Shown: positions 1 to 64,000 of the stretch, one piece after another
Layout of the letters: every line of letters begins with the position of its first letter
Position numbering within the stretch: position 1 is the first letter of the stretch
Source: Rhodanobacter sp. L36
Lineage (GTDB): Bacteria; Pseudomonadota; Gammaproteobacteria; Xanthomonadales; Rhodanobacteraceae
Length of the DNA stretch: 64,000 nucleotides
Assembly: GCF_009765755.1 (NCBI RefSeq)
Contig: NZ_LMUV01000002.1
Span: forward strand, 910,578-974,577
Reading direction: 5' to 3'
Position numbers and translations under genes: made by a program
The notes under the pieces: model-generated
Told to the model about the DNA's origin: nothing
The model's input: only the letters and a program-made list of their open reading frames with translations
Databases searched by the model: none

Positions 1-501
1 GGCGAATACGTGTCCGTGCATTCGCAGGTCGACATCGAAGAAGCCGAACTGCAGAAGGAACGCCACGAGTTGCACACCGACAGCGAAGGCGAGCACAAGG
101 AGCTCGCCGCGATCTATGTCGGGCGTGGTCTCGAACCCGCGCTGGCCGAGCAGGTAGCCGTCCAGTTGATGGCGCACAACGCGCTTGATGCGCATGCGCG
201 CGACGAACTGGGCATCACCGATACCTCGCGTGCAAAACCGCTGCAGGCTGCGCTGGCGTCCGCGCTGTGTTTCGCTACGGGCGCCGCGTTGCCGCTGCTG
301 ATCGCTTGCATCGCGTCGCCGAATATCCTGCTCGCCGCGGTATCCATCGGCTCACTGCTGTGCCTGCTGATTCTCGGTAGCGTGGCAGCACGCGCCGGTG
401 GCGCCAGCGTGATGATCGGCGCCATGCGCATCGGTTTCTGGGGCGCGATGGCGATGGCGATCACCGCTGGCGTCGGCACATGGCTGGGCCACGCCGGCTG
501 A
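1..501 (+). CDS. VIT/CCC1-family iron/manganese transporter, C-terminal part
   Basis: The reading frame is open from the first base, so the N-terminus lies upstream of the window. The visible 166 residues begin with [16 protein letters not shown], the segment that follows the first transmembrane pair in VIT1/CCC1 proteins. A hydrophilic helical stretch rich in Glu and His follows (about residues 12-60), then three C-terminal hydrophobic segments (about 80-105, 107-128 and 138-163). In this family the hydrophilic domain binds Fe2+ or Mn2+ and the membrane part exports or sequesters the metal. It ends about 100 bases before the transketolase start, with no terminator seen between. Family assignment is solid; metal specificity cannot be read from this fragment. 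Confidence 0.85.
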
Positions 502-601
502 GCACTCGAAACCACAAGAAAAACTTGACGGCTGTTTGACCGCCCAACCGTTACGCTCACCCACTCCCCGAACATCGCCCACTGCACCGAAGGAAATTTC
601 C

Positions 602-2668
602 ATGACCGATTCATCGCACGATGCCGCGTCGCTCGATCAGCAATGCATCAATACGCTCCGATTTCTTTCGGTCGACATGGTGCAGAAGGCCGATAGCGGC
701 CACCCCGGATTGCCACTGGATGCGGCGCCGATGGCCTACGTGCTATGGAGCAAATACCTCAAGCATCATCCGGCCAATCCGCTGTGGGCCGATCGCGATC
801 GCTTCGTGTTGTCGGCTGGCCATGGCTCGGCGTTGCTTTATAGCCTGCTGCACGTCACCGGCTATGACCTGTCGCTGGACGACATCAAGCAGTTCCGCCA
901 GTGGGGCAGCAAGACGCCCGGACATCCCGAGCGCGGCCATACCGCCGGCGTCGAAGTCACCACCGGACCGTTGGGACAAGGCTTGGCAAATGCAGTCGGC
1001 ATGGCCATCGGCGAAGCGCACCTGGCCGGACGCTACAACCGCGACGATCACGTCGTGGTTGATCACCACACCTATGCCATTGTCAGCGACGGCGACCTGA
1101 TGGAGGGCGTCGCCAGCGAAGCGGCATCGCTCGCCGGCCATCTGAAACTCGGCAAGCTGATCTGTCTCTACGACGACAACTACGTCAGCCTCGCCGCCGG
1201 CACCGACATCACTTTCTCCGAAGATCGCGGCAAGCGTTTCGAAGCGTACGGCTGGCAGATCATTCGCCTGCCCGACGGCAACGACGTTGCGGCGATCGCC
1301 AAGGCGCTGGACGATGCGCGCGCCGAAATCGCCAAGCCGACGCTGATCCTGGTGCGCACGCATCTCGGTTACGGTTCGCCGAAGCAGGATTCGTTCAAGG
1401 CGCACGGTTCGCCGCTGGGCGAGGACGACGTCAAGGCGACCAAGCAGAAACTCGGCTGGCCGCTGACGCCTGACTTCTATGTGCCCGACGACGCGCTGAA
1501 ACATTTTCGCGAAGCGCAGGACGCCGGCGCGAAGGCCGAGCAGGCGTGGAACGGGCGCATGGACGCGTACGTAAAAGCATTCCCCGATCTGGCCAAGGAA
1601 TTGAAAGAGCGTCTGGCCGGCACGATTCCGGATGGCTGGGACAGCGACATTCCAACTTTCCCCGCCGATGCGAAGGGCATGTCCACGCGCGTCGCCGGCG
1701 GCAAGGTGATGAACGCGTTCGCCGCAAAATTGCCGGCGTTGTTCGGCGGTTCCGCTGATCTCGATTCGTCGACCTTCACCAACCTGAAAGGCGAGGGCGA
1801 TTTCAATCCGCTGGTGGTCACCGGCCAGGACACACAGGGTTCGGACAGCGCTGGCTGGAGCCAGGCGGGACGCAACCTGCACTTCGGTGTGCGCGAACAC
1901 GCGATGGGCGCGATCGTCAACGGCCTCGCTGCGCACGGCGGATTCCTTCCGTACGGCTCGACCTTCCTGATCTTCTCCGATTACATGCGTCCGGCGATCC
2001 GGCTGGCCGCGTTGTCGAAGTTGCACGTCGTGCACATCTTCACTCACGACAGCGTCGCGCTGGGCGAAGACGGCCCGACCCATCAGCCGATCGAACAACT
2101 CGCCAGCCTGCGCGCGATTCCCAACCTCACGGTGATCCGTCCGGCCGATGCGAACGAAACAGCCGAGGCGTGGAAGGTGGTGGTCGCGTCGAAGGATCAT
2201 CCCGTGCTGCTGGCGCTGAGCCGACAGAATCTGCCGGTGCTCGATCGCACGCGTTACGCCAGCGCGGAAGGTCTGCGCAAGGGCGCGTATGTGCTGAGCG
2301 ATGCCGAAGGCGGCAAGCCGCAAGTGATCCTGATCGCCACCGGTTCGGAAGTGAGCCTGATTGTCGAGGCCGCGGACAAGCTGCGTGCCGATGGCGTGGC
2401 GGTGCGTTGCGTGTCGATGCCGAGCTGGGAATTGTTCGATGCGCAGCCGCGCGCGTATCAGGACGACGTGCTGCCACCCGGCATCACCGCACGACTGGCG
2501 GTTGAGATGGCCTCGCCACAAGGCTGGAAGCGTTACACCGGTGATCGTGGCGACGTGCTCGGCATCGACCACTTCGGCGCCTCCGCACCGGCCGACAAGT
2601 TGCAGGAAGAGTTCGGCTTCACCGTCGACAACGTGGTGAAGCGCGCGAAAGCGTTGCTCGGCAACTGA
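602..2668 (+). CDS. tkt: Transketolase
   Basis: A 688-residue transketolase, the thiamine-diphosphate enzyme that moves two-carbon ketol units in the non-oxidative pentose phosphate pathway, acting in the cytoplasm. Visible marks include the N-terminal [21 protein letters not shown] region, the TPP/Mg site SDGDLMEG followed by the Asn-containing DDNYVSL, the pyrimidine-domain GVREHAMG segment with its catalytic Glu, and [15 protein letters not shown]. The length matches the 660-690 residues usual for bacterial Tkt. The ATG at 602 has a good ribosome-binding site (AAGGAAA). An in-frame TTG at 536 would add 22 low-complexity residues with no family counterpart, so I rejected it. Confidence 0.97.
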
Positions 2669-2678
2669 TCTTTGCGTG

Positions 2679-2711
2679 AGCTACGGCGCTTCGACGGGAA
2701 GCGCCGTAGCT
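2679..2711. terminator. Strong hairpin between convergent tkt and acyltransferase genes
   Basis: Two 14-base arms (AGCTACGGCGCTTC and its complement) enclose a 5-base loop. The hairpin sits 11 bases after the tkt stop and includes the stop codon and last codons of the opposing acyltransferase gene. There is no clear T-run after it on the + strand, so it may stabilise 3' ends or act with Rho rather than be a canonical intrinsic terminator. Confidence 0.5.
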
Positions 2712-3853
2712 TCGTCGGTCGTAACGATTTTCTTTCGACGAAGCCGGTCTCGCAGCCGCAGAAACGGCTGCTCCGCGCAGAAAAACAGCAGCGTGCCGGC
2801 GAGCAGCGATGCAACGGTGTAGATCGCGAACGTGAGTAGCGCGTGTTGTTGAATCGATGGCGTGAGCGCCATCTCCACGAGATGGAATATCGCCTTGTGG
2901 ATCAGGTAGAGGCTGTAGGAAATCAGCGCGAGTCCTTCGACGCCCGGAATCCGCCATCGCCCCAGCCAGCAAGTTGGCGTACTCGCGGCGGCGACCAGCA
3001 AGGCCATGCCGGCCGACAGCAGCGGATAACCGATGACATTCGGCAGCAGACCAGTGCGGTCGCGAAAGAGCCACACGGCGAATCCGAACAGTGCGAATCC
3101 CGCCGGCAGCAACATCGTGTTGGCGGATCGCTGCATGCGTTGCCATGCGAGCGGCCGAAATATTTCCAGCGCTGCGAGCGAGACGCCGGCGAGCAAACCA
3201 TCGAGCCGCGTGTAGGTCGGGTAGTAGATGTCCTGCACATAGCGCAGACCGAAAAGGTCGCTATCCGCATTCTGCACAGGCGCGAGTTCGTGCAGCCAGA
3301 TGAAACCGCGGAGCGCCATGCCCGCCAGCACGATCGCCACGCCCAAGCTGATGAATTTCGTTGCCGATGGTTTGCGCATCAGCCACCACGCGAGCAGTGG
3401 AAACAGCAGGTAGAAATGTTCCTCCACGCATAGCGACCACACGTGCGAGAACGCCTTGTGATGGTCGTAGTCGATCAGCAGGTTCACCGTGTAAGTGAGG
3501 AACTGCCACAGCGGCTGGATACCGGGTGACTCGCGAAAATCGGGTATCAGAAAGTAAAGCGCCAGCACCACGAGGTATGCCGGCAATACGCGAAACGAAC
3601 GGCGCAGATAGAAATTTCCGAAGTGCAGCGGTTCGCCGCGCGCGAGCGGCTTCAGCAGTTGCGAGCCGATCAGATAACCGCTCAGCACGAAAAACAGGTC
3701 GACGCCCATCCAGCCGGAATCCTGTAGTACGGCGAAGTGTTCGCCGATGCCGCCGACGATGTACGAGTGGAACAGCATCACCCACACGATCGCCACGGCG
3801 CGCAGCAAATCCAGGCCCGGCAGGCGACGCATGGTGGTTTCCCGAGTGGTCAT
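2681..3853 (-). CDS. Acyltransferase-3 family membrane protein (OafA/NodX-like)
   Basis: Multi-pass inner-membrane acyltransferase of about 390 residues. It opens with the family signature LPGLDLLRAVAIVWVMLFHS, which contains the conserved His of the proposed active site, followed by DLFFVLSGYLIG and FYLRRSFRVLPAYL. A later WSLCVEEHFYLLFPL segment is also typical. About ten hydrophobic segments run to the end. Such enzymes O-acetylate or otherwise acylate surface polysaccharide, LPS or peptidoglycan; the acceptor here cannot be predicted. Two starts are credible: ATG at 3853 behind CGGAAAACC and ATG at 3832 behind GGGAAACC. It is convergent with tkt and divergent from hemC. Confidence 0.88.
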   Translation of the reverse strand: MTTRETTMRRLPGLDLLRAVAIVWVMLFHSYIVGGIGEHFAVLQDSGWMGVDLFFVLSGYLIGSQLLKPLARGEPLHFGNFYLRRSFRVLPAYLVVLALYFLIPDFRESPGIQPLWQFLTYTVNLLIDYDHHKAFSHVWSLCVEEHFYLLFPLLAWWLMRKPSATKFISLGVAIVLAGMALRGFIWLHELAPVQNADSDLFGLRYVQDIYYPTYTRLDGLLAGVSLAALEIFRPLAWQRMQRSANTMLLPAGFALFGFAVWLFRDRTGLLPNVIGYPLLSAGMALLVAAASTPTCWLGRWRIPGVEGLALISYSLYLIHKAIFHLVEMALTPSIQQHALLTFAIYTVASLLAGTLLFFCAEQPFLRLRDRLRRKKIVTTDEATALPVEAP

Positions 3854-3999
3854 GGTTTTCCGAATGTTGCGTTGTGATCGCCGCGTTGCGCGACGCGAGC
3901 TCGACATCGTAGCGGCGCGCTCCTGCGGTTCCCAGCCGCATGCGCCTTCGCGTTCAAACTACGCGACAATGCGCGTCTGCCGAATGCCGCGGAGTTTCA

Positions 4000-4914
4000 A
4001 TGATCACGCCCACCCTGCGTATCGCCACCCGCAAGAGCGCTCTTGCGCTGTGGCAAGCCGAGCACGTTGCGACGTTGCTGCGCGCTGCGCATCCGAACCT
4101 GGTGGTCGAGCTGGTGCCGATGAGCACACGCGGCGACGAAATCCTCGATCAACCGCTAGCGACCATCGGCGGCAAGGGACTGTTCCTGAAGGAGCTCGAA
4201 GTGGCGATGCTCGAAGGTCGCGCCGATCTTGCCGTGCATTCGCTCAAGGACGTGCCTTCGCAACTCGAACCGGGTTTCGTATTGCCGGCGATCCTGCCGC
4301 GCGCGGATGCGGCGGATGCCTTTGTCAGCAACGACTACGTCGATCTCGCCGCGCTGCCGCACGGCGCGCGCGTCGGCACCTCATCGTTGCGACGGCAGGC
4401 GCAGTTGCGCGCGTTGCGAGCGGATCTGCAGCTGCTGGATTTGCGCGGCAATGTCGGCACGCGGCTGGGCAAGCTTGATGCCGGCGATTACGACGCGATC
4501 GTGCTCGCCTGCGCGGGACTCGACCGCCTCGGTCTTTCCGCACGCATCCGCTCGCGACTGGCCGCGCCGAACTGGTTGCCCGCGCCCGGACAGGCGGCGA
4601 TCGCGATCGAGGCGCGAGACGATCAGCCGGCGGTGCTGTCGCTGCTGTCCGCGCTGGACGATGCCGACACACGCCTGACGATCACCGCCGAGCGCGCGAT
4701 GAACCAGGCACTCGGCGGTAGTTGCACGGTGCCGGTGGGTGCGTGGTGCGTGCTCGGCGAACACGGCCTGCATCTGCGCGGGCTGGTGGGCGATGCGGCG
4801 AGCGGTCAACTCTTGCATGCGCAGGCGGACGGCAACGATGCGGCGGCGCTTGGCCAGCAAGTGGCTGATCAACTGTTCGCGCAAGGCGCAGCGGCGTTTC
4901 TCGCCGGCCGTTGA
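4000..4914 (+). CDS. hemC: Porphobilinogen deaminase (hydroxymethylbilane synthase)
   Basis: A 304-residue enzyme that joins four porphobilinogen units into hydroxymethylbilane in tetrapyrrole (haem) synthesis. It begins [20 protein letters not shown], and has the substrate-binding [21 protein letters not shown], the [10 protein letters not shown] segment with its catalytic Asp, and [14 protein letters not shown]. The dipyrromethane cofactor is attached at Cys242 in GGSCTVP, the same position as in E. coli. The ATG at 4000 has GGAG six bases upstream; an in-frame start at 3940 gives a non-homologous extension. It is followed by a 217-base gap and then the yfa/mag operon; cotranscription is not evident. 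Confidence 0.97.
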
Positions 4915-5131
4915 GTCCATGCCGTTCGGGCGATCCGGCGCAACGATTCGGCCCGAATACTGATTTTATGCCGACACCGAACCGAAGCCGATCGCGGCCG
5001 GTTATGCTGTCGCGGACCCGTCACGGCGGGCTCGGCTGAAGGACGCGGCAGGTGCGATATCCGTCGCATCCGGAGCAAACGGAATTCATTGGGGTTCGGC
5101 GCAACGCCGACGTTCGGGGACAGGCGCGATC

Positions 5132-6859
5132 ATGACATTGGCAAATCACAAGACCCTGCTGTTGAGCGGCCTGCTGCTGCTCGGCCTGAGTGCCGCGGCG
5201 ATCACCGTCCAGGCGATCTGGCGACCGCTGGCGCCGCATGCGCACGTCGCCGCGCAACTGGCCGACATCGATCTCGCGCAACCGGATGCATTGATCCGCT
5301 CCGAGCGACTCTCGGCATTGCCGCGCGATCTGCTGCGCGTGCCGTTGCTGCACGAAGTGCTCAGCGAGGATTTCGTCAGCTACTACGAATTCAACGAAGG
5401 CCGCCTGTCGCTGTCCGGCACGCTGCGCCGCATCGCCTACGAACACCAACTGGATCTCGGCGACGAAGTGATTCGCCAAGCGCTCGATGCGCCGGCGGAA
5501 GTGGCGTTGTGGCACGGCGATCACGGCAAGCTTCAATACTGGTTGCTGCTCGGCCAGCGCAACGGGCTCACTCGACTGCTGCAAGGCATCGCGAACGTCG
5601 CGCTCGACGACAGCCAGCTGAAAAACGTCGGCAAGCTCGAGGTCGATGGCGACAAGGTCGCGCTTTATGCGCTGGCTTATGGTTATCAGCGCAACCTGCT
5701 GTTTGCCGTGCATGGCGATCGGCTGGTGGTGCTGTCCGATCCGGGCATGCTGTTGAACGAGAACGGCACGCTCGACGACGAGCGCAGCGAACAGATCATC
5801 GCGCTGCTCGATGGAAGCTCGAAGAAACCCGCATGGCCGGACAGCGCGCTCGCGAAGGACAGCGATAACCCGCGCCTCGACAAGATCAAGGGTCATCAAC
5901 TGAGCGTGTCCGCGCACTTCCTGTCGTTCGGTTACCAGCCGTTTTTCCCCGGCATCGAAGCGCTGCGTTTCGATTTTTCCGCCGACGCCGAGCATGCGTG
6001 GGATACGCGCGCGCTGGTCAATCCGGCTTTGCTGCCGGAGCAGTGGAACAGCGCGTCGCTATGGCAGGTGTTGCCGACCGATCCCGCCGCATGCGTCAGC
6101 CTGCCGGTGGACTGGGCATCCGCCGGCCACGTGCTGGACGCGGTGATGGGCAAGGACGCGGCGGGAATCGTGCTGCCGGCTTTTTCGGGACCGGCGGCGA
6201 TTTGCTGGTACGGCAAGTCGAGGTTGTCGTCGCCGCTGTTCGTCGCGCGATTCGACAAGCCTGAACTCGTCGCGTCGATGAAGCCATCGCTGGAAAAAGC
6301 GTTCACCCAGATCATCGGTGCGTACGAGGAAAAGGCCGGCAATGCCGATGGCCGTCTGCCGGTGACATCGCATCAAGGTGTTGGCGACAGCACCGAATGG
6401 CAACGCGATGTCAGTGCGCGCTACGGTTCGGCGGATGCCACCGAAGCGAAGCTCACCGATACGATTTCATCGGACCGCTACTTTCCGGTGACGCTCGCGG
6501 TGGCGCACGGCTACGTGGTGTTTTCGCCGGACGGCGCATTGGTCGACGATGCGCTGGCGGTGCTGGAAAAACGCTGGCCGGCCGTGGCCGACAGCATGGG
6601 CAACGCGAGCCGCGAGCATGTCGTCGCACAGCTGACGCCGGCCAGCATGGCGAAGCTGATCGAGCAGGAATCGTTCGCCAGCCTGCCGCAGGATCAGGAG
6701 CCGGTGTTCCGCAACGCAGCCACGCAATTCCTGATACCGAAGCTGCATGCGCTGGGTGCATATCCGGCATTGACCTTGCGCCTGCCGGACACATTGCCGA
6801 CGCAACGCGGATGGATTGCGGTGCAGTGGCAATCGGCCGCCGTGGGCTCGGCGCACTGA
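5132..6859 (+). CDS. yfaA: DUF2138 protein, first gene of the alpha-2-macroglobulin operon
   Basis: A 575-residue envelope protein with an N-terminal hydrophobic segment (about residues 8-28) that is a signal anchor or signal peptide; the rest is predicted outside the cytoplasm. Sequence and position match DUF2138/YfaA, the first gene of the E. coli yfaA-T-S-Q-P order. The family function is unknown. In Pseudomonas the corresponding mag operon encodes membrane-associated partners of the macroglobulin MagD. I see no catalytic motif; stretches such as LSAHFLSFGYQPFFPG and LPDTLPTQRGWIAVQW look structural. The next gene starts about 14-50 bases after the stop, consistent with one transcript. Confidence 0.85.
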   Translation: MTLANHKTLLLSGLLLLGLSAAAITVQAIWRPLAPHAHVAAQLADIDLAQPDALIRSERLSALPRDLLRVPLLHEVLSEDFVSYYEFNEGRLSLSGTLRRIAYEHQLDLGDEVIRQALDAPAEVALWHGDHGKLQYWLLLGQRNGLTRLLQGIANVALDDSQLKNVGKLEVDGDKVALYALAYGYQRNLLFAVHGDRLVVLSDPGMLLNENGTLDDERSEQIIALLDGSSKKPAWPDSALAKDSDNPRLDKIKGHQLSVSAHFLSFGYQPFFPGIEALRFDFSADAEHAWDTRALVNPALLPEQWNSASLWQVLPTDPAACVSLPVDWASAGHVLDAVMGKDAAGIVLPAFSGPAAICWYGKSRLSSPLFVARFDKPELVASMKPSLEKAFTQIIGAYEEKAGNADGRLPVTSHQGVGDSTEWQRDVSARYGSADATEAKLTDTISSDRYFPVTLAVAHGYVVFSPDGALVDDALAVLEKRWPAVADSMGNASREHVVAQLTPASMAKLIEQESFASLPQDQEPVFRNAATQFLIPKLHALGAYPALTLRLPDTLPTQRGWIAVQWQSAAVGSAH

Positions 6860-6909
6860 AGCTGGCCGCAACCATGCAGCCCTCTTTTCAACATCCTTCC
6901 GCGATATCG

Positions 6910-7587
6910 ATGCCCGCACGACGTCGCCGATATCGCGCGCCTCACGCGTGGCTCGGCGCGCTGCTGATGCTGCTCGGTGTGTGCATGCCGCTGCGCGCAC
7001 CCGCGACAACCAATGTCGCGGCGCAACTCACGCCCGCGCAATCGCAGGTGTTCCGCGCGTGGTTCGTGCGCGTGATCAACGAGCAGTTGCGGCAGGGCCC
7101 GACGCCGCGCTGGGTGCATCGCGATTGCGCAGGCCTCGTGCGCTTCGCGGTGAACGAGGCGTTCAAGCATCACGACGCGCACTGGCTGCGCGCCAACGGC
7201 ATCGATGCCGATCGTCTGCCGCCCGAACTGGAATTGCGCGCCGATCAACGCTCGCTGGGCAACGCGTGGACCACGGTGGATGGACGCAGCAGCGCGTTTG
7301 TCACGGCGCTGGCGCTGATCCAGGCCAACAGCGAATTCGTCTCGCGCGACATCAACCAGGCGCGCATTGGCGACCTGCTTTTTTTCGATCAGGGCGACGA
7401 CCAGCACTTGATGGTGTGGATGGATCGCTACATCGCGTATCACACCGGCACCAGCAGCAAACACGACAACGGATTGCGCGCGGTCACCGTGCAGCAACTG
7501 CTGCAGTGGCCCGATCCGCGCTGGCAACCGAGTGCGGACAATCCGAATTTCATTGGCGTCTTCAAGCTCGGCTTTCTCTCGCGATGA
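6910..7587 (+). CDS. yfaT: DUF1175 protein with NlpC/P60-like Cys/His signature
   Basis: A 225-residue secreted protein with an Arg-rich n-region and hydrophobic core (PARRRRYRAPHAWLGALLML) ending near APA. The mature part resembles DUF1175/YfaT. It also carries three landmarks of NlpC/P60 cell-wall amidases in the right order: DCAGLV with Cys73, GDLLFF, and QHLMVWM with His166, followed by IAYHTG. I infer a papain-like peptidase fold that could cleave peptidoglycan stem peptides; this is not proven. The start is uncertain: ATG at 6874 would add 12 residues before the Arg cluster. The stop overlaps the ATG at 7584 (ATGA), indicating translational coupling to the macroglobulin gene. Confidence 0.82.
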   Translation: MPARRRRYRAPHAWLGALLMLLGVCMPLRAPATTNVAAQLTPAQSQVFRAWFVRVINEQLRQGPTPRWVHRDCAGLVRFAVNEAFKHHDAHWLRANGIDADRLPPELELRADQRSLGNAWTTVDGRSSAFVTALALIQANSEFVSRDINQARIGDLLFFDQGDDQHLMVWMDRYIAYHTGTSSKHDNGLRAVTVQQLLQWPDPRWQPSADNPNFIGVFKLGFLSR

Positions 7588-7622
7588 ACCACGCACGACC
7601 GAATCCATCAGGGATGTTCACC

Positions 7623-10600
7623 ATGCAACGCTTGCCTCCATTGCTGTCGCGCTTCGCCTGCGCCGCCGTGTGCACTTTCGCGCTCGGGTCGGTTGTCCAT
7701 GCCCGCGAAAACGCCACCTTGTCGGCGACCACGCCGAGCGACTACGCGACCTTCAAGGGTCAGCCGTTCTTCCTGCTCACCGACAGCAGCTACGGCAGCG
7801 ACGAAGTGGCGAAGGTGCGGCTGGAAGCGCCCGGCGGCGATGCGGATGCATTGAAGCCTTACGGTGGCGCGGACATCCTGCTCTATCGCATCCCGCAGCC
7901 GCTGGCGTTTCTGAAGGGACAGAAAAATCTTCATCGGGTCGAAGTACATCCGAACTATCGCGGTGAAGGACTCGCCAACACGCTGTCGTATCTGTGGGAC
8001 AGCTGGTATCAGCAGACGCGCCGCTCGTGGCAGCGCATTCTTTCGACCGACACGCGCAAGCAGGCCATCGCGCAGGCGCCGCAGTTGAAGATCGGCGCGG
8101 CGCTGACCAAACCGACCCGCTTCGAGCAGAACCCGCAGTTCGAGCCGCTCAAGGGATACGACCTGGTCGATCGCTTCCGTTATCCGCTGTGGAGCGCCAA
8201 GCCGATCGAGCCGCCCAAGGGCGTGCAGATGGAAGGTTCAAGTTCCGACTTCCTTTCGCCCAATAGCGGCAATCTGATGATCCCGGTCGGCAAGCTCAAG
8301 CCCGGCCTGTATCTGGTGGAAGCGGTGATCGGCGCCTATCGTGCCAACACCTTGCTGTTCGTCACCGACACCGTGGCGATCACCAAGAGCACCCACGACG
8401 GCATGCTCGTTTGGACGGCCAATCGCAAGCAGGGCGTGCCGGTGCCATCGGCGACATTGCAGTGGACCGATGGTCTTGGCGTGCTGAAGAGCGGGCAGAC
8501 CGGCACCGACGGCGTGTTGCAACTCGATCACGCGAGCCCGGAGCGCAGCTACCTGATCGGCGAAGACGCCGGCGGCGGCGTGTTCATCTCCGAGAACTTC
8601 TATTACGACAGCGAGATCTATAACGCCAAGCTTTACGCCGTTACCGATCGGCCGCTGTATCGGCCGGGCGACGACGTGCACGTCAAGTTTGTCGGGCGTG
8701 ATTTCAAGAACGCCACAGACTCCACGCCTGTGGCCAGCGGCGCCATCGCGCTGGACGTGCTCGATCCGAACGGCTCGCCGGTCGCGCACAGCGCGCTCAC
8801 GATGTCGTCCGACACCGGCGCGGATACCAGCTTCACCCTGCCCGCCAATGCCAGTGCGGGCGGTTACACCTTGCGCTTCACGTACGGCGGCAGCACCTAC
8901 GGCGGCGCCTTTCGCGTGGCCGAATACATCAAGCCGCATTTCGATATCGCGCTGGTGATGGACAAGCCCGACTACGGCACCGGCGAAGCGCTCGAAGGCA
9001 AGATTCGCTTGAGTTATCCGGACGGCCGTCCGGTCGGCAACGCGCATGTGTCGGTGAGCGTGCGCGCGCAGCAGGTCACCATGGTCGAAGGCGAGCTGCG
9101 CTATGCCGGCCTGTTTCCGGTCAAGCTCGACCAGCAGGAACTGGTCGCCGACAACGACGGCAGCGTGCCGTTGAAATTGCCGCCGGCGAAAGACCCCAGC
9201 CGCTATGTGGTCACCGTGCTGGCAAGTGATGGCGCGGCGTATCGCGTGCGCATCACGCGCGAATTGCTGGTGGCCCGCGGCGTCATGCCGTACACGCTGA
9301 GCACGTCGAGCCAGTTCACCCAGCCCGGCGCGAAAACCGATTTCGTGCTGGCTGCGCAAGCGTTGCCGTCCGCACTCAACAGCACCGGCACGCCGATCGT
9401 CGTGCCTGCGCAGATTCCCGCGCACTGGGAATTGACGCGACTGGAGGATCAGAGCAAGCAGAGCGGCGATCTCGCCGCCGCAACGCCGGGCGCGCCGATC
9501 ACTTTCCCGGTCACGTTTCCGCAGCCGGGTTCGTACACGCTGTCGGTCAAGGATCAACACGGCAACCTACTCGCAGCGACCAGTCACTGGGTCGCCGGCA
9601 ACGGCATCACCGCGACGCCGGGAAGCGTGCAAATCGTGCTCGATCGCGCGCATTACGCCATTGGCGACACGGCTGAAGCGTTGATCACTTTTCCGCAGCC
9701 GGTAGGCAATGCGCTGCTGACGCTGGAGCGCGACAAGGTGGAAGAGCATGCGCTGCTGGGCAGCGGCGCGGACTGGCTCAGCCTGAGCAAAGTGTCCGAT
9801 ACGCAGTGGCGCGCGCGCATTCGTATCGCCGCCAACTTCAGTCCCAACATGACGTTTTCGGTGCTGTACGTGAAGGATGGCGATTACGCTTTCCAGAACG
9901 CCGGCATCTCCGTGGCGCAACCGCAGATTGCGCTGGCAGTGAAGAGCGACAAGCCGGTCTACGCGCCGGGCGACACCGTGCAGCTGGATCTGGACAGTCA
10001 GCTCGCCGGCAAACCGGCGTCGGCGAATCTCACGGTCAGCGTGGTCGACGAAATGGTCTACGTGCTGCAGCCGGAGATCGCGCCGAACATCGTGGACTTT
10101 TTCTATCACCCACGTCGCAACAGCGTGCGCACCACATCGAGCCTCAACTTCATCAGCTACGACATGGCGTTGTCGTCGCTGCCCGGCGCGCCGGAACAAG
10201 GCCGCTACAACGAGCGCGGCGTGAAGGTGCTGGAGCGTCCGCGCCGCGACGAAAAAGACACCGCGGCGTGGGTCGCCACTCTCAAGACCGACGCGGCCGG
10301 TCACGCGCACATGAGTTTCGTGATGCCCGATTCGCTCACGCGCTGGCGCATCACCGTGCGTGCCACCACCGCTGAAGGCGTGGTCGGACAGACCACCGCC
10401 AACGTGCGCTCGGACAAACCGCTGTATCTGAAATGGACCGGCCCGACGCATTTCCGCAGTGGCGACAAACCGCGCCTGGACATGGTCGCCTTCAACCAGG
10501 GTGCGCAGGATGTCGAAGCGCAGCTGCAAGTCGACGGCGCGGGTTTGGCCGTCCATCAGACAGTCAAGCTCAAGCGCGGGCCGAACGTGCTGACCTTGCC

Positions 10601-12350
10601 GGTGGATGCGTTGAGCGCCGGTTCGGTGACGGCGCAACTGCTGCAGAACGACAAGCCGGTCGATCGCCTGCAAACCACCGTGGTGATGGAGCCGCTCGAC
10701 TGGTTGTCGCAGCAGCAACTCAACCTGCCGCTGACTGCCGGTGCATCCATGTTGCCGTTGACGCTGCCGGCCGACGCCAGCGACGTGCGCCTGCGTTTCG
10801 TCGACAGCGCGATCAGCCAGTTCGCCCGCGTGGCCGATGATCTGGTGGACTATCCGTATGGCTGCGTCGAACAGACGTCCAGCCGTCTGATTCCGCTGGC
10901 GCTGGCCTTGACCAGTTACGCGCAAAACGGCACCACGGCCGCTGGTGGACGCGACACCACGCAAGGCATCGATGCATTGCTGCGCACGCAGCGCCAACGG
11001 CTTGCGCTGCTCGCCGGCGAAGGCGGCGTGTTCGGCTGGTGGGGCGATGGCAGCGGCGGCAATCCGTTCCTCACCACGTACGCCTACTACGCGGACTGGC
11101 TGGCCAGTCGCAGCATCGGTCTGGAACTGCCGGCGGACAACTGGAAACAGATGCTGGAGTCGTACAAGAACAGTGCCGACGAACCGCTGCTGCATCGCGT
11201 GCTCGAACTTTACTGGAGCCATCAGATGGGCCTGCCGGTGCAGACCCAGCTCGACGGCCTCACCGACAACCTCGCCACCGCCGATGCCAAACCGGAAACG
11301 CTCGCCGACGAGGACAGCCTGATTTTCGCGGCGCCGGATTCCAGCGAAGGACATCAGGTTGCACTCGTGCTTGCCGCGCAGTTGTATCGCGAGATCAACC
11401 AGCCATTGCCCGGCAAGCTGGTCGCCGAAATCGACGCGGCGAAGCAGGCATTGGCGAGCAGCCACTCGCCGTTCGTGCAGAGCCTGCTGCTGCTCGGCCA
11501 GGGCAATACCAACCCCGGTCAGACTGGCGCGTTGCTCGCGCGGGTCAGCGCCGACATGCCGACGATGGAACGCGCGATCGCGTTGACGTGGTTGCAGAAA
11601 GCACTCGGCGGCGCACCGGGAAGTGCTGCCCCGACCAACGCACCGAGCGCGATCGGTGCCGGTCAGTGGCAGGCCATCGATAGTCCCACCGGTCAGCGCG
11701 AGTGGCACTGGAGTGGAAATACCGCGCCGAGCACATTGGCCTTGGCGGCTGCGTCGGCCGCGTCGGGCGACAACACGCCGGTGGCGGTCATCAGCTATCA
11801 GAGCCGCGCGAAGCAAGGCACGCAGTTGCCGATCACCCTGCAACGCAAGCTCTACAAACTGGTTGCGCAGGCAACGGCGACCAACAGCAGCGGCGATGTC
11901 GAAGCGGGCGATCAGGGCCGCACGTACGCCGCGGAAGAAGTGCCTGTCGGCAGCGCGCTGGAAGCCAACACCCTGTACGTCGACGAAGTCATGCTCACGC
12001 CGGACAAGAAAGGCAGCTATCGCTACGGCCTGCTCGAAGTGCCGTTGCCGCCGGGTGGCGATGTCGAAGCGAGCACATGGGGACTGACGATCACCGGTCT
12101 GAGTGGCGCGGGCGATGACGCCCGCCTGCAGCGCGCGCCGGTACGCCAGGTGCAGCACGAAATGGGCGAGATGTCGTATCGCCAGCCGGTCGCATCGCTG
12201 GATCATCCACAGGTCTATCGCCAGCTGGTGCGCTTCTCGCTGCCGGGCACGTTTTCGTTGCCGCCGGCGCGTTACTTCCGCATGTACCAGCCCCAAGCCA
12301 AGGCCTTGCAGGACGACGGCAAGAAAAACTTCACGATGGTGGTGAAGTGA
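7623..12350 (+). CDS. yfaS: Bacterial alpha-2-macroglobulin (MagD/YfaS type)
   Basis: A 1,575-residue periplasmic protein. The signal peptide is QRLPPLLSRFACAAVCTFAL followed by VVHA, without a lipobox, so it is soluble like MagD rather than a lipoprotein like YfhM. It has tandem macroglobulin-type beta domains, including the MG2-like LYRPGDDVHVK and VYAPGDTVQLDLDSQ, a TARWRITVRATTAEG-like segment (here SLTRWRITVRATTAEG), and an intact thioester motif CVEQ at residues 1081-1084 in PYGCVEQTSS. The thioester traps proteases covalently after bait cleavage. It is full length (family about 1,500), unlike the broken yfaS of many E. coli strains. Start: ATG 7623 follows AGGGA; ATG 7584, overlapping the yfaT stop, is an alternative adding 13 residues. 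Confidence 0.93.
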   Translation: MQRLPPLLSRFACAAVCTFALGSVVHARENATLSATTPSDYATFKGQPFFLLTDSSYGSDEVAKVRLEAPGGDADALKPYGGADILLYRIPQPLAFLKGQKNLHRVEVHPNYRGEGLANTLSYLWDSWYQQTRRSWQRILSTDTRKQAIAQAPQLKIGAALTKPTRFEQNPQFEPLKGYDLVDRFRYPLWSAKPIEPPKGVQMEGSSSDFLSPNSGNLMIPVGKLKPGLYLVEAVIGAYRANTLLFVTDTVAITKSTHDGMLVWTANRKQGVPVPSATLQWTDGLGVLKSGQTGTDGVLQLDHASPERSYLIGEDAGGGVFISENFYYDSEIYNAKLYAVTDRPLYRPGDDVHVKFVGRDFKNATDSTPVASGAIALDVLDPNGSPVAHSALTMSSDTGADTSFTLPANASAGGYTLRFTYGGSTYGGAFRVAEYIKPHFDIALVMDKPDYGTGEALEGKIRLSYPDGRPVGNAHVSVSVRAQQVTMVEGELRYAGLFPVKLDQQELVADNDGSVPLKLPPAKDPSRYVVTVLASDGAAYRVRITRELLVARGVMPYTLSTSSQFTQPGAKTDFVLAAQALPSALNSTGTPIVVPAQIPAHWELTRLEDQSKQSGDLAAATPGAPITFPVTFPQPGSYTLSVKDQHGNLLAATSHWVAGNGITATPGSVQIVLDRAHYAIGDTAEALITFPQPVGNALLTLERDKVEEHALLGSGADWLSLSKVSDTQWRARIRIAANFSPNMTFSVLYVKDGDYAFQNAGISVAQPQIALAVKSDKPVYAPGDTVQLDLDSQLAGKPASANLTVSVVDEMVYVLQPEIAPNIVDFFYHPRRNSVRTTSSLNFISYDMALSSLPGAPEQGRYNERGVKVLERPRRDEKDTAAWVATLKTDAAGHAHMSFVMPDSLTRWRITVRATTAEGVVGQTTANVRSDKPLYLKWTGPTHFRSGDKPRLDMVAFNQGAQDVEAQLQVDGAGLAVHQTVKLKRGPNVLTLPVDALSAGSVTAQLLQNDKPVDRLQTTVVMEPLDWLSQQQLNLPLTAGASMLPLTLPADASDVRLRFVDSAISQFARVADDLVDYPYGCVEQTSSRLIPLALALTSYAQNGTTAAGGRDTTQGIDALLRTQRQRLALLAGEGGVFGWWGDGSGGNPFLTTYAYYADWLASRSIGLELPADNWKQMLESYKNSADEPLLHRVLELYWSHQMGLPVQTQLDGLTDNLATADAKPETLADEDSLIFAAPDSSEGHQVALVLAAQLYREINQPLPGKLVAEIDAAKQALASSHSPFVQSLLLLGQGNTNPGQTGALLARVSADMPTMERAIALTWLQKALGGAPGSAAPTNAPSAIGAGQWQAIDSPTGQREWHWSGNTAPSTLALAAASAASGDNTPVAVISYQSRAKQGTQLPITLQRKLYKLVAQATATNSSGDVEAGDQGRTYAAEEVPVGSALEANTLYVDEVMLTPDKKGSYRYGLLEVPLPPGGDVEASTWGLTITGLSGAGDDARLQRAPVRQVQHEMGEMSYRQPVASLDHPQVYRQLVRFSLPGTFSLPPARYFRMYQPQAKALQDDGKKNFTMVVK

Positions 12351-12371
12351 TGGAGGCGAAATAAGCGCGCC

Positions 12372-14153
12372 ATGAATCAGCGTCGGCCATGGCATGCACT
12401 TGCCGCTGCGGCATTCGCATGGCTCGCGATCGGTTCGCCGGTTGCGAGTGCGGAGTATTCGGCGCCGCTGCAGTTTGCGTGGCAACCGCGCGGTACCGAT
12501 GCTCAGTTGTGGCATCTGGACGATCGCCCACTTGATGCCAGCACAGCGCGGCCATTGCCGGCCGATCTGGATACACCGCTCGGCAGCGTGTGGAAACTTT
12601 TCGTCTACAGCTACCTGGTCGATCGCCGCATGCATTCAGACGATTACCATTGCGGTGACGATCATTCATCGCTGACGACTGTGGAGCGCAAGCGCATCGG
12701 CGACGAGGAAATCTATTGCTGCCACGCCGGCGGGCGCATCGATCGCGAACGCGCGCTGGTGCAATCGTGCGGACTGTATTTCGAGCCGCAACGACTGCAG
12801 CTCGATACCACAGTCTGGCGCGACTACTGGCGCAAGCGACACGCGCCGCTGTGGCTGCAATCGCTGGCGCAGATCAAATCCACCACGCGCGTATCCGTCG
12901 CCGATCTGCTGGCCGCGTTGCGCAGCGTTCCCGAAGACGCGCGCACCGAAGCCGAACACACGCTGATCTCGGTGATCACCCTGGGTCGCGGCGAAGGCAC
13001 GCTCGCCGACTACGGCAGCCTGCTGCGCGCCAAGACGTGGACGATGCCCGATCCGCTACGCCGCGGTGCGTCGCTCGGCGGCGCCGCGGGATGGCTCGCC
13101 GACGGCACGCCGATATGGATGTCCGGCCCGGGCAGCAGCAACCGCGTGCTGGCGGCTGCGGCGAGCCATTTGCATCCGTTGTTGCAAACCGTTCCGGTCG
13201 CCGACAGCGACGCCTGCGTCGTGGTCGATTATTTCGATCGTTATCCGATCCACCACGTGCTGCCCGCGCAAGGTCATCAGCCTGTGCGCGATGGCGCGCT
13301 CAATGGCCGGTTTCGCGTCGAGTTCGTCAACGGTCACTGGATCGACATTGAAAGCCATGGCGAGATGCAATTGCGTGGCGCCGCAGGTGACCCGCATCTC
13401 AGCGCGCGGCTGGGCCTCAACGATTACATCGCGCGCGTCGTGGAGCGCGAGGGCGATGCCAGCGAAAGCGCAGCCGCCGAAGCGCTGGCCGTGGCCGCGC
13501 GCAGCTATCTCGTGCAGCAGGCATCGCTCGATCGCGGTTGCTGGCACATCGCCGATGCCAGCCGCACGCAACGCGTCGCCGCGCATCCGCCGAGCGCAGC
13601 AGCACGGCAGGTTGCAGCATGGACCGACACGCTGATTCTCACCGACGTCAGCGTGCAATATCACGGCACGTTGCCGGGCAAAGATCGCATGGCGTGGCGG
13701 GATGCGGTGCAGTTGTCGAAGCAGGGACTTTCGTTCGACGCGATTCTCGCGCGCAGCTGGCCGGGCGCGACGCTCACGTCGCTGATGAGTCCGCTCGGCG
13801 GCGATTGTCAGCCGATCGCGTTGGCGCAATCGTGGCTGCAGCACCAGACACCGCAATGGCAGCAGCGTCTGCGCGACGAACCCGGATACGAAACACCCGC
13901 GATTCCCGCGGTATGCCAGCTGCGCGAAGGTCGGCCTTATGCCGATGCGCGACGCAATCGACTGTACGTGAGTGGTCTGTCCAGTGAGGAAGATCGCATC
14001 GCGCTCGCGCACGAATACCTGCACCTCGCCTTCGCGCATCATCCGCGCGGAGAGGACGAGGTTTTCATCGAGCAGCAGGCACGGCGGTTGTTGCGCACGC
14101 CCGTCGCGTTGCCCGATGCCGTGCCGGACGAACACCAGGGAAACACGCCATGA
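12372..14153 (+). CDS. yfaQ: YfaQ/DUF2300 protein: PBP-like, SpoIID-like and HExxH modules
   Basis: A 593-residue secreted protein with signal peptide 1-27 (VASA/E). Residues 60-250 read like the transpeptidase fold of penicillin-binding proteins: S72-V-W-K75 (SxxK), ALVQSCGLYF with S132-C-G134 in the SxN place, and K221-T-W-T224 in the KTG place, followed by GGAAGWLADGTPIW. Residues about 349-468 resemble SpoIID/LytB: LNDYIARVV, EALAVAARSYLV, then GLSFDAILARSWPGATL. Near the C-terminus H547-E-Y-L-H551 is a zinc-peptidase-like HExxH. The family is annotated only as DUF2300, so the module reading is mine. It lies between the macroglobulin and yfaP genes on the same strand, 21 bases after the former. 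Whether the PBP-like site is active is open, since Gly and Trp replace usual residues. Confidence 0.85.
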   Translation: MNQRRPWHALAAAAFAWLAIGSPVASAEYSAPLQFAWQPRGTDAQLWHLDDRPLDASTARPLPADLDTPLGSVWKLFVYSYLVDRRMHSDDYHCGDDHSSLTTVERKRIGDEEIYCCHAGGRIDRERALVQSCGLYFEPQRLQLDTTVWRDYWRKRHAPLWLQSLAQIKSTTRVSVADLLAALRSVPEDARTEAEHTLISVITLGRGEGTLADYGSLLRAKTWTMPDPLRRGASLGGAAGWLADGTPIWMSGPGSSNRVLAAAASHLHPLLQTVPVADSDACVVVDYFDRYPIHHVLPAQGHQPVRDGALNGRFRVEFVNGHWIDIESHGEMQLRGAAGDPHLSARLGLNDYIARVVEREGDASESAAAEALAVAARSYLVQQASLDRGCWHIADASRTQRVAAHPPSAAARQVAAWTDTLILTDVSVQYHGTLPGKDRMAWRDAVQLSKQGLSFDAILARSWPGATLTSLMSPLGGDCQPIALAQSWLQHQTPQWQQRLRDEPGYETPAIPAVCQLREGRPYADARRNRLYVSGLSSEEDRIALAHEYLHLAFAHHPRGEDEVFIEQQARRLLRTPVALPDAVPDEHQGNTP

Positions 14154-14238
14154 CGCGAATCGCCCTGTCGAATTCTGATCGAGCCCGACGGCCGTTGATG
14201 CCCATGCAGTGCCACCACTTTTTATTCAGGACAGCGCC

Positions 14239-15057
14239 ATGACTGCAGGATCCCTCAAGTTTGCCTGTGTTGCCTTCGTACTCGGGGCGAGTATGGGTGG
14301 CCCGGCATGGGCTCAACAGGCCCCGACGCAGCCCGACGAGAAAATAGAATTCAGCGCGCCGATCAATGGCTGGCGCTCGTCGGCCGGCGACGAGTCGCGC
14401 TACACGCAGGAGGTTCATTACCCCGCGGTCGCGGTGAACACGCCCGAAGGACAGGCGGCCAGCGCGATGATCGCCGGCGAAATCCGCCACGCGCCCAAGG
14501 GAACCGCCAGCGCTGCCGACCAACCCGCGACGCTGATCGTCAACGGCGTTGCGATGCCGCAGCGAGTCGAGAGCGATGGTCATTTCTCGCGCCCGTATGC
14601 TTTCGGATCGGGCAGCAACAGTGTGGAAATGATCAGCGCCGACGGCACGCGCCAGCGCACGCAGTTCTACGAAGGCTACAGCGGCAAAACCAGGCCGCGG
14701 CTGCGCGTGCTGCTTTCGTGGGACAGCGACGGCACCGATCTCGATCTGCACGTGGTGTCGCCGGACGGCCAGCATGCGTTCTACGGCAATCGCGTGGTGC
14801 CCAACGGCGGCGCCCTCGACGTGGATGTCACGACGGGCTACGGGCCGGAGATCTATTCCAACCCGTCACCACCGAGCGGCACCTATCTGGTCTACGTGAA
14901 CTATTACGGCAGCGGCGAAAACCACCAGCTATTGACCGTGGCGCAAGTGGCGATCGTGACCGACGAGGGCACGCCCAACGAGAAACAGCAGACGTTCATC
15001 GTGCCGATGCGCAAGGCCGGCGAGCTCACGCTGGTGAAATCGTTCGTGATGCCCTGA
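14239..15057 (+). CDS. yfaP: DUF2135 (YfaP) secreted protein, last gene of the macroglobulin operon
   Basis: A 272-residue secreted protein with signal peptide ending AWA/QQ (about residue 25). The C-terminal half carries the DUF2135 signature: LRVLLSWDSDGTDLDLHVV, SPDGQHAFYGN, a tyrosine-rich loop and GTYLVYVNYYGSG, which looks like an all-beta sandwich with an acidic, possibly calcium-binding, loop. Function unknown; in Pseudomonas the last mag gene product associates with MagD. The gene starts 85 bases after yfaQ and is followed directly by a bidirectional terminator, which marks the operon end. ATG 14239 was chosen over 14209 because it gives a clean signal peptide. Confidence 0.87.
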   Translation: MTAGSLKFACVAFVLGASMGGPAWAQQAPTQPDEKIEFSAPINGWRSSAGDESRYTQEVHYPAVAVNTPEGQAASAMIAGEIRHAPKGTASAADQPATLIVNGVAMPQRVESDGHFSRPYAFGSGSNSVEMISADGTRQRTQFYEGYSGKTRPRLRVLLSWDSDGTDLDLHVVSPDGQHAFYGNRVVPNGGALDVDVTTGYGPEIYSNPSPPSGTYLVYVNYYGSGENHQLLTVAQVAIVTDEGTPNEKQQTFIVPMRKAGELTLVKSFVMP

Positions 15058-15072
15058 TTCATATGGACGTCC

Positions 15073-15112
15073 AAAACAAAAGCCCCGACATATGCCGGGG
15101 CTTTTGTTTTTT
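15073..15112. terminator. Bidirectional intrinsic terminator after yfaP and the DUF481 gene
   Basis: The sequence AAAACAAAAGCCCCG, a short loop and CGGGGCTTTTGTTTT forms a long stem with a GC core, with T-runs readable on both strands. It separates two convergent genes (stops at 15057 and 15130) and would end both transcripts. Confidence 0.9.
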
Positions 15113-15129
15113 CAGCGTTGGTGCGTGGA

Positions 15130-15972
15130 TCAGAAGTTGTAGACCAGGTTGGTGGTGGTCAACGTATCGAGCTTCTTGATGCCCGGCAGTACGTCGCTGT
15201 TGTGGCGAACCTGGAAACCGAGTTTCAGAGCCATTTTCTTGGTCATGCTGACCGCGAGTCCGGCGTCGTTCTGCAGGTAGGTGTTCTTGGAGCCCGCTTC
15301 CATCAGGAACGTGTCCTCGAACGCGGTGTTGTCGGTCAGCTTCAACTTGTAGTTGACCAGACCACGCGCCACCACTTCGCCGACTGTGGGTTGCTCCAAG
15401 GTGGTAACGGTGACGGAACCGTCCGGATTGGCAGCAGAGTCGATGATGTTTGCCGGGCGATAACGCTTGTAACCCGGGCCGATTTCGAACGACAACTCGT
15501 TGCTCTCGTCCTTCAGCGCGATATAGCCATAGCCCAGCGACACCACACCATCCCACACGTTGGCGCCGAATTCGTCGTGCTCGTAACGCGCGGCACCAAC
15601 GATGTAGCTGCGCGGATCAAGCTTGTAGCCGACGGACGCGCCGCCGTCATAGCGATTGGCGGTGGTGTTGAACTGGTCCGTCGTGTTGCCGTTGGCATCG
15701 ACGATCGACTGCTGAGCCTTGGTGCGCAGGAAATCGAGCGAAAACGCGTTTTTCCATTGCTCGTTTTCCTGGGCGAGGCCGAGCTTGGCGTCGAGATTCT
15801 GTGAACGCGTGTTGCCGGTTGCGGACGAATAGCCAAGTTCACCGGAGCCCGTCCAGCCACCATTCTTCGCGGCAGTGCTGGCGTCGGTCGTGGTCGGGCT
15901 GGCGTCTTGTGCCTGCACGGCGAAACTCGAAACAGCGGCCAGCAGCAGGCCGGCGATCAGGGTCTTTTTCAT
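15130..15972 (-). CDS. DUF481 (YdiY-like) outer-membrane beta-barrel protein
   Basis: A 280-residue protein with a clear signal peptide (KKTLIAGLLLAAVSSFAVQA/QD), alternating aromatic/polar beta strands throughout and a terminal Phe (LVYNF), the usual outer-membrane insertion signal. The pattern GELGYSSATGNTRSQNLDAK is the start of DUF481/YdiY proteins, which are predicted small beta-barrels of unknown role, some acid-induced. Upstream (15993-16007) lies an imperfect inverted repeat, GGTAAGGCGCCTACC, which could be an operator. Convergent with yfaP. Confidence 0.88.
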   Translation of the reverse strand: MKKTLIAGLLLAAVSSFAVQAQDASPTTTDASTAAKNGGWTGSGELGYSSATGNTRSQNLDAKLGLAQENEQWKNAFSLDFLRTKAQQSIVDANGNTTDQFNTTANRYDGGASVGYKLDPRSYIVGAARYEHDEFGANVWDGVVSLGYGYIALKDESNELSFEIGPGYKRYRPANIIDSAANPDGSVTVTTLEQPTVGEVVARGLVNYKLKLTDNTAFEDTFLMEAGSKNTYLQNDAGLAVSMTKKMALKLGFQVRHNSDVLPGIKKLDTLTTTNLVYNF

Positions 15973-16212
15973 GGGGCATCCATTTGTTAAACATTGGTAA
16001 GGCGCCTACCTTAACGGGCGGGATTGAACTTGCAATGAACGGTAACCCCTCATACGGGGCCGCGAACGCACCTTTCGCGCCGTCAACATCTTCGTCACGA
16101 CATGCTGCAAGCCGATGAACAAGATGGGCTGGCAGCGCAGCGACTTGCGGCTTCACGAGGCCGCCACCATGCTAGTCAGCGCTACTCAACGACGACAGGC
16201 CGGCGGTAAATC

Positions 16213-17196
16213 ATGGATCGTTACGAACGCATACTGACCCTCCACCGCCTCCTGAAATCGGCGCATTACCCCATTCCCTTGTCGCGCCTGCTGGGCGAGC
16301 TGGAGTGCTCGCGCGCGACGTTGTATCGCGACGTGGCGTTTCTTCGCGATGCTCTGGGCGCACCGATCGAAAGCGCCGGCACCGAGCAGGCGGCGTTCCG
16401 TTACGAGGTCGGCGAAGGCGAGCGATTCGAACTGCCGGGTTTGTGGCTGACCTCGGACGAACTGGCCGCGCTGCTTGCGTTGAACGAACTGATCAGCCGT
16501 TCCGGTCCCGGCGTACTGGCCGGTGCGCTGGCACCGTTCAAGGCGCGCATCGAAGGCTTGCTGTCCGATCAGGGCAGCGGCAAGGCACTGCCGATCGAAC
16601 GAATCCGCGTGATCCCGTGGGGCGAGCGCAAGCTGGACCAGCAGGTATTCCGCATCGTGGCCGGGGCGGTGCTGGAGCGTAGACAACTGCGCTTTCGATA
16701 TCGCGCGCGCACTACCAATGCCGACAGTCGCCGTACCGTGTCACCGCAACGGCTGACGCACTATCGCGACAACTGGTATCTCGATGTCTGGGATCACGAC
16801 CGCGAAGCCCTGCGCAGTTTCGCGGTGGACCGCATCGTGGAAGCGAGTTCACTCGATCAGGCGGCGACCGACGTCAGCGAAGGCGATCTCAACGATCTGC
16901 TGGCGTCGAGCTACGGCATTTTCGCCGGCAAGCCCAAAGCCTGGGCGACGATTCGCTTCTCACCGCACGCGGCGCGCTGGGTGGCCGAAGAACACTGGCA
17001 TTCGCAGCAGAAGGGCGAATGGCTTTCGGACGGCCACTACGAATTGAAGGTGCCCTACTCCAATTCCAAGGAGCTGCTGATGGACGTGCTGAAGTACGGC
17101 CCGGACGCGCAGATCGTCGCGCCGATCCCGCTGCGCGAGGAGATGAAGATCCTGCTGCAGCTCGCACGCGATGCGTACAAATCCAGCGGCGAGTAA
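16213..17196 (+). CDS. WYL-domain transcriptional regulator
   Basis: A 327-residue regulator. The N-terminal 60 residues form a winged helix-turn-helix (YERILTLHRLLKSA, then LLGELECSRATLYRDVAFLRD). A linker leads to a WYL domain at about residues 150-220, including the name-giving DNWYLDVWDHDREALRSF and the basic LRFRYRAR stretch thought to sense nucleic acid or nucleotide ligands. The C-terminal WCX-like part is rich in beta strands. Targets are unknown; it is not in an obvious operon and converges on the SLC13 gene with a 9-base gap. Confidence 0.9.
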   Translation: MDRYERILTLHRLLKSAHYPIPLSRLLGELECSRATLYRDVAFLRDALGAPIESAGTEQAAFRYEVGEGERFELPGLWLTSDELAALLALNELISRSGPGVLAGALAPFKARIEGLLSDQGSGKALPIERIRVIPWGERKLDQQVFRIVAGAVLERRQLRFRYRARTTNADSRRTVSPQRLTHYRDNWYLDVWDHDREALRSFAVDRIVEASSLDQAATDVSEGDLNDLLASSYGIFAGKPKAWATIRFSPHAARWVAEEHWHSQQKGEWLSDGHYELKVPYSNSKELLMDVLKYGPDAQIVAPIPLREEMKILLQLARDAYKSSGE

Positions 17197-17205
17197 TCGC
17201 CTTTA

Positions 17206-18978
17206 TCAGTGGCCGGGATGAAACGGCCAGAAGATCGGTATCAGCCACATCGACAATGAGCAGAAGATCAGGATCAGCGGGATGCCGACTTTCATGAAGT
17301 CGGTAAATCGATAACCACCCGCGTAATAAACCATCGTGTTGGTCGGATAACCCACCGGCGTCGCGAATGAAGTCGCCGCGGCAAAGGCGACCGCCACCAC
17401 GAATGGGCGCGCATCCACATGCATCGCATGCCCCACCGACACGGCGATGCCGACCATCAACACCACCGACGGGTTGTGACCCATCAGTTCGGTCAATAGC
17501 GCCGTCAGCAGATACACCATGAGCAGCGCCGCGAGCGGCCCGTGGCTGCCAGCGACCGACATGCCGGCATGCACGACGATGTCGGACAGCCCGCTCTTTT
17601 CGATCGCGATGCCCAGCGGAAGAATCGCCCCGAGCAGAATGATGATCTTCCAGTCCATGCCTTCATAGACGTCTTTACGGCCAAAGCATCCGGCGATCGC
17701 CATGGCGGTGGCGCCGCAGATCGCCGCGATCGGAATTGGCAGCCAGTGCAGTCCCGACGAAATCACCACGGCGGCCATGATCGCCACCGCGTACAGCGCC
17801 TTTCGCGACGTGCGGCGCGGTTCCTCGCGTTCGCTGAGCACGACGAAGGCTTCGTCGTTGCGCAGATTGGTCAGCGCGTTCTCGTCGATCAGCACCATCA
17901 GCACGTCGCCAAGCGCGAGCGTGACGTCGCTGAGCTTGTCGCGCAGCACCTGACCGCGGCGATGGATGGCCAGCGCCGTCATGTCGTAGCGCCAGCCGAT
18001 GCCGGTCTCGGCAAAACGCCGGCCTTCGGCGGCACTGCCCGGCGACACCATGATTTCCGCCAGCACGCGCGGGTGATCCTCGATGCGAGGGTAGCGGCTC
18101 TCCGGCGCGTTGCGCAGGTTGGCCTGATGGCGGAAATCCTCGATCTTTTCCCAGTCGCCACGCACCAGCAGCACATCACCTGCGGCGAGTTGCTGCGAAC
18201 GCGGCGACCACATGCGGCGCTCGCCGCGCAGCAACTCGAGCGGATAGACGCCGAACTTTTCGCCGAGGTTCGCATCGGCGATGCTGCTGCCGATCAACGC
18301 GGATTGCTCGGTCACTTCGAGCTCGGCCACGTACTTGCCGATGTCCGCTTCCTCCGGCATGTCGGCGGGAATGTGCCGCGGCAACAGCCAACGGCCCACC
18401 AGCATCAGGTACACGATGCCGACCACGGCGAGCACAGCGCCCATGCGGGTGAATTCGAAAACACCGAATCCCGGCATGCCGTGTTTCTGCGCGAGCGTGT
18501 CTGCAAGCAGGTTGGACGACGTGCCGATGAGCGTGCACACGCCTCCCATCTGCGCGGCGTAAGCCATCGGCATCAGCACGCGACCGGGCGGCGTGCCGGT
18601 ACGCTGGCAGACCTTGAGCGCGAGCGGAAGAAATGTGGCGACCAGCGCGATGTTCTTGATGAAAGCACCGAGCGGCGCGATCGCCAGCATCATCGCCAGC
18701 GTCAGCAGCCATGGGCGCCGGATGCGTATCAGCAGACGACTCAGCGGTTCGAGCGCACCAGAGCGTTCGATGCCCAGACTCAGCGCGAACATCGCCGCCA
18801 CCGTCACGGTCGCTTCGTTGCTGAAACCGCTTAGCGCATCGACCGGGCTGACGATGCCAAGAATCACCAGCGCCGCCAGCACCAGCAATGCGACCAGATC
18901 GATGCGCAGTTTTTCGCTGGCGAACAGGCCCATCGCGCCGACGATCACGGCCAGCGTGGCCCAGGCCTGCCATGTCAT
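17206..18978 (-). CDS. SLC13/DASS-family permease with TrkA-C domains
   Basis: About 590 residues. The N-terminal and C-terminal blocks of hydrophobic segments flank a soluble central region (about residues 200-390) that reads as two RCK/TrkA-C regulatory domains (for example LEVTEQSALIGSSIADANL and LRDKLSDVTLALGDVLMVL). The C-terminal hairpin SFATPVGYPTNTMVYYAGGY and MGHNPSVVLMVGIAV are typical of sodium-coupled dicarboxylate/sulfate transporters of this class. The substrate (sulfate, dicarboxylate or other anion) cannot be told. ATG 18978 begins TWQAWATLAVIVGAM; an in-frame start at 18999 adds seven basic residues. Confidence 0.9.
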   Translation of the reverse strand: MTWQAWATLAVIVGAMGLFASEKLRIDLVALLVLAALVILGIVSPVDALSGFSNEATVTVAAMFALSLGIERSGALEPLSRLLIRIRRPWLLTLAMMLAIAPLGAFIKNIALVATFLPLALKVCQRTGTPPGRVLMPMAYAAQMGGVCTLIGTSSNLLADTLAQKHGMPGFGVFEFTRMGAVLAVVGIVYLMLVGRWLLPRHIPADMPEEADIGKYVAELEVTEQSALIGSSIADANLGEKFGVYPLELLRGERRMWSPRSQQLAAGDVLLVRGDWEKIEDFRHQANLRNAPESRYPRIEDHPRVLAEIMVSPGSAAEGRRFAETGIGWRYDMTALAIHRRGQVLRDKLSDVTLALGDVLMVLIDENALTNLRNDEAFVVLSEREEPRRTSRKALYAVAIMAAVVISSGLHWLPIPIAAICGATAMAIAGCFGRKDVYEGMDWKIIILLGAILPLGIAIEKSGLSDIVVHAGMSVAGSHGPLAALLMVYLLTALLTELMGHNPSVVLMVGIAVSVGHAMHVDARPFVVAVAFAAATSFATPVGYPTNTMVYYAGGYRFTDFMKVGIPLILIFCSLSMWLIPIFWPFHPGH

Positions 18979-19174
18979 GCGGCGACTCCGCAAAAACATG
19001 CGCCGATGGCTTCACGGAAAAAAGGAAAATCGCAGAGAGGCATGATCAGTCCGGGCTTGCTGCACGTAAGGCTTGGTTCCATCCTAGCCGGCAGTCGAGG
19101 CGATGGGTTGGATCGATGTTCGATTCCGCCCGCCCGCGCCCAGCTTGCATGCACTTTCGTGATCGAAATCGCCC

Positions 19175-20125
19175 ATGAACAAAGAAGATCGCACAACACA
19201 GATGCTGGCCCCGCTCGAGACGGCAACACCGCGACGCCCCACCGTCGCCCTCGCGTTGGGTGCGGGTGGCGCCAAGGGGCTGGCGCACATCGGCGCGATC
19301 GAGGAGATTGATGCGCAGGGATTCGAGATCGTCGCGATAGCCGGCACGTCAATGGGCGCGTTGATCGGCGGCATCTACGCGATGGGCAAGATGGACGTCT
19401 ATCGCGATTGGGTATCCACGCTGGCGAAGTTCGACGTGTTCCGCATGCTCGACTGGACGTTCACCGGCGGTGGACTGATCAAGGGCGAAAAACTCATCGG
19501 CACCTTGCGCGAACTGGTCGGCGACACCTGCATCCAGGAATTGCCGATTGCGTTCACCGCGGTGGCCACTGATCTGGATCGCGAACGCGAAGTATGGCTG
19601 ACGCGCGGTTCGTTGTTCGACGCGATCCGCGCATCGATCGCGATCCCCACCGTATTCCGGCCGCACGTCATCGACGGACGTCGTCTGCTGGATGGTGCGT
19701 TGCTGAATCCGTTGCCGGTGGCGCCGTTGATTCGCGATCCGGCGGATTACCTGTTCGCGATCAGCATGGACGGACCGATCAAGACCACGCCGGTCGAAGT
19801 GGCAGCGCCGGACGATGGCGAACATCACACGCATCGTCATCGCGTGGGCGAATTCTTCAGCCGCATGTTGCCACACAGCGAAGGGAAGCCGCGCGAACCC
19901 GGTGCGTGGGATTTGCTCAACCAGTCGCTGGATTTGATGCAGGCAAATCTGTCGCGATTGCGGCTGGCTGCGTACGAACCGGATTTGCTGATCCAGTTGC
20001 CGCGCAATCTTTCAACGCCATACGAGTTCTATCGTGCGCGCGAGTTGATCGAACTGGGTCGCGAGCAGGCGCGCGAAGCGTTGACGGACTGGTCGAAAAA
20101 GCTGACGCCGCCGCGGCACGTCTGA
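19175..20125 (+). CDS. Patatin-like phospholipase (RssA type)
   Basis: A 316-residue cytoplasmic patatin-fold hydrolase. The glycine-rich oxyanion loop LGAGGAKG starts near residue 28, the nucleophile elbow is G57-T-S59-M-G61, and the dyad aspartate is D173 in LDGALLNP. There is no signal peptide or membrane segment. RssA-like proteins are predicted lysophospholipases/acyl hydrolases; a link to general stress is inferred from E. coli only. The tail after residue 215 is His- and Pro-rich and variable. It converges with the GT2 gene with only 39 bases between. Confidence 0.88.
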   Translation: MNKEDRTTQMLAPLETATPRRPTVALALGAGGAKGLAHIGAIEEIDAQGFEIVAIAGTSMGALIGGIYAMGKMDVYRDWVSTLAKFDVFRMLDWTFTGGGLIKGEKLIGTLRELVGDTCIQELPIAFTAVATDLDREREVWLTRGSLFDAIRASIAIPTVFRPHVIDGRRLLDGALLNPLPVAPLIRDPADYLFAISMDGPIKTTPVEVAAPDDGEHHTHRHRVGEFFSRMLPHSEGKPREPGAWDLLNQSLDLMQANLSRLRLAAYEPDLLIQLPRNLSTPYEFYRARELIELGREQAREALTDWSKKLTPPRHV

Positions 20126-20164
20126 CGAACGCAATCGCCAAGAAATCATGCTGACGATCGCGCG

Positions 20165-20878
20165 CTAAAGTTCTTCGACGCGCGTGACCTTGCCGCGACG
20201 CATCAGCCACGCCACGCCGCGCAGATCGGCCAAACCGACCCACAAGCGATCGAGCATGCCGTACTTGGAAACGCCGGCGGTGCGCGGCCGATGACCGACC
20301 GGCACGCTCTGGCAGGCAAAGCCGGCGCGCTTGACCAGCGCAGGCAGATAGCGATGCATGTGATCGAAATACGGCAGCCGGAGGAACACGTCGCGATCGA
20401 AAAGCTTCAGCCCGCAGCCCGTATCCGGCGTCGCGTCCTTCAGCATGCGCGAGCGCACCGCGTTGGCGATCTTCGAGGAAATGCGCTTGTTGAAACTGTC
20501 ACGGCGTGTGGTGCGCCAGCCGGCGAACAGGCGCATGTCCGGCGACGCGTCGCGTGCGGCGAGCAGTTTCGGAATGTCGGCCGGATCGTTCTGGCCATCG
20601 CCATCGAGCGTGGCGATCCATGGCGACTTCGCATCGCGCACGCCGTTCCATACCGCCGTGCTTTGCCCGCTGCGCGTGACATGGTGCAGCACGCGCAGTT
20701 CCGGATGCAGCGCTTTTTGCGCCAGCAATACGGCGCGGCTGTCGTCGCTGGAGTCGTCATCGATGTAGATGACTTCGTAGTCGATCTTGCCGCGCAGCGC
20801 GCCCGCGATTTCGGCGAGCAGCGGCGGAATATTGTCGCGCTCGTTGAAGACGGGAACGACGACCGATAGCTGCGGCAT
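20165..20878 (-). CDS. GT2 glycosyltransferase (dolichol-phosphate-mannose-synthase-like)
   Basis: A 237-residue GT-A fold enzyme beginning SVVVPVFNERDNIPPLL, with the IDDDSSDDS motif and ATLDGDGQNDP carrying the metal-binding DxD-like acids. PDTGCGLKLFDRD and the HRYLPALVKRAG region match undecaprenyl/dolichyl-phosphate hexose synthases, which load a sugar onto a lipid carrier at the inner membrane. No C-terminal transmembrane pair is seen, so it is the short form. ATG 20878 has AAAAGG five bases upstream; a longer frame to 20968 lacks homology. The acceptor and sugar are unknown. Confidence 0.87.
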   Translation of the reverse strand: MPQLSVVVPVFNERDNIPPLLAEIAGALRGKIDYEVIYIDDDSSDDSRAVLLAQKALHPELRVLHHVTRSGQSTAVWNGVRDAKSPWIATLDGDGQNDPADIPKLLAARDASPDMRLFAGWRTTRRDSFNKRISSKIANAVRSRMLKDATPDTGCGLKLFDRDVFLRLPYFDHMHRYLPALVKRAGFACQSVPVGHRPRTAGVSKYGMLDRLWVGLADLRGVAWLMRRGKVTRVEEL

Positions 20879-21064
20879 GAGAGGACCTTTTGCGGAAGCT
20901 GGATTTGCGAGGCAAATTTTAGTGTGTGGATGTTTCAGCGGCGATGGACGAGTAGCGAGGGCGCACAACCGATAGACGAGGTCGAATGCACTTATCGAAA
21001 ATCTGGTTGGGCGCCCTGAGCGTTCGACGGAACAACAACGCGGTACTCGCTCCTACAGCCGCGC

Positions 21065-21934
21065 TCACCGTATCTTGCCGAGAATCCCTTCCAGCTCGTC
21101 GTTGCTGTGATAGTGGATGACCAGCTTGCCGCGTCCGCCGCGACCCTGCGCGAGTTCGACGCGTGTGGCGAAACGTTCGCCGAGCTGGCGCTCGAGATCG
21201 GCAATGTTCGGATCGCGCGCAGGCGCGCTTTTGGCTTTGCCTTTCGGCATCTGTTGCACGCGTCGCGCGGCTTCCTCGAGTTCGCGCACGCTCCAGCCAT
21301 TGCGTGCCGCTTCCAGCGCCAGCGATTCGGCATCACGCTCCGGCAGCGTCAGCAGGCAACGCGCGTGGCCCATTTCCAGCTTGCCTTCATCAAGCAATTT
21401 CTTGATCGATGCGGGCAGCTCGGTCAGGCGCAGGAGATTCGACACGGTCGCACGCGAACGTCCCACCGCTTCCGCCGCCTGCTGATGGGTCAGGTCGAAA
21501 TCGTCGATGAGGCGCTTGAGCGCATCGGCTTCTTCCAGCGGCGTGAGATCTTCGCGCTGGATGTTCTCGATCAGCGCCATCGCCGGAACGGCGGCTTCGG
21601 GCACGGTCTTGATCAGCGCCGGCAACTCGCTTAGCTGTGCGCGCTGCGCGGCACGCCAGCGGCGCTCGCCGGCGATCAGCTCGTAGCTGTTCTTGCCGAG
21701 CGCGCGAACCACCACCGGCTGAATCAAACCCTGTGCCTTGATCGATGCGGCGAGTTCGTCGAGCGCCTCATCGTTCCAGTGCCGGCGCGGCTGATATTTG
21801 CCGGGCTGGATCTGCTGGATTGGCAGCATGCGCAGCTCGCCTTCCTGTGCGAGCACCGACGGCGATGCGTCGTCATCGCCGCCGAGCAGGGCATCGAGCC
21901 CGCGTCCCAATCCACGCTTTTTTGCAGCAGCCAT
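21065..21934 (-). CDS. parB: Chromosome-partitioning protein ParB
   Basis: A 289-residue ParB/Spo0J CTPase and parS-binding protein that loads partition complexes near the origin. It begins KKRGLGRGLDALLG, the short N-terminal ParA-interacting segment, then has IQPGKYQPRRHW, the C-motif box GERRWRAAQ, ENIQREDLTPLEEA, and a helix-turn-helix DLTHQQAAEAVGRSRATVS. The C-terminal dimerisation part ends in KLVIHYHSNDELEGIL. Start ATG 21934 lies two bases after the parA stop, so the two genes are coupled. No perfect 16-bp parS palindrome was noticed by eye. Confidence 0.96.
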   Translation of the reverse strand: MAAAKKRGLGRGLDALLGGDDDASPSVLAQEGELRMLPIQQIQPGKYQPRRHWNDEALDELAASIKAQGLIQPVVVRALGKNSYELIAGERRWRAAQRAQLSELPALIKTVPEAAVPAMALIENIQREDLTPLEEADALKRLIDDFDLTHQQAAEAVGRSRATVSNLLRLTELPASIKKLLDEGKLEMGHARCLLTLPERDAESLALEAARNGWSVRELEEAARRVQQMPKGKAKSAPARDPNIADLERQLGERFATRVELAQGRGGRGKLVIHYHSNDELEGILGKIR

Positions 21935-21936
21935 GC

Positions 21937-22800
21937 TCAGTCCTGTTGATTCGCGGCCGGCGCCTTGAGCGTCGGGCCGTGGTCGCCGTGTTTCGGCGAT
22001 TCGTTGGGTTCGACCGTTTCCTGCTCGCCGCGCGCAAGGCCTCGCTCGCGGCGAATCATTTCGCCGGCCAATCCGATGTACGCGATCGCGCCACGCGAGC
22101 TGCGGTCGTACAGATGGATCGGCTGGCCATGACTCGGCGCCTCGGCAAGCCGCACGTTGCGCGGGATGATCGAGCGCAGCACCTTGTCGCCGAAGTGCTG
22201 GGTGAGCTGCGCGGAAACCTCGTTGCCGAGGTTGTTGCGCACGTCGTACATGGTGCGCAGCAGGCCTTCGATTTCGAGTTTCGGATTCAGCCGATGACGC
22301 ACGGCCTTCACGGTATCGAGCAGGCTCGACAGGCCTTCCAGCGCGAAATATTCGCACTGCACGGGAATCAATACGCCATCGGCCGCAGTGAGCGCGTTGA
22401 GCGTGAGCAGGTTCAGCGATGGGGGGCAGTCGATGAGAACGGTGTGGTAGTTGGCCGAGACCTTGGCGAGCAGTTCCTTCAAGCGGTGTTCGCGCGCCAG
22501 CGCATCCATCAGTTTCAGTTCGGCGGCGGTGAGATCGCCGTTGCCCGGCAGCAGATCGTAAAGGCCGTTGGTCGGTACGATCGCCGTGGCGATATCCACT
22601 TCCTCCAGCAGCACTTCACAGCCGCCCGGCTTGGCATCGCGCTTGTTGATGCCCGAGGCCATGGTCGCGTTGCCCTGCGGATCCAGATCGATCAGCAATA
22701 CCTTTCGCTTCGCGGCGGCCAGCGCAGCGGCGAGGTTGACGGCAGTGGTGGTCTTGCCGACGCCGCCCTTCTGGTTGGCGACAGCGATGATGCGGGCCAT
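21937..22800 (-). CDS. parA: Chromosome-partitioning ATPase ParA
   Basis: A 287-residue deviant Walker-A ATPase (NQKGGVGKTT at residues 9-18) with the VLLIDLDPQGNA and VLIDCPPSLN segments of ParA/Soj. It works with ParB to segregate the chromosome. The C-terminal 40 residues are polar and Pro/Asn-rich. In many proteobacteria the order is rsmG-parA-parB; here the ABC ATPase gene and a GH1 gene of opposite strand separate parA from rsmG by about 2.7 kb. Confidence 0.96.
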   Translation of the reverse strand: MARIIAVANQKGGVGKTTTAVNLAAALAAAKRKVLLIDLDPQGNATMASGINKRDAKPGGCEVLLEEVDIATAIVPTNGLYDLLPGNGDLTAAELKLMDALAREHRLKELLAKVSANYHTVLIDCPPSLNLLTLNALTAADGVLIPVQCEYFALEGLSSLLDTVKAVRHRLNPKLEIEGLLRTMYDVRNNLGNEVSAQLTQHFGDKVLRSIIPRNVRLAEAPSHGQPIHLYDRSSRGAIAYIGLAGEMIRRERGLARGEQETVEPNESPKHGDHGPTLKAPAANQQD

Positions 22801-22878
22801 GGTGGAGTAGCTATCGTGCGCGAAGGACGGCTAGTGTAATGCGTCATTCCGGCCAGTGCTTCCCGCTGCCTGACGGCT

Positions 22879-23970
22879 TCAACCGGCGATCCGGGCGCCG
22901 CTTTCGGCGTCGAACAGATGCAATTTCTCGTTCACGAGTCCCAGCGGCACGCTGCTGCCAGCCTCAGGCAACGCGCGGGGCGAAACACGCGACACCAGCG
23001 CCTGCGCGCCGTATCGGAGGTACAGGAAAATCTCGTTGCCTACCGGCTCGACCACTTCAACCTGCGCATGCAGCACGGCGCGCGAGGTATCGGCGGGCTG
23101 CAGGTCTTCGGGGCGGACGCCAAGGACAACGGGACGATCGCGCCACGCTGCCCAGGTCGCGGAGGCGAGCGATTCGCCCAGCGTGATGTCGCCTTGCGCG
23201 GTGACGAGCGACCAGCCGTGATCGAAAGCCAGCGTACCGTGCAGCAAATTCATCGCCGGGCTGCCGACGAATCCGGCCACGAACAGATTGGCCGGACGAT
23301 CGTAGAGATGCATTGGCGTGTCGATCTGCTGCACCACGCCGCCATCGAGCACGACGATGCGCTGGCCGAGCGTCATCGCCTCGATCTGATCGTGGGTGAC
23401 GTAGATCATGGTGGCATTGAGCTGTCGATGCAGCCGCGCGATTTCCACGCGCATCGACAGGCGCAGCTTGGCGTCGAGGTTGGAAAGCGGCTCGTCGAGC
23501 AGGAACACTTTCGGATTGCGCACGAGCGCGCGACCGAGCGCCACGCGCTGGCGTTGTCCGCCGGAGAGCGCGGCCGGTCGCGAGGTCAGGCGTGATTCCA
23601 GTTCGAGCGTCTTCGCCGCTTCGGCGACGCGGCGATCGATATCGGCCTGCTTGTGACCGCGCAGGCGCAAACCGAAACCGAGATTTTCAGCCACCGTCAT
23701 GTGCGGGTAGAGCGCGTAGTTCTGGAACACCATCGCGATGTCGCGATCTTTCGGCGCGACGTCATTGACCACGCGGCCATCAATGCTCAGTGTGCCGCTG
23801 GTGATCGACTCCAACCCGGCGATCATCCGCAGCAAGGTGGTCTTGCCGCAACCGGATGGGCCGACCAGCACCAGCAATTCGCCGTCGGCGATCGCGAAAC
23901 TGGCAGCATCCACGCCCACATTGCCGCTGGCGTAGACCTTGCGCAGATTGTCGAGGCGTACGGCGGCCAT
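22879..23970 (-). CDS. Sugar ABC transporter ATP-binding protein (UgpC/MsmX/MalK type)
   Basis: A 363-residue ATPase with Walker A G37-PSGCGKTT-45, signature LSGGQ at 135-139, FLLDEPLSNLDAKLR and the switch His in YVTHDQIEAM. A C-terminal TOBE/OB regulatory extension (about 240-363, including LGVRPEDLQP) identifies the CUT1 carbohydrate class. No permease is adjacent; the nearest CUT1 permeases and binding protein, which lack an ATPase, lie at 34.4-37.5 kb. I infer that this protein energises that system, as shared MsmX-like ATPases do elsewhere. It is divergent from the GH1 beta-glucosidase gene across 129 bases, probably sharing regulation. Confidence 0.92.
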   Translation of the reverse strand: MAAVRLDNLRKVYASGNVGVDAASFAIADGELLVLVGPSGCGKTTLLRMIAGLESITSGTLSIDGRVVNDVAPKDRDIAMVFQNYALYPHMTVAENLGFGLRLRGHKQADIDRRVAEAAKTLELESRLTSRPAALSGGQRQRVALGRALVRNPKVFLLDEPLSNLDAKLRLSMRVEIARLHRQLNATMIYVTHDQIEAMTLGQRIVVLDGGVVQQIDTPMHLYDRPANLFVAGFVGSPAMNLLHGTLAFDHGWSLVTAQGDITLGESLASATWAAWRDRPVVLGVRPEDLQPADTSRAVLHAQVEVVEPVGNEIFLYLRYGAQALVSRVSPRALPEAGSSVPLGLVNEKLHLFDAESGARIAG

Positions 23971-24099
23971 GAATGTCTCCGATGCGTGCGGCCATCATGG
24001 CCGATGCAGGGCGGCCAATGCACTCGTCCGCACATCGTCGACCATTGGGCTATTCTGCCCGCGCAATCGACGACAGCAAGCACGCCCGCAGGGAGCCCG

Positions 24100-25458
24100 A
24101 TGACCAGCCACCGTTTCCGCTTCCCCGAGGGTTTTCACTGGGGCGCCGCGACGTCGGCCTATCAGATCGAAGGTTCGCCCTTGGCCGATGGCGCCGGGCC
24201 GAGCATCTGGCAGCGCTTCGCGCACACGCCCGGCATGATGGCCAACGGCGATACCGGCGACATCGCATGCGATCATTACCGGCGTTATCGGGATGACGTG
24301 CAGCTGATGCGGGCACTGGGATTGCAGGGCTACCGTTTCAGCATCAACTGGGCGCGGGTACTTCCCGAAGGTACCGGGCGGGTGAATCCGAAGGGGCTGG
24401 ATTTCTACTCGCGGCTGGTCGACGAGCTGCTCGAAAACGGCATTGTGCCGAACGCCACGCTTTTTCATTGGGATCTGCCGACCGCGCTGGACGATCGTGG
24501 TGGCTGGCTCAATCGCGACATTGCGCACTGGTTCGCCGATTACGCCGCGGTGATGTTCAAGGCTCTGGACGACCGCGTGCCACGCTGGACAACGCTCAAC
24601 GAACCATGGGTCGTCACCGATGGCGGCTACCTGCATGGCCTGCTCGCGCCAGGCCACCGCAACAAGTACGAGGCGCCGATCGCTGCGCACAACCTGATGC
24701 GCGCCAGTGGCGCCGGCATCCAGGCGTACCGCGCACATGGCAATCACGAGGTCGGTGTGGTGTTCAATATCGAACCGAAATATCCGCATTCGCAGAGCGC
24801 CGAAGATCTGGCAGCGACTCGCCGCGCACACGCATACATGAATCAGCAGTTCGCCGATCCGGCATTGCTTGGCAGCTATCCGCCCGAACTCAAGGAAATT
24901 TTCGGCGATGCATGGCCGGAGTTTCCACACGACGATTTCAAGCTGATGCAGCAACCGGTGGATTTCGTCGGCATCAACTACTACACGCGCGCCGTGGTGA
25001 AACATGACGCGGAAGCGTTTCCGCTGAAGGCGTCATCGGTATTCCAGCCCAACGCGACCTATACCGAAACCGGTTGGGAAGTTTTCGAGCAGGGCCTGAT
25101 CGACACGTTGACGTGGTTCAAGAATCGCTACGGCAATGTGCCGCTGTACATCACGGAAAATGGATCGGCCTTTTACGATCCGCCTGAAGCAGAAAACGGC
25201 GAGCTGGACGATCCACTGCGCGCGACGTATCTGCGCAAGCATCTCGTCGCCCTGCATCAGGCGATCGAAGCTGGCGTGAATCTCAAGGGTTACTACGCCT
25301 GGTCGCTGATGGACAACCTTGAATGGTCGCTGGGCTTTTCGAAGCGCTTTGGCCTCTATCACGTCGACTTCGCCACCCAGAAACGCACCGCGAAAACATC
25401 GGCAAAACTTTATGCAACTGTGATCGAAAGTAACGGCGAAGCTCTCGCCGCTGATTGA
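24100..25458 (+). CDS. GH1 beta-glucosidase
   Basis: A 452-residue glycoside hydrolase family 1 enzyme. It begins RFPEGFHWGAATSAYQIEG, with the acid/base Glu168 in TLNEPWV and the nucleophile Glu353 in YITENGSA; YAWSLMDNLEWSLGF is the family C-terminal aglycone-site segment. No signal peptide, so it acts in the cytoplasm on imported disaccharides or short beta-glucosides, releasing glucose. Given the nearby uptake genes and the GH144 enzyme, sophorose (beta-1,2) or other beta-gluco-oligosaccharides are plausible substrates; GH1 sequence alone does not fix linkage. ATG 24100 follows GGGAG at good spacing; the frame is open far upstream but without homology. Confidence 0.94.
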   Translation: MTSHRFRFPEGFHWGAATSAYQIEGSPLADGAGPSIWQRFAHTPGMMANGDTGDIACDHYRRYRDDVQLMRALGLQGYRFSINWARVLPEGTGRVNPKGLDFYSRLVDELLENGIVPNATLFHWDLPTALDDRGGWLNRDIAHWFADYAAVMFKALDDRVPRWTTLNEPWVVTDGGYLHGLLAPGHRNKYEAPIAAHNLMRASGAGIQAYRAHGNHEVGVVFNIEPKYPHSQSAEDLAATRRAHAYMNQQFADPALLGSYPPELKEIFGDAWPEFPHDDFKLMQQPVDFVGINYYTRAVVKHDAEAFPLKASSVFQPNATYTETGWEVFEQGLIDTLTWFKNRYGNVPLYITENGSAFYDPPEAENGELDDPLRATYLRKHLVALHQAIEAGVNLKGYYAWSLMDNLEWSLGFSKRFGLYHVDFATQKRTAKTSAKLYATVIESNGEALAAD

Positions 25459-25461
25459 TTT

Positions 25462-26100
25462 TCAACTGTTGCGGACACGCCCGATCGTCAGCAAATGACG
25501 ATCGCCTTCGACGCCCGGTACGACCAGCGCGCGCGTATCGCGAAGCTCGAAACCTTCCGGAATGCCAAGCAACTCGTCATCCGGACGTTTGCCTTTCATG
25601 GCAAGCCAGATGCCTTCCGGCGCGAGTAGATGGCCGCCCCAGGCGAGCATGTCGCCGAGGCTCGCGAACGCGCGAGCGGTCACGCAATCGTATTGACCCT
25701 GGACATCTTCCACGCGTGATTGCAGCGCGCGGACATTTTCCAGTTTCAACGTTCGGATGGCCTCGCGCAGAAATCGCACTTTCTTGCCGTTGGAATCGAC
25801 CAGGAGAATTTCCCGACCCGGCGCGGCGATGGCGAGCACGATGCCCGGTAAACCCGGACCCGTGCCAAGGTCGGCGAGCGTGCCACCTTGCACGAATGGC
25901 AGGATCGCCAGTGAATCGAGCAGGTGCCGCGTGACCATCTCCATCGGATCGCGTACGGCCGTCAGGTTGTAGGTCGCGTTCCAGCGCTCCAGCAGCGCGA
26001 GGTAATCAAGCAAGCGCGTCACTGCATCGGCCGGGAGCGCCATTTCCAGCTCGGCCATGCCTTGTTCGAGGCGAGTCTGCAACGCATTGCGCGCGGTCAT
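25462..26100 (-). CDS. rsmG: 16S rRNA (guanine527-N7)-methyltransferase
   Basis: A 212-residue Rossmann-fold methyltransferase (GidB). The SAM-binding loop LADLGTGPGLPGIVLA and the preceding YNLTAVRDPMEMVTRHLLDS stretch are diagnostic, with DSNGKKVRFLREA after it. It methylates N7 of G527 in 16S rRNA; loss gives low-level streptomycin resistance in several bacteria. ATG 26100 has AGGAACC upstream. The stop is 4 bases from the stop of the convergent GH1 gene, which lies where the parA gene would usually follow. Confidence 0.96.
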   Translation of the reverse strand: MTARNALQTRLEQGMAELEMALPADAVTRLLDYLALLERWNATYNLTAVRDPMEMVTRHLLDSLAILPFVQGGTLADLGTGPGLPGIVLAIAAPGREILLVDSNGKKVRFLREAIRTLKLENVRALQSRVEDVQGQYDCVTARAFASLGDMLAWGGHLLAPEGIWLAMKGKRPDDELLGIPEGFELRDTRALVVPGVEGDRHLLTIGRVRNS

Positions 26101-26165
26101 GCTGGTTCCTGATCGACATCCGGTGCGCGCAAGTATCCGTATGGATGCTGATTGTTGCCAGCGCG

Positions 26166-26192
26166 TAAAAAGAAAACCCGCCACGGGCGGGT
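26166..26192 (-). terminator. Intrinsic terminator after the band-7-like gene
   Basis: On the minus strand ACCCGCC, a CGT loop and GGCGGGT are followed by TTTTCTTTTT. It lies about 60 bases after the stop of the short SPFH gene and 66 bases before the rsmG start, so rsmG needs its own promoter. Confidence 0.85.
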
Positions 26193-26250
26193 CACAAGGG
26201 TTTCAGTTCCCCTTTGCAGTGGCGCTCTGGGGCGCCTCACGCAATGCCGA

Positions 26251-26721
26251 TCAGGCAGCGTCGAGTTCGACGCGAGTCACCATCATGCCGCGCTCGCGCA
26301 GCGCCTTGTTCAAGGTCTGCTTCAAACGCGCGCCCAGATCACGCCGATCAATAGGATCGACCTCCGGCTCGTCACGCAGCACCTGTTGTGCGCCATGGCG
26401 GATCAACTGGTCGACCTGTTCGAATACAGCGTCGGCGCGCTCGGGTTCCAGCACCTGCCAATACACCGTGCCGCTTACTTCGCGCGATGTGGCCAGCGGC
26501 TCCTCGAAACGAAGTGTCTGTCCAGCCAGGTCGATCTTGTGGGCCACGCGATCAAGTAACGGCAATACGAGATGCAGGCCTGCCTGCATCAGCCGAATGG
26601 GTTTGCCATGGCGATAAAGGCTGTAAACCTGGCCCACGGGAACGTGTCGTACGGTCGCGGCTGCGACGGCAGAAAAGAGCATCAATGAAATTAGCAGTAT
26701 GAACATGATCAAAAACAACAA
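26251..26721 (-). CDS. Short SPFH/band-7-like membrane protein
   Basis: A 156-residue protein with one N-terminal membrane helix (about residues 1-23, FLIMFILLISLMLFSAV) and a following domain that reads like the first half of a stomatin/HflK band-7 domain: VPVGQVYSLYRHGKPIRLMQ, GLHLVLPLLDRVAHKIDL, then an Arg/Glu-rich helix ending ERGMMVTRVELDAA. Usual SPFH proteins exceed 250 residues, so this is a minimal or truncated member without the long coiled coil. It may be a scaffold or a membrane-protease modulator; the function is unknown. It has its own terminator, and an AT-rich intergenic region lies upstream. Confidence 0.65.
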   Translation of the reverse strand: MLFLIMFILLISLMLFSAVAAATVRHVPVGQVYSLYRHGKPIRLMQAGLHLVLPLLDRVAHKIDLAGQTLRFEEPLATSREVSGTVYWQVLEPERADAVFEQVDQLIRHGAQQVLRDEPEVDPIDRRDLGARLKQTLNKALRERGMMVTRVELDAA

Positions 26722-27096
26722 TTTATCCTAAATATCTTCATCGCTTGCAGGAGATGGATGATACAGTCGCTTGAGCGTTCTAAGATTAACCTAGATTTAA
26801 CGACAAAATTTAAAATTTAACAAATCCGCTTACTGTGGATGTCTGCAGAAATCGTGTGCAAAGGCCATGCCTAAGTGCTTGGCCTATCGATGATTGTTGC
26901 GGCGCCATAGAAGGTTCCATAAGAAACAAGCCTTGCAGATGGCCCGGCTGTTGGAGATTCCCGATCGTCAAGGGAGATGGGCGTCAAACCCTCTTGCAGC
27001 GCAACAAAACGGCTATTTGCAAAAGCTTTACAAGCCGTCGTGAAAACGATTACGTTGGCGCCGCGTTGGGGGTCAGAAAAGTTCTCGGGGCGTCAT
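26722..27096. other. AT-rich divergent intergenic region upstream of the LacI gene
   Basis: 375 bases without a convincing gene. The part at about 26715-26830 is strikingly AT-rich for this GC-rich genome (runs such as AAAATTTAAAATTTAAC), typical of promoters or an H-NS-like target. The remainder up to the LacI start contains the operator-like site at 27042-27053 and an AAAGCTTT palindrome near 27022. Promoters for the band-7 gene (minus) and the LacI/TonB-receptor unit (plus) are expected here, but no consensus -35/-10 pair stands out. Confidence 0.5.
27042..27053 (+). promoter_or_regulatory. LacI-family operator-like site
   Basis: GAAAACGATTAC fits the LacI/GalR half-site pattern GnAAnCGnTTnC with the central CG step. 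It lies 44 bases before the ATG of the LacI-family gene, which suggests autoregulation and control of the overlapping TonB-receptor gene. No second perfect copy was seen ahead of the halogenase, GH144 or GH1 genes. Confidence 0.5.
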
Positions 27097-28167
27097 ATGG
27101 CGGCTGTAACCATCAAGGATGTAGCGCGCGAGGCACGGGTTTCCGTGGCTTCGGTTTCGCGTGCATTGAATGGTGGAAACGGCGTCACGGCAGAAACGGG
27201 GCAACGCATACGCGAAGTAGCCAAGCGGCTCCGCTACGTGCCTCACGCGGCGGCACGAACCCTGATTACCCGCCGCACCAATACGATCGGTGCGCTGCTG
27301 CCGGATCTGCATGGCGAGTTCTTCTCCGAATTGATTCGTGGCATCGATCTCGCGGCGCGCGCGCGTGGATTTCACCTGCTGGTTTCCAGTTCGCATGACA
27401 GTGTCGAGGAAGCAGCTGCAGCGCTGCGCGCGATGCAGGGTCGCGTCGACGGCATGCTGATCCTGTCGCCGCGTGTGGATGCGGCATTTCTTCAGTCGAA
27501 CCTTCCGGCGTCACTGCCCGCCGTGTTGCTCAACAGCGCGGTGGAGAGCGACGAATACGGCGTACTGAATATCGACAACTACACCGGCGCCTACGCCATG
27601 GTGCGGCACTTGGTTGATACAGGTCACAACGACATCGCCTTCATCACCGGACCTGAAAAGAACTTCGACGCGGAACAGCGCGAAATGGGATATCGCGCCG
27701 CCATGGCGGCACATGCGCCAAATGCTGCGATCAATATCGTTGCAGGTGATTTCACCGAGGATTCCGGATATCGCGCCGGCCGCACATTGCTGGCGCATGC
27801 AGCTCGACCGCAGGCCGTCTTTGCCGCCAACGACATGATGGCGGTGGGATGCCTGTTCGCGCTGAAGGAAGCCGGGCTCAACATCCCCCAGGACATCGCG
27901 CTCGCCGGCTTCGACGACATACCTATCGCACGCTACGTCACGCCGCCGCTCACCACGGTTCGCGTACGTATTGTCGACCTGGGCCGCAGTGCGCTGGAGC
28001 AACTCGCGGCGCTACTGGAAAACCCTGATTCACCACCAGCATCCGCACAAACACTCGGCTGCGAAATCATCACCCGTGAAACCTGTGGCATGAGGCTCGC
28101 TGCACCACTACCGAACCAAAAACAGAATTCAAATATCAGCACTTTTTTATCCGGGAGGGATTCATGA
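27097..28167 (+). CDS. LacI-family transcriptional regulator
   Basis: A 356-residue regulator with an N-terminal LacI helix-turn-helix (VTIKDVAREARVSVASVSRA), a hinge helix (RYVPHAAARTLITRRT) and a periplasmic-binding-protein-like sensor domain (IGALLPDLHGEFFSELIRGI, AVFAANDMMAVGC, IALAGFDDIPIARYVTPPLT). It should repress or activate the downstream TonB-receptor/halogenase/glucanase genes in response to a sugar from the imported glucan. Start ATG 27097 has GGGG upstream; a 40-residue extension to 26977 precedes the HTH and is unlikely. The stop overlaps the next start (ATGA), tightly coupling regulator and receptor. Confidence 0.93.
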   Translation: MAAVTIKDVAREARVSVASVSRALNGGNGVTAETGQRIREVAKRLRYVPHAAARTLITRRTNTIGALLPDLHGEFFSELIRGIDLAARARGFHLLVSSSHDSVEEAAAALRAMQGRVDGMLILSPRVDAAFLQSNLPASLPAVLLNSAVESDEYGVLNIDNYTGAYAMVRHLVDTGHNDIAFITGPEKNFDAEQREMGYRAAMAAHAPNAAINIVAGDFTEDSGYRAGRTLLAHAARPQAVFAANDMMAVGCLFALKEAGLNIPQDIALAGFDDIPIARYVTPPLTTVRVRIVDLGRSALEQLAALLENPDSPPASAQTLGCEIITRETCGMRLAAPLPNQKQNSNISTFLSGRDS

Positions 28168-31100
28168 AATCACCAATACGCTTCAAGAAGAAATTGCTCG
28201 CAGGACTGATCGCCACGGCGGTCATGTCAGTCGCCACCGCGCCAACGATGTTGAGGGCCGCGAGCTCCGACGCCAACTTGCGCGGCAAGGCAACTCCGAA
28301 CGCGGTTGTGACCGCCAAGGAAATCTCGACGGGCGCCACGCGTCGCACAACGGCTGGCTCGGACGGCAGCTACGCGCTGGTCGGTTTGCCACCGGGCACG
28401 TATCAGGTGGACGCCGGCGCCGGAACAGAGCGCACGGTGACTTTGACGGTTGCGTCGACCGCTTCGCTTGACCTGACCAGTGCACCAGCTCCGGGCGCGG
28501 CCAACGCCACCAACCTCAATTCGGTAACGGTGTCTGCGACGACGCTGCAGGAAGTGAAGACGTCCGAAGTGGGCGATACCGTGTCTCTGCGTGAAATCAA
28601 TGCCACACCAGCGGCCTCGCGCAACTTCCTCGAGTTTGCCGATGCTGTCCCAGGCATGATTTTCACCCGCAGTTCCAATGGCAATACGAGCCTTCGCTCT
28701 GGTGCGCAGTTCGCCAGCGGCACGAACATCTACATCGATGGCGTCGGCCAGAAGAATTACGTGTTGGGTGGCGGCGGTACCGGCCAGAACAATAGCCAGG
28801 GCAACCCATTTCCGCAGTTGGCAATCGCCGAATACAAGGTCATCACCTCGAACTACAAGGCCGAATACGACCAGGTCTCCAGCGCTGCGGTCACTGCCGA
28901 GACGAAGTCCGGCACCAACGAATTCCACGGCGATGTGTTTGGTGATTTCACTAATACCGCGATGCGTGCAGAAACACCTTCCGAGCAGGCGACAGGCAAG
29001 AAAACGGTATCGCACGAAAAGAACTACGGCTTTGACCTTGGTGGACCGATCCTCAAGGATCAGGCGCACTTCTACATTGCCTACGAAGGCAAAGAGTTCG
29101 ATAGCCCCATCACCGTCGTCCCCGGGGTCAGCGGTTACAACGCTGCGCTGCCGGCGAGCGCTCAGGCTCTGCTGGGTCCGGCCAGCAATCCATTCCGTGA
29201 AAACAACTGGTTCGGCAAGATCGACTGGGAACCGACCGATCGCGACCGTTTTGAGGTGAGCGCCAAGTATCGTGATGAAACCGCCATTAGCGGCGTAGGC
29301 GGCACCAGCGCTGCTACCGCTGCGGTGAACACCCTCAATAAAGACAAGCGTGCTGATCTGCGTTGGGATCACAGCACGGACAGCTGGTTCAACCGCCTGC
29401 AGGCGACATATGAGGACGCCTCCTATCACCCGGTTCCAATCCTTACTGGAGACGGCGCCCAGTACGTAGCCACCGATCTCTCCCAGACACAGACGATCCT
29501 TGTCACCGGCGCGGGTCCGCTGTCCGAGCAGGACAAGGGTCAGAAAGGTCCCTCGCTGCAGGACGATCTGACTTTCAACGATCTGGAGTGGAACGGCGAC
29601 CATGTCATCAAGCTGGGCGTGAAATTCAAGGCAGTCAAATTGAGTGCGCTGGACTCCGGCGACAGCAATGCTTTGTATAGCTACTCCACCACGGCGGCTG
29701 GTACCGAATCGATTCCATATTCGGTGCAATTCGGCAGTCCGACGCCGGGCTTCAACCCGACGGCGAGCAGCTCGGACAGGCAGTTCGGCGCATACGTGCA
29801 GGACGATTGGGCCATCGATGACCACTGGACGCTGAACCTGGGCGTGCGTTGGGATTACGAGAAAACGCCGTCGTATCTCAACTTCGTAACCCCGGCCAAT
29901 GTTGTCGCCGCGTTCAACAGCCAGGATCCGAACGCACCGGCAGGCCAGACCTATGCGCAATCCCTGGCCAAGGGTGGCGTCGACGTAAACGACTACATAA
30001 GTACCGGCAACAACCGCAAAGCGCAGAAGAACGAGTTTCAACCGCGCCTTGGTTTTTCCGACGATATCTTCGGCGACGAAGAGCATGTGGTCTTCGGTGG
30101 CATCGGCCGCTCCTATAACCGCAACTTGTACGAAGCATTGCAGGTCGAGCAGACCAAATCAGCGCTGTCGCAACCGACACTCAACTTCAATACAGCAGGC
30201 GTGCCCTGCGTCGTCGGCATCAACCAGTGCTTTGCATGGGACCCTGCCTATCTCAACATTCCCAATTTGCAGGCACTAGTGTCTGGCAGCAACGTCGGCA
30301 AGGAAGTCGATCTGGTCAGCAACAACATCAAGACCCCGTATTCTGATCAGATCAGCATCGGCATGCGCAACAAGATCGGCGACTGGAACACCAGTGTCAC
30401 CCTTGCCCGCGTCAAGAGCTTTGACGGGCTCTACTTCCACTTGGGCAACCGTTATCCCAATGGCGCATTTTGGCAAAACGGCAGCCAGCCCTGGAACAAC
30501 GGAGTACCGGGCTTTGGCAGCCTGATCATTGCCGACAGTGGTCTGGAAACCAAAACCGAAAACCTGCTGCTCTCCGCCGACAAGCCCTACACCAAGGAGT
30601 CCGGTTGGGGCGCGAGCATCGCGTACACCTATACGCATTCGCTCTACAACCACAACAACAACAACCCGGATGATCAATACGCGTTCGATTATGAAAGCGC
30701 GGCCAGTTATCCGTTCATCTCTTCCGACGTGCCAAAGCACCGCTTGGTAGTCACCGGCTCGCTGGATGGCCCGTGGGGCTTCCTCTTCGGTGGCAAGCTG
30801 ACTCTGGCGACCCCTTCACCGTCCCTCGGCCAAGCTTTTTACGGTCTTCCCACCAGCACTCAAGACCACGACGGCATCTCTGGTGGTGGCGGCCAGGCGT
30901 TATCACTCGTTCCACCGGGTGAAGGCAGGTTCCTGGTGGGCGGAAAGGTCTTCGGCTATCGCGACATCGACCTGCAGGCGACCAAGAACTTCAATATCTA
31001 TGCAGGCATCAGTGCTTACCTGAGAATCGACGTCATCAACCTGTTCAACTGGAACAACTACGAGGATTACCTCACGTCTTACGGCGCCAATGGCCAGCTG

Positions 31101-31187
31101 AGCAAGACACCGGTCATGTACAACCCAACCGGCAATATCACTGGATATCCACGCACACTGCGCGTGAGCATGGGCTTCAAGTTCTAA
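28164..31187 (+). CDS. TonB-dependent receptor, Oar/CarboxypepD-reg type
   Basis: A 1,007-residue outer-membrane receptor. After a signal peptide (to about residue 33) comes a carboxypeptidase-regulatory-like beta domain (about 36-105, GSDGSYALVGLPPGTYQV), a TonB-box-like LNSVTVSA, a plug domain (about 120-230, with NIYIDGVGQ), and a beta-barrel ending in Phe (LRVSMGFKF). Such receptors take up oligosaccharides in xanthomonads using proton-motive force via TonB. The start sits behind GGGAGGG and overlaps the LacI stop. Context (halogenase, GH144, CUT1 transporter) argues for a glucan-derived ligand. A terminator follows. Confidence 0.93.
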   Translation: MKSPIRFKKKLLAGLIATAVMSVATAPTMLRAASSDANLRGKATPNAVVTAKEISTGATRRTTAGSDGSYALVGLPPGTYQVDAGAGTERTVTLTVASTASLDLTSAPAPGAANATNLNSVTVSATTLQEVKTSEVGDTVSLREINATPAASRNFLEFADAVPGMIFTRSSNGNTSLRSGAQFASGTNIYIDGVGQKNYVLGGGGTGQNNSQGNPFPQLAIAEYKVITSNYKAEYDQVSSAAVTAETKSGTNEFHGDVFGDFTNTAMRAETPSEQATGKKTVSHEKNYGFDLGGPILKDQAHFYIAYEGKEFDSPITVVPGVSGYNAALPASAQALLGPASNPFRENNWFGKIDWEPTDRDRFEVSAKYRDETAISGVGGTSAATAAVNTLNKDKRADLRWDHSTDSWFNRLQATYEDASYHPVPILTGDGAQYVATDLSQTQTILVTGAGPLSEQDKGQKGPSLQDDLTFNDLEWNGDHVIKLGVKFKAVKLSALDSGDSNALYSYSTTAAGTESIPYSVQFGSPTPGFNPTASSSDRQFGAYVQDDWAIDDHWTLNLGVRWDYEKTPSYLNFVTPANVVAAFNSQDPNAPAGQTYAQSLAKGGVDVNDYISTGNNRKAQKNEFQPRLGFSDDIFGDEEHVVFGGIGRSYNRNLYEALQVEQTKSALSQPTLNFNTAGVPCVVGINQCFAWDPAYLNIPNLQALVSGSNVGKEVDLVSNNIKTPYSDQISIGMRNKIGDWNTSVTLARVKSFDGLYFHLGNRYPNGAFWQNGSQPWNNGVPGFGSLIIADSGLETKTENLLLSADKPYTKESGWGASIAYTYTHSLYNHNNNNPDDQYAFDYESAASYPFISSDVPKHRLVVTGSLDGPWGFLFGGKLTLATPSPSLGQAFYGLPTSTQDHDGISGGGGQALSLVPPGEGRFLVGGKVFGYRDIDLQATKNFNIYAGISAYLRIDVINLFNWNNYEDYLTSYGANGQLSKTPVMYNPTGNITGYPRTLRVSMGFKF

Positions 31188-31225
31188 ACGCGATTGATGT
31201 ACCGATAGGTTGCAAACGAAACCCG

Positions 31226-31254
31226 ACAAGGCCCGCTTTTGCGGGCCTTGTTTT
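31226..31254 (+). terminator. Intrinsic terminator after the TonB-dependent receptor
   Basis: ACAAGGCCCGC, a TTTT loop and GCGGGCCTTGT form an 11-bp stem running into TTTT. It separates the LacI-receptor unit from the halogenase gene about 50 bases on, so downstream genes depend on read-through or a second promoter. Confidence 0.9.
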
Positions 31255-31305
31255 AAATATCGCCAATGATTTTTTTGCTTTCGACAAATACAGACGCTGA
31301 CATCT

Positions 31306-32814
31306 ATGCACAACGATCAACGCATCAAAAACATCCTCGTTGTCGGTGGGGGCACGGCAGGTTGGATGGCCGCCTCAGCACTCGCCAAAGTGCTCGGCCG
31401 CGACTATTCCATTCGACTTGTCGAGTCGGAAGAAATCGGAATTGTGGGCGTCGGTGAAGCTACCGTGCCGCATCTGAAACTCTTCAACAATCTGCTTGGC
31501 ATCGACGATGTCGAGTTCGTCAAGCAAACCCAAGGCACGTTCAAGCTTGGTATCCAGTTCAACGACTGGGGCAAGATCGGTGACTCCTATATCCACGGGT
31601 TCGGCAACATCGGCCACGACATCAGCCTGTTGCCTTTCCACCAGTTCTGGATCAAAGCAACGCAACTCGGCGCGGCGACGGATATCGGCGACTATTCGAT
31701 CAACACCGTTGCAGCGCCGCGGGGCAAATTCATGCCTTCGGCCACAGATGTTCCGCCAACTTCACCCCTGGCGGATATTGCATACGCCTATCACTTCGAC
31801 GCCAGCCTGTATGCAAAATTTCTGCGCGGCTACGCCGAAAAAATCGGCGTGATCCGCACCGAAGGTAAAATCGCGCAGACCAAGCTGCGCGCGCATGATG
31901 GCTTCGTCGAATCCGTAGTGCTTGAAAACGGCGAAATCATTGAGGCCGACTTATTCATCGATTGCTCGGGTTTTCGTGGACTGCTGATCGAACAAGCATT
32001 GAAAACCGGCTATACCGATTTTTCGTCATGGCTGCATTGTGATCGCGCCATGGCAGTGCCTTGTGAGAGCAACGGCCCGCCCACGCCATACACGCGCGCG
32101 ACAGCGCGTGCTGCCGGATGGCAATGGCGCATCCCGCTGCAACACCGCATAGGAAACGGATACGTCTATTCCAGCGCGCATATCAGCGACGACGAAGCCG
32201 CGGCGACGTTGCTCGCGAATCTCGATGGACCGGTGCTCGCCGATCCGCGTCCCTTGCGTTTCACCGCAGGCATGCGCAAAAAATTCTGGAACAAGAACGT
32301 TGTTGCGCTGGGCCTGGCGAGTGGCTTCATGGAACCGCTGGAGTCCACCAGCATCCATCTGGTGCAATCGGGCATCACGAAATTGCTGAGCCTGTTTCCA
32401 CGCAAGGATTTCAGCGAAACAGTGATCGATCGCTACAACGCGCAATGCACTTTCGAATACCTGCGCATCCGCGATTTCCTGATCCTGCATTTCAATGCCA
32501 CCGAACGCGATGACACGCCGTTCTGGAATCTATGCCGCAACATGCAGATTCCGCAGCAGCTCAGCGACAATATTTGTCTCTTCAAGGACAGCGGTCGTTT
32601 CTATCGCGACGCCGAAGAAATGTTTGCGACCACGAGCTGGGTGCAGGTGATGATCGGTCAGGGCATCATGCCGAAGGGCTATCACCCGATGGTCGATCAG
32701 ATGCCCGATCACGACCTTAAGAATTTCATGACCAGCGTGCGCAACGTCATTTCAAGCTGCGTTGACGCCATGCCGATGCATCAGGCCTTCATCGATTCGT
32801 GTTGCAAAGCCTGA
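31306..32814 (+). CDS. Flavin-dependent (tryptophan-type) halogenase
   Basis: A 502-residue FAD-binding monooxygenase-fold halogenase. The dinucleotide loop is GGGTAG (14-19), the catalytic lysine K80 lies in TFKLGIQFNDW, the halogenase motif W272-Q-W274-R-I-P277 is intact, and Glu346 occurs in LESTSIHL at the same numbering as in PrnA/RebH. All key residues for C-H halogenation of an aromatic are therefore present. There is no biosynthetic cluster nearby; it sits between a TonB receptor and a sugar-degradation operon, a setting known for xanthomonad and Caulobacter homologues whose native substrate is unresolved. The flavin reductase partner is not in the window. Confidence 0.93.
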   Translation: MHNDQRIKNILVVGGGTAGWMAASALAKVLGRDYSIRLVESEEIGIVGVGEATVPHLKLFNNLLGIDDVEFVKQTQGTFKLGIQFNDWGKIGDSYIHGFGNIGHDISLLPFHQFWIKATQLGAATDIGDYSINTVAAPRGKFMPSATDVPPTSPLADIAYAYHFDASLYAKFLRGYAEKIGVIRTEGKIAQTKLRAHDGFVESVVLENGEIIEADLFIDCSGFRGLLIEQALKTGYTDFSSWLHCDRAMAVPCESNGPPTPYTRATARAAGWQWRIPLQHRIGNGYVYSSAHISDDEAAATLLANLDGPVLADPRPLRFTAGMRKKFWNKNVVALGLASGFMEPLESTSIHLVQSGITKLLSLFPRKDFSETVIDRYNAQCTFEYLRIRDFLILHFNATERDDTPFWNLCRNMQIPQQLSDNICLFKDSGRFYRDAEEMFATTSWVQVMIGQGIMPKGYHPMVDQMPDHDLKNFMTSVRNVISSCVDAMPMHQAFIDSCCKA

Positions 32815-32925
32815 ACCTTCGCGTCGTTCAAGGGTCCTTTCACCTACCAAAGCCGCGATATGCGCGGTTGATTTATGTGCCCGGCTTGATGCGGGCCGAT
32901 ACTTTTTTTGCTGATGGAGCTGGCA

Positions 32926-34413
32926 ATGTTTTCTCGCAGTTTTTTTCGCGCTCTTCGCGTGAACACTTTCGTGTTTTTTTTCGTCCTCGGCGCGAGCGCC
33001 GCATCGCCGGCTTCAGCGAAAGATCGATCCGATCATTTCGTGGCATCACCGCAACAGCAGGCCATGCTCAATGACATCGAGCAGCGTACGTTTCGCTGGT
33101 TCTGGGATAGCGCAAACCCCGACAACGGACTGATACCCGATCACTATCCGGGTAAATCGTTTTCGAGCATTGCCGCGGTGGGTTTCGGCCTGACGGCTTA
33201 TGGCGTGGGCGTGGAACGTGGTTATATCAAGCGTGAGCAGGCGGTGGATCGCACGTTGGCGACGCTTCGGTTTTTCGAGAACGCACCGGAGAACGACAGC
33301 GAGGATGATGCGACGGGGTACCACGGTTTCTTCTATCACTTCCTCAACATGAAAACCGGCAAGCGCCATGGACGGTGGACCGAATTGTCCAGCGTGGACA
33401 CGACGCTGCTACTCGGCGGCGTGCTGTTTTCGCAGTCGTACTACGACCGCGACACGCCGAAGGAAAAGGAGATTCGCCAGCTCGCCGACGACATCTATCG
33501 GAAGGTCGACTGGAGCTGGATGCAGGCGCGCGCGCCGTTGATCAGCATGGGCTGGACGCCGGGCGGCAAGTTCATTCCGGCGGACTGGAAAGGCTACTGC
33601 GAAGGCATGATGGTTTACGTGTTCGCACTGGGATCCCCGACGCACGCGGTGCAGCCCGATGCATGGAAGGCCTGGACGTCCACCAACGATCTCACCTGGG
33701 GCACGTATCAGGGGCAGACTTTTCTCGGCTTCGCGCCGATGTTCGGCCATCAGTACAGCCAGACCTGGATCGACTTTCGCGGCATCCGAGACGACTGGAA
33801 TCGAAAGCACGACCTGGACTATTTCGAAAACAGCCGGCGCGCCACCATCAGCCAGCGCAACTACGCCATCGCCAACCCGCGAAACCGGACCGGTTACGGC
33901 GCGAATGTGTGGGGCCTGACGGCGAGTAATGGTCCGGGCAACTTCACCGTGCACGGCAAGGATGGCGATGACGCATTCGAGGGCTATTCCGCGCGCGGTG
34001 CCGGGCTGGATTATGTTCGCGATGACGGAACGTTGGCGCCGACGGCCGTCGGCGGGTCGATTGTGTTCGCACCCGAACTCGTGGTGCCGGCTCTGGCCGA
34101 AATGAAGCAGCGCTACGGCAAGTACATCTACAACCAGTACGGTTTCGTGGATGCCTTCAATCCGAGCTTTCATATCCAGACCCCGCTGCGTACGGGCAAA
34201 GTGGTGCCAGAATTGGGTTGGGTCGACGACGAGCAACTCGGCATCGACCAGGGCCCGATCGTGTTGATGATCGAAAACTGGCGCAGCGATTTCGTGTGGA
34301 AAGTGATGCAGAAAAATCCCTACGTGCGCAAAGGTCTCGAGCGAGCCGGCTTTACCGGCGGCTGGCTGGATCACCACGCGGATGCGCAGAACAGGGCAGC
34401 GGCCACGCCTTGA
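32926..34413 (+). CDS. GH144-like (PF10091 glycoamylase) periplasmic beta-1,2-glucanase
   Basis: A 495-residue secreted enzyme with a signal peptide (FFRALRVNTFVFFFVLGASA, cleavage near ASA/KD). It is an (alpha/alpha)6-barrel of the PF10091 type: DIEQRTFRWFWDSANP at the start, SSVDTTLLLGGVLF, GYSARGAGLDYVRDDGT, and near the C-terminus I440-DQGP with MIEN a few residues later. Free-standing proteins of this type with known activity are endo-beta-1,2-glucanases or related sophorose-active enzymes (GH144); the activity here is inferred. ATG 32926 has GGAG six bases upstream. Its stop overlaps the possible TTG start of the binding-protein gene. Confidence 0.85.
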   Translation: MFSRSFFRALRVNTFVFFFVLGASAASPASAKDRSDHFVASPQQQAMLNDIEQRTFRWFWDSANPDNGLIPDHYPGKSFSSIAAVGFGLTAYGVGVERGYIKREQAVDRTLATLRFFENAPENDSEDDATGYHGFFYHFLNMKTGKRHGRWTELSSVDTTLLLGGVLFSQSYYDRDTPKEKEIRQLADDIYRKVDWSWMQARAPLISMGWTPGGKFIPADWKGYCEGMMVYVFALGSPTHAVQPDAWKAWTSTNDLTWGTYQGQTFLGFAPMFGHQYSQTWIDFRGIRDDWNRKHDLDYFENSRRATISQRNYAIANPRNRTGYGANVWGLTASNGPGNFTVHGKDGDDAFEGYSARGAGLDYVRDDGTLAPTAVGGSIVFAPELVVPALAEMKQRYGKYIYNQYGFVDAFNPSFHIQTPLRTGKVVPELGWVDDEQLGIDQGPIVLMIENWRSDFVWKVMQKNPYVRKGLERAGFTGGWLDHHADAQNRAAATP

Positions 34414-35750
34414 TCGAAGGCGCACGCCAGCACTTGCCGAGCGTGCGGCGATCGCCGCTTCGGCACGTGTTGGCCATCTGCGTGTTGTGCGGTGTCGCGT
34501 TGCTGGGCGCATGTTCGCCTTCGACATCCGACCGCAACGAACTTACCTTCTGGACGATCGGGCGCGAGGGCGAAGCTGTCCTCAAGCTGCTGCCTGATTT
34601 CGAGCGCACGCATCCGGACATCCATCTCAAGGTGCAGCAGCTGCCGTTGACCGCAGCGCATCAGAAACTGCTCACGGCATTCGCTGGCGGTTCGAGTCCC
34701 GACATGAGCCAGCTCGGCAACACCTGGTTGCCGGAAATGGCGGCACTCGATGCGCTGGAACCGATGCAGCCACGCGTCGACCGATCTGCAGTAGTGAAAC
34801 AGGACGACTATTTCGCCAGCATCTGGGCCACCAACATGATTGGCGGAACGCTGTATGGCGTGCCGTGGTACGTCGATACGCGACTGCTGTTTTATCGCAA
34901 GGACCTGTTGAAGAACGCCGGCTTCGCACAGCCGCCTCACGACTGGGCCGAGTGGCGCAGAATGCTTGCCGCGTTGAGTGATCCGCATCGCAAGGTCTAC
35001 GGCATCCTGCTGCCCACCAACGAATACGAGCAGTTGATGTCGTTGGCGTTGCAGCAGCCGGACATGCTGCTGCGCGAACATGGCCGCTACGGCAATTTCG
35101 AGAGCGCGGGTTTCAAACGCGCACTCGCGTTCTACGTGGACACCTTCAAGCTGCATCAGGCGCCGGCGATCACCAATGTCGAAGCAGGTAATCCGTGGAC
35201 CGAATTCGGCAACGGCGTCTACGCGTTTTACCTATCAGGGCCATGGAACATCGGCGAATTCCGCAAACGCCTGCCGGCATCGCAACAGAACAATTGGGAC
35301 ACCGCTCCACTGCCGGGTCCGAATGGACCGGACGGTTCGGGCATCGGCGCAGCGGGCGGTTCCAGCCTGGTGATCTTTCGCGGCTCCCGGCACAAGCAGG
35401 CGGCTTGGGAGCTGATCGAATATCTGTCGCGGCCTGACGTGCAGCGGCGCTTCTATGAGTTGCTGGGAGACATGCCGCCACGACGTAGTTCGTGGGCGCA
35501 GGGCGTATTGCATGACGATCCGCAGGCGCGCGCGTTTCGCGAACAGCTCGAACACGTGCGGCCATCGCCGCGCGTTCCGGAATGGGAGCGCATCGCCAGC
35601 GAAATGCAGCTCGTTGCCGCGCAGACCATCGCCGGAAATTTCACCGTCGACCAGGCGACGGCGGAGCTGGATCGCCGCGTCGATCGCATCCTCGAAAAGC
35701 GTCGCTGGGTACTCGATCACGCGCGTCCCGCAACCGGGGCGGCGCGATGA
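34410..35750 (+). CDS. Sugar ABC transporter substrate-binding lipoprotein (CUT1)
   Basis: About 446 residues. A basic n-region and hydrophobic core end in the lipobox LLGAC (Cys35 from the TTG start), so it is a lipoprotein. The mature part is a MalE/UgpB-like binding protein: ELTFWTIGREGEAVLKLLPD, GGSSPDMSQLGNTW, YGVPWYVDTRLLFYRKDLL, and AAGGSSLVIFRGSRHKQAAWE. The start is uncertain: TTG 34410 overlaps the upstream stop as TTGA, while GTG 34443 gives a shorter signal peptide; neither has a strong ribosome-binding site. It precedes two overlapping permease genes. The likely ligand is a short beta-glucan oligosaccharide, by context only. Confidence 0.9.
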   Translation: MIEGARQHLPSVRRSPLRHVLAICVLCGVALLGACSPSTSDRNELTFWTIGREGEAVLKLLPDFERTHPDIHLKVQQLPLTAAHQKLLTAFAGGSSPDMSQLGNTWLPEMAALDALEPMQPRVDRSAVVKQDDYFASIWATNMIGGTLYGVPWYVDTRLLFYRKDLLKNAGFAQPPHDWAEWRRMLAALSDPHRKVYGILLPTNEYEQLMSLALQQPDMLLREHGRYGNFESAGFKRALAFYVDTFKLHQAPAITNVEAGNPWTEFGNGVYAFYLSGPWNIGEFRKRLPASQQNNWDTAPLPGPNGPDGSGIGAAGGSSLVIFRGSRHKQAAWELIEYLSRPDVQRRFYELLGDMPPRRSSWAQGVLHDDPQARAFREQLEHVRPSPRVPEWERIASEMQLVAAQTIAGNFTVDQATAELDRRVDRILEKRRWVLDHARPATGAAR

Positions 35751-36646
35751 ATTCCCGGCGTACGGCGTGGTTGTTTCTCGCGCCGGCAATGTTGGTGCTG
35801 GGCGTGTTTTTCCTGTTGCCGGTAATCGCCGCGCTCGTGCTCAGCCTCACCGATTACGACCTCTATGCGCTGGCGGATATCCACAACCTGCGCTTCGTGG
35901 CGCTAGGAAATTACTGGGCATTGCTGCAGCGGCCGTTGTTCTGGTCCGCGCTGGGCCACACGTTTTATTTCGTTGCGATCGGTGTGCCGTTGTCGATGGC
36001 CACGTCTCTGGGAGCGGCACTGTTGCTGAACTCGCCGCTGGCGCGATGCCGTTCGTTTTTTCGTACCGTGCTGTTCGCGCCCGTGGTGACGACTGTGGTC
36101 GCTGTCGCGGTGATCTGGCGTTATCTGTTCAACACCAAGTACGGCATCGCGAATGTCGTGCTCGAGCATTTCGGTTTTCACCCAATGGATTGGCTTGGCG
36201 ATCCGCACTGGGCGATGCCGACCATCATCCTGTTCGCGGTGTGGAAAAACTTCGGCTACAACATGATCATCTTCCTCGCCGGTTTGCAGGCCATCCCGGT
36301 GGATCTGTACGAAGCCGCTCGTATCGACGGCGCATCGGCGTGGCGGCAATTTCGGCACATCACGTTGCCGATGCTGCGCCCCACGTTGATGATGGTGAGC
36401 ATCCTCACGGTGTCCGGATATTTCCAGTTGTTCGCCGAGCCGTACGTGATGACCGAAGGCGGCCCGTTGCAGAGTACGACGAGCGTGCTGTATCTGATGT
36501 ACGACGAAGGTTTCAAGTGGTGGAACCTCGGCACCGCATCGGCGGTGGCGTTCCTGTTGTTCGCGGTGATGTTTGCCGCGACGGCCGTGTTGCTGAAACT
36601 GGCGCGGCGCGGTCATGGTCATGGCGCCGATGAGGAACCTGCGTGA
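35747..36646 (+). CDS. Sugar ABC transporter permease (MalF/UgpA type)
   Basis: A 299-residue inner-membrane permease with six predicted helices. The first is LFLAPAMLVLGVFFLLPVIA; the cytoplasmic EAA loop reads YEAARIDGASAWRQFRHITLP and contacts the ATPase. The ATGA overlap with the binding-protein gene and GTGA overlap with the next permease show translational coupling. No ATPase gene follows, so the UgpC-like ATPase at 22.9 kb is the likely partner. Confidence 0.93.
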   Translation: MNSRRTAWLFLAPAMLVLGVFFLLPVIAALVLSLTDYDLYALADIHNLRFVALGNYWALLQRPLFWSALGHTFYFVAIGVPLSMATSLGAALLLNSPLARCRSFFRTVLFAPVVTTVVAVAVIWRYLFNTKYGIANVVLEHFGFHPMDWLGDPHWAMPTIILFAVWKNFGYNMIIFLAGLQAIPVDLYEAARIDGASAWRQFRHITLPMLRPTLMMVSILTVSGYFQLFAEPYVMTEGGPLQSTTSVLYLMYDEGFKWWNLGTASAVAFLLFAVMFAATAVLLKLARRGHGHGADEEPA

Positions 36647-37464
36647 ATCCACGTATCGCCAAGGCGCTCGTCAACGGCTTGCTGCTCGGCGGCGCGGCAG
36701 TCGCGTTGTTTCCGTTGCTGTGGATGCTGTCAGTGTCTTTCATGCGGCCAGGCGAAACCGGTTCGCTGCCGCCACCGCTGTTGCCGGCGCACGCGACATT
36801 CGACAACTATCGCGAGTTGTTCCTGCGTGCGGGCATGGGTCAGTACCTGCTCAACAGTTTGCTGGTGTCCAGCGCGATCACGCTGCTCTCGCTGGCGTGC
36901 AACCTGATGGCCGGCTATGCGTTCGCCAAGTTGCGCTTTGCCGGTCGCCGCGTGCTGTTTCAGATATTGATCGGTGGCCTGGTGATTCCGGCGCAGGTGG
37001 CGATGTTGCCGTTGTTCCTGTTGCTGAAGTATCTCGGCCTCATCGACAGCTATGCCGGCGTGATCGTGCCGGCGATGGCCACGGTGTTCGGCATCTATCT
37101 GGTGCGGCAGTACGCGCGCAGCATCCCCGACGAATTGCTGGAAGCGGCGCGCATCGACGGTGCCGGCGAATGGCGTATCTTCGTGCAGATCGTGCTGCCG
37201 CTGCTCAAGCCGATCATGGTGACCTTGGCGATCTTCACTTTTCTCGCCGCATGGAACGACTTCATGTGGCCACTGATCGTGCTGACCGGACAGGAGCACT
37301 ACACGCTGCCGATCGGGCTGGCCTCACTCGCACGCGAGCACGCGCAAGACAGCGAATTGATGATGGCCGGTTCGGTCGTGACCGTGTTGCCGGTGCTGCT
37401 GCTGTTTCTGGCGCTGCAGCGCTATTACCTGCAGGGACTTTTGTTGGGCAGCGTGAAGGGCTGA
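36643..37464 (+). CDS. Sugar ABC transporter permease (MalG/UgpE type)
   Basis: A 273-residue permease starting at GTG 36643 inside the stop of the preceding gene. It has six hydrophobic segments, the EAA loop LLEAARIDGAGEWRIFVQIV, and the typical AWNDFMWPLIVL stretch before the last helices. It forms the transmembrane pair with the 35.7-kb permease for CUT1 carbohydrate import. It is the last gene of the GH144-transporter unit; an intergenic hairpin repeat follows directly. Confidence 0.93.
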   Translation: MNPRIAKALVNGLLLGGAAVALFPLLWMLSVSFMRPGETGSLPPPLLPAHATFDNYRELFLRAGMGQYLLNSLLVSSAITLLSLACNLMAGYAFAKLRFAGRRVLFQILIGGLVIPAQVAMLPLFLLLKYLGLIDSYAGVIVPAMATVFGIYLVRQYARSIPDELLEAARIDGAGEWRIFVQIVLPLLKPIMVTLAIFTFLAAWNDFMWPLIVLTGQEHYTLPIGLASLAREHAQDSELMMAGSVVTVLPVLLLFLALQRYYLQGLLLGSVKG

Positions 37465-37476
37465 TTGTTTGGCCTG

Positions 37477-37522
37477 TGGCGGGCACCCGCCCTCACCTCA
37501 GTCCTCTCCCCGAAGGGAGAGG
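37477..37522. repeat. Intergenic hairpin repeat (REP-like)
   Basis: Two adjacent inverted repeats: GGCGGGCACCCGCC and CCTCTCCCCGAAGGGAGAGG, linked by CTCACCTCAGT. The pattern CCCTCACCTCAGTCCTCTCC is a widely scattered intergenic element type in proteobacterial genomes. It lies between convergent genes and could stop transcription or protect 3' ends. Only this copy is in the window, so repeat status rests on recognition. Confidence 0.55.
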
Positions 37523-37554
37523 AGGAGGATGCTCGCAACAATCGGGTTCCTTGC

Positions 37555-38388
37555 TTAGAACTTGCCCGAGCGGAAGTCGGCAATGGCTTCGTGGATTTGC
37601 TCGGGCGTGTTCATCACGAACGGACCGTAGCGCGCCACGCTTTCCTTCAGCGGACGACCGGCGACGACCAGCACGCGCGATGGTTTATCGGTGCCGAGAA
37701 GCTGCAGTCGGTCGCCTTCGGACAACACGCCCAGTTCACTGCGGCGCAGCGTTTCGCCGCCAACCCCTGCGGATTCGCCATCGAACACGTACGCAAATCC
37801 TTGATGGCCGGTCGGCAGATCCAGCGTCAGCGTTGCGTTGGGCTGCAGGCTCACGTCCAGATAGACCGGCGCGGTCACGATGCCTTCGACCGGTCCGGTG
37901 GCGCCGTCGAGTTCGCCGGCAATCACACGCACTTCCACGCCGTCGGCCGGGTGCACGGTCGGGATGCGTTCCGCAGCGATGTCCTGATAACGCGGCGCCG
38001 TCATCTTGTCGGTGGCCGGCAGGTTCACCCAGAGCTGGAAACCCCACATCAGGCCGTTTTCCTGCTGCGGCATTTCCGAATGCAGGATGCCGCGGCCGGC
38101 GGTCATCCATTGCACGCTGCCGGGCGTGAGGTCGCCGCTGTTGCCGTGGTTGTCGTGGTGGCGCATGTGGCCGGCGAGCATGTAAGTCACGGTTTCAAAA
38201 CCGCGATGCGGATGCTCGGGAAAGCCGGCGATGTAATCGCCCGCGTCATCCGAGCGGAATTCGTCCAGCAGCAGGAACGGATCGAGCATGTCGAGCCCGG
38301 CTTGGCCGATGATGCGCTTGAGTTTCACCCCGGCACCATCGGCGGTGTCGGTGCCGCGAATGCGTCGCGTGATGTGGCGGTCGCTCAT
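37555..38388 (-). CDS. Pirin family protein
   Basis: A 277-residue bicupin. The N-terminal cupin carries the pirin metal motif PEHPHRGFETVTYML and RHHDNHG..., with LTPGSVQWMTAGRGILHSEMP after it. Bacterial pirins of this type have quercetin 2,3-dioxygenase activity or unknown redox roles; the true substrate is not evident. ATG 38388 follows AGGAG. A longer frame to 38544 adds no homologous sequence. It follows UPF0149 on the same strand with about 107 bases between. Confidence 0.92.
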   Translation of the reverse strand: MSDRHITRRIRGTDTADGAGVKLKRIIGQAGLDMLDPFLLLDEFRSDDAGDYIAGFPEHPHRGFETVTYMLAGHMRHHDNHGNSGDLTPGSVQWMTAGRGILHSEMPQQENGLMWGFQLWVNLPATDKMTAPRYQDIAAERIPTVHPADGVEVRVIAGELDGATGPVEGIVTAPVYLDVSLQPNATLTLDLPTGHQGFAYVFDGESAGVGGETLRRSELGVLSEGDRLQLLGTDKPSRVLVVAGRPLKESVARYGPFVMNTPEQIHEAIADFRSGKF

Positions 38389-38494
38389 GGCTTGCTCCTG
38401 AGGAAAGAACTGCCCGCCAAAATGGCTGCGTCGCGACAGGTAACCAAGAGTCGCCGCCGGAACGGATCGTTCCGTGTCGGCGACGACGAAACGG

Positions 38495-39172
38495 TCAGTG
38501 CACCCAATGCCCGCTGCGCTGCCGCGGCGGCGCTTCGTCGTCATCGTTGCTCGGTCGATGCTGCAACATCATTGCCTCGACCTCTGTTTCGGTGGCCGGC
38601 TTGGTCTGCCAGTACTGGTTGACCGCACCGAGCACCGCTGGCACCTGCGACAGGCATTCGTCGTATTCGTCGTCGCTGAGTTTCTCGAACTCGGTCTCGG
38701 CACTGAGGATGCCTTCATCTACCGCCAACGCCATCACCGGGCCGAGCAGCTCCATCAGCTGCGGATCCTCAGACAGGCGGTTTTCCCACAGGCCCGCGCG
38801 CAGGTCGATGCCCCGGCTGAAGCCTTCACACCAGCCGGCGGCGGAAAGCATCGGTCCGGTTTCCATCTCGACTTCGCCGAGAATGGGCTCATAGGCCTGC
38901 ACGTCCAGTTCAGCGCTGATCGAATCGTTGAGCTTGGCCAGCAGGGCGAGCACGCGATTGCCTTCGTCCTCGTCGGCGAACGGCTCGTGCAGCACTTCGG
39001 GCAGCCATTCGTCCGGCAGCACCAGCAACGGGCCGACCGTCAGCGCACTGAGCAGGCCGTGCACGCCATCCAGCAGCAGGTCACCTTCGCCGGTATGGGC
39101 GCGCAGGTAGCGATCCAGTTCATCCAGTTCATTGTCGTCCAGCGAGCTGGGCCATTCGGTTTTATCGGTCAT
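38495..39172 (-). CDS. UPF0149 (YecA/YgfB-like) family protein
   Basis: A 225-residue acidic cytoplasmic protein. DELDRYLRAHTGEGDLLLDG followed by VHGLLSALTVGP and MLSAAGWCEGFSRGIDLR are the helical UPF0149 signatures. Family function is unclear. The C-terminal end (DDDEAPPRQRSGHWVH) has no SEC-C zinc motif of the kind found in YecA. Its ATG overlaps the exonuclease III stop, so it is translationally coupled to xthA. Confidence 0.88.
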   Translation of the reverse strand: MTDKTEWPSSLDDNELDELDRYLRAHTGEGDLLLDGVHGLLSALTVGPLLVLPDEWLPEVLHEPFADEDEGNRVLALLAKLNDSISAELDVQAYEPILGEVEMETGPMLSAAGWCEGFSRGIDLRAGLWENRLSEDPQLMELLGPVMALAVDEGILSAETEFEKLSDDEYDECLSQVPAVLGAVNQYWQTKPATETEVEAMMLQHRPSNDDDEAPPRQRSGHWVH

Positions 39173-39939
39173 CTCAAGTCCAGTTCCAGCGTCACCGGCG
39201 TATGGTCGGAAGGACGTTCCCAACGGCGCGGTTCGCGATCGATCGCCGCAGCTTTCGCCGCGGATTTCAACGCATCGCCGATCAGGATGAGGTCGATGCG
39301 CAGGCCCATGTTGCGACGGAACGCCGCCTGCCGGTAGTCCCACCAGCTGAAATGCTGCGGCTGCGATTCGAACAGGCGGAAACTGTCGTGCAGCCCCAGA
39401 TCGGTGATGGCCTTGAGGCCGGCGCGTTCCGGGGGCGAACACAGGACGTCTTCACCCCAGGCCACCGGATCGTAGACGTCGCGGTCGTCCGGGCAGATGT
39501 TGAAGTCGCCGAGCACCACCAGATGGGGATGGCGCTCGTGCTCGCGCGCGATGAACTCGCGCACCTTGGCCAGCCAATCCAGCTTGTAGGCGTACTTTTC
39601 ATCGCCAACCGCCTTGCCATTGACCACGTAGAGATCCACCACCCGGAGATCACCGATGGTGGCGGCCAGGATGCGGCGCTGCGGATCGTCTAGCCCGGGG
39701 ATGTCGGTGACCACATCGCGTGGTGCCTCGCGCGCAAGGATCGCCACGCCGTTATAGGTCTTCTGCCCCGAAAACACCGCGTGATAACCCGCGGCCGCAA
39801 GCTCATCGACCGGAAATTTGGCGTCCTCCAGCTTGGTTTCCTGCAGCGCGACGATGTCGGGCTTCGCGTCGGCCGTCCACTGTGTCAGCTGCGGCAGACG
39901 TACCTTGAGCGAATTCACGTTCCAGGAGGCGATTTTCAT
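39169..39939 (-). CDS. xthA: Exodeoxyribonuclease III
   Basis: A 256-residue AP endonuclease/3'-exonuclease of the ExoIII/APE1 family used in base-excision repair. It begins KIASWNVNSLKVRLPQL and has the metal-binding Glu in LQETKLED, VVLGDFNICPDDRDV with the catalytic Asp/Asn, FSWWDYR, LRIDLIL and the final SDHTPVTLELDL with the active-site Asp-His pair. The length matches the family. It is the first gene of the pair with UPF0149. Confidence 0.95.
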   Translation of the reverse strand: MKIASWNVNSLKVRLPQLTQWTADAKPDIVALQETKLEDAKFPVDELAAAGYHAVFSGQKTYNGVAILAREAPRDVVTDIPGLDDPQRRILAATIGDLRVVDLYVVNGKAVGDEKYAYKLDWLAKVREFIAREHERHPHLVVLGDFNICPDDRDVYDPVAWGEDVLCSPPERAGLKAITDLGLHDSFRLFESQPQHFSWWDYRQAAFRRNMGLRIDLILIGDALKSAAKAAAIDREPRRWERPSDHTPVTLELDLR

Positions 39940-40216
39940 CGCGGCATTGTATGTGATGTGCCGGATGCGCTTGAACCGTCGCCGCTGGCCTGTACCAGCA
40001 TCGGCATGGCGCCGTGATCGGCGCTTGCACGGCTGGTTTGGGGAGTCCGGAAATCCGACCTACAGGAATATGCAAGCGAAAACCACCGAAACCACAACTT
40101 CCAGTGTATGCTGGCAAAGCAAGACTCCGATTCAACCCGGTAGTTCCTGCTCTCATTGCGGTCAAGTGCACTACGCTCCGAGCCGCAAACCATCAATGCT
40201 TCAAAGGTAAAGTTAC

Positions 40217-40426
40217 ATGTCGGATCGTCAGAGCGGTACAGTCAAGTGGTTCAACGACGCCAAAGGTTTTGGCTTCATCACCCCGGAAAGCGGTGACGAC
40301 CTGTTCGTGCATTTCCGCGCGATCCAGGGCACGGGCTTCAAGTCCCTGCAGGAAGGCCAGCGCGTCACGTTCGTCGTCACCAAGGGCCAGAAAGGCCTGC
40401 AGGCTGAGGAAGTCCAGGTCGCCTGA
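40217..40426 (+). CDS. Cold-shock protein (CspA family)
   Basis: A 69-residue OB-fold RNA chaperone with both RNA-binding motifs, KGFGFITPE and DLFVHFRAI, starting [12 protein letters not shown]. It acts as an RNA/ssDNA chaperone in the cytoplasm. It stands alone behind a 277-base gap, consistent with the long structured leader of csp mRNAs, although I cannot place the promoter. A strong terminator follows. Confidence 0.95.
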
Positions 40427-40451
40427 GTCCCTTCGGACTTGAGTTGATCTG

Positions 40452-40479
40452 AAAAAGCCCGCTTCGGCGGGCTTTTTTT
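40452..40479 (+). terminator. Intrinsic terminator after the cold-shock gene
   Basis: AAAAAGCCCGC, a TTC loop and GGCGGGCTTTTTTT form a GC-rich stem with a T-run. It ends the csp transcript, and the A-run on the opposite strand could also serve prlC reading the other way. Confidence 0.93.
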
Positions 40480-40558
40480 ATGTGCCGTTTGTTCGTTCGC
40501 GATTCGTTGCCGAAGTCGCTATTCGTCGGCAACTGCCAAATGGTTCGCCGATGAGCCT

Positions 40559-42601
40559 TCAGGTCAGCCCGTGACTGCGCAGCAACGCTTCCGGTTCGGG
40601 TTTGCGCCCGCGGAACGCCACGAAACTTTCCAGCGCAGGCCGGCTGGCGCCGACGGCAAGCACCTCGCGCCGGAAGCGTTCACCGGTCGCGCGATCGACG
40701 ACGCCGTGTTCCTCGAACTCGCCGAACGCATCGGCCGATAGCAGTTCCGCCCACAGGTAACTGTAGTAACCCGCCGCGTATCCGCCCGCGAAAACATGGC
40801 TGAACCCGTGCGGAAACCGCTGCCACGCTGGCGGATGGATCACCGCGACCTGCTTGCGCACCTGCTCCAGCACGGCAAGCGGTTGCGCGCCTTCGGCCGG
40901 GTCGTATTCCATGTGCAACAGGAAATCGAACAGCGCGAACTCAAGCTGCCGCACCAGGAACAGGCCGGCGTGGAAATGGCGTGCGGCAAGCATGCGCTGA
41001 AACAATTCTTCCGGCAGTTTTTCGCCGGTTTGGTAATGGCGCGCGAACAGATCCAGCGCGGCGCGGTTCCAGCCGAAGTTCTCCATGAACTGGCTGGGAA
41101 GCTCCACAGCATCCCATTCCACGCCCTCGATGCCGCCGATCGACGGCAGCGCGATCCCGGTGAGGAGATGATGTAGGCCGTGCCCGAATTCATGGAATAG
41201 CGTGAGCACGTCGTCGTGGGTCAATAGCGCCGGTTTGCCTTCGGTCGGCGGCGCGAAATTGCAGGTCAGGAACGCGACCGGAACCTGCGACTGATCGCCG
41301 TCATCGAAACGCGCGCGGCACACGTCCATCCATGCGCCGCCACGCTTGCCGTTGCGCGCATAGAGGTCGATGTAAGCGCCGGCAAACACGCGCCCGTCGG
41401 CGTCGCGCACGTCGTAGTAGCGGACATCCGGATGCCACACGTCGACATCATCGCGTTGCGCGAGTGCAATGCCGTAGAGCTGGTGGGTCAAACCGAACAG
41501 GCCGTCGATCACCGCCGGTAGCGGGAAGTACGGCTTCAACTGCTCCTCGTCGAGATCGTATTGCTGCTGGCGCAGCTTTTCCGAGGCGTATCCGACGTCC
41601 CACGATTCGAGGTTGTCGAGTTTCAATTCCGTGTGGGCGAAGTCGCGCAGTTCCGCCAATTCCTTTTGCGCCACCGGACGCGCGCGCGTGGCGAGGTCGC
41701 GCAGGAATTCCATCACCTCGGTCGGCGACGCGGCCATCTTGGTTGCCAGCGATTCCTCTGCGGCATTGTCGAAGCCCAGCAACTGCGCCGCTTCGTGGCG
41801 CAAGGCCATGATTTTCTCGATGCGCTCGCTATTGTCGAACTTGCCGGCGTTCGGGCCCTGGTCCGAAGCACGCGTCTGGTAAGCCCAGTAAACCCGTTCG
41901 CGCAGTGCACGGTTATCGGCATAGCCGAGCACAGCCTGCACGCTGGGCTGTTTCAAGGTCACCAGATAGCCATCCAGATTCTGATCCTGTGCATACTGAC
42001 GCAGCACCGCGCGACCGGATTCGGGAATGCCGGAAAGGTCGCGCTCGTCGGTCACATGCTCGTGCCATGCCTCGCTGGCATCCAGCACCGCGTTGGAAAA
42101 TTCGGTGGAAAGTCTGGAAAGTTCCACGCCGATGTCACGAAAGCGCGAGCGCGCTGGTTCCTCCAGTGCCACGCCGGACAAGGTGAAATCGCGCAGCGCG
42201 TGTTCCACCAGCGCGCGTTCCGGCCGCGGAAGCGCGGCAAAATCGGGCGCATCCGCCAGCGCTTGCACCGCGGCGTACAACGCGCGGTTCTGGCCCAGCT
42301 CGATCGCGTGCTCGGTGAGCTTTTCCTCGGCCGGTCCGTAGACCTTGCGCAGGGCGTCGCTGTCGGCCACCGAATGCAGGTGGCTGACCGGTGCCCAAGC
42401 ATGCGAAAGCCGTTGTTCGAGGCGTTCCTGCGTCAGCATCACGGTGGCGAAATCGTGCGGCGCATCGACGGCGGTCAATGCGTCGATGGCGCTTCGATAT
42501 TCGACAAGCAGAATGTCGATCGCCGGCTCGACGTGTTCGGGGCGAATCTGCGAAAACGCGGGCAACGCATCGGTCGCCAGCAATGGGTTGTCTTGACTCA
42601 T
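40559..42601 (-). CDS. prlC: Oligopeptidase A (M3 metallopeptidase)
   Basis: A 680-residue cytoplasmic zinc oligopeptidase. The zinc motif is H470-EFGH-474 in LTLFHEFGHGLHHLL, with the third ligand expected in the following GIEGVEWDAVELPSQFMEN segment. The start NPLLATDALPAFSQIRPEHV matches E. coli OpdA/PrlC, which degrades signal-peptide fragments and other short peptides. Full length. It starts at 42601, divergent from the NTE-like patatin gene at 42717. Confidence 0.95.
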   Translation of the reverse strand: MSQDNPLLATDALPAFSQIRPEHVEPAIDILLVEYRSAIDALTAVDAPHDFATVMLTQERLEQRLSHAWAPVSHLHSVADSDALRKVYGPAEEKLTEHAIELGQNRALYAAVQALADAPDFAALPRPERALVEHALRDFTLSGVALEEPARSRFRDIGVELSRLSTEFSNAVLDASEAWHEHVTDERDLSGIPESGRAVLRQYAQDQNLDGYLVTLKQPSVQAVLGYADNRALRERVYWAYQTRASDQGPNAGKFDNSERIEKIMALRHEAAQLLGFDNAAEESLATKMAASPTEVMEFLRDLATRARPVAQKELAELRDFAHTELKLDNLESWDVGYASEKLRQQQYDLDEEQLKPYFPLPAVIDGLFGLTHQLYGIALAQRDDVDVWHPDVRYYDVRDADGRVFAGAYIDLYARNGKRGGAWMDVCRARFDDGDQSQVPVAFLTCNFAPPTEGKPALLTHDDVLTLFHEFGHGLHHLLTGIALPSIGGIEGVEWDAVELPSQFMENFGWNRAALDLFARHYQTGEKLPEELFQRMLAARHFHAGLFLVRQLEFALFDFLLHMEYDPAEGAQPLAVLEQVRKQVAVIHPPAWQRFPHGFSHVFAGGYAAGYYSYLWAELLSADAFGEFEEHGVVDRATGERFRREVLAVGASRPALESFVAFRGRKPEPEALLRSHGLT

Positions 42602-42716
42602 GGAAGCTCCTTGGAGAGCGCCAGCGTGGCGACCGGCATCGCCAAAATCAAGCGCGGGCGCTGTTGATCCGGCGCTGGCGCCGTTTTGTCATCATCCGGC
42701 CCATAACATTGCTGCC

Positions 42717-44489
42717 ATGTTGCCGCCCGATGTCGATGGATTACTCAAGCGCAGCGCGACTTTTGCGCATCTCGACGACTCGGCGCGCGAGACACTTCGT
42801 CGCGAGCTGGTCTGGTTCGGATTGCCCGGCGGGCGGCCGTTGTTCAAGCACGGCGAAGCGGCGGACGCGCTCTACCTCTTGAAGAACGGCAGCCTCGGCG
42901 TATTCGACAGCCCCACTGTGCTTCGCCATCTGATTGGTGCCGGCGAAAGCGTGGGCGAAATCGGCCTGGTCGATGGCGTGCATCGCCAGCGCACGGTGCG
43001 CGCGCTGCGGGATTGCGAGTTGCTGCGACTGGACCGCGCCGCCTTCGAACGCGTGCTCGCGCGGCATCCGCAAGCTCTGCTCGGCGTGGCGCGGATGGCC
43101 ATCGATCGGCTGCAACGCCGTGAGCGCGGCGAAGAAAGCGCGGGCCTGCCGCGAACCTTTGCACTGATCCCGGCGAGCGATGGCGTGCCGGCGCGCATGC
43201 TCGCGATGCGCCTGATGATCGCGCTGGAAAAGTACGGCAGTTGCGTGGTGATCGACGCTGAACTCGGTGCGGGCCGCAGTGCCGACTGGTTCGCCGAGCG
43301 CGAGGCGCAAGCGCATTTCGTGATCTATCTCGATGTCTCCCGGTACAGCGGCGCGGACAGACACCTCTGGCGCGAACGCTGCCTGCGTCAGGCGGACGTG
43401 CTTTTGCTGCCGGCCATGGCCGCGCAGCCGGTTCGTGCGTGGCCGGACATGCAACCGGATCGTCCGTTGCGTGTGCGTCATCGACCACGACATTTGATTC
43501 TGCTTCACGCCGGTCATCAAGTTGCATTGGGCGCGGCGCAACGCTGGCGCGATGTCTTCCACGGCGAGCTGCAGCATCACCATCTTTGCAGTGACGCGGA
43601 TATCCCGCGACTGGCGCGATCGATCAGCGGCAACGCACGAGGACTGATACTCGCCGGCGGCGGCGCGCGCGGGCTGGCACATCTGGGCGTGTTGCGCGCG
43701 CTGCACGAAGCTGGCCACAGGTTTGATGCCGTGGGTGGCACCAGCATCGGCGCGATCATCGGCGCCGGTGTCGCCGCAGGTTGGGGCGTCGATGAGATGA
43801 CCGACACCTTTCGCCACGCCTTCGTGCGCGGTCGACCGCTGTCGGACTGGACGCTGCCATTGGTTGCGCTGACCCGCGGTGGTCGCGCGGCGCGCATGCT
43901 GCATCGAACCTTCGGTGCGCTCGAAATCGAGGATCTTCCGCTGCCCTATTTCTGCGTGTCGACGCGTTTGTCGGGCGGCGGCCAGGCCGTGCATCGCCAT
44001 GGTCCGCTGTGGCACTGGCTGCGCGCGTCGAGCGCGATACCGGGCGTGCTTCCGCCACTGTTGCATCGCGGCCAGGTGCATGTGGATGGCGCACTGGTCA
44101 ACAACTTGCCGACCGATGTGATGACTGCCGATGGCATCGCGCATATCACGGCGTTGGACATCCGCGCCGACATCGCGCTGCACACCGATGCGGAGGAATC
44201 CGCGACGCCATCGTTGTGGCGACTGTGGCTGCAACGCGGCGTGGTGCAACGTCCGGGCTTGTTGTCGACGCTGGTGCGCGCAGGCATGGTCAATGGCGAG
44301 GAAGCCAGCCTGCGTCGGCGCGATCTCGCGCAGTTGCTGTTCACGCCGCCGCTGGAGCATGTCGGCATGCTCGACTGGAAAGACTGGCAGCGCGCGATCG
44401 ACGCCGGTTATCGGCACGCGGTCGAACTGCTTGAAAGCGCGGCGGACGTCGATGGATCAATTGAGCCGGCTCGTTCACCGCTCGCATAG
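42717..44489 (+). CDS. NTE-like patatin phospholipase with cyclic-nucleotide-binding domain
   Basis: A 590-residue protein. Residues about 10-130 form a cNMP-binding-type beta roll (FKHGEAADALYLLKNGSLGV, GESVGEIGLVDG, QRTVRAL). A middle region of about 160 residues contains a Rossmann-like ATPase-looking stretch similar to that in neuropathy-target-esterase homologues. The C-terminal patatin domain has LAGGGARGLAHLGVL, GGTSIG with nucleophile S343, and the dyad D457 in VDGALVNN. No signal peptide. It is probably a lysophospholipase acting on membrane lipids and gated by a nucleotide or other ligand; the ligand is unknown. ATG 42717 is chosen, as the longer frame reads from the prlC start region. 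Confidence 0.9.
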   Translation: MLPPDVDGLLKRSATFAHLDDSARETLRRELVWFGLPGGRPLFKHGEAADALYLLKNGSLGVFDSPTVLRHLIGAGESVGEIGLVDGVHRQRTVRALRDCELLRLDRAAFERVLARHPQALLGVARMAIDRLQRRERGEESAGLPRTFALIPASDGVPARMLAMRLMIALEKYGSCVVIDAELGAGRSADWFAEREAQAHFVIYLDVSRYSGADRHLWRERCLRQADVLLLPAMAAQPVRAWPDMQPDRPLRVRHRPRHLILLHAGHQVALGAAQRWRDVFHGELQHHHLCSDADIPRLARSISGNARGLILAGGGARGLAHLGVLRALHEAGHRFDAVGGTSIGAIIGAGVAAGWGVDEMTDTFRHAFVRGRPLSDWTLPLVALTRGGRAARMLHRTFGALEIEDLPLPYFCVSTRLSGGGQAVHRHGPLWHWLRASSAIPGVLPPLLHRGQVHVDGALVNNLPTDVMTADGIAHITALDIRADIALHTDAEESATPSLWRLWLQRGVVQRPGLLSTLVRAGMVNGEEASLRRRDLAQLLFTPPLEHVGMLDWKDWQRAIDAGYRHAVELLESAADVDGSIEPARSPLA

Positions 44490-44498
44490 AATGTCGCG

Positions 44499-45035
44499 AT
44501 GAATGCCATCCGCAGCTACAAGAATATTTCGCCGACGCTCGGCGCTCGCGTCTATGTCGATCCCGCGTCCAGCGTGATCGGCGCCGTGGAACTCGGCGAC
44601 GATGTATCGATCTGGCCCGGCACCGTGCTTCGCGGCGATGTGCATCACATCCGCATCGGCGCGCGCAGCAACGTGCAGGACGGCAGCATCGTCCATGTCA
44701 CGCACGATGGTCCGTACTCGCCGGGCGGCTTTCCCACCATCGTTGGCGAAGGCGTCACCATCGGCCACGCCGCGGTGATCCACGCGTGCACCATCGAGGA
44801 CTACTGCCTGATCGGCATGCACGCCACCGTGCTGGACGGGGCCACGGTGAAAAAATACGGCTTCGTCGGCGCCGGCAGCTTGATCCCGCCCGGCAAGGTG
44901 GTGGGCGAGCGCGAATTGTGGCTGGGCAATCCGGCAAAGTTCGTGCGCTTGCTCAGCGACCGGCAGATCGAACAGATGCATTACTCGGCGGATCACTACG
45001 TGCGCCTGAAAGACGATTACCTTTTGGCCGTCTGA
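44499..45035 (+). CDS. Gamma-carbonic-anhydrase-like hexapeptide protein (YrdA type)
   Basis: A 178-residue left-handed beta-helix protein with hexapeptide repeats. Metal-binding histidines fit the gamma-class triad: H66 in GSIVHVTH, H90 in IGH and H95 in VIHAC. YrdA/CaiE-like members bind zinc but often lack clear anhydrase activity. It starts 9 bases after the NTE-like gene and is probably cotranscribed with it. The C-terminal helix (LLSDRQIEQMHYSADHYVRL) is typical. Confidence 0.92.
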   Translation: MNAIRSYKNISPTLGARVYVDPASSVIGAVELGDDVSIWPGTVLRGDVHHIRIGARSNVQDGSIVHVTHDGPYSPGGFPTIVGEGVTIGHAAVIHACTIEDYCLIGMHATVLDGATVKKYGFVGAGSLIPPGKVVGERELWLGNPAKFVRLLSDRQIEQMHYSADHYVRLKDDYLLAV

Positions 45036-45044
45036 ATCGTTCGA

Positions 45045-45078
45045 CGTGCCACCGCCGCGACGTCGCGGCGGTGGCACG
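45045..45078. terminator. Perfect 34-bp palindrome between convergent genes
   Basis: Seventeen-base arms, CGTGCCACCGCCGCGAC and its exact complement, meet without a loop at 45061/45062. It starts ten bases after the carbonic-anhydrase-like stop and ends six bases before the PNGase stop. It could fold into a very stable hairpin in either RNA and probably ends both transcripts, although T-runs are absent. Confidence 0.65.
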
Positions 45079-45083
45079 AAGAC

Positions 45084-46862
45084 TTACCAGCCCAGAACGG
45101 TGTTGCCGTTGTCCGGCGATCCATCCGGATGGCTGAACCACTGCAGGCGGTTCGTGCGATCCGGGCAACCCTGGCCGGTGCCGTAGCTGGTCACCGCGCC
45201 GCTGGCTGATGCGACATCGGTGCGATAGCAGCTGCCGAGCGAATCGCGGAATGTATAGGTCTGCGCGCTCTGCTGGCCGTTGTGGCCGGTGATCGTGCTG
45301 CCTGTGGCATCGAGTAGAAGTGTGTCGGCACTGTCCACGGTGTTGCCCACATCGGACGAATACAGTGTCAAGCCGAGCAGCTTGCGCGCGCGATGTTGCT
45401 GCAGACCCTGATGTGCGGTCGTGGCGAGGCTGATGCTGCCATCCGGCTGCACCTGCTCATTGACGTCGACGTGCAGCGGATAGCTCACGTTCTGGTCGTA
45501 CTCGCCGGTCAGCAGAAAGCCGAGCTTGCTGCGGCTCACGCTGGTGGCCGTGGTCAGCTGGTCGCTGATCTGGCGGAACGTGCTGTCGTTGATGGTGAAG
45601 CCCTGCGTATCCGCAAAGCCGACCGTCTGTTCCACCGAACTGGTCACGCGCCCGTGCGAGGTGTCGGCATAACCTTCGATCACGAAATGCCGGCTCAGGT
45701 TGGTGTTGATGTTGCCGGTCACGTTGCCGCTGCTGTCGGTGACCAGCGTGTCGCCGATGGTCGGTGTCGGCGGCTGGCCGACCAGCGTGTTCTTCGTCAC
45801 TGCGCCGTTGATCTGCTTGGCGTGCGCATCGAGATACACCAACAGACTCGCCGTGGCGCTGAAGTAATTGTTTGCGCCAGCCACATTGACCGCGACCGTA
45901 TGCGTCGCGCCATTGCTGAGCACGCCGACGAACGGCGTCAGGTCCACGCGATACGGCATGAAGTTGAGCGTCTGCACGCCGGTCGTCGGTCGCCAGAGAT
46001 AAGGATCAATGCCGCCGGTGTAAATCCACGGATAAACCGGCACCACGCCGGCCGGCTGGCCATCGATGCTCACCTCGGCTTCGCGGAAATTGCCGCCGCC
46101 GCATTCTTCCACTTCATCGGCGTATTGATCCGGCACGCAGGTGTACCAGAACTCGTCGCCACCTTGGCTCTGCGCGAACACGTCGAGATAGGCGCGTTCC
46201 ACATTGCGCGGCAGGCTGAAGGTTTTCGAGAGGCTGTCGGTCGCCGTATTCAACGCCACCGTCGAACCGACCGGGTCGCTGCCCAGCGGATACACCGCAT
46301 CGGGAACCCGCGCCGCCGGCGCGAGGATCGACGTCGGATAGAACAGCAGCTTGGCGCTGCCGTGGATCACGCCGGTATACGTGCCATCGACGATGTTGCC
46401 GATGATTGCCTGCCCGTTGCCGGACTGTCGCAGCAAGGCGCTGTAATCGGTGAGGTCGCGCTCGACGTGCCAGCTGGGCGCGACGGCGGAAGAGGGCTCC
46501 TCGGTCGTGCCGAAATAGAGATTGACGCCGCCCAGCCAGAGGTTGGCTGTGCGATCGAACTGCCGTCCCGCAGTCACCGAGAAATCCGCTTCCAGCACCA
46601 CCTTGGACCAACTGCCCTTGCACGATGCCGGCGGCGTGTAGCTGTACGGGCGGCTGTTGAAATCGGTGAATGTGACGTCGGTAAACAGTTGCACCACGCA
46701 AGGTTTGCCCAGCGGCCGCGGCACGGTGGGATCGGCGGTGGTGACATTGGTCGAACCTACCGGCGTACCGGCGGCGACCGGTCCCGCACCCAGCGCAAGC
46801 GCTGCAAGCACGAGGGCCCATGGAGTGACACGAAAACGGCAGAGCACTCTACTGATTGGCAT
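45084..46862 (-). CDS. Secreted PNGase A-type peptide-N-glycanase (PF12222)
   Basis: A 592-residue secreted protein with a signal peptide (VTPWALVLAALALGAGPVAA/GT). It matches acidic peptide-N4-(N-acetyl-glucosaminyl)asparagine amidase A: WSKVVLEADFSVTAGRQFDR, LWLGGVNLYFGTTEEP, DEFWYTC, FREAEVSIDGQPAGVVPVYPW and IYTGGIDPYLWRPT. These enzymes remove N-glycans from glycoproteins, including core alpha-1,3-fucosylated plant glycans; acid-active bacterial forms are known from Rudaea and Terriglobus. At least six cysteines suggest disulphides in the periplasm or outside the cell. ATG 46862 was chosen for the signal peptide. It implies scavenging of plant or fungal glycoproteins. Confidence 0.87.
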   Translation of the reverse strand: MPISRVLCRFRVTPWALVLAALALGAGPVAAGTPVGSTNVTTADPTVPRPLGKPCVVQLFTDVTFTDFNSRPYSYTPPASCKGSWSKVVLEADFSVTAGRQFDRTANLWLGGVNLYFGTTEEPSSAVAPSWHVERDLTDYSALLRQSGNGQAIIGNIVDGTYTGVIHGSAKLLFYPTSILAPAARVPDAVYPLGSDPVGSTVALNTATDSLSKTFSLPRNVERAYLDVFAQSQGGDEFWYTCVPDQYADEVEECGGGNFREAEVSIDGQPAGVVPVYPWIYTGGIDPYLWRPTTGVQTLNFMPYRVDLTPFVGVLSNGATHTVAVNVAGANNYFSATASLLVYLDAHAKQINGAVTKNTLVGQPPTPTIGDTLVTDSSGNVTGNINTNLSRHFVIEGYADTSHGRVTSSVEQTVGFADTQGFTINDSTFRQISDQLTTATSVSRSKLGFLLTGEYDQNVSYPLHVDVNEQVQPDGSISLATTAHQGLQQHRARKLLGLTLYSSDVGNTVDSADTLLLDATGSTITGHNGQQSAQTYTFRDSLGSCYRTDVASASGAVTSYGTGQGCPDRTNRLQWFSHPDGSPDNGNTVLGW

Positions 46863-47018
46863 GATGGCAAATCCTGGCGTGATGTGGACCCTGTTCGCGC
46901 ACGCTAGCACGCATGACACCAGCGGTCATCACCCGGATGGACTTCCATACGGCCATTCGCATTTATTGCGTACGGCGTCGCGAACGACGGCTCTCGGGCC
47001 ATCGACAACACGCTTTCT

Positions 47019-47570
47019 TCACATGGTCGACGCACGCTGGGCGGCCGTTTCCTGAATACGTTCGGCCTCCGCCTCGTGCTGCTTCGTCACGATAGTGCGT
47101 GCCGCGGAAAGCTTGCCGCCCAACAACGCGAGCGTGAAGTTGTTGCTGTCGAATTCGCGCAGCAAATCGAGCTCGCGCCGCGCTTCTTCCAGATCCTTCC
47201 GGTTGATGGTGCCTTCGATCTCCACTACGGCCCGCGGAAATGATTCGCGCAACGCGTCCTGCGCCGTCCTGTTGGACGGATCCAGCTGCAGCACGCTCAG
47301 GTAAAACTCGTACGCGTTGCTGCCGGCCGGCGCCACCAGGCGACCATCGTGCATGGCGTCGCGCGCCAGGCCGAGCAGGATGCCGGTGCCGCTCTGCGCG
47401 TCGTCGATGGGGTTCGCGCCGGATGTCGTCGGTGCGGGCACGTCGATGTTCGATGCATGAGCCACGGCATGGCCATACCAGAGGATGCCCGATGCCATCA
47501 CGGCGAGCACCAGCATCGAGGCGATCACCAGCCCGTACCGGCGCGATACGGTAAAAAGAAAACGTGTCAT
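47019..47570 (-). CDS. Single-pass membrane protein resembling the periplasmic linker domain of xanthomonad TonB-like proteins
   Basis: A 183-residue protein: short basic N-terminus, one membrane helix (about 13-33, YGLVIASMLVLAVMASGILW), a Ser/Pro-rich linker, then a helical repeat-like domain (about 55-150) with YEFYLSVLQLDPSNRTAQDA and LDLLREFDSNNFTLALLG. This pattern recalls the TPR-like region that precedes the TonB C-terminal domain in some Lysobacterales proteins. No TonB CTD (YP motif) is present here or in the adjoining frames. Function not recognised. It lies 156 bases upstream of the PNGase gene on the same strand and could be cotranscribed with it. Confidence 0.6.
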   Translation of the reverse strand: MTRFLFTVSRRYGLVIASMLVLAVMASGILWYGHAVAHASNIDVPAPTTSGANPIDDAQSGTGILLGLARDAMHDGRLVAPAGSNAYEFYLSVLQLDPSNRTAQDALRESFPRAVVEIEGTINRKDLEEARRELDLLREFDSNNFTLALLGGKLSAARTIVTKQHEAEAERIQETAAQRASTM

Positions 47571-48087
47571 GGCACCTGCTGCGCGAGCGACATCCGCGCA
47601 CCAAAGCGCCCACGATCGGGGCGCCTCCGGCGGAAGCCGGCAAGATAGCCATTGCGTGTTTCAGTCGTATGGCGATGGCTTCGAAGCGTTACCGTCGCAA
47701 CTTCCAGTGGTGTCAGCCATTTCAGTGCATGCGTGCCATTGTCGCTGCACATCGCCGGTTCTGCGCGCAGGTTGCTGCACACCGAGGGTCGTTCGGGTTG
47801 GCCGAAGATTGCGCGGCAGTTGTCGGCGGTGAGTTGCGCGCAGCGCACGCCGGCGGGTTTGCTCTCGCGTAGCTATTTAAACCCCGAAAAATGGAGGGTG
47901 GAAAGCGAGCCCGCCTTGTTTGTGCGTGTTCTTCGATTCGCCAGCGTGTTTGATGTCTTCAGAAGGAAAGAGCGGATTCATAGGGCGCTAGAACCTGTCG
48001 TACCACTGCTGGGTTAAGGTACTAATGCTTCGAGAAAATCCTGCTTATCCAGGCAGATCAAGGTTCTCGACCTGAACATTTTTATGG
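47571..48087. other. Intergenic region, no supported gene
   Basis: About 517 bases between the divergent membrane-protein and LysR genes. Short open frames exist on both strands (for example 47567-47848 minus) but are Arg/Cys-rich, lack ribosome-binding sites and look like GC-driven shadows. The part after 47900 is lower in GC than neighbouring coding DNA and probably holds the LysR promoter. No tRNA or clear terminator was seen. Confidence 0.5.
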
Positions 48088-49011
48088 GTGAACACATTGG
48101 ACCGACTGGATGCTATGGCCATGCTGGTGTCTTCCGTCGAGACGGGGAGTCTGTCGGCCGCCGCGAGACGAATGCGAATTCCGGTCGCTACGCTCACGCG
48201 AAACATCAATGATCTCGAAACGCTTGTTGGTACCAAGCTCCTCGTCCGGACCACTCGAAAGCTCACGCCGACAGAGGCTGGCGTTGACTATATTGCTGCC
48301 GCAAAACAAATACTCGAGCAGGTCGATGAGCAGGAGCGGCGCGCTGCTGGCGAATTTCAGACGCCACGAGGCGAACTCGTTGTTACCACTCCCGTGCAAG
48401 CTGCGCGACTGCGAGTGCTGAAGGTCATCGATCAGTTTCTGACGGCATATCCGGAGATACGCATTCGACTTGTGCAGTCGGACCGGAACGTCGATCTGAT
48501 CGATGCGCATGCGGACGTCGCGATCCGCATTGGACGCTTGCGCGATAGCAGTCTGGTCGCTGCGCGTGTGGGAACCTTACGAGTCGTGGTCGTTGCCAGC
48601 CCCGGTCTTCTCGAGAAGTTTGGAACACCGGAAACGCCGCATGACCTTCAAAATTATCCATGCGTCGTGTTCGACAGTCCCTATCTTTCGCCCTGGCGTT
48701 TTCGGAATCCCGGCATGGAAGAAACTTTCACGATTGCGGAAATTCCGCGCTTGCTTGTGTCATCGCCGGATGCGGCAGTGGATGCTGCCATTGATGGCGT
48801 GGGAGCGACACTACTTCTCGAACACGATGTACAGGCCGCCGTGAATTCGGGAAAGTTACGGTACATCTTGCAGTCATACGAAGTTGAGCCAATACCTGTC
48901 CATCTGGTTTATCTCTCGCGGAACCTCATGCCCGCCAAGCTCCGTCATTTCATCGACTTCGCATTGCCGAGACTTCGCGAAGAACTCGCCAGCTTCGGAC
49001 GCATTCCTTAG
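48088..49011 (+). CDS. LysR-family transcriptional regulator
   Basis: A 307-residue regulator with an N-terminal LTTR winged helix-turn-helix (VSSVETGSLSAAARRMRIPV, NINDLETLVGTKLLVRTTRK) and a type-2 periplasmic-binding-protein sensor (PRGELVVTTPVQAARLRVLK, DVAIRIGRLRDSSLVAARVG). It belongs to the DmlR/CrgA-like group. The start may be GTG 48088 or TTG 48097 (giving MDRLDAM...). It converges on the SDR gene rather than being divergent from it, so the target is uncertain. Base composition is slightly less GC-rich than the neighbours. Confidence 0.92.
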   Translation: MNTLDRLDAMAMLVSSVETGSLSAAARRMRIPVATLTRNINDLETLVGTKLLVRTTRKLTPTEAGVDYIAAAKQILEQVDEQERRAAGEFQTPRGELVVTTPVQAARLRVLKVIDQFLTAYPEIRIRLVQSDRNVDLIDAHADVAIRIGRLRDSSLVAARVGTLRVVVVASPGLLEKFGTPETPHDLQNYPCVVFDSPYLSPWRFRNPGMEETFTIAEIPRLLVSSPDAAVDAAIDGVGATLLLEHDVQAAVNSGKLRYILQSYEVEPIPVHLVYLSRNLMPAKLRHFIDFALPRLREELASFGRIP

Positions 49012-49153
49012 ATTTAATCTCATTCGAGAGCCGCATGTCCTTGCAATAGCAATGCAAGAACACTCGAATCTGCCTGCTGAAAATCAAGCAACTCGCCGTC
49101 CGTGATTGTACTCAAGAGGGCGAGTGCTCTGCGGATGATTGAACGTCATTCGC

Positions 49154-49900
49154 CTAGAACTGGGTCAGACCACCATCGACAACCAACTCGGTGCCCGTCG
49201 TGTATGACGAGTCATCGCTCGCCAGGAACAGCGCGGTCTTCGCAAGCTCGGACGCTTCACCAAAACGTTTCAAACCGATCTTCGCCGTGATCCCGGCGGC
49301 GACTTCCTGAAGTGCGACATCAGGCAAGCCGATCTTGCTGTAGAAAAGCGTTGCGATGGCGCCCGGACTGATGGCGTTTACGCGAATGCCGCGAGAGGCC
49401 AGTTCCGCGCCCAAGGTGCGAACAAGAGAACGCGTCGCGGCCTTGGTCGCCGCCAGGATCGAAAGGCCCGGGTATCCGATCGTATTCAGGAACGATGTCG
49501 TGACGATGATGCTGCCGCCGTCGGTGATGTGCGGAGCCGTCTTCTGGATCGTGAAAAACGTACCGGTGAAGTTCAACGCCAGGTTTTCGGCAACGTATTC
49601 TTCCGTCACCGCTTCCAGAGGCGCGACCGTGGTCGCACCGGCATTGGCGAACACGATGTCGATGTGACCGAACTTCGCCTTGGTTTCTTCGACCGCACGT
49701 GCGATGTCCGACACCTGGCGGATATCGGCATGGACGAGCAAAGCCTTGCCATTGAGTGCTTTGCCGGCCGCGGCCAGACGCTCTTCATCCGATCCCACGA
49801 TCACCACGCTGGCGCCTTCGGCCTGAAAAAGTTTCGCGGTCTCCAGACCGATGCCTGATGTGCCGCCAGTGATGAAAGCGACCTTGTTCTTGAGCTTCAT
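49154..49900 (-). CDS. Short-chain dehydrogenase/reductase with the catalytic Tyr replaced by Leu
   Basis: A 248-residue Rossmann-fold SDR. The cofactor loop T11-GGTSGIG-18 and NAG (86-88) are intact, the catalytic Ser is S136 in TTSFLN and the Lys is K153. However, the Tyr of YxxxK is replaced by L149 (codon CTG) in SILAATKAA. Classical SDRs oxidise or reduce alcohols/ketones with NAD(P); without Tyr, ordinary catalysis is doubtful. The SDR C-terminal DDSSYTTGTELVVDGG is normal. ATG 49900 has AGAGG upstream; the frame is open to 50038 without homology. It converges with the LysR gene. Confidence 0.9.
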   Translation of the reverse strand: MKLKNKVAFITGGTSGIGLETAKLFQAEGASVVIVGSDEERLAAAGKALNGKALLVHADIRQVSDIARAVEETKAKFGHIDIVFANAGATTVAPLEAVTEEYVAENLALNFTGTFFTIQKTAPHITDGGSIIVTTSFLNTIGYPGLSILAATKAATRSLVRTLGAELASRGIRVNAISPGAIATLFYSKIGLPDVALQEVAAGITAKIGLKRFGEASELAKTALFLASDDSSYTTGTELVVDGGLTQF

Positions 49901-50073
49901 GTTGTTCAATCCTCTAGGGGTTTGGGCTTGTTGCGGCATGTCGGTCGATGGTTTTCCATCGATCGCCTTGCCTGAGGGCAACATTGCATCCAGCCATTGA
50001 GGAGCGGAATTATTCGAATCCGGGAAACACATGCTCATGAAGTGGCGAAGTGGTTTCGAGGCCTGGCTTCAAT

Positions 50074-50904
50074 TCAGGCATCCGGTCCGCGCAGCATGCG
50101 ATAGACCGGATCGGTGTCCGGCCGCTTGTCGTGCCACAACTCGAACGCATCGGCAGCGGTTTCCACCAGCATGCCGAGTCCGTCAAAGGCGTAGCGCGCG
50201 CCGGCTGTTTTTGCCCACGCAAGAAAACTTTGCGCGGCGTTGCCGTAGGACAGGTCGTAGCAAAGTGCGCGCGAACCGACCAGCGAAAAAGGCAGTTGCA
50301 GCGATGCACCGAGTACGCCAGCCGACGTCGCGTTGACGATCAGGTCATAGCTGCCGATGTCGTCGAGGTCGGCCCAGTAACGTGTATGCGCGCGCCCCGG
50401 CTCGCCGATGGCGTCGGCCAGCACGTCGGCTGCTTGCGGCGAACGGTTGACGATGGTGAGCGTGTCCACGCCGGCGTCCAGCAGTCGCCATGCCACGCCT
50501 TGCCCTGCGCCACCGGCGCCGAGCAGCAGCGTGTTGTGTCCGCGCAAATCGACGCCATGCCGTTCGGTCATGTCGCGCACCATGCCGGCGCCATCGGTGT
50601 TGTGTGCGGCGAGGCGGCCATCAGGCAAGCGCGTCAACACGTTCGCGGTGCCCGAGCGATGGGCCGCGTCGCTGCGCTCATCGGCGAGCGCGAACGCGGC
50701 CGCCTTGTGCGGCAAGGTCACGTTGGCGCCATGGCCGCCGTCGTCGAAGAAACGCCTCACGGCCGTATCGAAATCTTCCGGCGCGGCGTCGATCGTGCGG
50801 TAAGTCAGCTCGATGCCGAACTGCTGCGCGAACGCCTGATGGATGCGCGGCGAAAGGCTGTGGCTGATGGGATGGCCAAACACGGCGAACGACGTGGAAG
50901 ACAT
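50074..50904 (-). CDS. aroE: Shikimate dehydrogenase
   Basis: A 276-residue NADP-dependent enzyme reducing 3-dehydroshikimate in aromatic amino-acid synthesis. It begins FAVFGHPISHSLSPRIHQAF (shikimate-binding Ser pair), has the catalytic Lys in NVTLPHK, Asp in AHNTDGAGMV, and the nucleotide loop LLGAGGAGQGVAW with NRSPQAA specifying NADP. The length fits AroE. It stands alone on the minus strand; the next gene upstream is divergent. Confidence 0.96.
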   Translation of the reverse strand: MSSTSFAVFGHPISHSLSPRIHQAFAQQFGIELTYRTIDAAPEDFDTAVRRFFDDGGHGANVTLPHKAAAFALADERSDAAHRSGTANVLTRLPDGRLAAHNTDGAGMVRDMTERHGVDLRGHNTLLLGAGGAGQGVAWRLLDAGVDTLTIVNRSPQAADVLADAIGEPGRAHTRYWADLDDIGSYDLIVNATSAGVLGASLQLPFSLVGSRALCYDLSYGNAAQSFLAWAKTAGARYAFDGLGMLVETAADAFELWHDKRPDTDPVYRMLRGPDA

Positions 50905-51053
50905 TCAGTGATTCCGCAAAGCGTGAGTCCGCGCGAGCGGATGGCCTTCCATTCTACAAGGCGTGCACACCGCCGATCTTCATCCGCCGCGGTCGCAGCT
51001 TTTGAGATGGACGCATCGCACGCTGCAGCCGTCGCCCTCCCACGGATACGCCC

Positions 51054-51308
51054 ATGTGCCAGCCAACTTCCCGCGTTTCTCATCAGAACCTGCTCGTGGC
51101 CGGCTTGCTCTGGCTGGCTGGCGGCATCGTGCTGATGCTCTCCACGCTGGTGCCGATGCACAGCCGCCTGCTCGGCTGGTCGCCTGCGTTCTGGCTGATC
51201 GGTGCGCCGTTGATCGTGCTGCTGGTGCTGGAACCAAGCCTGCCTCGCCAGTTGCTGGCACTGCGGCGGCAACGTTACAGCGCGTCGCGCAGCGTGGTCT
51301 GGCACTGA
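51054..51308 (+). CDS. Small two-helix membrane protein, unknown
   Basis: An 84-residue protein with two hydrophobic segments (about 13-35, LLVAGLLWLAGGIVLMLSTL; and 41-60, WSPAFWLIGAPLIVLLVL) and a basic tail (LRRQRYSASRSVVWH). No recognised domain or signal. The stop is six bases from the stop of the convergent RimK-like gene. A short, GC-rich frame of this size could be chance, but the two well-formed helices and basic inside-facing tail make a real protein likely. Confidence 0.55.
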   Translation: MCQPTSRVSHQNLLVAGLLWLAGGIVLMLSTLVPMHSRLLGWSPAFWLIGAPLIVLLVLEPSLPRQLLALRRQRYSASRSVVWH

Positions 51309-51314
51309 ACGACT

Positions 51315-52805
51315 TCAGCCAGTGATGCCCTGGCCTTGGCGCTTGCGTTCCATGCGGCGCAGGAATTCTTCCATGATCTGCAAGTACAGCGCGTCGCCGA
51401 GATGCGCGTCTTCCACGCCCGCGTCGATCGACGGATTGTCGTTGACCTCGATCACCACCGGCTTGTTGCCGACCTGTTTCAGGTCCACGCCGTAGAGTCC
51501 GTCGCCGATCGGCTGCGTGGCTTTCAGCGCCAGCTTGATCACTTCGGCCGGCGCGTCGTTCACCGCGATCGTTTCGAAGCCGCCGGACTTCGCGGTGCCT
51601 TTCGCGCCGTGGTTGTAGATCTGCCAGTGGCCGCGCGACATGTAGTACTTGCAGGCGTAGATCGGCTCGTGATTGAGCACGCCCACGCGCCAGTCGAAAT
51701 CGGTGTAGACGAATTCCTGCGCCAGCAGCAAGGCGCTGTGCTGGAACAAACCGCTGGCTGCCTGCTCGAGGGCCTGCTCGCTTTCCACCTTCACCACGCC
51801 ACGCGAAAACGAGCCATCGGGGATCTTGAGCACCAGCGGAAAGCCGAGCTTGTCGACCACGTCCTTCATGCCCTTGCTGTCGTCGCGATAGAGGATTTCG
51901 GTGCGTGGCACGGCCAGCTTGCGCGACACCATCAAGTCGTTGAGATAGATCTTGTTGGTGCAGCGAAGGATCGACGTGGGATCGTCGATCACCACCATGC
52001 CTTCCTTTTCCGCGCGATGCGCAAAACGGTAGGTGTGGTTGTCGCTGGCGGTGGTTTCGCGAATGAACAGGCCGTCGTATTCGGCCAGCCGCTGGTAATC
52101 GTTCTTGCCGATCGGATCGACTTCGATGCCGAGCTGCTTGCCGGCGGCGATGAACGCCTTCAATGCCTTCTTGTTCGATGGCGGCATCTGTTCGGCCGGA
52201 TCGACCAGCATCGCGATGTCGTAGCGATACAGCTTGCGCGCGCGCGGCTTGCGCCAGAGTTTCTTGGAGAAGCGGTCGAGCTCCTCGGCGAATGCGTCTT
52301 CCTGCGCATCGTCCAGCGTGTGCAGACCGACCGGCTTGATCGCACTCACCTGCCACACGCGATCGCGCTCGAACTCGATGCGCATCAACGGGCACGGAAA
52401 CGATTCGAACACCTGCCGCGAAAGATCCTGCAGCGCCGGGTAAGCGGTCTCGCCGAAGTAGACGAGGATGCCGAAGTCGGTCGTGTCGCGTCCGCCGGCG
52501 GGAAGAAAATTCGTCAGCTTGGTGTTGAGGTCTTCAATGTCCACGCCGTACAGCGAGCGGCGGCGCAGATCGTTCACCGTGCGCACCGATGGCATCACCT
52601 TGTGTCCACGCGCCTCGGCGAGCAGCGACACGTAATAGCCGGTACCGAGATATTTGTAGCTGCGACAAAGGTTCAGCACGTGCGTTCGTTCGTCGTCGCT
52701 GCCGACCGGTTCGCGCAGGTAGTCCATTGCGCTCATCACGTCCACGGACGGATAGTACGAACCCCAGTCGGAGGCTTTTTCGACAACGATGACCAGACGC
52801 GCCAT
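51315..52805 (-). CDS. RimK-like ATP-grasp ligase with RLAN N-terminal domain
   Basis: A 496-residue protein. The N-terminal third (ARLVIVVEKASDWGSYYPSV, LCRSYKYLGTGYYVSLLAEA) is the RLAN domain found before ATP-grasp in a RimK subgroup. The C-terminal part is ATP-grasp: FPLVLKIPDGSFSRGVVKV, LAQEFVYTDFDWRVGVL and VIEVNDNPSIDAG, with the Mg-binding Glu/Asn. Relatives add amino acids (often glutamate) to peptide or protein carboxyl ends; the substrate is unknown. The divergent GNAT gene at 53077 fits a known pairing of this ligase with a GNAT (often fused to a C39 peptidase). Confidence 0.9.
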   Translation of the reverse strand: MARLVIVVEKASDWGSYYPSVDVMSAMDYLREPVGSDDERTHVLNLCRSYKYLGTGYYVSLLAEARGHKVMPSVRTVNDLRRRSLYGVDIEDLNTKLTNFLPAGGRDTTDFGILVYFGETAYPALQDLSRQVFESFPCPLMRIEFERDRVWQVSAIKPVGLHTLDDAQEDAFAEELDRFSKKLWRKPRARKLYRYDIAMLVDPAEQMPPSNKKALKAFIAAGKQLGIEVDPIGKNDYQRLAEYDGLFIRETTASDNHTYRFAHRAEKEGMVVIDDPTSILRCTNKIYLNDLMVSRKLAVPRTEILYRDDSKGMKDVVDKLGFPLVLKIPDGSFSRGVVKVESEQALEQAASGLFQHSALLLAQEFVYTDFDWRVGVLNHEPIYACKYYMSRGHWQIYNHGAKGTAKSGGFETIAVNDAPAEVIKLALKATQPIGDGLYGVDLKQVGNKPVVIEVNDNPSIDAGVEDAHLGDALYLQIMEEFLRRMERKRQGQGITG

Positions 52806-53076
52806 GGCACCACTCGAGCAACGGAACTTGCGGGGGAAAGGGCTGCGCGAAAGGCGCACGAAAGCACAAGGCGCGCAGTTTGGCACAGGGTCGCTGATGC
52901 ACAAGGCACGGCGCTGAAGCCCGAATAAACATGCGGACCCAGGTCGCGTGCGCAGGGAATCTGCACGCCCGAAACACAGCACCTTGATCGCGTCCGCTGC
53001 TAGAGTCCGCGCTTGTCGTCGGGTACCCCGCCTCTTCCCCTTTCCCCGCCCGCCTCGATGGATACCGAAACCGAGC

Positions 53077-53550
53077 ATGCAGCCACTCCACACCACTGCC
53101 GCCGTGCGCGTGCGTCGCGCCGAAATCTCCGACCTTGATGACCTGGTGGCACTGGAGGACCGTACCTTCGACAGCGACCGAATGAGTCGTGATCAATATC
53201 GCCGGCATCTCGACAGCGATTCCGCACTGGTGCTCGTGGCCAGTGCCAACCACCGGAATTTCCTCGGCACGGCCGTGCTGTTTTTCCGCAAGGGCAGTGG
53301 CGTGGTGCGGCTGTATTCGATTGCCAGCCAGCCAGAGGCGCGTGGCAAGGGCGTCGGCACCGCGTTGATCGACGCATCGGAACTTGCCGGCCGGCAACGT
53401 CGCTGTCGTGCGTTGCGGCTTGAAGTCCGCACCGACAACGTCGTCGCCATCAAGCTCTACGAACACCTGGGCTATCGACGCATCGGCAGTTACGCGCACT
53501 ACTACCAGGATGGTGCCGATGCCTGGCGCTACGAAAAAGCGCTGGCCTGA
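53077..53550 (+). CDS. GNAT-family N-acetyltransferase
   Basis: A 157-residue acetyltransferase. The acetyl-CoA loop is seen in SQPEARGKGVGTALIDASE (Q/RxxGxG/A type), with LYSIAS before it and AIKLYEHLGYRRIGSYAHYY after it, a RimI-like C-terminus. It acts in the cytoplasm. In many proteobacteria the RLAN-RimK ligase neighbours a GNAT protein fused to a C39 peptidase; here only the GNAT half is encoded. ATG 53077 follows a region of no homology. It is divergent from the ligase gene with 271 bases between the starts. Confidence 0.88.
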   Translation: MQPLHTTAAVRVRRAEISDLDDLVALEDRTFDSDRMSRDQYRRHLDSDSALVLVASANHRNFLGTAVLFFRKGSGVVRLYSIASQPEARGKGVGTALIDASELAGRQRRCRALRLEVRTDNVVAIKLYEHLGYRRIGSYAHYYQDGADAWRYEKALA

Positions 53551-53575
53551 TTCCACAGATCACAGGACCACTTCG

Positions 53576-53818
53576 ATGCTGCAGATGCGACCAGGCTGCG
53601 AATGCTGCAGCAAGGATCTGACGCCGGATTCCACCGAAGCGATGATCTGCTCGTTCGAGTGCACCTTCTGCATCGACTGCATCACCGCCGTTCTTCTCGG
53701 CATCTGCCCGAACTGTCGCGGCGGTTTCAGCCCGCGACCCACGCGCGCAGCCGAGTTGCTGCAGAAATATCCGGCGATGACGGAGCGCACGTACAATCAA
53801 AAATGCAGGACGAACTAG
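53576..53818 (+). CDS. DUF1272 zinc-ribbon-like protein
   Basis: An 80-residue protein with CECC, a CSFECTFCIDC cluster and CPNCRGGFSPRPTR, the DUF1272 arrangement of CxxC pairs that probably binds zinc. No signal peptide. Family function unknown. It begins 25 bases after the GNAT gene on the same strand, so it is likely cotranscribed; its last 4 bases overlap the end of the convergent acyltransferase gene. Confidence 0.88.
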   Translation: MLQMRPGCECCSKDLTPDSTEAMICSFECTFCIDCITAVLLGICPNCRGGFSPRPTRAAELLQKYPAMTERTYNQKCRTN

Positions 53819-54945
53819 CGCATTTGGTCCGCGCGCGGCAGGCCTTCGCCGAGAATCCGCCGGCGCAGGAACACCATGGCGGGTTTTTCAAACCACAGGT
53901 GGATGGCGATCGCGATCGCGCTGGATACCGCGAGCAGGATGACGATGATCGCGATGGTTACCGGCAGGCTGTGGTGTTCGCCGCGGAGCACCGTGCGTAG
54001 CAGGCCGTAAACGACATACGGATGGATCAGGTAAAGGATGTACGACGACTCGCCGAGCAGAAACAGCGGGCGGTTGTTGACGGTGACGCGGTAGATGCGT
54101 TCGAGCAGAAGCGCCGACAGCACGATCAGGAATGCGGGGATGCCGGAGCTGATTTGCCGGGGCAGCCCGAACCCCTGTTGCGACTCGACATAAAAGATCG
54201 CCACCAGTGACACCAGCAACACGAGCAGCAGGCATATCCTGCCGGCCGCCGCTTCCTGCAGCGCCGCGCGATGCTGCTCGACCCAGTACAGCAGATAGAA
54301 AATGCCGATGCCGAACACGAACTCGAATACCAGCGGACGCGCATAGAACTGCACCGACGGATTCTGCGCACCGCTGGCAGTTATCGCCAGCAGCATCGTG
54401 ATGATGGCCATGCAGCACAGGATCGGCGCGAAGCGTTTCGAGACCAGCAACGCCAGCGAAAAAATCACGTAGAAGTACATCTCGTAGTTGAGCGACCAGC
54501 CCAGCACCAGCGTGGGAAACATGCCGGCGTATGCGGTCTCCCTAGGTATGAAGAACAGCGAACACAGCAGTTGCACGATGTCGGGCTGTGTACTGCGCAG
54601 CAGGTGGGGCGCCACCAGCACCACGCTGAAAAGCGCCAGCGTCGCGACCCAGTAGAACGGCACGACGCGGATCAGCCGGCGCAGAAAAAAGCGGTCCGAG
54701 TTGCGCGAACCGATATACGCAATGATGAATCCACTGATCACGAAAAAGATGTCGACACCACGCGTGCCGATGCTGAGCCTGAGGTGCAAACCCGCTTCGG
54801 ACGTGATGTGCGAATAGACCACCGCGATCGCGGCGATCGCGCGCAGCGTGTTGAGGTTCACCAACAGGGCAGGTTCCGTCCGTCGCACAACATCCTTTTG
54901 CGCGTCCGCGCCGCCGCGCGTGGTGATCATCTCTTGTGTGCTCAT
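53815..54945 (-). CDS. Acyltransferase-3 family membrane protein
   Basis: About 376 residues with ten or so membrane helices. The N-terminal LNTLRAIAAIAVVYSH carries the family His, followed by RGVDIFFVISGFIIAYIGS and FFLRRLIRVVPFYWVATL. The C-terminal SSYILYLIHPYVVYGLLR is also typical. It is a second, distinct member besides that at 2.7-3.9 kb. The role is likely O-acylation of an exopolysaccharide or other surface glycan. Start ATG 54945 is chosen; an in-frame extension to 55020 adds 25 polar residues. Confidence 0.87.
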   Translation of the reverse strand: MSTQEMITTRGGADAQKDVVRRTEPALLVNLNTLRAIAAIAVVYSHITSEAGLHLRLSIGTRGVDIFFVISGFIIAYIGSRNSDRFFLRRLIRVVPFYWVATLALFSVVLVAPHLLRSTQPDIVQLLCSLFFIPRETAYAGMFPTLVLGWSLNYEMYFYVIFSLALLVSKRFAPILCCMAIITMLLAITASGAQNPSVQFYARPLVFEFVFGIGIFYLLYWVEQHRAALQEAAAGRICLLLVLLVSLVAIFYVESQQGFGLPRQISSGIPAFLIVLSALLLERIYRVTVNNRPLFLLGESSYILYLIHPYVVYGLLRTVLRGEHHSLPVTIAIIVILLAVSSAIAIAIHLWFEKPAMVFLRRRILGEGLPRADQMR

Positions 54946-55292
54946 TCCCCTGATCGTCCTGGTATAGGTGATCGACCGGCCGGCCACGATGTGCGCGACC
55001 GACAGATCAGATGCTGGCAAGTGGTTCGTGGGTGCCCGGTTGCACGGACCGGATTCTCAAGCCCAGCGGTTCGGTGTGACGAAGATCGTTTTTACCCGGC
55101 ACGTTGGCCTTGACGAATAGTGGCGCGCCGCCGCAGACCACACAACCAGTCTTTTGCCACCCACCGTCTGGCCGAATGCCGGATCAGTGGCGCATGGCGC
55201 GGCGCTACGCCCGGAATTCACCGAAGCTCGGTTCGTGGGCCGATCACGACGAAAGTTTTAGCTGAGCGCAGAACAAACTTCGATCCAGCACG
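54946..55292. other. Intergenic region, nothing recognised
   Basis: About 347 bases upstream of the acyltransferase gene and downstream of the small secreted-protein gene. It holds a CGACCGGCCGGCCACG inverted-repeat-like stretch near 54971 but no open frame with a ribosome-binding site, no tRNA and no clear terminator. The acyltransferase promoter should lie here. Confidence 0.4.
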
Positions 55293-55724
55293 TCACTTGG
55301 CTTGCGGGAAGCGCAACTGTCCGTTGTTGTAGTACTTCCCCAGACACCTGATGAGCTTGTCGGTGTCGGCCCTGATCTTGGCGGCCTTCTCATCAGGAAA
55401 TGACTTCGGATTCGTGCTGGCCTGGAACGCAGCGAGATTGTCGGTGGAAGCCGAAATTTCGTTCGTGCATACGCTTGCATTCGTCGCCGCGTTCAACATG
55501 TTGGCCGGAAATAAAAGTGGCAAGACGAAAAATACTTCCTGGTTCGTCGCCTGTGACATCGCCGAAATCAATGCACTGGTCCGAGCGCCCGAATGCTGAT
55601 TGCGCATGGCGTTATCAATGGAGGATTTGAATTTCTGCGAGAAGGGCGAGCCGGGCGACTGCTGAGCCGCTGCCGAAAGGCCGGTGGCAATGAAAAGAAC
55701 CAAGGTCAGAACGGTCCGCAGCAT
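55293..55724 (-). CDS. Small secreted protein, unknown
   Basis: A 143-residue protein with a clear signal peptide (LRTVLTLVLFIATGLSAAAQ/QS) and a strong ribosome-binding site (GGAGGAAGAC before ATG 55724). The mature part of about 123 residues is helical and has only two cysteines (in ASVCTNEIS and LIRCLGKYY), which could form one disulphide. I do not recognise a domain. It lies 90 bases downstream of the glucan-synthase gene on the same strand and could be cotranscribed. A periplasmic role is inferred only from the signal peptide. Confidence 0.75.
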   Translation of the reverse strand: MLRTVLTLVLFIATGLSAAAQQSPGSPFSQKFKSSIDNAMRNQHSGARTSALISAMSQATNQEVFFVLPLLFPANMLNAATNASVCTNEISASTDNLAAFQASTNPKSFPDEKAAKIRADTDKLIRCLGKYYNNGQLRFPQAK

Positions 55725-55814
55725 GTCTTCCTCCAAGGCGAGTTTCCGCAACCTATGCCAGCAGGTCATTCGGGTCAACGCCTTCGACCCGTGGCCGATG
55801 TTTGTGCATGCGTT

Positions 55815-58800
55815 CTACACGACCCGCGGGTAGTCGAGTTCGACGCTGTGCTCCACGCCATCGTCGGCGAGCGGAATCTTTCCATCCGCTTGCTCGACGC
55901 CGTCCAGCCAGATGCGGTTGCGGGAAACGGCATCGCTTTGCCGCACGTTGATGCGGTACCACGTGTCGCGATGGCGATAGCTCATGGAGAAACCATCCCA
56001 GTCGGCAGGCAGCACCGGTGCAAAGCGCAGCTGTCCGTTTTCGAGACGCAACCCAAGCAGCGATTCGAGGATGAGCCGGTACAGCCAGCCGGCCGAGCCG
56101 GTGTACCAGCTCCAGCCTCCACGGCCGATGTGCGGTTCGACGGCGTAGACGTCCGCGGTGACGACATAAGGTTCCACCTTGTAGACGTCCATTTGCGCGG
56201 CGTCGATACCGTGGTTGACCGGGTTGATCATGCGCAGCAGTTCCCATGCGCGCGTGCTGTCGCCGAGTTCGGCAAAGGCCATCGTGGCCCAGATCGCCGC
56301 ATGCGTGTACTGACCGCCGTTCTCACGCACACCGGGCACATAACCCTTGATGTAGCCCGGGTCGAGTGGCGAGGTGTCGAATGGCGGATCGAGCAGCTGG
56401 ACCAGCCCGGCATCGCGCCGCACGAGATGCTGCTCGAGCGAGGTCATCGCCTGTTGCTGGCGCTCAGGTGAGGCGGCACCCGACAACACCGACCAGCTCT
56501 GTGCGATCGAATCGATGCGGCACTCGACGTTGGTGTGCGTGCCCAGCGGCGTGCCATCGTCGAAATACGCGCGGCGATACCACGCGCCGTCCCAACCGTG
56601 TTGTTCGAGCGCGACGCGCAGCTTGGCGACCTCGCTGTCGCAGCGTTGTGCAAACGCTTCGTCGTTGCGCAATCGGGCGACCTCGGCGAAGCGCGTCATC
56701 ACCTCGCACGAGAAGAAACCCAGCCAGATGCTTTCGCCGCGGCCGGCTTCGCCGACACGGTTCATGCCGTCGTTCCAGTCGCCGCTGCCGATCAGCGGCA
56801 GGCCGTGAACGCCGCGCGCGAGGCCGTGTTCGATCGCGCGTACGCAATGGCGATAGAGCGATTCGCGCAGGCCGGATTGCTGCGGCAGGTCGTAATACGA
56901 CTCTTCGCCAGGCAGCAGCGGACGGCCTTCGATGTAGCCGACGGTTTCGTCCAGCACTTTGTGGTCACCAGTCGCCAGCACGTAGCGGCTGGCGGCGAGC
57001 GGCAGCCACAGATAGTCGTCGGAACATTGCGTGCGCACGCCGCGATCGAGCGGCGGATGCCACCAGTGCTGAACGTCCCCTTCGGGGAACTGATGCGCCG
57101 CGCACAGCAGTAGTTGTCGACGCGCGATGTCCGGCGCGGCGTGCAGCGTGGCCATCGAATCCTGCAACTGATCGCGGAAACCGAATGCGCCGCCGGACTG
57201 GTAATAGCCACTGCGCGCCCAGATGCGGCACGCGATGGTCTGGTAAAGCAGCCAACCGTTGGCGAGCACGTCGAGCGCCGGCTCCGGTGTGTGCACCTGC
57301 ACCGCACCGAGGATGCGATCCCAGTGCGCGCGCACCTGCGCCAGTGCATCGGCCGCCATCGCGTTGCCACGGAAGCGCTGCACCAGTGCGCCGGCGTCGC
57401 TCGCGTTGCGGCCCAGCCCGAGGCGGAACACGACATCGCGCTGCTCGCCTTCGTCCAGTTCGAGCTTCACCTGCAAGGTGGCGCACGGATCAAGCCCGGC
57501 GCCGAGCCGGCCCGACAGATGCGTACGCGCCAGTTCCGCCGGCATGCGCATGCTGCCGTTGCGACCGAGAAATTCGCTGCGGTCGCCACCGATGCCACGG
57601 CCCGCATCGTCCACATCGAAGAACGCCATGCGATGCGGGAATTCGGTGTTGTATGCATTGCGCGCAAACAACGCGCCGCTGGACGGATCCGACTCGGTGA
57701 CGACGTGCATCGAGGTTTTTTCGCGCAGGTCACCGAGCAGCCATTCGGCGTAGCCGGTGACGCTCAACTGACGTGGCCGCCCCGACGCATTGCGCAGTTT
57801 CAGCACGGAGAATTTCACCGAGGCATCGAGCGCGACGTAGATCCACAGTTCGGAATGGATGCCGTCCTCGACATGCTCGAACACGCTGTAGCCGAAACCG
57901 TGTCGGGTCACGTATTCGCCGCTGCCGCGCGCGGGCAATGGCGTGGGCGACCACACCTGGCCGGTTTCCTCGTCGCGCAGATAGATCGCTTCGCCGCTGC
58001 CGTCGCTGACCGGATCGTTGTGCCACGGCGTGAGGCGGAATTCGTGCGCGTTCTCGCCCCAGGTGTACGCGCTGCCGCTTTCGGAAATCACCGTGCCGAA
58101 ATGCGGATTCGCCAGAATGTTCGACCACGGCGCGGGCGTGGTGTCGCCGGTCGCCAGCACGATCACGTACTCGCGGCCGTCGGCGCTGAAACCGCCGTGC
58201 GGATTGGTGAGTTGCAGATGGTCCTGGCGCGGCGCGAGCGCTTCGGTCGCTGCGGGCGTGGTGGCGATGCGTCGCGCACGCGTCGGCTCGAATCGCGGTG
58301 CGTGTGTCTCCACCACACGCCGACCGATCTGATCGGCGAGGCTGCCGCGACTGTCGGCGAGGATGATCCGCGCACTGGCCTGCACCAGCATGCGATCTTC
58401 ACCGGAGAGTTGCTGCGAAGGGCGCACGAAGATGCCGCCGGGGCGATCGATCAGGCTCGCTTCGCTGCCAGAAGCGATCAGGCCCATGATCTGGTCCTGC
58501 AGCTCTTGGCGATAGCCGGCGCGATCCTCGTTCCAGATCACCAGATCCACCGCCAGCCCTTTCAATCGCCAGTACGCGTGCGCCTGCACCATCTGCCGCA
58601 CGATTTCGATGCGCGCCGGGTCGGCAATCATCAGCAGCACGATCGGCAGATCGCCGGAAATCGATTGTCCCCACAGGCCGGATTGCCCGCGTCGGTTGCC
58701 GATCAGCACGCCCGGCTCGGCACGCAAGTTGGCATTGGGATAAATGATCGACGAGGCCATCTGTTCGTACAGCTGTGCATCGGACAGCGACGCGTTGAGC

Positions 58801-61800
58801 TGGCGCAATAACACCTGGCTGTGCGTCCAGGCGAGATCGAACACGCGATCGGCGAGATGGCGATCGCGATATTTTCCGATCAGGGCCAGGCACGCATCGC
58901 GCGTGTCGGCAATGCCGGTGACCATGTCGATGGTGGCCGATTGTTCCGGTTCCAGCGTGATGCGACACCGAATCGCCACCACCGGATCGAGCACGGAACC
59001 ATCGCTGTTGGAAAGCCGCGAATGGCCCGCTTCCATCGCCAGCGGATGGGCGGCGGTGCGCCCGCGACCGATGAAACGCGCACGGTCGGTTTCATAGGAA
59101 ATCTCGTCGATGTCCGCATTGTGCACGGCCATCAAGTGGCACATCCACGGCACCGCTTCGTCGTGCGAGCGCGGGCGACGCGTGCACACGATCGCCTGCA
59201 GTGCGGGCACCAGTTCCGTCTGCACGAACAACTTGCTGAAGGCCGGATGCAGCGCGTCGGCGATCGGCGGCGCGAGCACCACTTCGGCATACGTGGTGAG
59301 TTCGATGGTGCGACGACTGCGGCTGCGATTGGTAACGCGCGTGCGACGCAGCTCGATGTCGTCCTCGGGCGACACCACGATCTCGGTGTGTGCGTCGATG
59401 TCGCGTTCGCGCACACGGAACTCGGCGCGGGCATCGGAGAAGATTGCCTCGAACACTTCGGTTTTCTTCAGCGTCGGTTGATGCGCGGTCGCCCAGTACG
59501 CGCCGCTCGCCACATCGCGCAGGTAGCAGAACATGCCCCAGTGATCACGCGTGATGTCCTCCTGCCAACGCGTGAGTGCCAATTCGTTGCGACGGCTGTA
59601 GCCGCCGCCGGCGCTGCTGACCATCACGTGATAGCGGCCGTTCGACAGCAATTGGACGGCCGGACGCGCGCGATCCGGATCGGCGAAGACGCGCAGCCGC
59701 GTTTCCGATGCGCGCGGATTGCTGTCCATGTCCGGGAAGCCGGAAGCATGCATGTATTCCGCTGCGGTTTTCGGCACGCGCTCCTGCAGCAGCAGGCTGG
59801 TCGCCTGGAACTGCGGATCGGTTTCGAAGCGACGCTGCATCGGCTTGTCGAGCAGCGCATACGCAAACGCGAGCAGGCTCATGCCCTGGTGGTGGACCAT
59901 GAAGGAACGCACCAGCGCGGAACTCTGTCCCAGCGGCAAACGCGCCGGCGTGTAGTCGATCGCTTCGTACAAACCGAAGCGACCCTGCGCGCCTTCGTCC
60001 ACCAGTCGCTGCAGGTTTTTCGATGCGGGCACCGGCGACACCATCATCGCCAGCGCAGTGGCGTAGGGCGCGATCACCACGTCGTCGCTCAAGCCGCGCT
60101 TGAGGCCGAGCCCGGGCACGCCGAACGCGCGATATTGATACGTGAAGTGCGCGTCCAGCATGTTGTAGCCGGATTCGGAAACGCCCCACGGAATGTTCAA
60201 CTGCCGGCCATATTCGATCTGCCGCGCCACCGCGGCCTGGCACGTCTGATCGAGCAGCGTGCCTTCGTAGCTCGGCATCACCAGCATCGGCATCAGGTAC
60301 TCGAACATCGAGCCGCTCCACGACAGCAGCACCGGTTCGCCGCCGCTGGTGGTGAGCAGGCGTCCGAGCGAGAACCAGTTTTCCTGCGGCAACTGGCCTT
60401 GCGCGATCGCCACGAAACTCGCCAATCGCGCCTCGGATGCGAGCAGGTCGTAGTAGCTGTCGTCGAGGCGTCGTTCGTCGACGTTGTACCCAATCGCCAG
60501 GAGATCGCGCGCGCTGTCGTAGAGGAAGCGGTAATCCATCAGCGCAAGTTCGCCGCTGCGCTGCGCCAGTGCCTCGATGGCGATGATGCGCTCGCGCGCG
60601 AGTTCGCGAATGGCTTCGGCGCCGGCTTCACTCGGCCAGCACAACGGCTCGATGCGCGCCAGCTGCAGCAAGGTCGGAATGCCACGGAATCCGTCGTCCT
60701 CATCGGGCGGCGGATCGAGATTGAACACGCTGGATTCGTCGACCAGATCGCTGCATTGCTCCAGCAACGCGTGCACCCAGAACTCTGCTTCACTGCCGGC
60801 GTCGGCGGTGAATGCGCGCGCCAGTGCATGCGCGTGATCGAGCAGGCGCTGCAACAGTTGCAGTGCTGCGCCGGTCGTGGCGGGCGGCGTTTCGAGCGCT
60901 TCTTCCAGCTCGCGCTGCACCGGGCGCAGTGGCGTCGCGTCCGCATCGCCGAGCGCATCGCCAAGTACCAGCAATGTATCGAGCAGGCCCTGCAGCACCC
61001 GCGGCTGGAACACCGGTTCGTCGAGCAGTGCCAGCAAGCCGGGACGCAGCGTCAGCAGATGGCCGGCGAGGTTGCCGCTGTCGACCGCCGAGATGTACAG
61101 CGGCGCCAGCGGTTGCAAGCTCAGCGTGTCGTACCAGTTGTAGAAGTGTCCGCGATGGCGCGGCAGACTTTGCATCGTGTCCAGCGTGTGGCGCGTGCGA
61201 TCGAGCAGGCGCCCGGCGCTGATGAAACCGAAATCCATCGCGGCAAGATTCGCCAGCAGCGCCAGTCCGATGTTGGTCGGCGATGTGCGATGCGCGACCG
61301 TGAACTGCGGTTTTTCCTGCACGTTGTCCGGCGGCAGCCAGTGATCTTCCGGGCCGACATGCGTATCGAAGAACGCCCACGTGCGACGCGCCAGTGCGCG
61401 CAGGAATCCGCGTTGCGCATGGTTCGGCATGAACGCGCGCGGTACGCGCGGCTGGCTGATCCACCAAGCGATCGTCGGCGACAGCAGCCACAGGATCAGC
61501 AACGGTGCGGCGATCAACAACACCATCGGCCGCTGTATCGCAAGCGCCGCCGTCAGCAACACGGAGAGCAACGGGCCGAACCACATCAGCTTCCACATGG
61601 CACCGGCGCTGTTGCTGCTGTGGCGTTCGACATCGCTCGATGTCTGCCACTGCAGCAGCATGCGTCGGCTGACGGTGATGCGCCACAGCGTGCGCACGAT
61701 CGCGTCGAGGTTGTACAGCGCCTCGTGCGGCAACCAGGCCAGGCCGAGTGCCATGCGTGAAAGATGCTGGCCGCCTGCGCGCAATGCGGCGCGCAGATGC

Positions 61801-64000
61801 TGATCCAGTTGCACCTCCCGCGGTTTCTGCACGAAATCGAGCATGATCGACAGCACCGGCGGAATCAGCACCATGGCCAGCACCGCCAGCATCCATGACA
61901 GCGCCGGCCACATCACCAGCCAGCCGATCACCAGCAGCAGCAGCAGCGAAATCGGCACCAGACTGCGGCGCAGGTTGTCGAGAATTTTCCAGCGCGACAA
62001 CGCGGTCAGCGCATTGCGGCGCCAGCCGTCGTGCGCAGTCGGCGCCCACGGCAACAGCCACGGCAGCAGTTGCCAGTCGCCGCGAATCCAGCGATGCCGA
62101 CGCTTGACGTCGGCGTTGTAGCGCGCGGGATATTCCTCGAACAACTGCACGTCGCTGAGCAGTCCGGCGCGCGCGTGGCAACCTTCGACCAGATCGTGGC
62201 TGAGGATGCGGCTTTCAGGAAAACGGCCGTCCAGCGTGAGCTCGAACGCATCGATATCGTAGATGCCCTTGCCGATGAAAGAGCCCTCGCGGAACACGTC
62301 CTGATAGACGTCCGACACCATCTGCGTATACGGATCGATGCCCGCGTCGCTGCCGTACAACTGCGCGTAGCGCGATCGCGCCGTGCTCGGCAGGCTGATG
62401 CCCACGCGCGGCTGCAGGATCGCGTAACCGCTCACCACGCGTCGCAATTCGGGGTCGTATACCGCGCGATTCAGTGGATGGTCGATGGTGCCGACGAACT
62501 CCTGCGCCGCATCGCGCGGCAGTTCCGTGTCGGTGTCCAGCGTGATCACGTACTGCACGGGCGGCAGCGCAGCGACGTCGCCGACGATCAGCATGAAGCG
62601 ATCTTCACCATGTCCGCGCAACAACGCGTTGAGGTCGGCGAGCTTGCCGCGCTTGCGCTCGTGGCCCATCCAGCATTGCTCGGTGTCGTTCCAGCGACGC
62701 GGCCGGTGCAGCAGGAAAAACCGATCGGCGCCGACGCTCGCGTACTGGTCGTTGAGCCCTTCGATGCGACGACGCGCCAGCCGCAGCATGGCGTCGTCGC
62801 CCGGGAGGGTTTCGCTCGACGCATCGGTGAAATCGGTGAGCAGCGCGAAGTGCAGGTGCTCATCGCGATTGCCGAGGAAACGCACCTCCAGCGATTCGAC
62901 CAGCGCTTCCACGTCGTCGGTGCTGGCGATCATGCTGGGGATCGCCACCAGCGTGCGCGCGGTCGCCGGAATGCCGGTGGAGTAATCCATCCGCGGCAAT
63001 CTTTGTGGCGTCACCGTCAGCGTGGACATCCAGTTGATCAGGCTCAGGCCGAGCTGGCTGGCGAGGATGACCGCCGGCACCGCGATCGTCAGCAACGCCC
63101 ACAGCGGCAGCGATGCATGCGTGGCGGACATCACCAATGGTTCGGCAAACAGGAACGTGAGCAACGCGAGCAGGCCGAGATAGATCGGCAATGGCGCGCG
63201 ATCGAACGCGCGGCGTATGCGTTCGACCCGAGCGGGTCGCACGCCGAGCCGTCGTTCGAGCGCGGCGCGGCCTTCGTCGATCAGATAGAAGCCGACATGC
63301 CGATGCAGTGGCGAAGGGTAGTCGGTGGGCGCGGCTTCTTCGCACAGTACGACTGCGGCCTCGGCTACGTCGAATTCCTCGAGCTCGTGCGTGCGCGCCA
63401 TCGCTTCGATCACGTGGCGATAGCGATCGCGCGTGGCGAAATCCATGGTGGCGTAGACATCGGCCGGATCGTCGCGCAAACGCTGCTCGACCATGCTGGT
63501 GTGTTCGACGAACTGGCGCCAGTCGATCGCGGACAACGCGCGCAAACTGCCGATGCTGTTGCTGATCGACACCTGGCTCGCCGCCTGCTGTTGCGCTTCG
63601 AGTTGTACCAAATGGCCGATGCTCTGGCCGGAGACCGAAAGCCGCTGCTCGATCCAGCTCAGTGGCAACGCAAGTGACGGACTCTGGCCTTGCAGCCGTC
63701 GCGCCATCTCGGCCACGAACGGCCCGTTCATCGGCGGGTTCGAGCGCGCCATGTCGGCGACCACCAACACCACGCTGTTCGGATCGCGTTCGGCCGTCGC
63801 GGTCATGGTGTCGGCCCAGCGCGCGGCCTTGCCGCGATGACGCCAGTCGGCCATCACACGCGCCGCCACGCGACGCAGGTTTTCGATCAGCGCCAGCCGC
63901 AGCATGATCGGGATCGCCCACAGCTCGCCGAGCTTCAGCGGGCTCACCGATTGATACGCGCTGACGAAGCGACTGAGGTTGGCGGTACCGACGCGGCCAT
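55815..64000 (-). CDS. ndvB: Cyclic beta-1,2-glucan synthase (NdvB/Cgs), N-terminus beyond the window
   Basis: The frame is open to the last base, so the N-terminus is missing; about 2,728 residues are visible (family about 2,800-2,900). Order: helical N-terminal region; GT84 glycosyltransferase with LDTDTELP (near 62,530), HDLVEG and RRHRWIRGDWQ (near 62,080); a PF10091-type cyclisation region (GH189) with FGVPGLGLKRGLSDDVV and SFMVHHQGMSLLAFA (59.9-60.2 kb); and a GH94 phosphorylase-like domain with RDQLQDSMA, CSDDYLWLPLA and GSGDWNDGMN (near 56,770). Membrane helices lie around the GT84 domain. It is the inner-membrane enzyme that primes, elongates, trims and cyclises periplasmic beta-1,2-glucan, important in osmoadaptation and host interaction in related bacteria. 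Confidence 0.95.
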   Translation of the reverse strand, partial: GRVGTANLSRFVSAYQSVSPLKLGELWAIPIMLRLALIENLRRVAARVMADWRHRGKAARWADTMTATAERDPNSVVLVVADMARSNPPMNGPFVAEMARRLQGQSPSLALPLSWIEQRLSVSGQSIGHLVQLEAQQQAASQVSISNSIGSLRALSAIDWRQFVEHTSMVEQRLRDDPADVYATMDFATRDRYRHVIEAMARTHELEEFDVAEAAVVLCEEAAPTDYPSPLHRHVGFYLIDEGRAALERRLGVRPARVERIRRAFDRAPLPIYLGLLALLTFLFAEPLVMSATHASLPLWALLTIAVPAVILASQLGLSLINWMSTLTVTPQRLPRMDYSTGIPATARTLVAIPSMIASTDDVEALVESLEVRFLGNRDEHLHFALLTDFTDASSETLPGDDAMLRLARRRIEGLNDQYASVGADRFFLLHRPRRWNDTEQCWMGHERKRGKLADLNALLRGHGEDRFMLIVGDVAALPPVQYVITLDTDTELPRDAAQEFVGTIDHPLNRAVYDPELRRVVSGYAILQPRVGISLPSTARSRYAQLYGSDAGIDPYTQMVSDVYQDVFREGSFIGKGIYDIDAFELTLDGRFPESRILSHDLVEGCHARAGLLSDVQLFEEYPARYNADVKRRHRWIRGDWQLLPWLLPWAPTAHDGWRRNALTALSRWKILDNLRRSLVPISLLLLLVIGWLVMWPALSWMLAVLAMVLIPPVLSIMLDFVQKPREVQLDQHLRAALRAGGQHLSRMALGLAWLPHEALYNLDAIVRTLWRITVSRRMLLQWQTSSDVERHSSNSAGAMWKLMWFGPLLSVLLTAALAIQRPMVLLIAAPLLILWLLSPTIAWWISQPRVPRAFMPNHAQRGFLRALARRTWAFFDTHVGPEDHWLPPDNVQEKPQFTVAHRTSPTNIGLALLANLAAMDFGFISAGRLLDRTRHTLDTMQSLPRHRGHFYNWYDTLSLQPLAPLYISAVDSGNLAGHLLTLRPGLLALLDEPVFQPRVLQGLLDTLLVLGDALGDADATPLRPVQRELEEALETPPATTGAALQLLQRLLDHAHALARAFTADAGSEAEFWVHALLEQCSDLVDESSVFNLDPPPDEDDGFRGIPTLLQLARIEPLCWPSEAGAEAIRELARERIIAIEALAQRSGELALMDYRFLYDSARDLLAIGYNVDERRLDDSYYDLLASEARLASFVAIAQGQLPQENWFSLGRLLTTSGGEPVLLSWSGSMFEYLMPMLVMPSYEGTLLDQTCQAAVARQIEYGRQLNIPWGVSESGYNMLDAHFTYQYRAFGVPGLGLKRGLSDDVVIAPYATALAMMVSPVPASKNLQRLVDEGAQGRFGLYEAIDYTPARLPLGQSSALVRSFMVHHQGMSLLAFAYALLDKPMQRRFETDPQFQATSLLLQERVPKTAAEYMHASGFPDMDSNPRASETRLRVFADPDRARPAVQLLSNGRYHVMVSSAGGGYSRRNELALTRWQEDITRDHWGMFCYLRDVASGAYWATAHQPTLKKTEVFEAIFSDARAEFRVRERDIDAHTEIVVSPEDDIELRRTRVTNRSRSRRTIELTTYAEVVLAPPIADALHPAFSKLFVQTELVPALQAIVCTRRPRSHDEAVPWMCHLMAVHNADIDEISYETDRARFIGRGRTAAHPLAMEAGHSRLSNSDGSVLDPVVAIRCRITLEPEQSATIDMVTGIADTRDACLALIGKYRDRHLADRVFDLAWTHSQVLLRQLNASLSDAQLYEQMASSIIYPNANLRAEPGVLIGNRRGQSGLWGQSISGDLPIVLLMIADPARIEIVRQMVQAHAYWRLKGLAVDLVIWNEDRAGYRQELQDQIMGLIASGSEASLIDRPGGIFVRPSQQLSGEDRMLVQASARIILADSRGSLADQIGRRVVETHAPRFEPTRARRIATTPAATEALAPRQDHLQLTNPHGGFSADGREYVIVLATGDTTPAPWSNILANPHFGTVISESGSAYTWGENAHEFRLTPWHNDPVSDGSGEAIYLRDEETGQVWSPTPLPARGSGEYVTRHGFGYSVFEHVEDGIHSELWIYVALDASVKFSVLKLRNASGRPRQLSVTGYAEWLLGDLREKTSMHVVTESDPSSGALFARNAYNTEFPHRMAFFDVDDAGRGIGGDRSEFLGRNGSMRMPAELARTHLSGRLGAGLDPCATLQVKLELDEGEQRDVVFRLGLGRNASDAGALVQRFRGNAMAADALAQVRAHWDRILGAVQVHTPEPALDVLANGWLLYQTIACRIWARSGYYQSGGAFGFRDQLQDSMATLHAAPDIARRQLLLCAAHQFPEGDVQHWWHPPLDRGVRTQCSDDYLWLPLAASRYVLATGDHKVLDETVGYIEGRPLLPGEESYYDLPQQSGLRESLYRHCVRAIEHGLARGVHGLPLIGSGDWNDGMNRVGEAGRGESIWLGFFSCEVMTRFAEVARLRNDEAFAQRCDSEVAKLRVALEQHGWDGAWYRRAYFDDGTPLGTHTNVECRIDSIAQSWSVLSGAASPERQQQAMTSLEQHLVRRDAGLVQLLDPPFDTSPLDPGYIKGYVPGVRENGGQYTHAAIWATMAFAELGDSTRAWELLRMINPVNHGIDAAQMDVYKVEPYVVTADVYAVEPHIGRGGWSWYTGSAGWLYRLILESLLGLRLENGQLRFAPVLPADWDGFSMSYRHRDTWYRINVRQSDAVSRNRIWLDGVEQADGKIPLADDGVEHSVELDYPRVV

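Follow-up and report, generated by a model that had tools for sequence, protein, structure and literature searches.

YfaQ of Rhodanobacter sp. L36, a 593-residue DUF2300 protein encoded on the + strand at positions 12372–14153 of the 64,000-nucleotide stretch of contig NZ_LMUV01000002.1 analyzed here (the window), is the protein called MagE in the mag operon of Pseudomonas, and is composed of a signal-like N-terminus, a module resembling penicillin-binding proteins (PBPs), a SpoIID-like module and a C-terminal gluzincin-like domain with an HExxH motif. This architecture is firm; its conservation, the position of the gene in the operon and the identity with MagE are shown by the data below. The interpretation that we find best, and hold tentatively, is that the HExxH domain is a protease serving the macroglobulin at the cell wall. 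The zinc-peptidase domain would then be the functional core, whose substrate for cleavage or maturation would be the partner macroglobulin or some other envelope protein that serves it. Peptidoglycan would be bound, and perhaps cut, by the SpoIID-like and PBP-like parts, and such a wall tether would let the protease act on site, most probably at points of wall damage. Zinc binding, proteolysis, the substrate and wall binding are what we infer in this proposal.

The open reading frame scores 170.2 bits against PF10062 (E 2.7e-50; Pfam cut-off 25), which places its product in the DUF2300/YfaQ family. The frame and the motifs SVWK (residues 72–75), SCG (132–134), KTWT (221–224) and HEYLH (547–551) lie exactly where an earlier note, made from the sequence alone, had located them. 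Judged by eye, residues 1–27 (12372–12452, +) form a Sec-type signal sequence with RR, a hydrophobic run and ASA, and residues 1–26 have pLDDT values below 50 in the AF2 model of the whole protein (40-row alignment; mean pLDDT 87.5, pTM 0.80). All eight cysteines are invariant across 91 full-length relatives, which fits an oxidized, exported protein. PF10062 matches two regions, residues ~112–223 and ~438–558; an internal duplication was considered, but the mutual profile probability is 0.8% and we rejected it. The Pfam DUF2300 model seems to mix two unrelated regions of one protein.

Relatives were collected by scanning contigs with the patterns WKL[FY]VY[AS][WY] and EE[VI]YCC[HQS][AV], so that K75 and its surroundings are partly selected for. 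The scan gave 261 pattern matches and 224 confirmed relatives, of which the best 80, the nearest relatives of YfaQ, were used; together with the E. coli copy, the Citrobacter copy, eight copies from a whole-protein search and the protein of the window they make up the 91 rows, which form 27 clusters at 80% identity (between-cluster identity median 45%, least 35%). The stand-alone HExxH forms described below and a P. aeruginosa-like locus (L114) were left out of this alignment. Invariant in 91/91 are S72, K75, S132, C133, K221, T222, E360, R377, H431, H547, E548, H551, E563 and E567; the residues on which the earlier note had staked its case (S72, K75, K221, H547 and E548) hold throughout. The eight whole-protein-search relatives are independent of the motif patterns, and in 8/8 of them eleven checked invariant residues, including S72, K75, S132, K221, H547, E548 and H551, are kept. 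Altogether 81 of the 593 columns are invariant, these seven positions included, and the chance that seven random positions would all be invariant is about 7e-7. Over 5000 shuffles of YfaQ, an HExxH arises in 4%, the PBP-like motif order in 1.3% and an HExxH followed by ExxxE in 0.1%; the motifs alone therefore prove little, and conservation was gathered for this reason.

The first module, similar to PBPs and class D beta-lactamases, comprises residues ~28–276 (12453–13199, +). In VIA-align comparisons of the AF2 model, class B PBPs rank first and class D beta-lactamases next; the four best rows reach Z about 15 over 214–224 residues, as for PBP5fm (6g88; Z 15.1, rmsd 3.6, 214 residues). The PDB matches listed by Foldseek consist almost entirely of class A beta-lactamases and include PBP3, and the best for the whole model has E 3.7e-5, target TM 0.50 and rmsd 6.9. 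As modeled, residues ~28–276 carry the fold of the PBP/serine beta-lactamase group. Sequence comparisons are not significant: when a YfaQ profile was compared with the five PBPs examined from this genome, the probability was 0.3% and E 0.21, although the alignment still paired GSxxK with GSxxK and ALxxSCG with ALxxSSN; NCBIfam pbp2 gave E 0.25, and a single-sequence PDB search with YfaQ found no match up to E 10. The case for PBP kinship thus rests on the fold.

The motifs of this module are conserved but altered. SVWK (S72–K75; 12585–12596, +) is SxxK-like, with the Ser and Lys present in 91/91. The place of SxN is taken by SCG (residues 132–134; 12765–12773, +), where Ser and Cys are invariant and the third residue is Gly in 88 and Ala in 3 relatives, and that of KTG by KTW (residues 221–223; 13032–13040, +), where invariant Lys and Thr are followed by Trp in 87, Tyr in 3 and Phe in 1. 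In PBPs, the Asn of SxN and the Gly of KTG matter for substrate binding. Since the third residue of both motifs is altered in all 91 relatives, the active site is a changed one rather than that of a plain transpeptidase, and by its motifs the module is not a canonical PBP. The PBP module read from these motifs in the earlier note therefore stands as to the fold (Z about 15) and SxxK, but not as to SxN and KTG, which are SCG or SCA and KT(W/Y/F) in 91/91.

Residues ~300–470 (13269–13781, +) form a compact SpoIID-like module. PF08486 (SpoIID) matches residues 346–401 with 26.1 bits, above its cut-off of 23, whereas NCBIfam SpoIID_LytB gives only 19.8 bits against a cut-off of 83.3. A profile of 41 relatives searched against the PDB matched 4rwr at E 0.001, and 5i1t and 5txu at E about 0.04. 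We take 4rwr to be the SpoIID of B. anthracis, and 5i1t and 5txu that of C. difficile. In the alignment to 5txu_A, the last Glu of YvarvlerE sits at chain residue 101, which pairs E360 of YfaQ (13449–13451, +; 91/91) with E101 of C. difficile SpoIID. According to PMC6221140, E101 is the proposed catalytic residue, the E101A protein is inactive on peptidoglycan and leaves sporulation unrestored, and the substrate is glycan stripped of peptides. Being aligned with E101, E360 is the likely catalytic acid of the SpoIID-like module. The order is retained in a further stretch that aligns with a score below 0, the middle of SpoIID being missing, and the zinc ligands C140/H145 of C. difficile SpoIID lie outside the stretch aligned to YfaQ. 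YfaQ thus resembles the SpoIID lytic transglycosylase in having the catalytic Glu in register, but differs in the stretch between the parts (about 40 residues, compared with about 165 in B. anthracis SpoIID) and in having no tie to sporulation. The SpoIID plan proposed in the earlier note is upheld by the Pfam score and the pairing of E360, and of the structures that it named for comparison, PBPs were matched by fold (Foldseek and VIA-align) and SpoIID by profile, the rows listed for the whole model being taken up by PBPs and beta-lactamases.

The C-terminal domain, residues ~477–576 (13800–14099, +), contains the invariant residues C479, C515, H547, E548, H551, E563 and E567. HEYLH (547–551; 14010–14024, +) is followed by E563 and E567 (ExxxE; 14058–14072, +), both present in 91/91 and in 7/7 stand-alone relatives. 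A separate AF2 model (117 residues, 13-row alignment, pLDDT 90.3) shows a helix, three short strands, the HExxH helix and a helix starting at ExxxE; in the whole-protein model, HExxH lies on the helix 539–553, as in an active-site helix, and the next helix is 563–575. H547, H551 and E563 would be the zinc ligands, with E567 probably in the second shell. Foldseek returned no row at E 0.001 with this domain; the best were selecase (E 0.017, TM about 0.4), IrrE, abylysin, PprI and Wss1. VIA-align placed abylysin first (4jiu; Z 7.0, rmsd 3.6, 81 residues), then Wss1 (6.5), jannalysin (6.4), NleC (6.3) and BlaR1 (6.3, 87 residues), every row being below Z 8, a level attainable by unrelated folds or a common arrangement. 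Nearly all of the leading matches are presumably HExxH zinc peptidases. In a PDB profile search with the domain, selecase was not significant (E 0.17); angiogenin rows above it (best E 0.062) are short and weak, and were set aside as chance. The zinc peptidase site suggested earlier has an invariant HExxH/ExxxE and a model with pLDDT 90 in its favor, and structural matches that are modest (Z max 7.0).

In PMC6925264 the third ligand of minigluzincins is given as a His, and in MecR1, whose motif is HE205LSH, E245 and D249 are put forward as ligands; “gluzincin-like” is therefore a safer term than “minigluzincin”. The YfaQ domain may share the small HExxH zincin fold of the minigluzincins abylysin, jannalysin and selecase, with a sequence match that is not significant, but differs from them by its two invariant cysteines, the signal-like N-terminus and the fused wall modules.

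In the window, the gene order is that of a mag-type operon, all on the + strand: DUF2138 (YfaA/MagB-like; 5132–6859) and, downstream of it, DUF1175 (YfaT/MagC-like and NlpC/P60-related, the NLPC_P60 score of 19.4 bits being below the cut-off of 23; 6910–7587), an alpha-2-macroglobulin (YfaS/MagD-like, with the thioester motif YPYGCVEQ; 7584–12350, start uncertain), MagE and DUF2135 (YfaP/MagF-like; 14239–15057), the DUF2138 and DUF2135 genes being assigned by Pfam. In all 82 full-length loci the ORF directly upstream of the YfaQ gene fits the macroglobulin profile; DUF1175 is present in 77 and DUF2138 in 76. By the rule applied, DUF2135 lies directly downstream in 74/82, and six of the other eight have an overlapping DUF2135 ORF; in L059 and L063 no DUF2135 was found downstream. 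The fusion of PBP-like, SpoIID-like and HExxH parts within a macroglobulin operon, as the earlier note had it, is thus supported by folds, Pfam, conservation and neighbors.

We then asked which part of the protein goes with the operon. A whole-protein search of a phylum sample matched 15 of 398 genomes, nine with a full-length protein (the window included) and six with a short HExxH protein alone, and a profile of the HExxH domain found the same 15. Since the operons had first been found via YfaQ itself, DUF2138 and DUF1175 were searched independently in the same 398 genomes; each occurs in 15, and these are the same 15 genomes. The PBP-like and SpoIID-like parts are present in nine of them. 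A class sample, in which 4/369 genomes matched, two below the cut-off only (sub-cut-off PF10062 matches: G064 and G320), added a further stand-alone form, G068. In all seven stand-alone loci (the six and G068) the HExxH gene directly precedes DUF2135, and in five, that is, in all whose contig extends that far, it follows the macroglobulin gene; the stretch also contains DUF1175 in five and DUF2138 in four, contig ends having truncated the rest. At E 0.01, the stretches of these seven loci gave no match to the PBP-like or the SpoIID-like part. The stand-alone proteins are small, have signal-like N-termini (by eye) and keep HExxH and ExxxE in 7/7.

The presence of the HExxH domain in 15/15 partner-bearing genomes, and of the wall parts in 9/15, points to the HExxH domain as the constant part, a protease core to which wall modules are secondary; in the favored interpretation these modules were added in one lineage. 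The “wall-remodelling enzyme” of the earlier note is, on these data, a conjecture. In a macroglobulin tree of 38 sequences, five of them with the stand-alone form (rapid inference under LG+G4, with warnings on some long branches), a single branch divides fused from stand-alone with 100% SH-aLRT; if the tree is rooted, by assumption, on the other-class rows, G068 falls immediately outside the fused group, consistent with a single fusion event. The distribution suggests that this bacterial macroglobulin system has a protease as a fixed component, in addition to the protease trap.

In the mag operon (magA–F), magE and magF come after the gene of the macroglobulin MagD (PMC5764988). Of 25 genomes from the genus to which G415 belongs, taken here as Pseudomonas, one contains the published magE primer. 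Its locus, L114, bears four of ten published mag primers, and the magE slot there holds a three-module protein (PBP-like match 1e-110, SpoIID-like 6e-77, HExxH 6e-49) that begins signal-like, by eye, when read from a GTG start. YfaQ and P. aeruginosa MagE thus share the gene order and, in a primer-bearing locus, the three modules; the window differs in having a single DUF2135 match at E 0.01, and hence no magA-like first gene as in the six-gene form. The E. coli orthologue (40% identity) was described in 2025 as a bipartite protein with a PBP-like N-terminus and a SpoIID-like C-terminus (mSystems, PMC12282094), whereas we find three modules; the words “HExxH”, “metallo”, “macroglobulin” and “MagE” do not occur in the main text of that paper. 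The PBP-like and SpoIID-like halves of the fusion that the earlier note called unusual were therefore already known, and the HExxH module goes beyond that main text. In the three main texts and the part of the literature searched, neither the HExxH module, its stand-alone forms nor the identity of YfaQ with MagE was found; to that extent, new here are this identity and the coincidence of DUF2138, DUF1175 and the HExxH domain in the same genomes, fused in nine and alone in six. This joins two literatures, on E. coli yfaQ and on Pseudomonas magE, each of which leaves the gene name of the other unmentioned in the main texts examined.

Loss of magE disturbs MagD, altering its amount and forms, according to PMC5764988; a 100 kDa form is reported lost in ΔmagB and, by a figure legend, in ΔmagC, not clearly so in ΔmagE, and MagE and MagD gave no stable complex on gel filtration. 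Because the HExxH domain is constant, the macroglobulin is its constant neighbor and loss of the gene affects the macroglobulin, a protease that matures or serves the macroglobulin would be the simplest reading. A second set of data comes from type VI secretion (T6SS), where magD protects against VgrG3 and, in a limited way, against Tae1, not against TseH, and is dispensable against B. thailandensis; that work concerned magD rather than magE, and the mechanism of protection “remains to be elucidated” in its words (PMC12663445). A wall-tethered protease would account both for the disturbance of MagD upon magE loss and for magD aiding survival of wall-cutting T6SS effectors. Against it, the literature examined reports neither proteolysis nor zinc nor an activity on the wall for any family member. 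The need of MagE for normal MagD, and the protection by the mag operon against these effectors, can now both be approached through single residues.

Nearly as good, and with a substantial though lesser chance of being right, is a reading that has every module acting on the wall. Such a peptidoglycan enzyme would have three heads, with glycan strands cut by the SpoIID-like part, peptide cross-links by the HExxH domain, and stem peptides trimmed or rejoined by the PBP-like part, the macroglobulin being a mere neighbor in a repair operon. The invariant SxxK, S132, K221 and SpoIID Glu suggest that the PBP and SpoIID parts are catalytic too, which fits this enzyme as well. So does the likeness of E. 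coli ΔyfaQ to wall-hydrolase mutants: the cells have an increased width and cluster with mutants of the wall and envelope, and the profile correlates with those of ΔmepS and ΔmepK among others (PMC12282094). The NlpC/P60-related DUF1175 in the operon, below cut-off as it is, and the protection by magD against some wall-targeting effectors (PMC12663445) are also in line with wall chemistry. Weighing against the three-headed enzyme are the altered SxN and KTG of all 91 relatives, the persistence of the HExxH domain without wall modules while the operon partners are unchanged, and the fact that MagD itself is disturbed in ΔmagE (PMC5764988).

We consider it rather unlikely that the PBP-like and SpoIID-like parts are non-catalytic wall binders and the whole protein a chaperone or scaffold of the macroglobulin. 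The aromatic residue at the third position of KTG and the Gly or Ala at that of SxN are consistent with such a role, and the changed amount and forms of MagD in ΔmagE led the authors of PMC5764988 to propose a chaperone, but the 91/91 invariance of HExxH and ExxxE, SxxK and the SpoIID Glu exceeds what a scaffold needs. Less probable again is a soluble periplasmic counterpart of BlaR1/MecR1, in which peptidoglycan fragments laid bare by cutting of the wall would occupy or acylate the PBP-like part, the SpoIID-like part would hold stripped glycan, and the gluzincin would be switched on to activate the macroglobulin; if true, YfaQ would be a wall-damage sensor arming a bacterial “complement-like” protein. 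BlaR1/MecR1 likewise pair a gluzincin (HExxH and ExxxD) with a sensor domain acylated by beta-lactams (PMC6925264), but are membrane proteins with the opposite domain order and no SpoIID part, and sense beta-lactams. Finally, the proposal of 2018 that MagE is a cytoplasmic factor for MagD signal-peptide processing, drawn from earlier work that placed MagE in the cytoplasm and from complex data, both cited in PMC5764988, is very improbable in view of the signal-like N-termini (by eye) of the window, stand-alone and P. aeruginosa-like (GTG start) proteins, the eight invariant cysteines and the prediction of an SP-I site in the E. coli protein (PMC12282094).

PBP1c is a glycosyltransferase/transpeptidase and differs in architecture from YfaQ. 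The Type I macroglobulin accompanied by PBP1c resembles the present system in that a macroglobulin gene lies beside the gene of a PBP-fold protein (PMC5764988). The same text describes mag-type operon macroglobulins, P. aeruginosa MagD included, as lacking CXEQ; in contrast, the window macroglobulin keeps the thioester motif YPYGCVEQ, unlike a Type II protein, and GCxEQ is found in 46/89 macroglobulins >1200 aa from mag-type operons, L114 having GGVEQ. The Type I/II split of macroglobulins by operon does not hold here. DUF1175 is listed as inactive in PMC10318531, against which C75 and H168 (numbering from base 6904), the NlpC/P60-like Cys and His, are invariant in 86/86 relatives. The magA-like gene of L114 (15612–16568), located before DUF2138, matches the DUF2135 (MagF) profile, and MagA and MagF look like paralogues by sequence; in L111 (6947–8624), a tandem pair of DUF2135 ORFs lies 3' of the YfaQ gene. 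A Citrobacter portucalensis plasmid of mobilizable type carries the five-gene operon of L008. In an E. coli record (L007, 4287–8931), the macroglobulin match extends over three separate ORFs and the gene looks broken, with yfaQ open.
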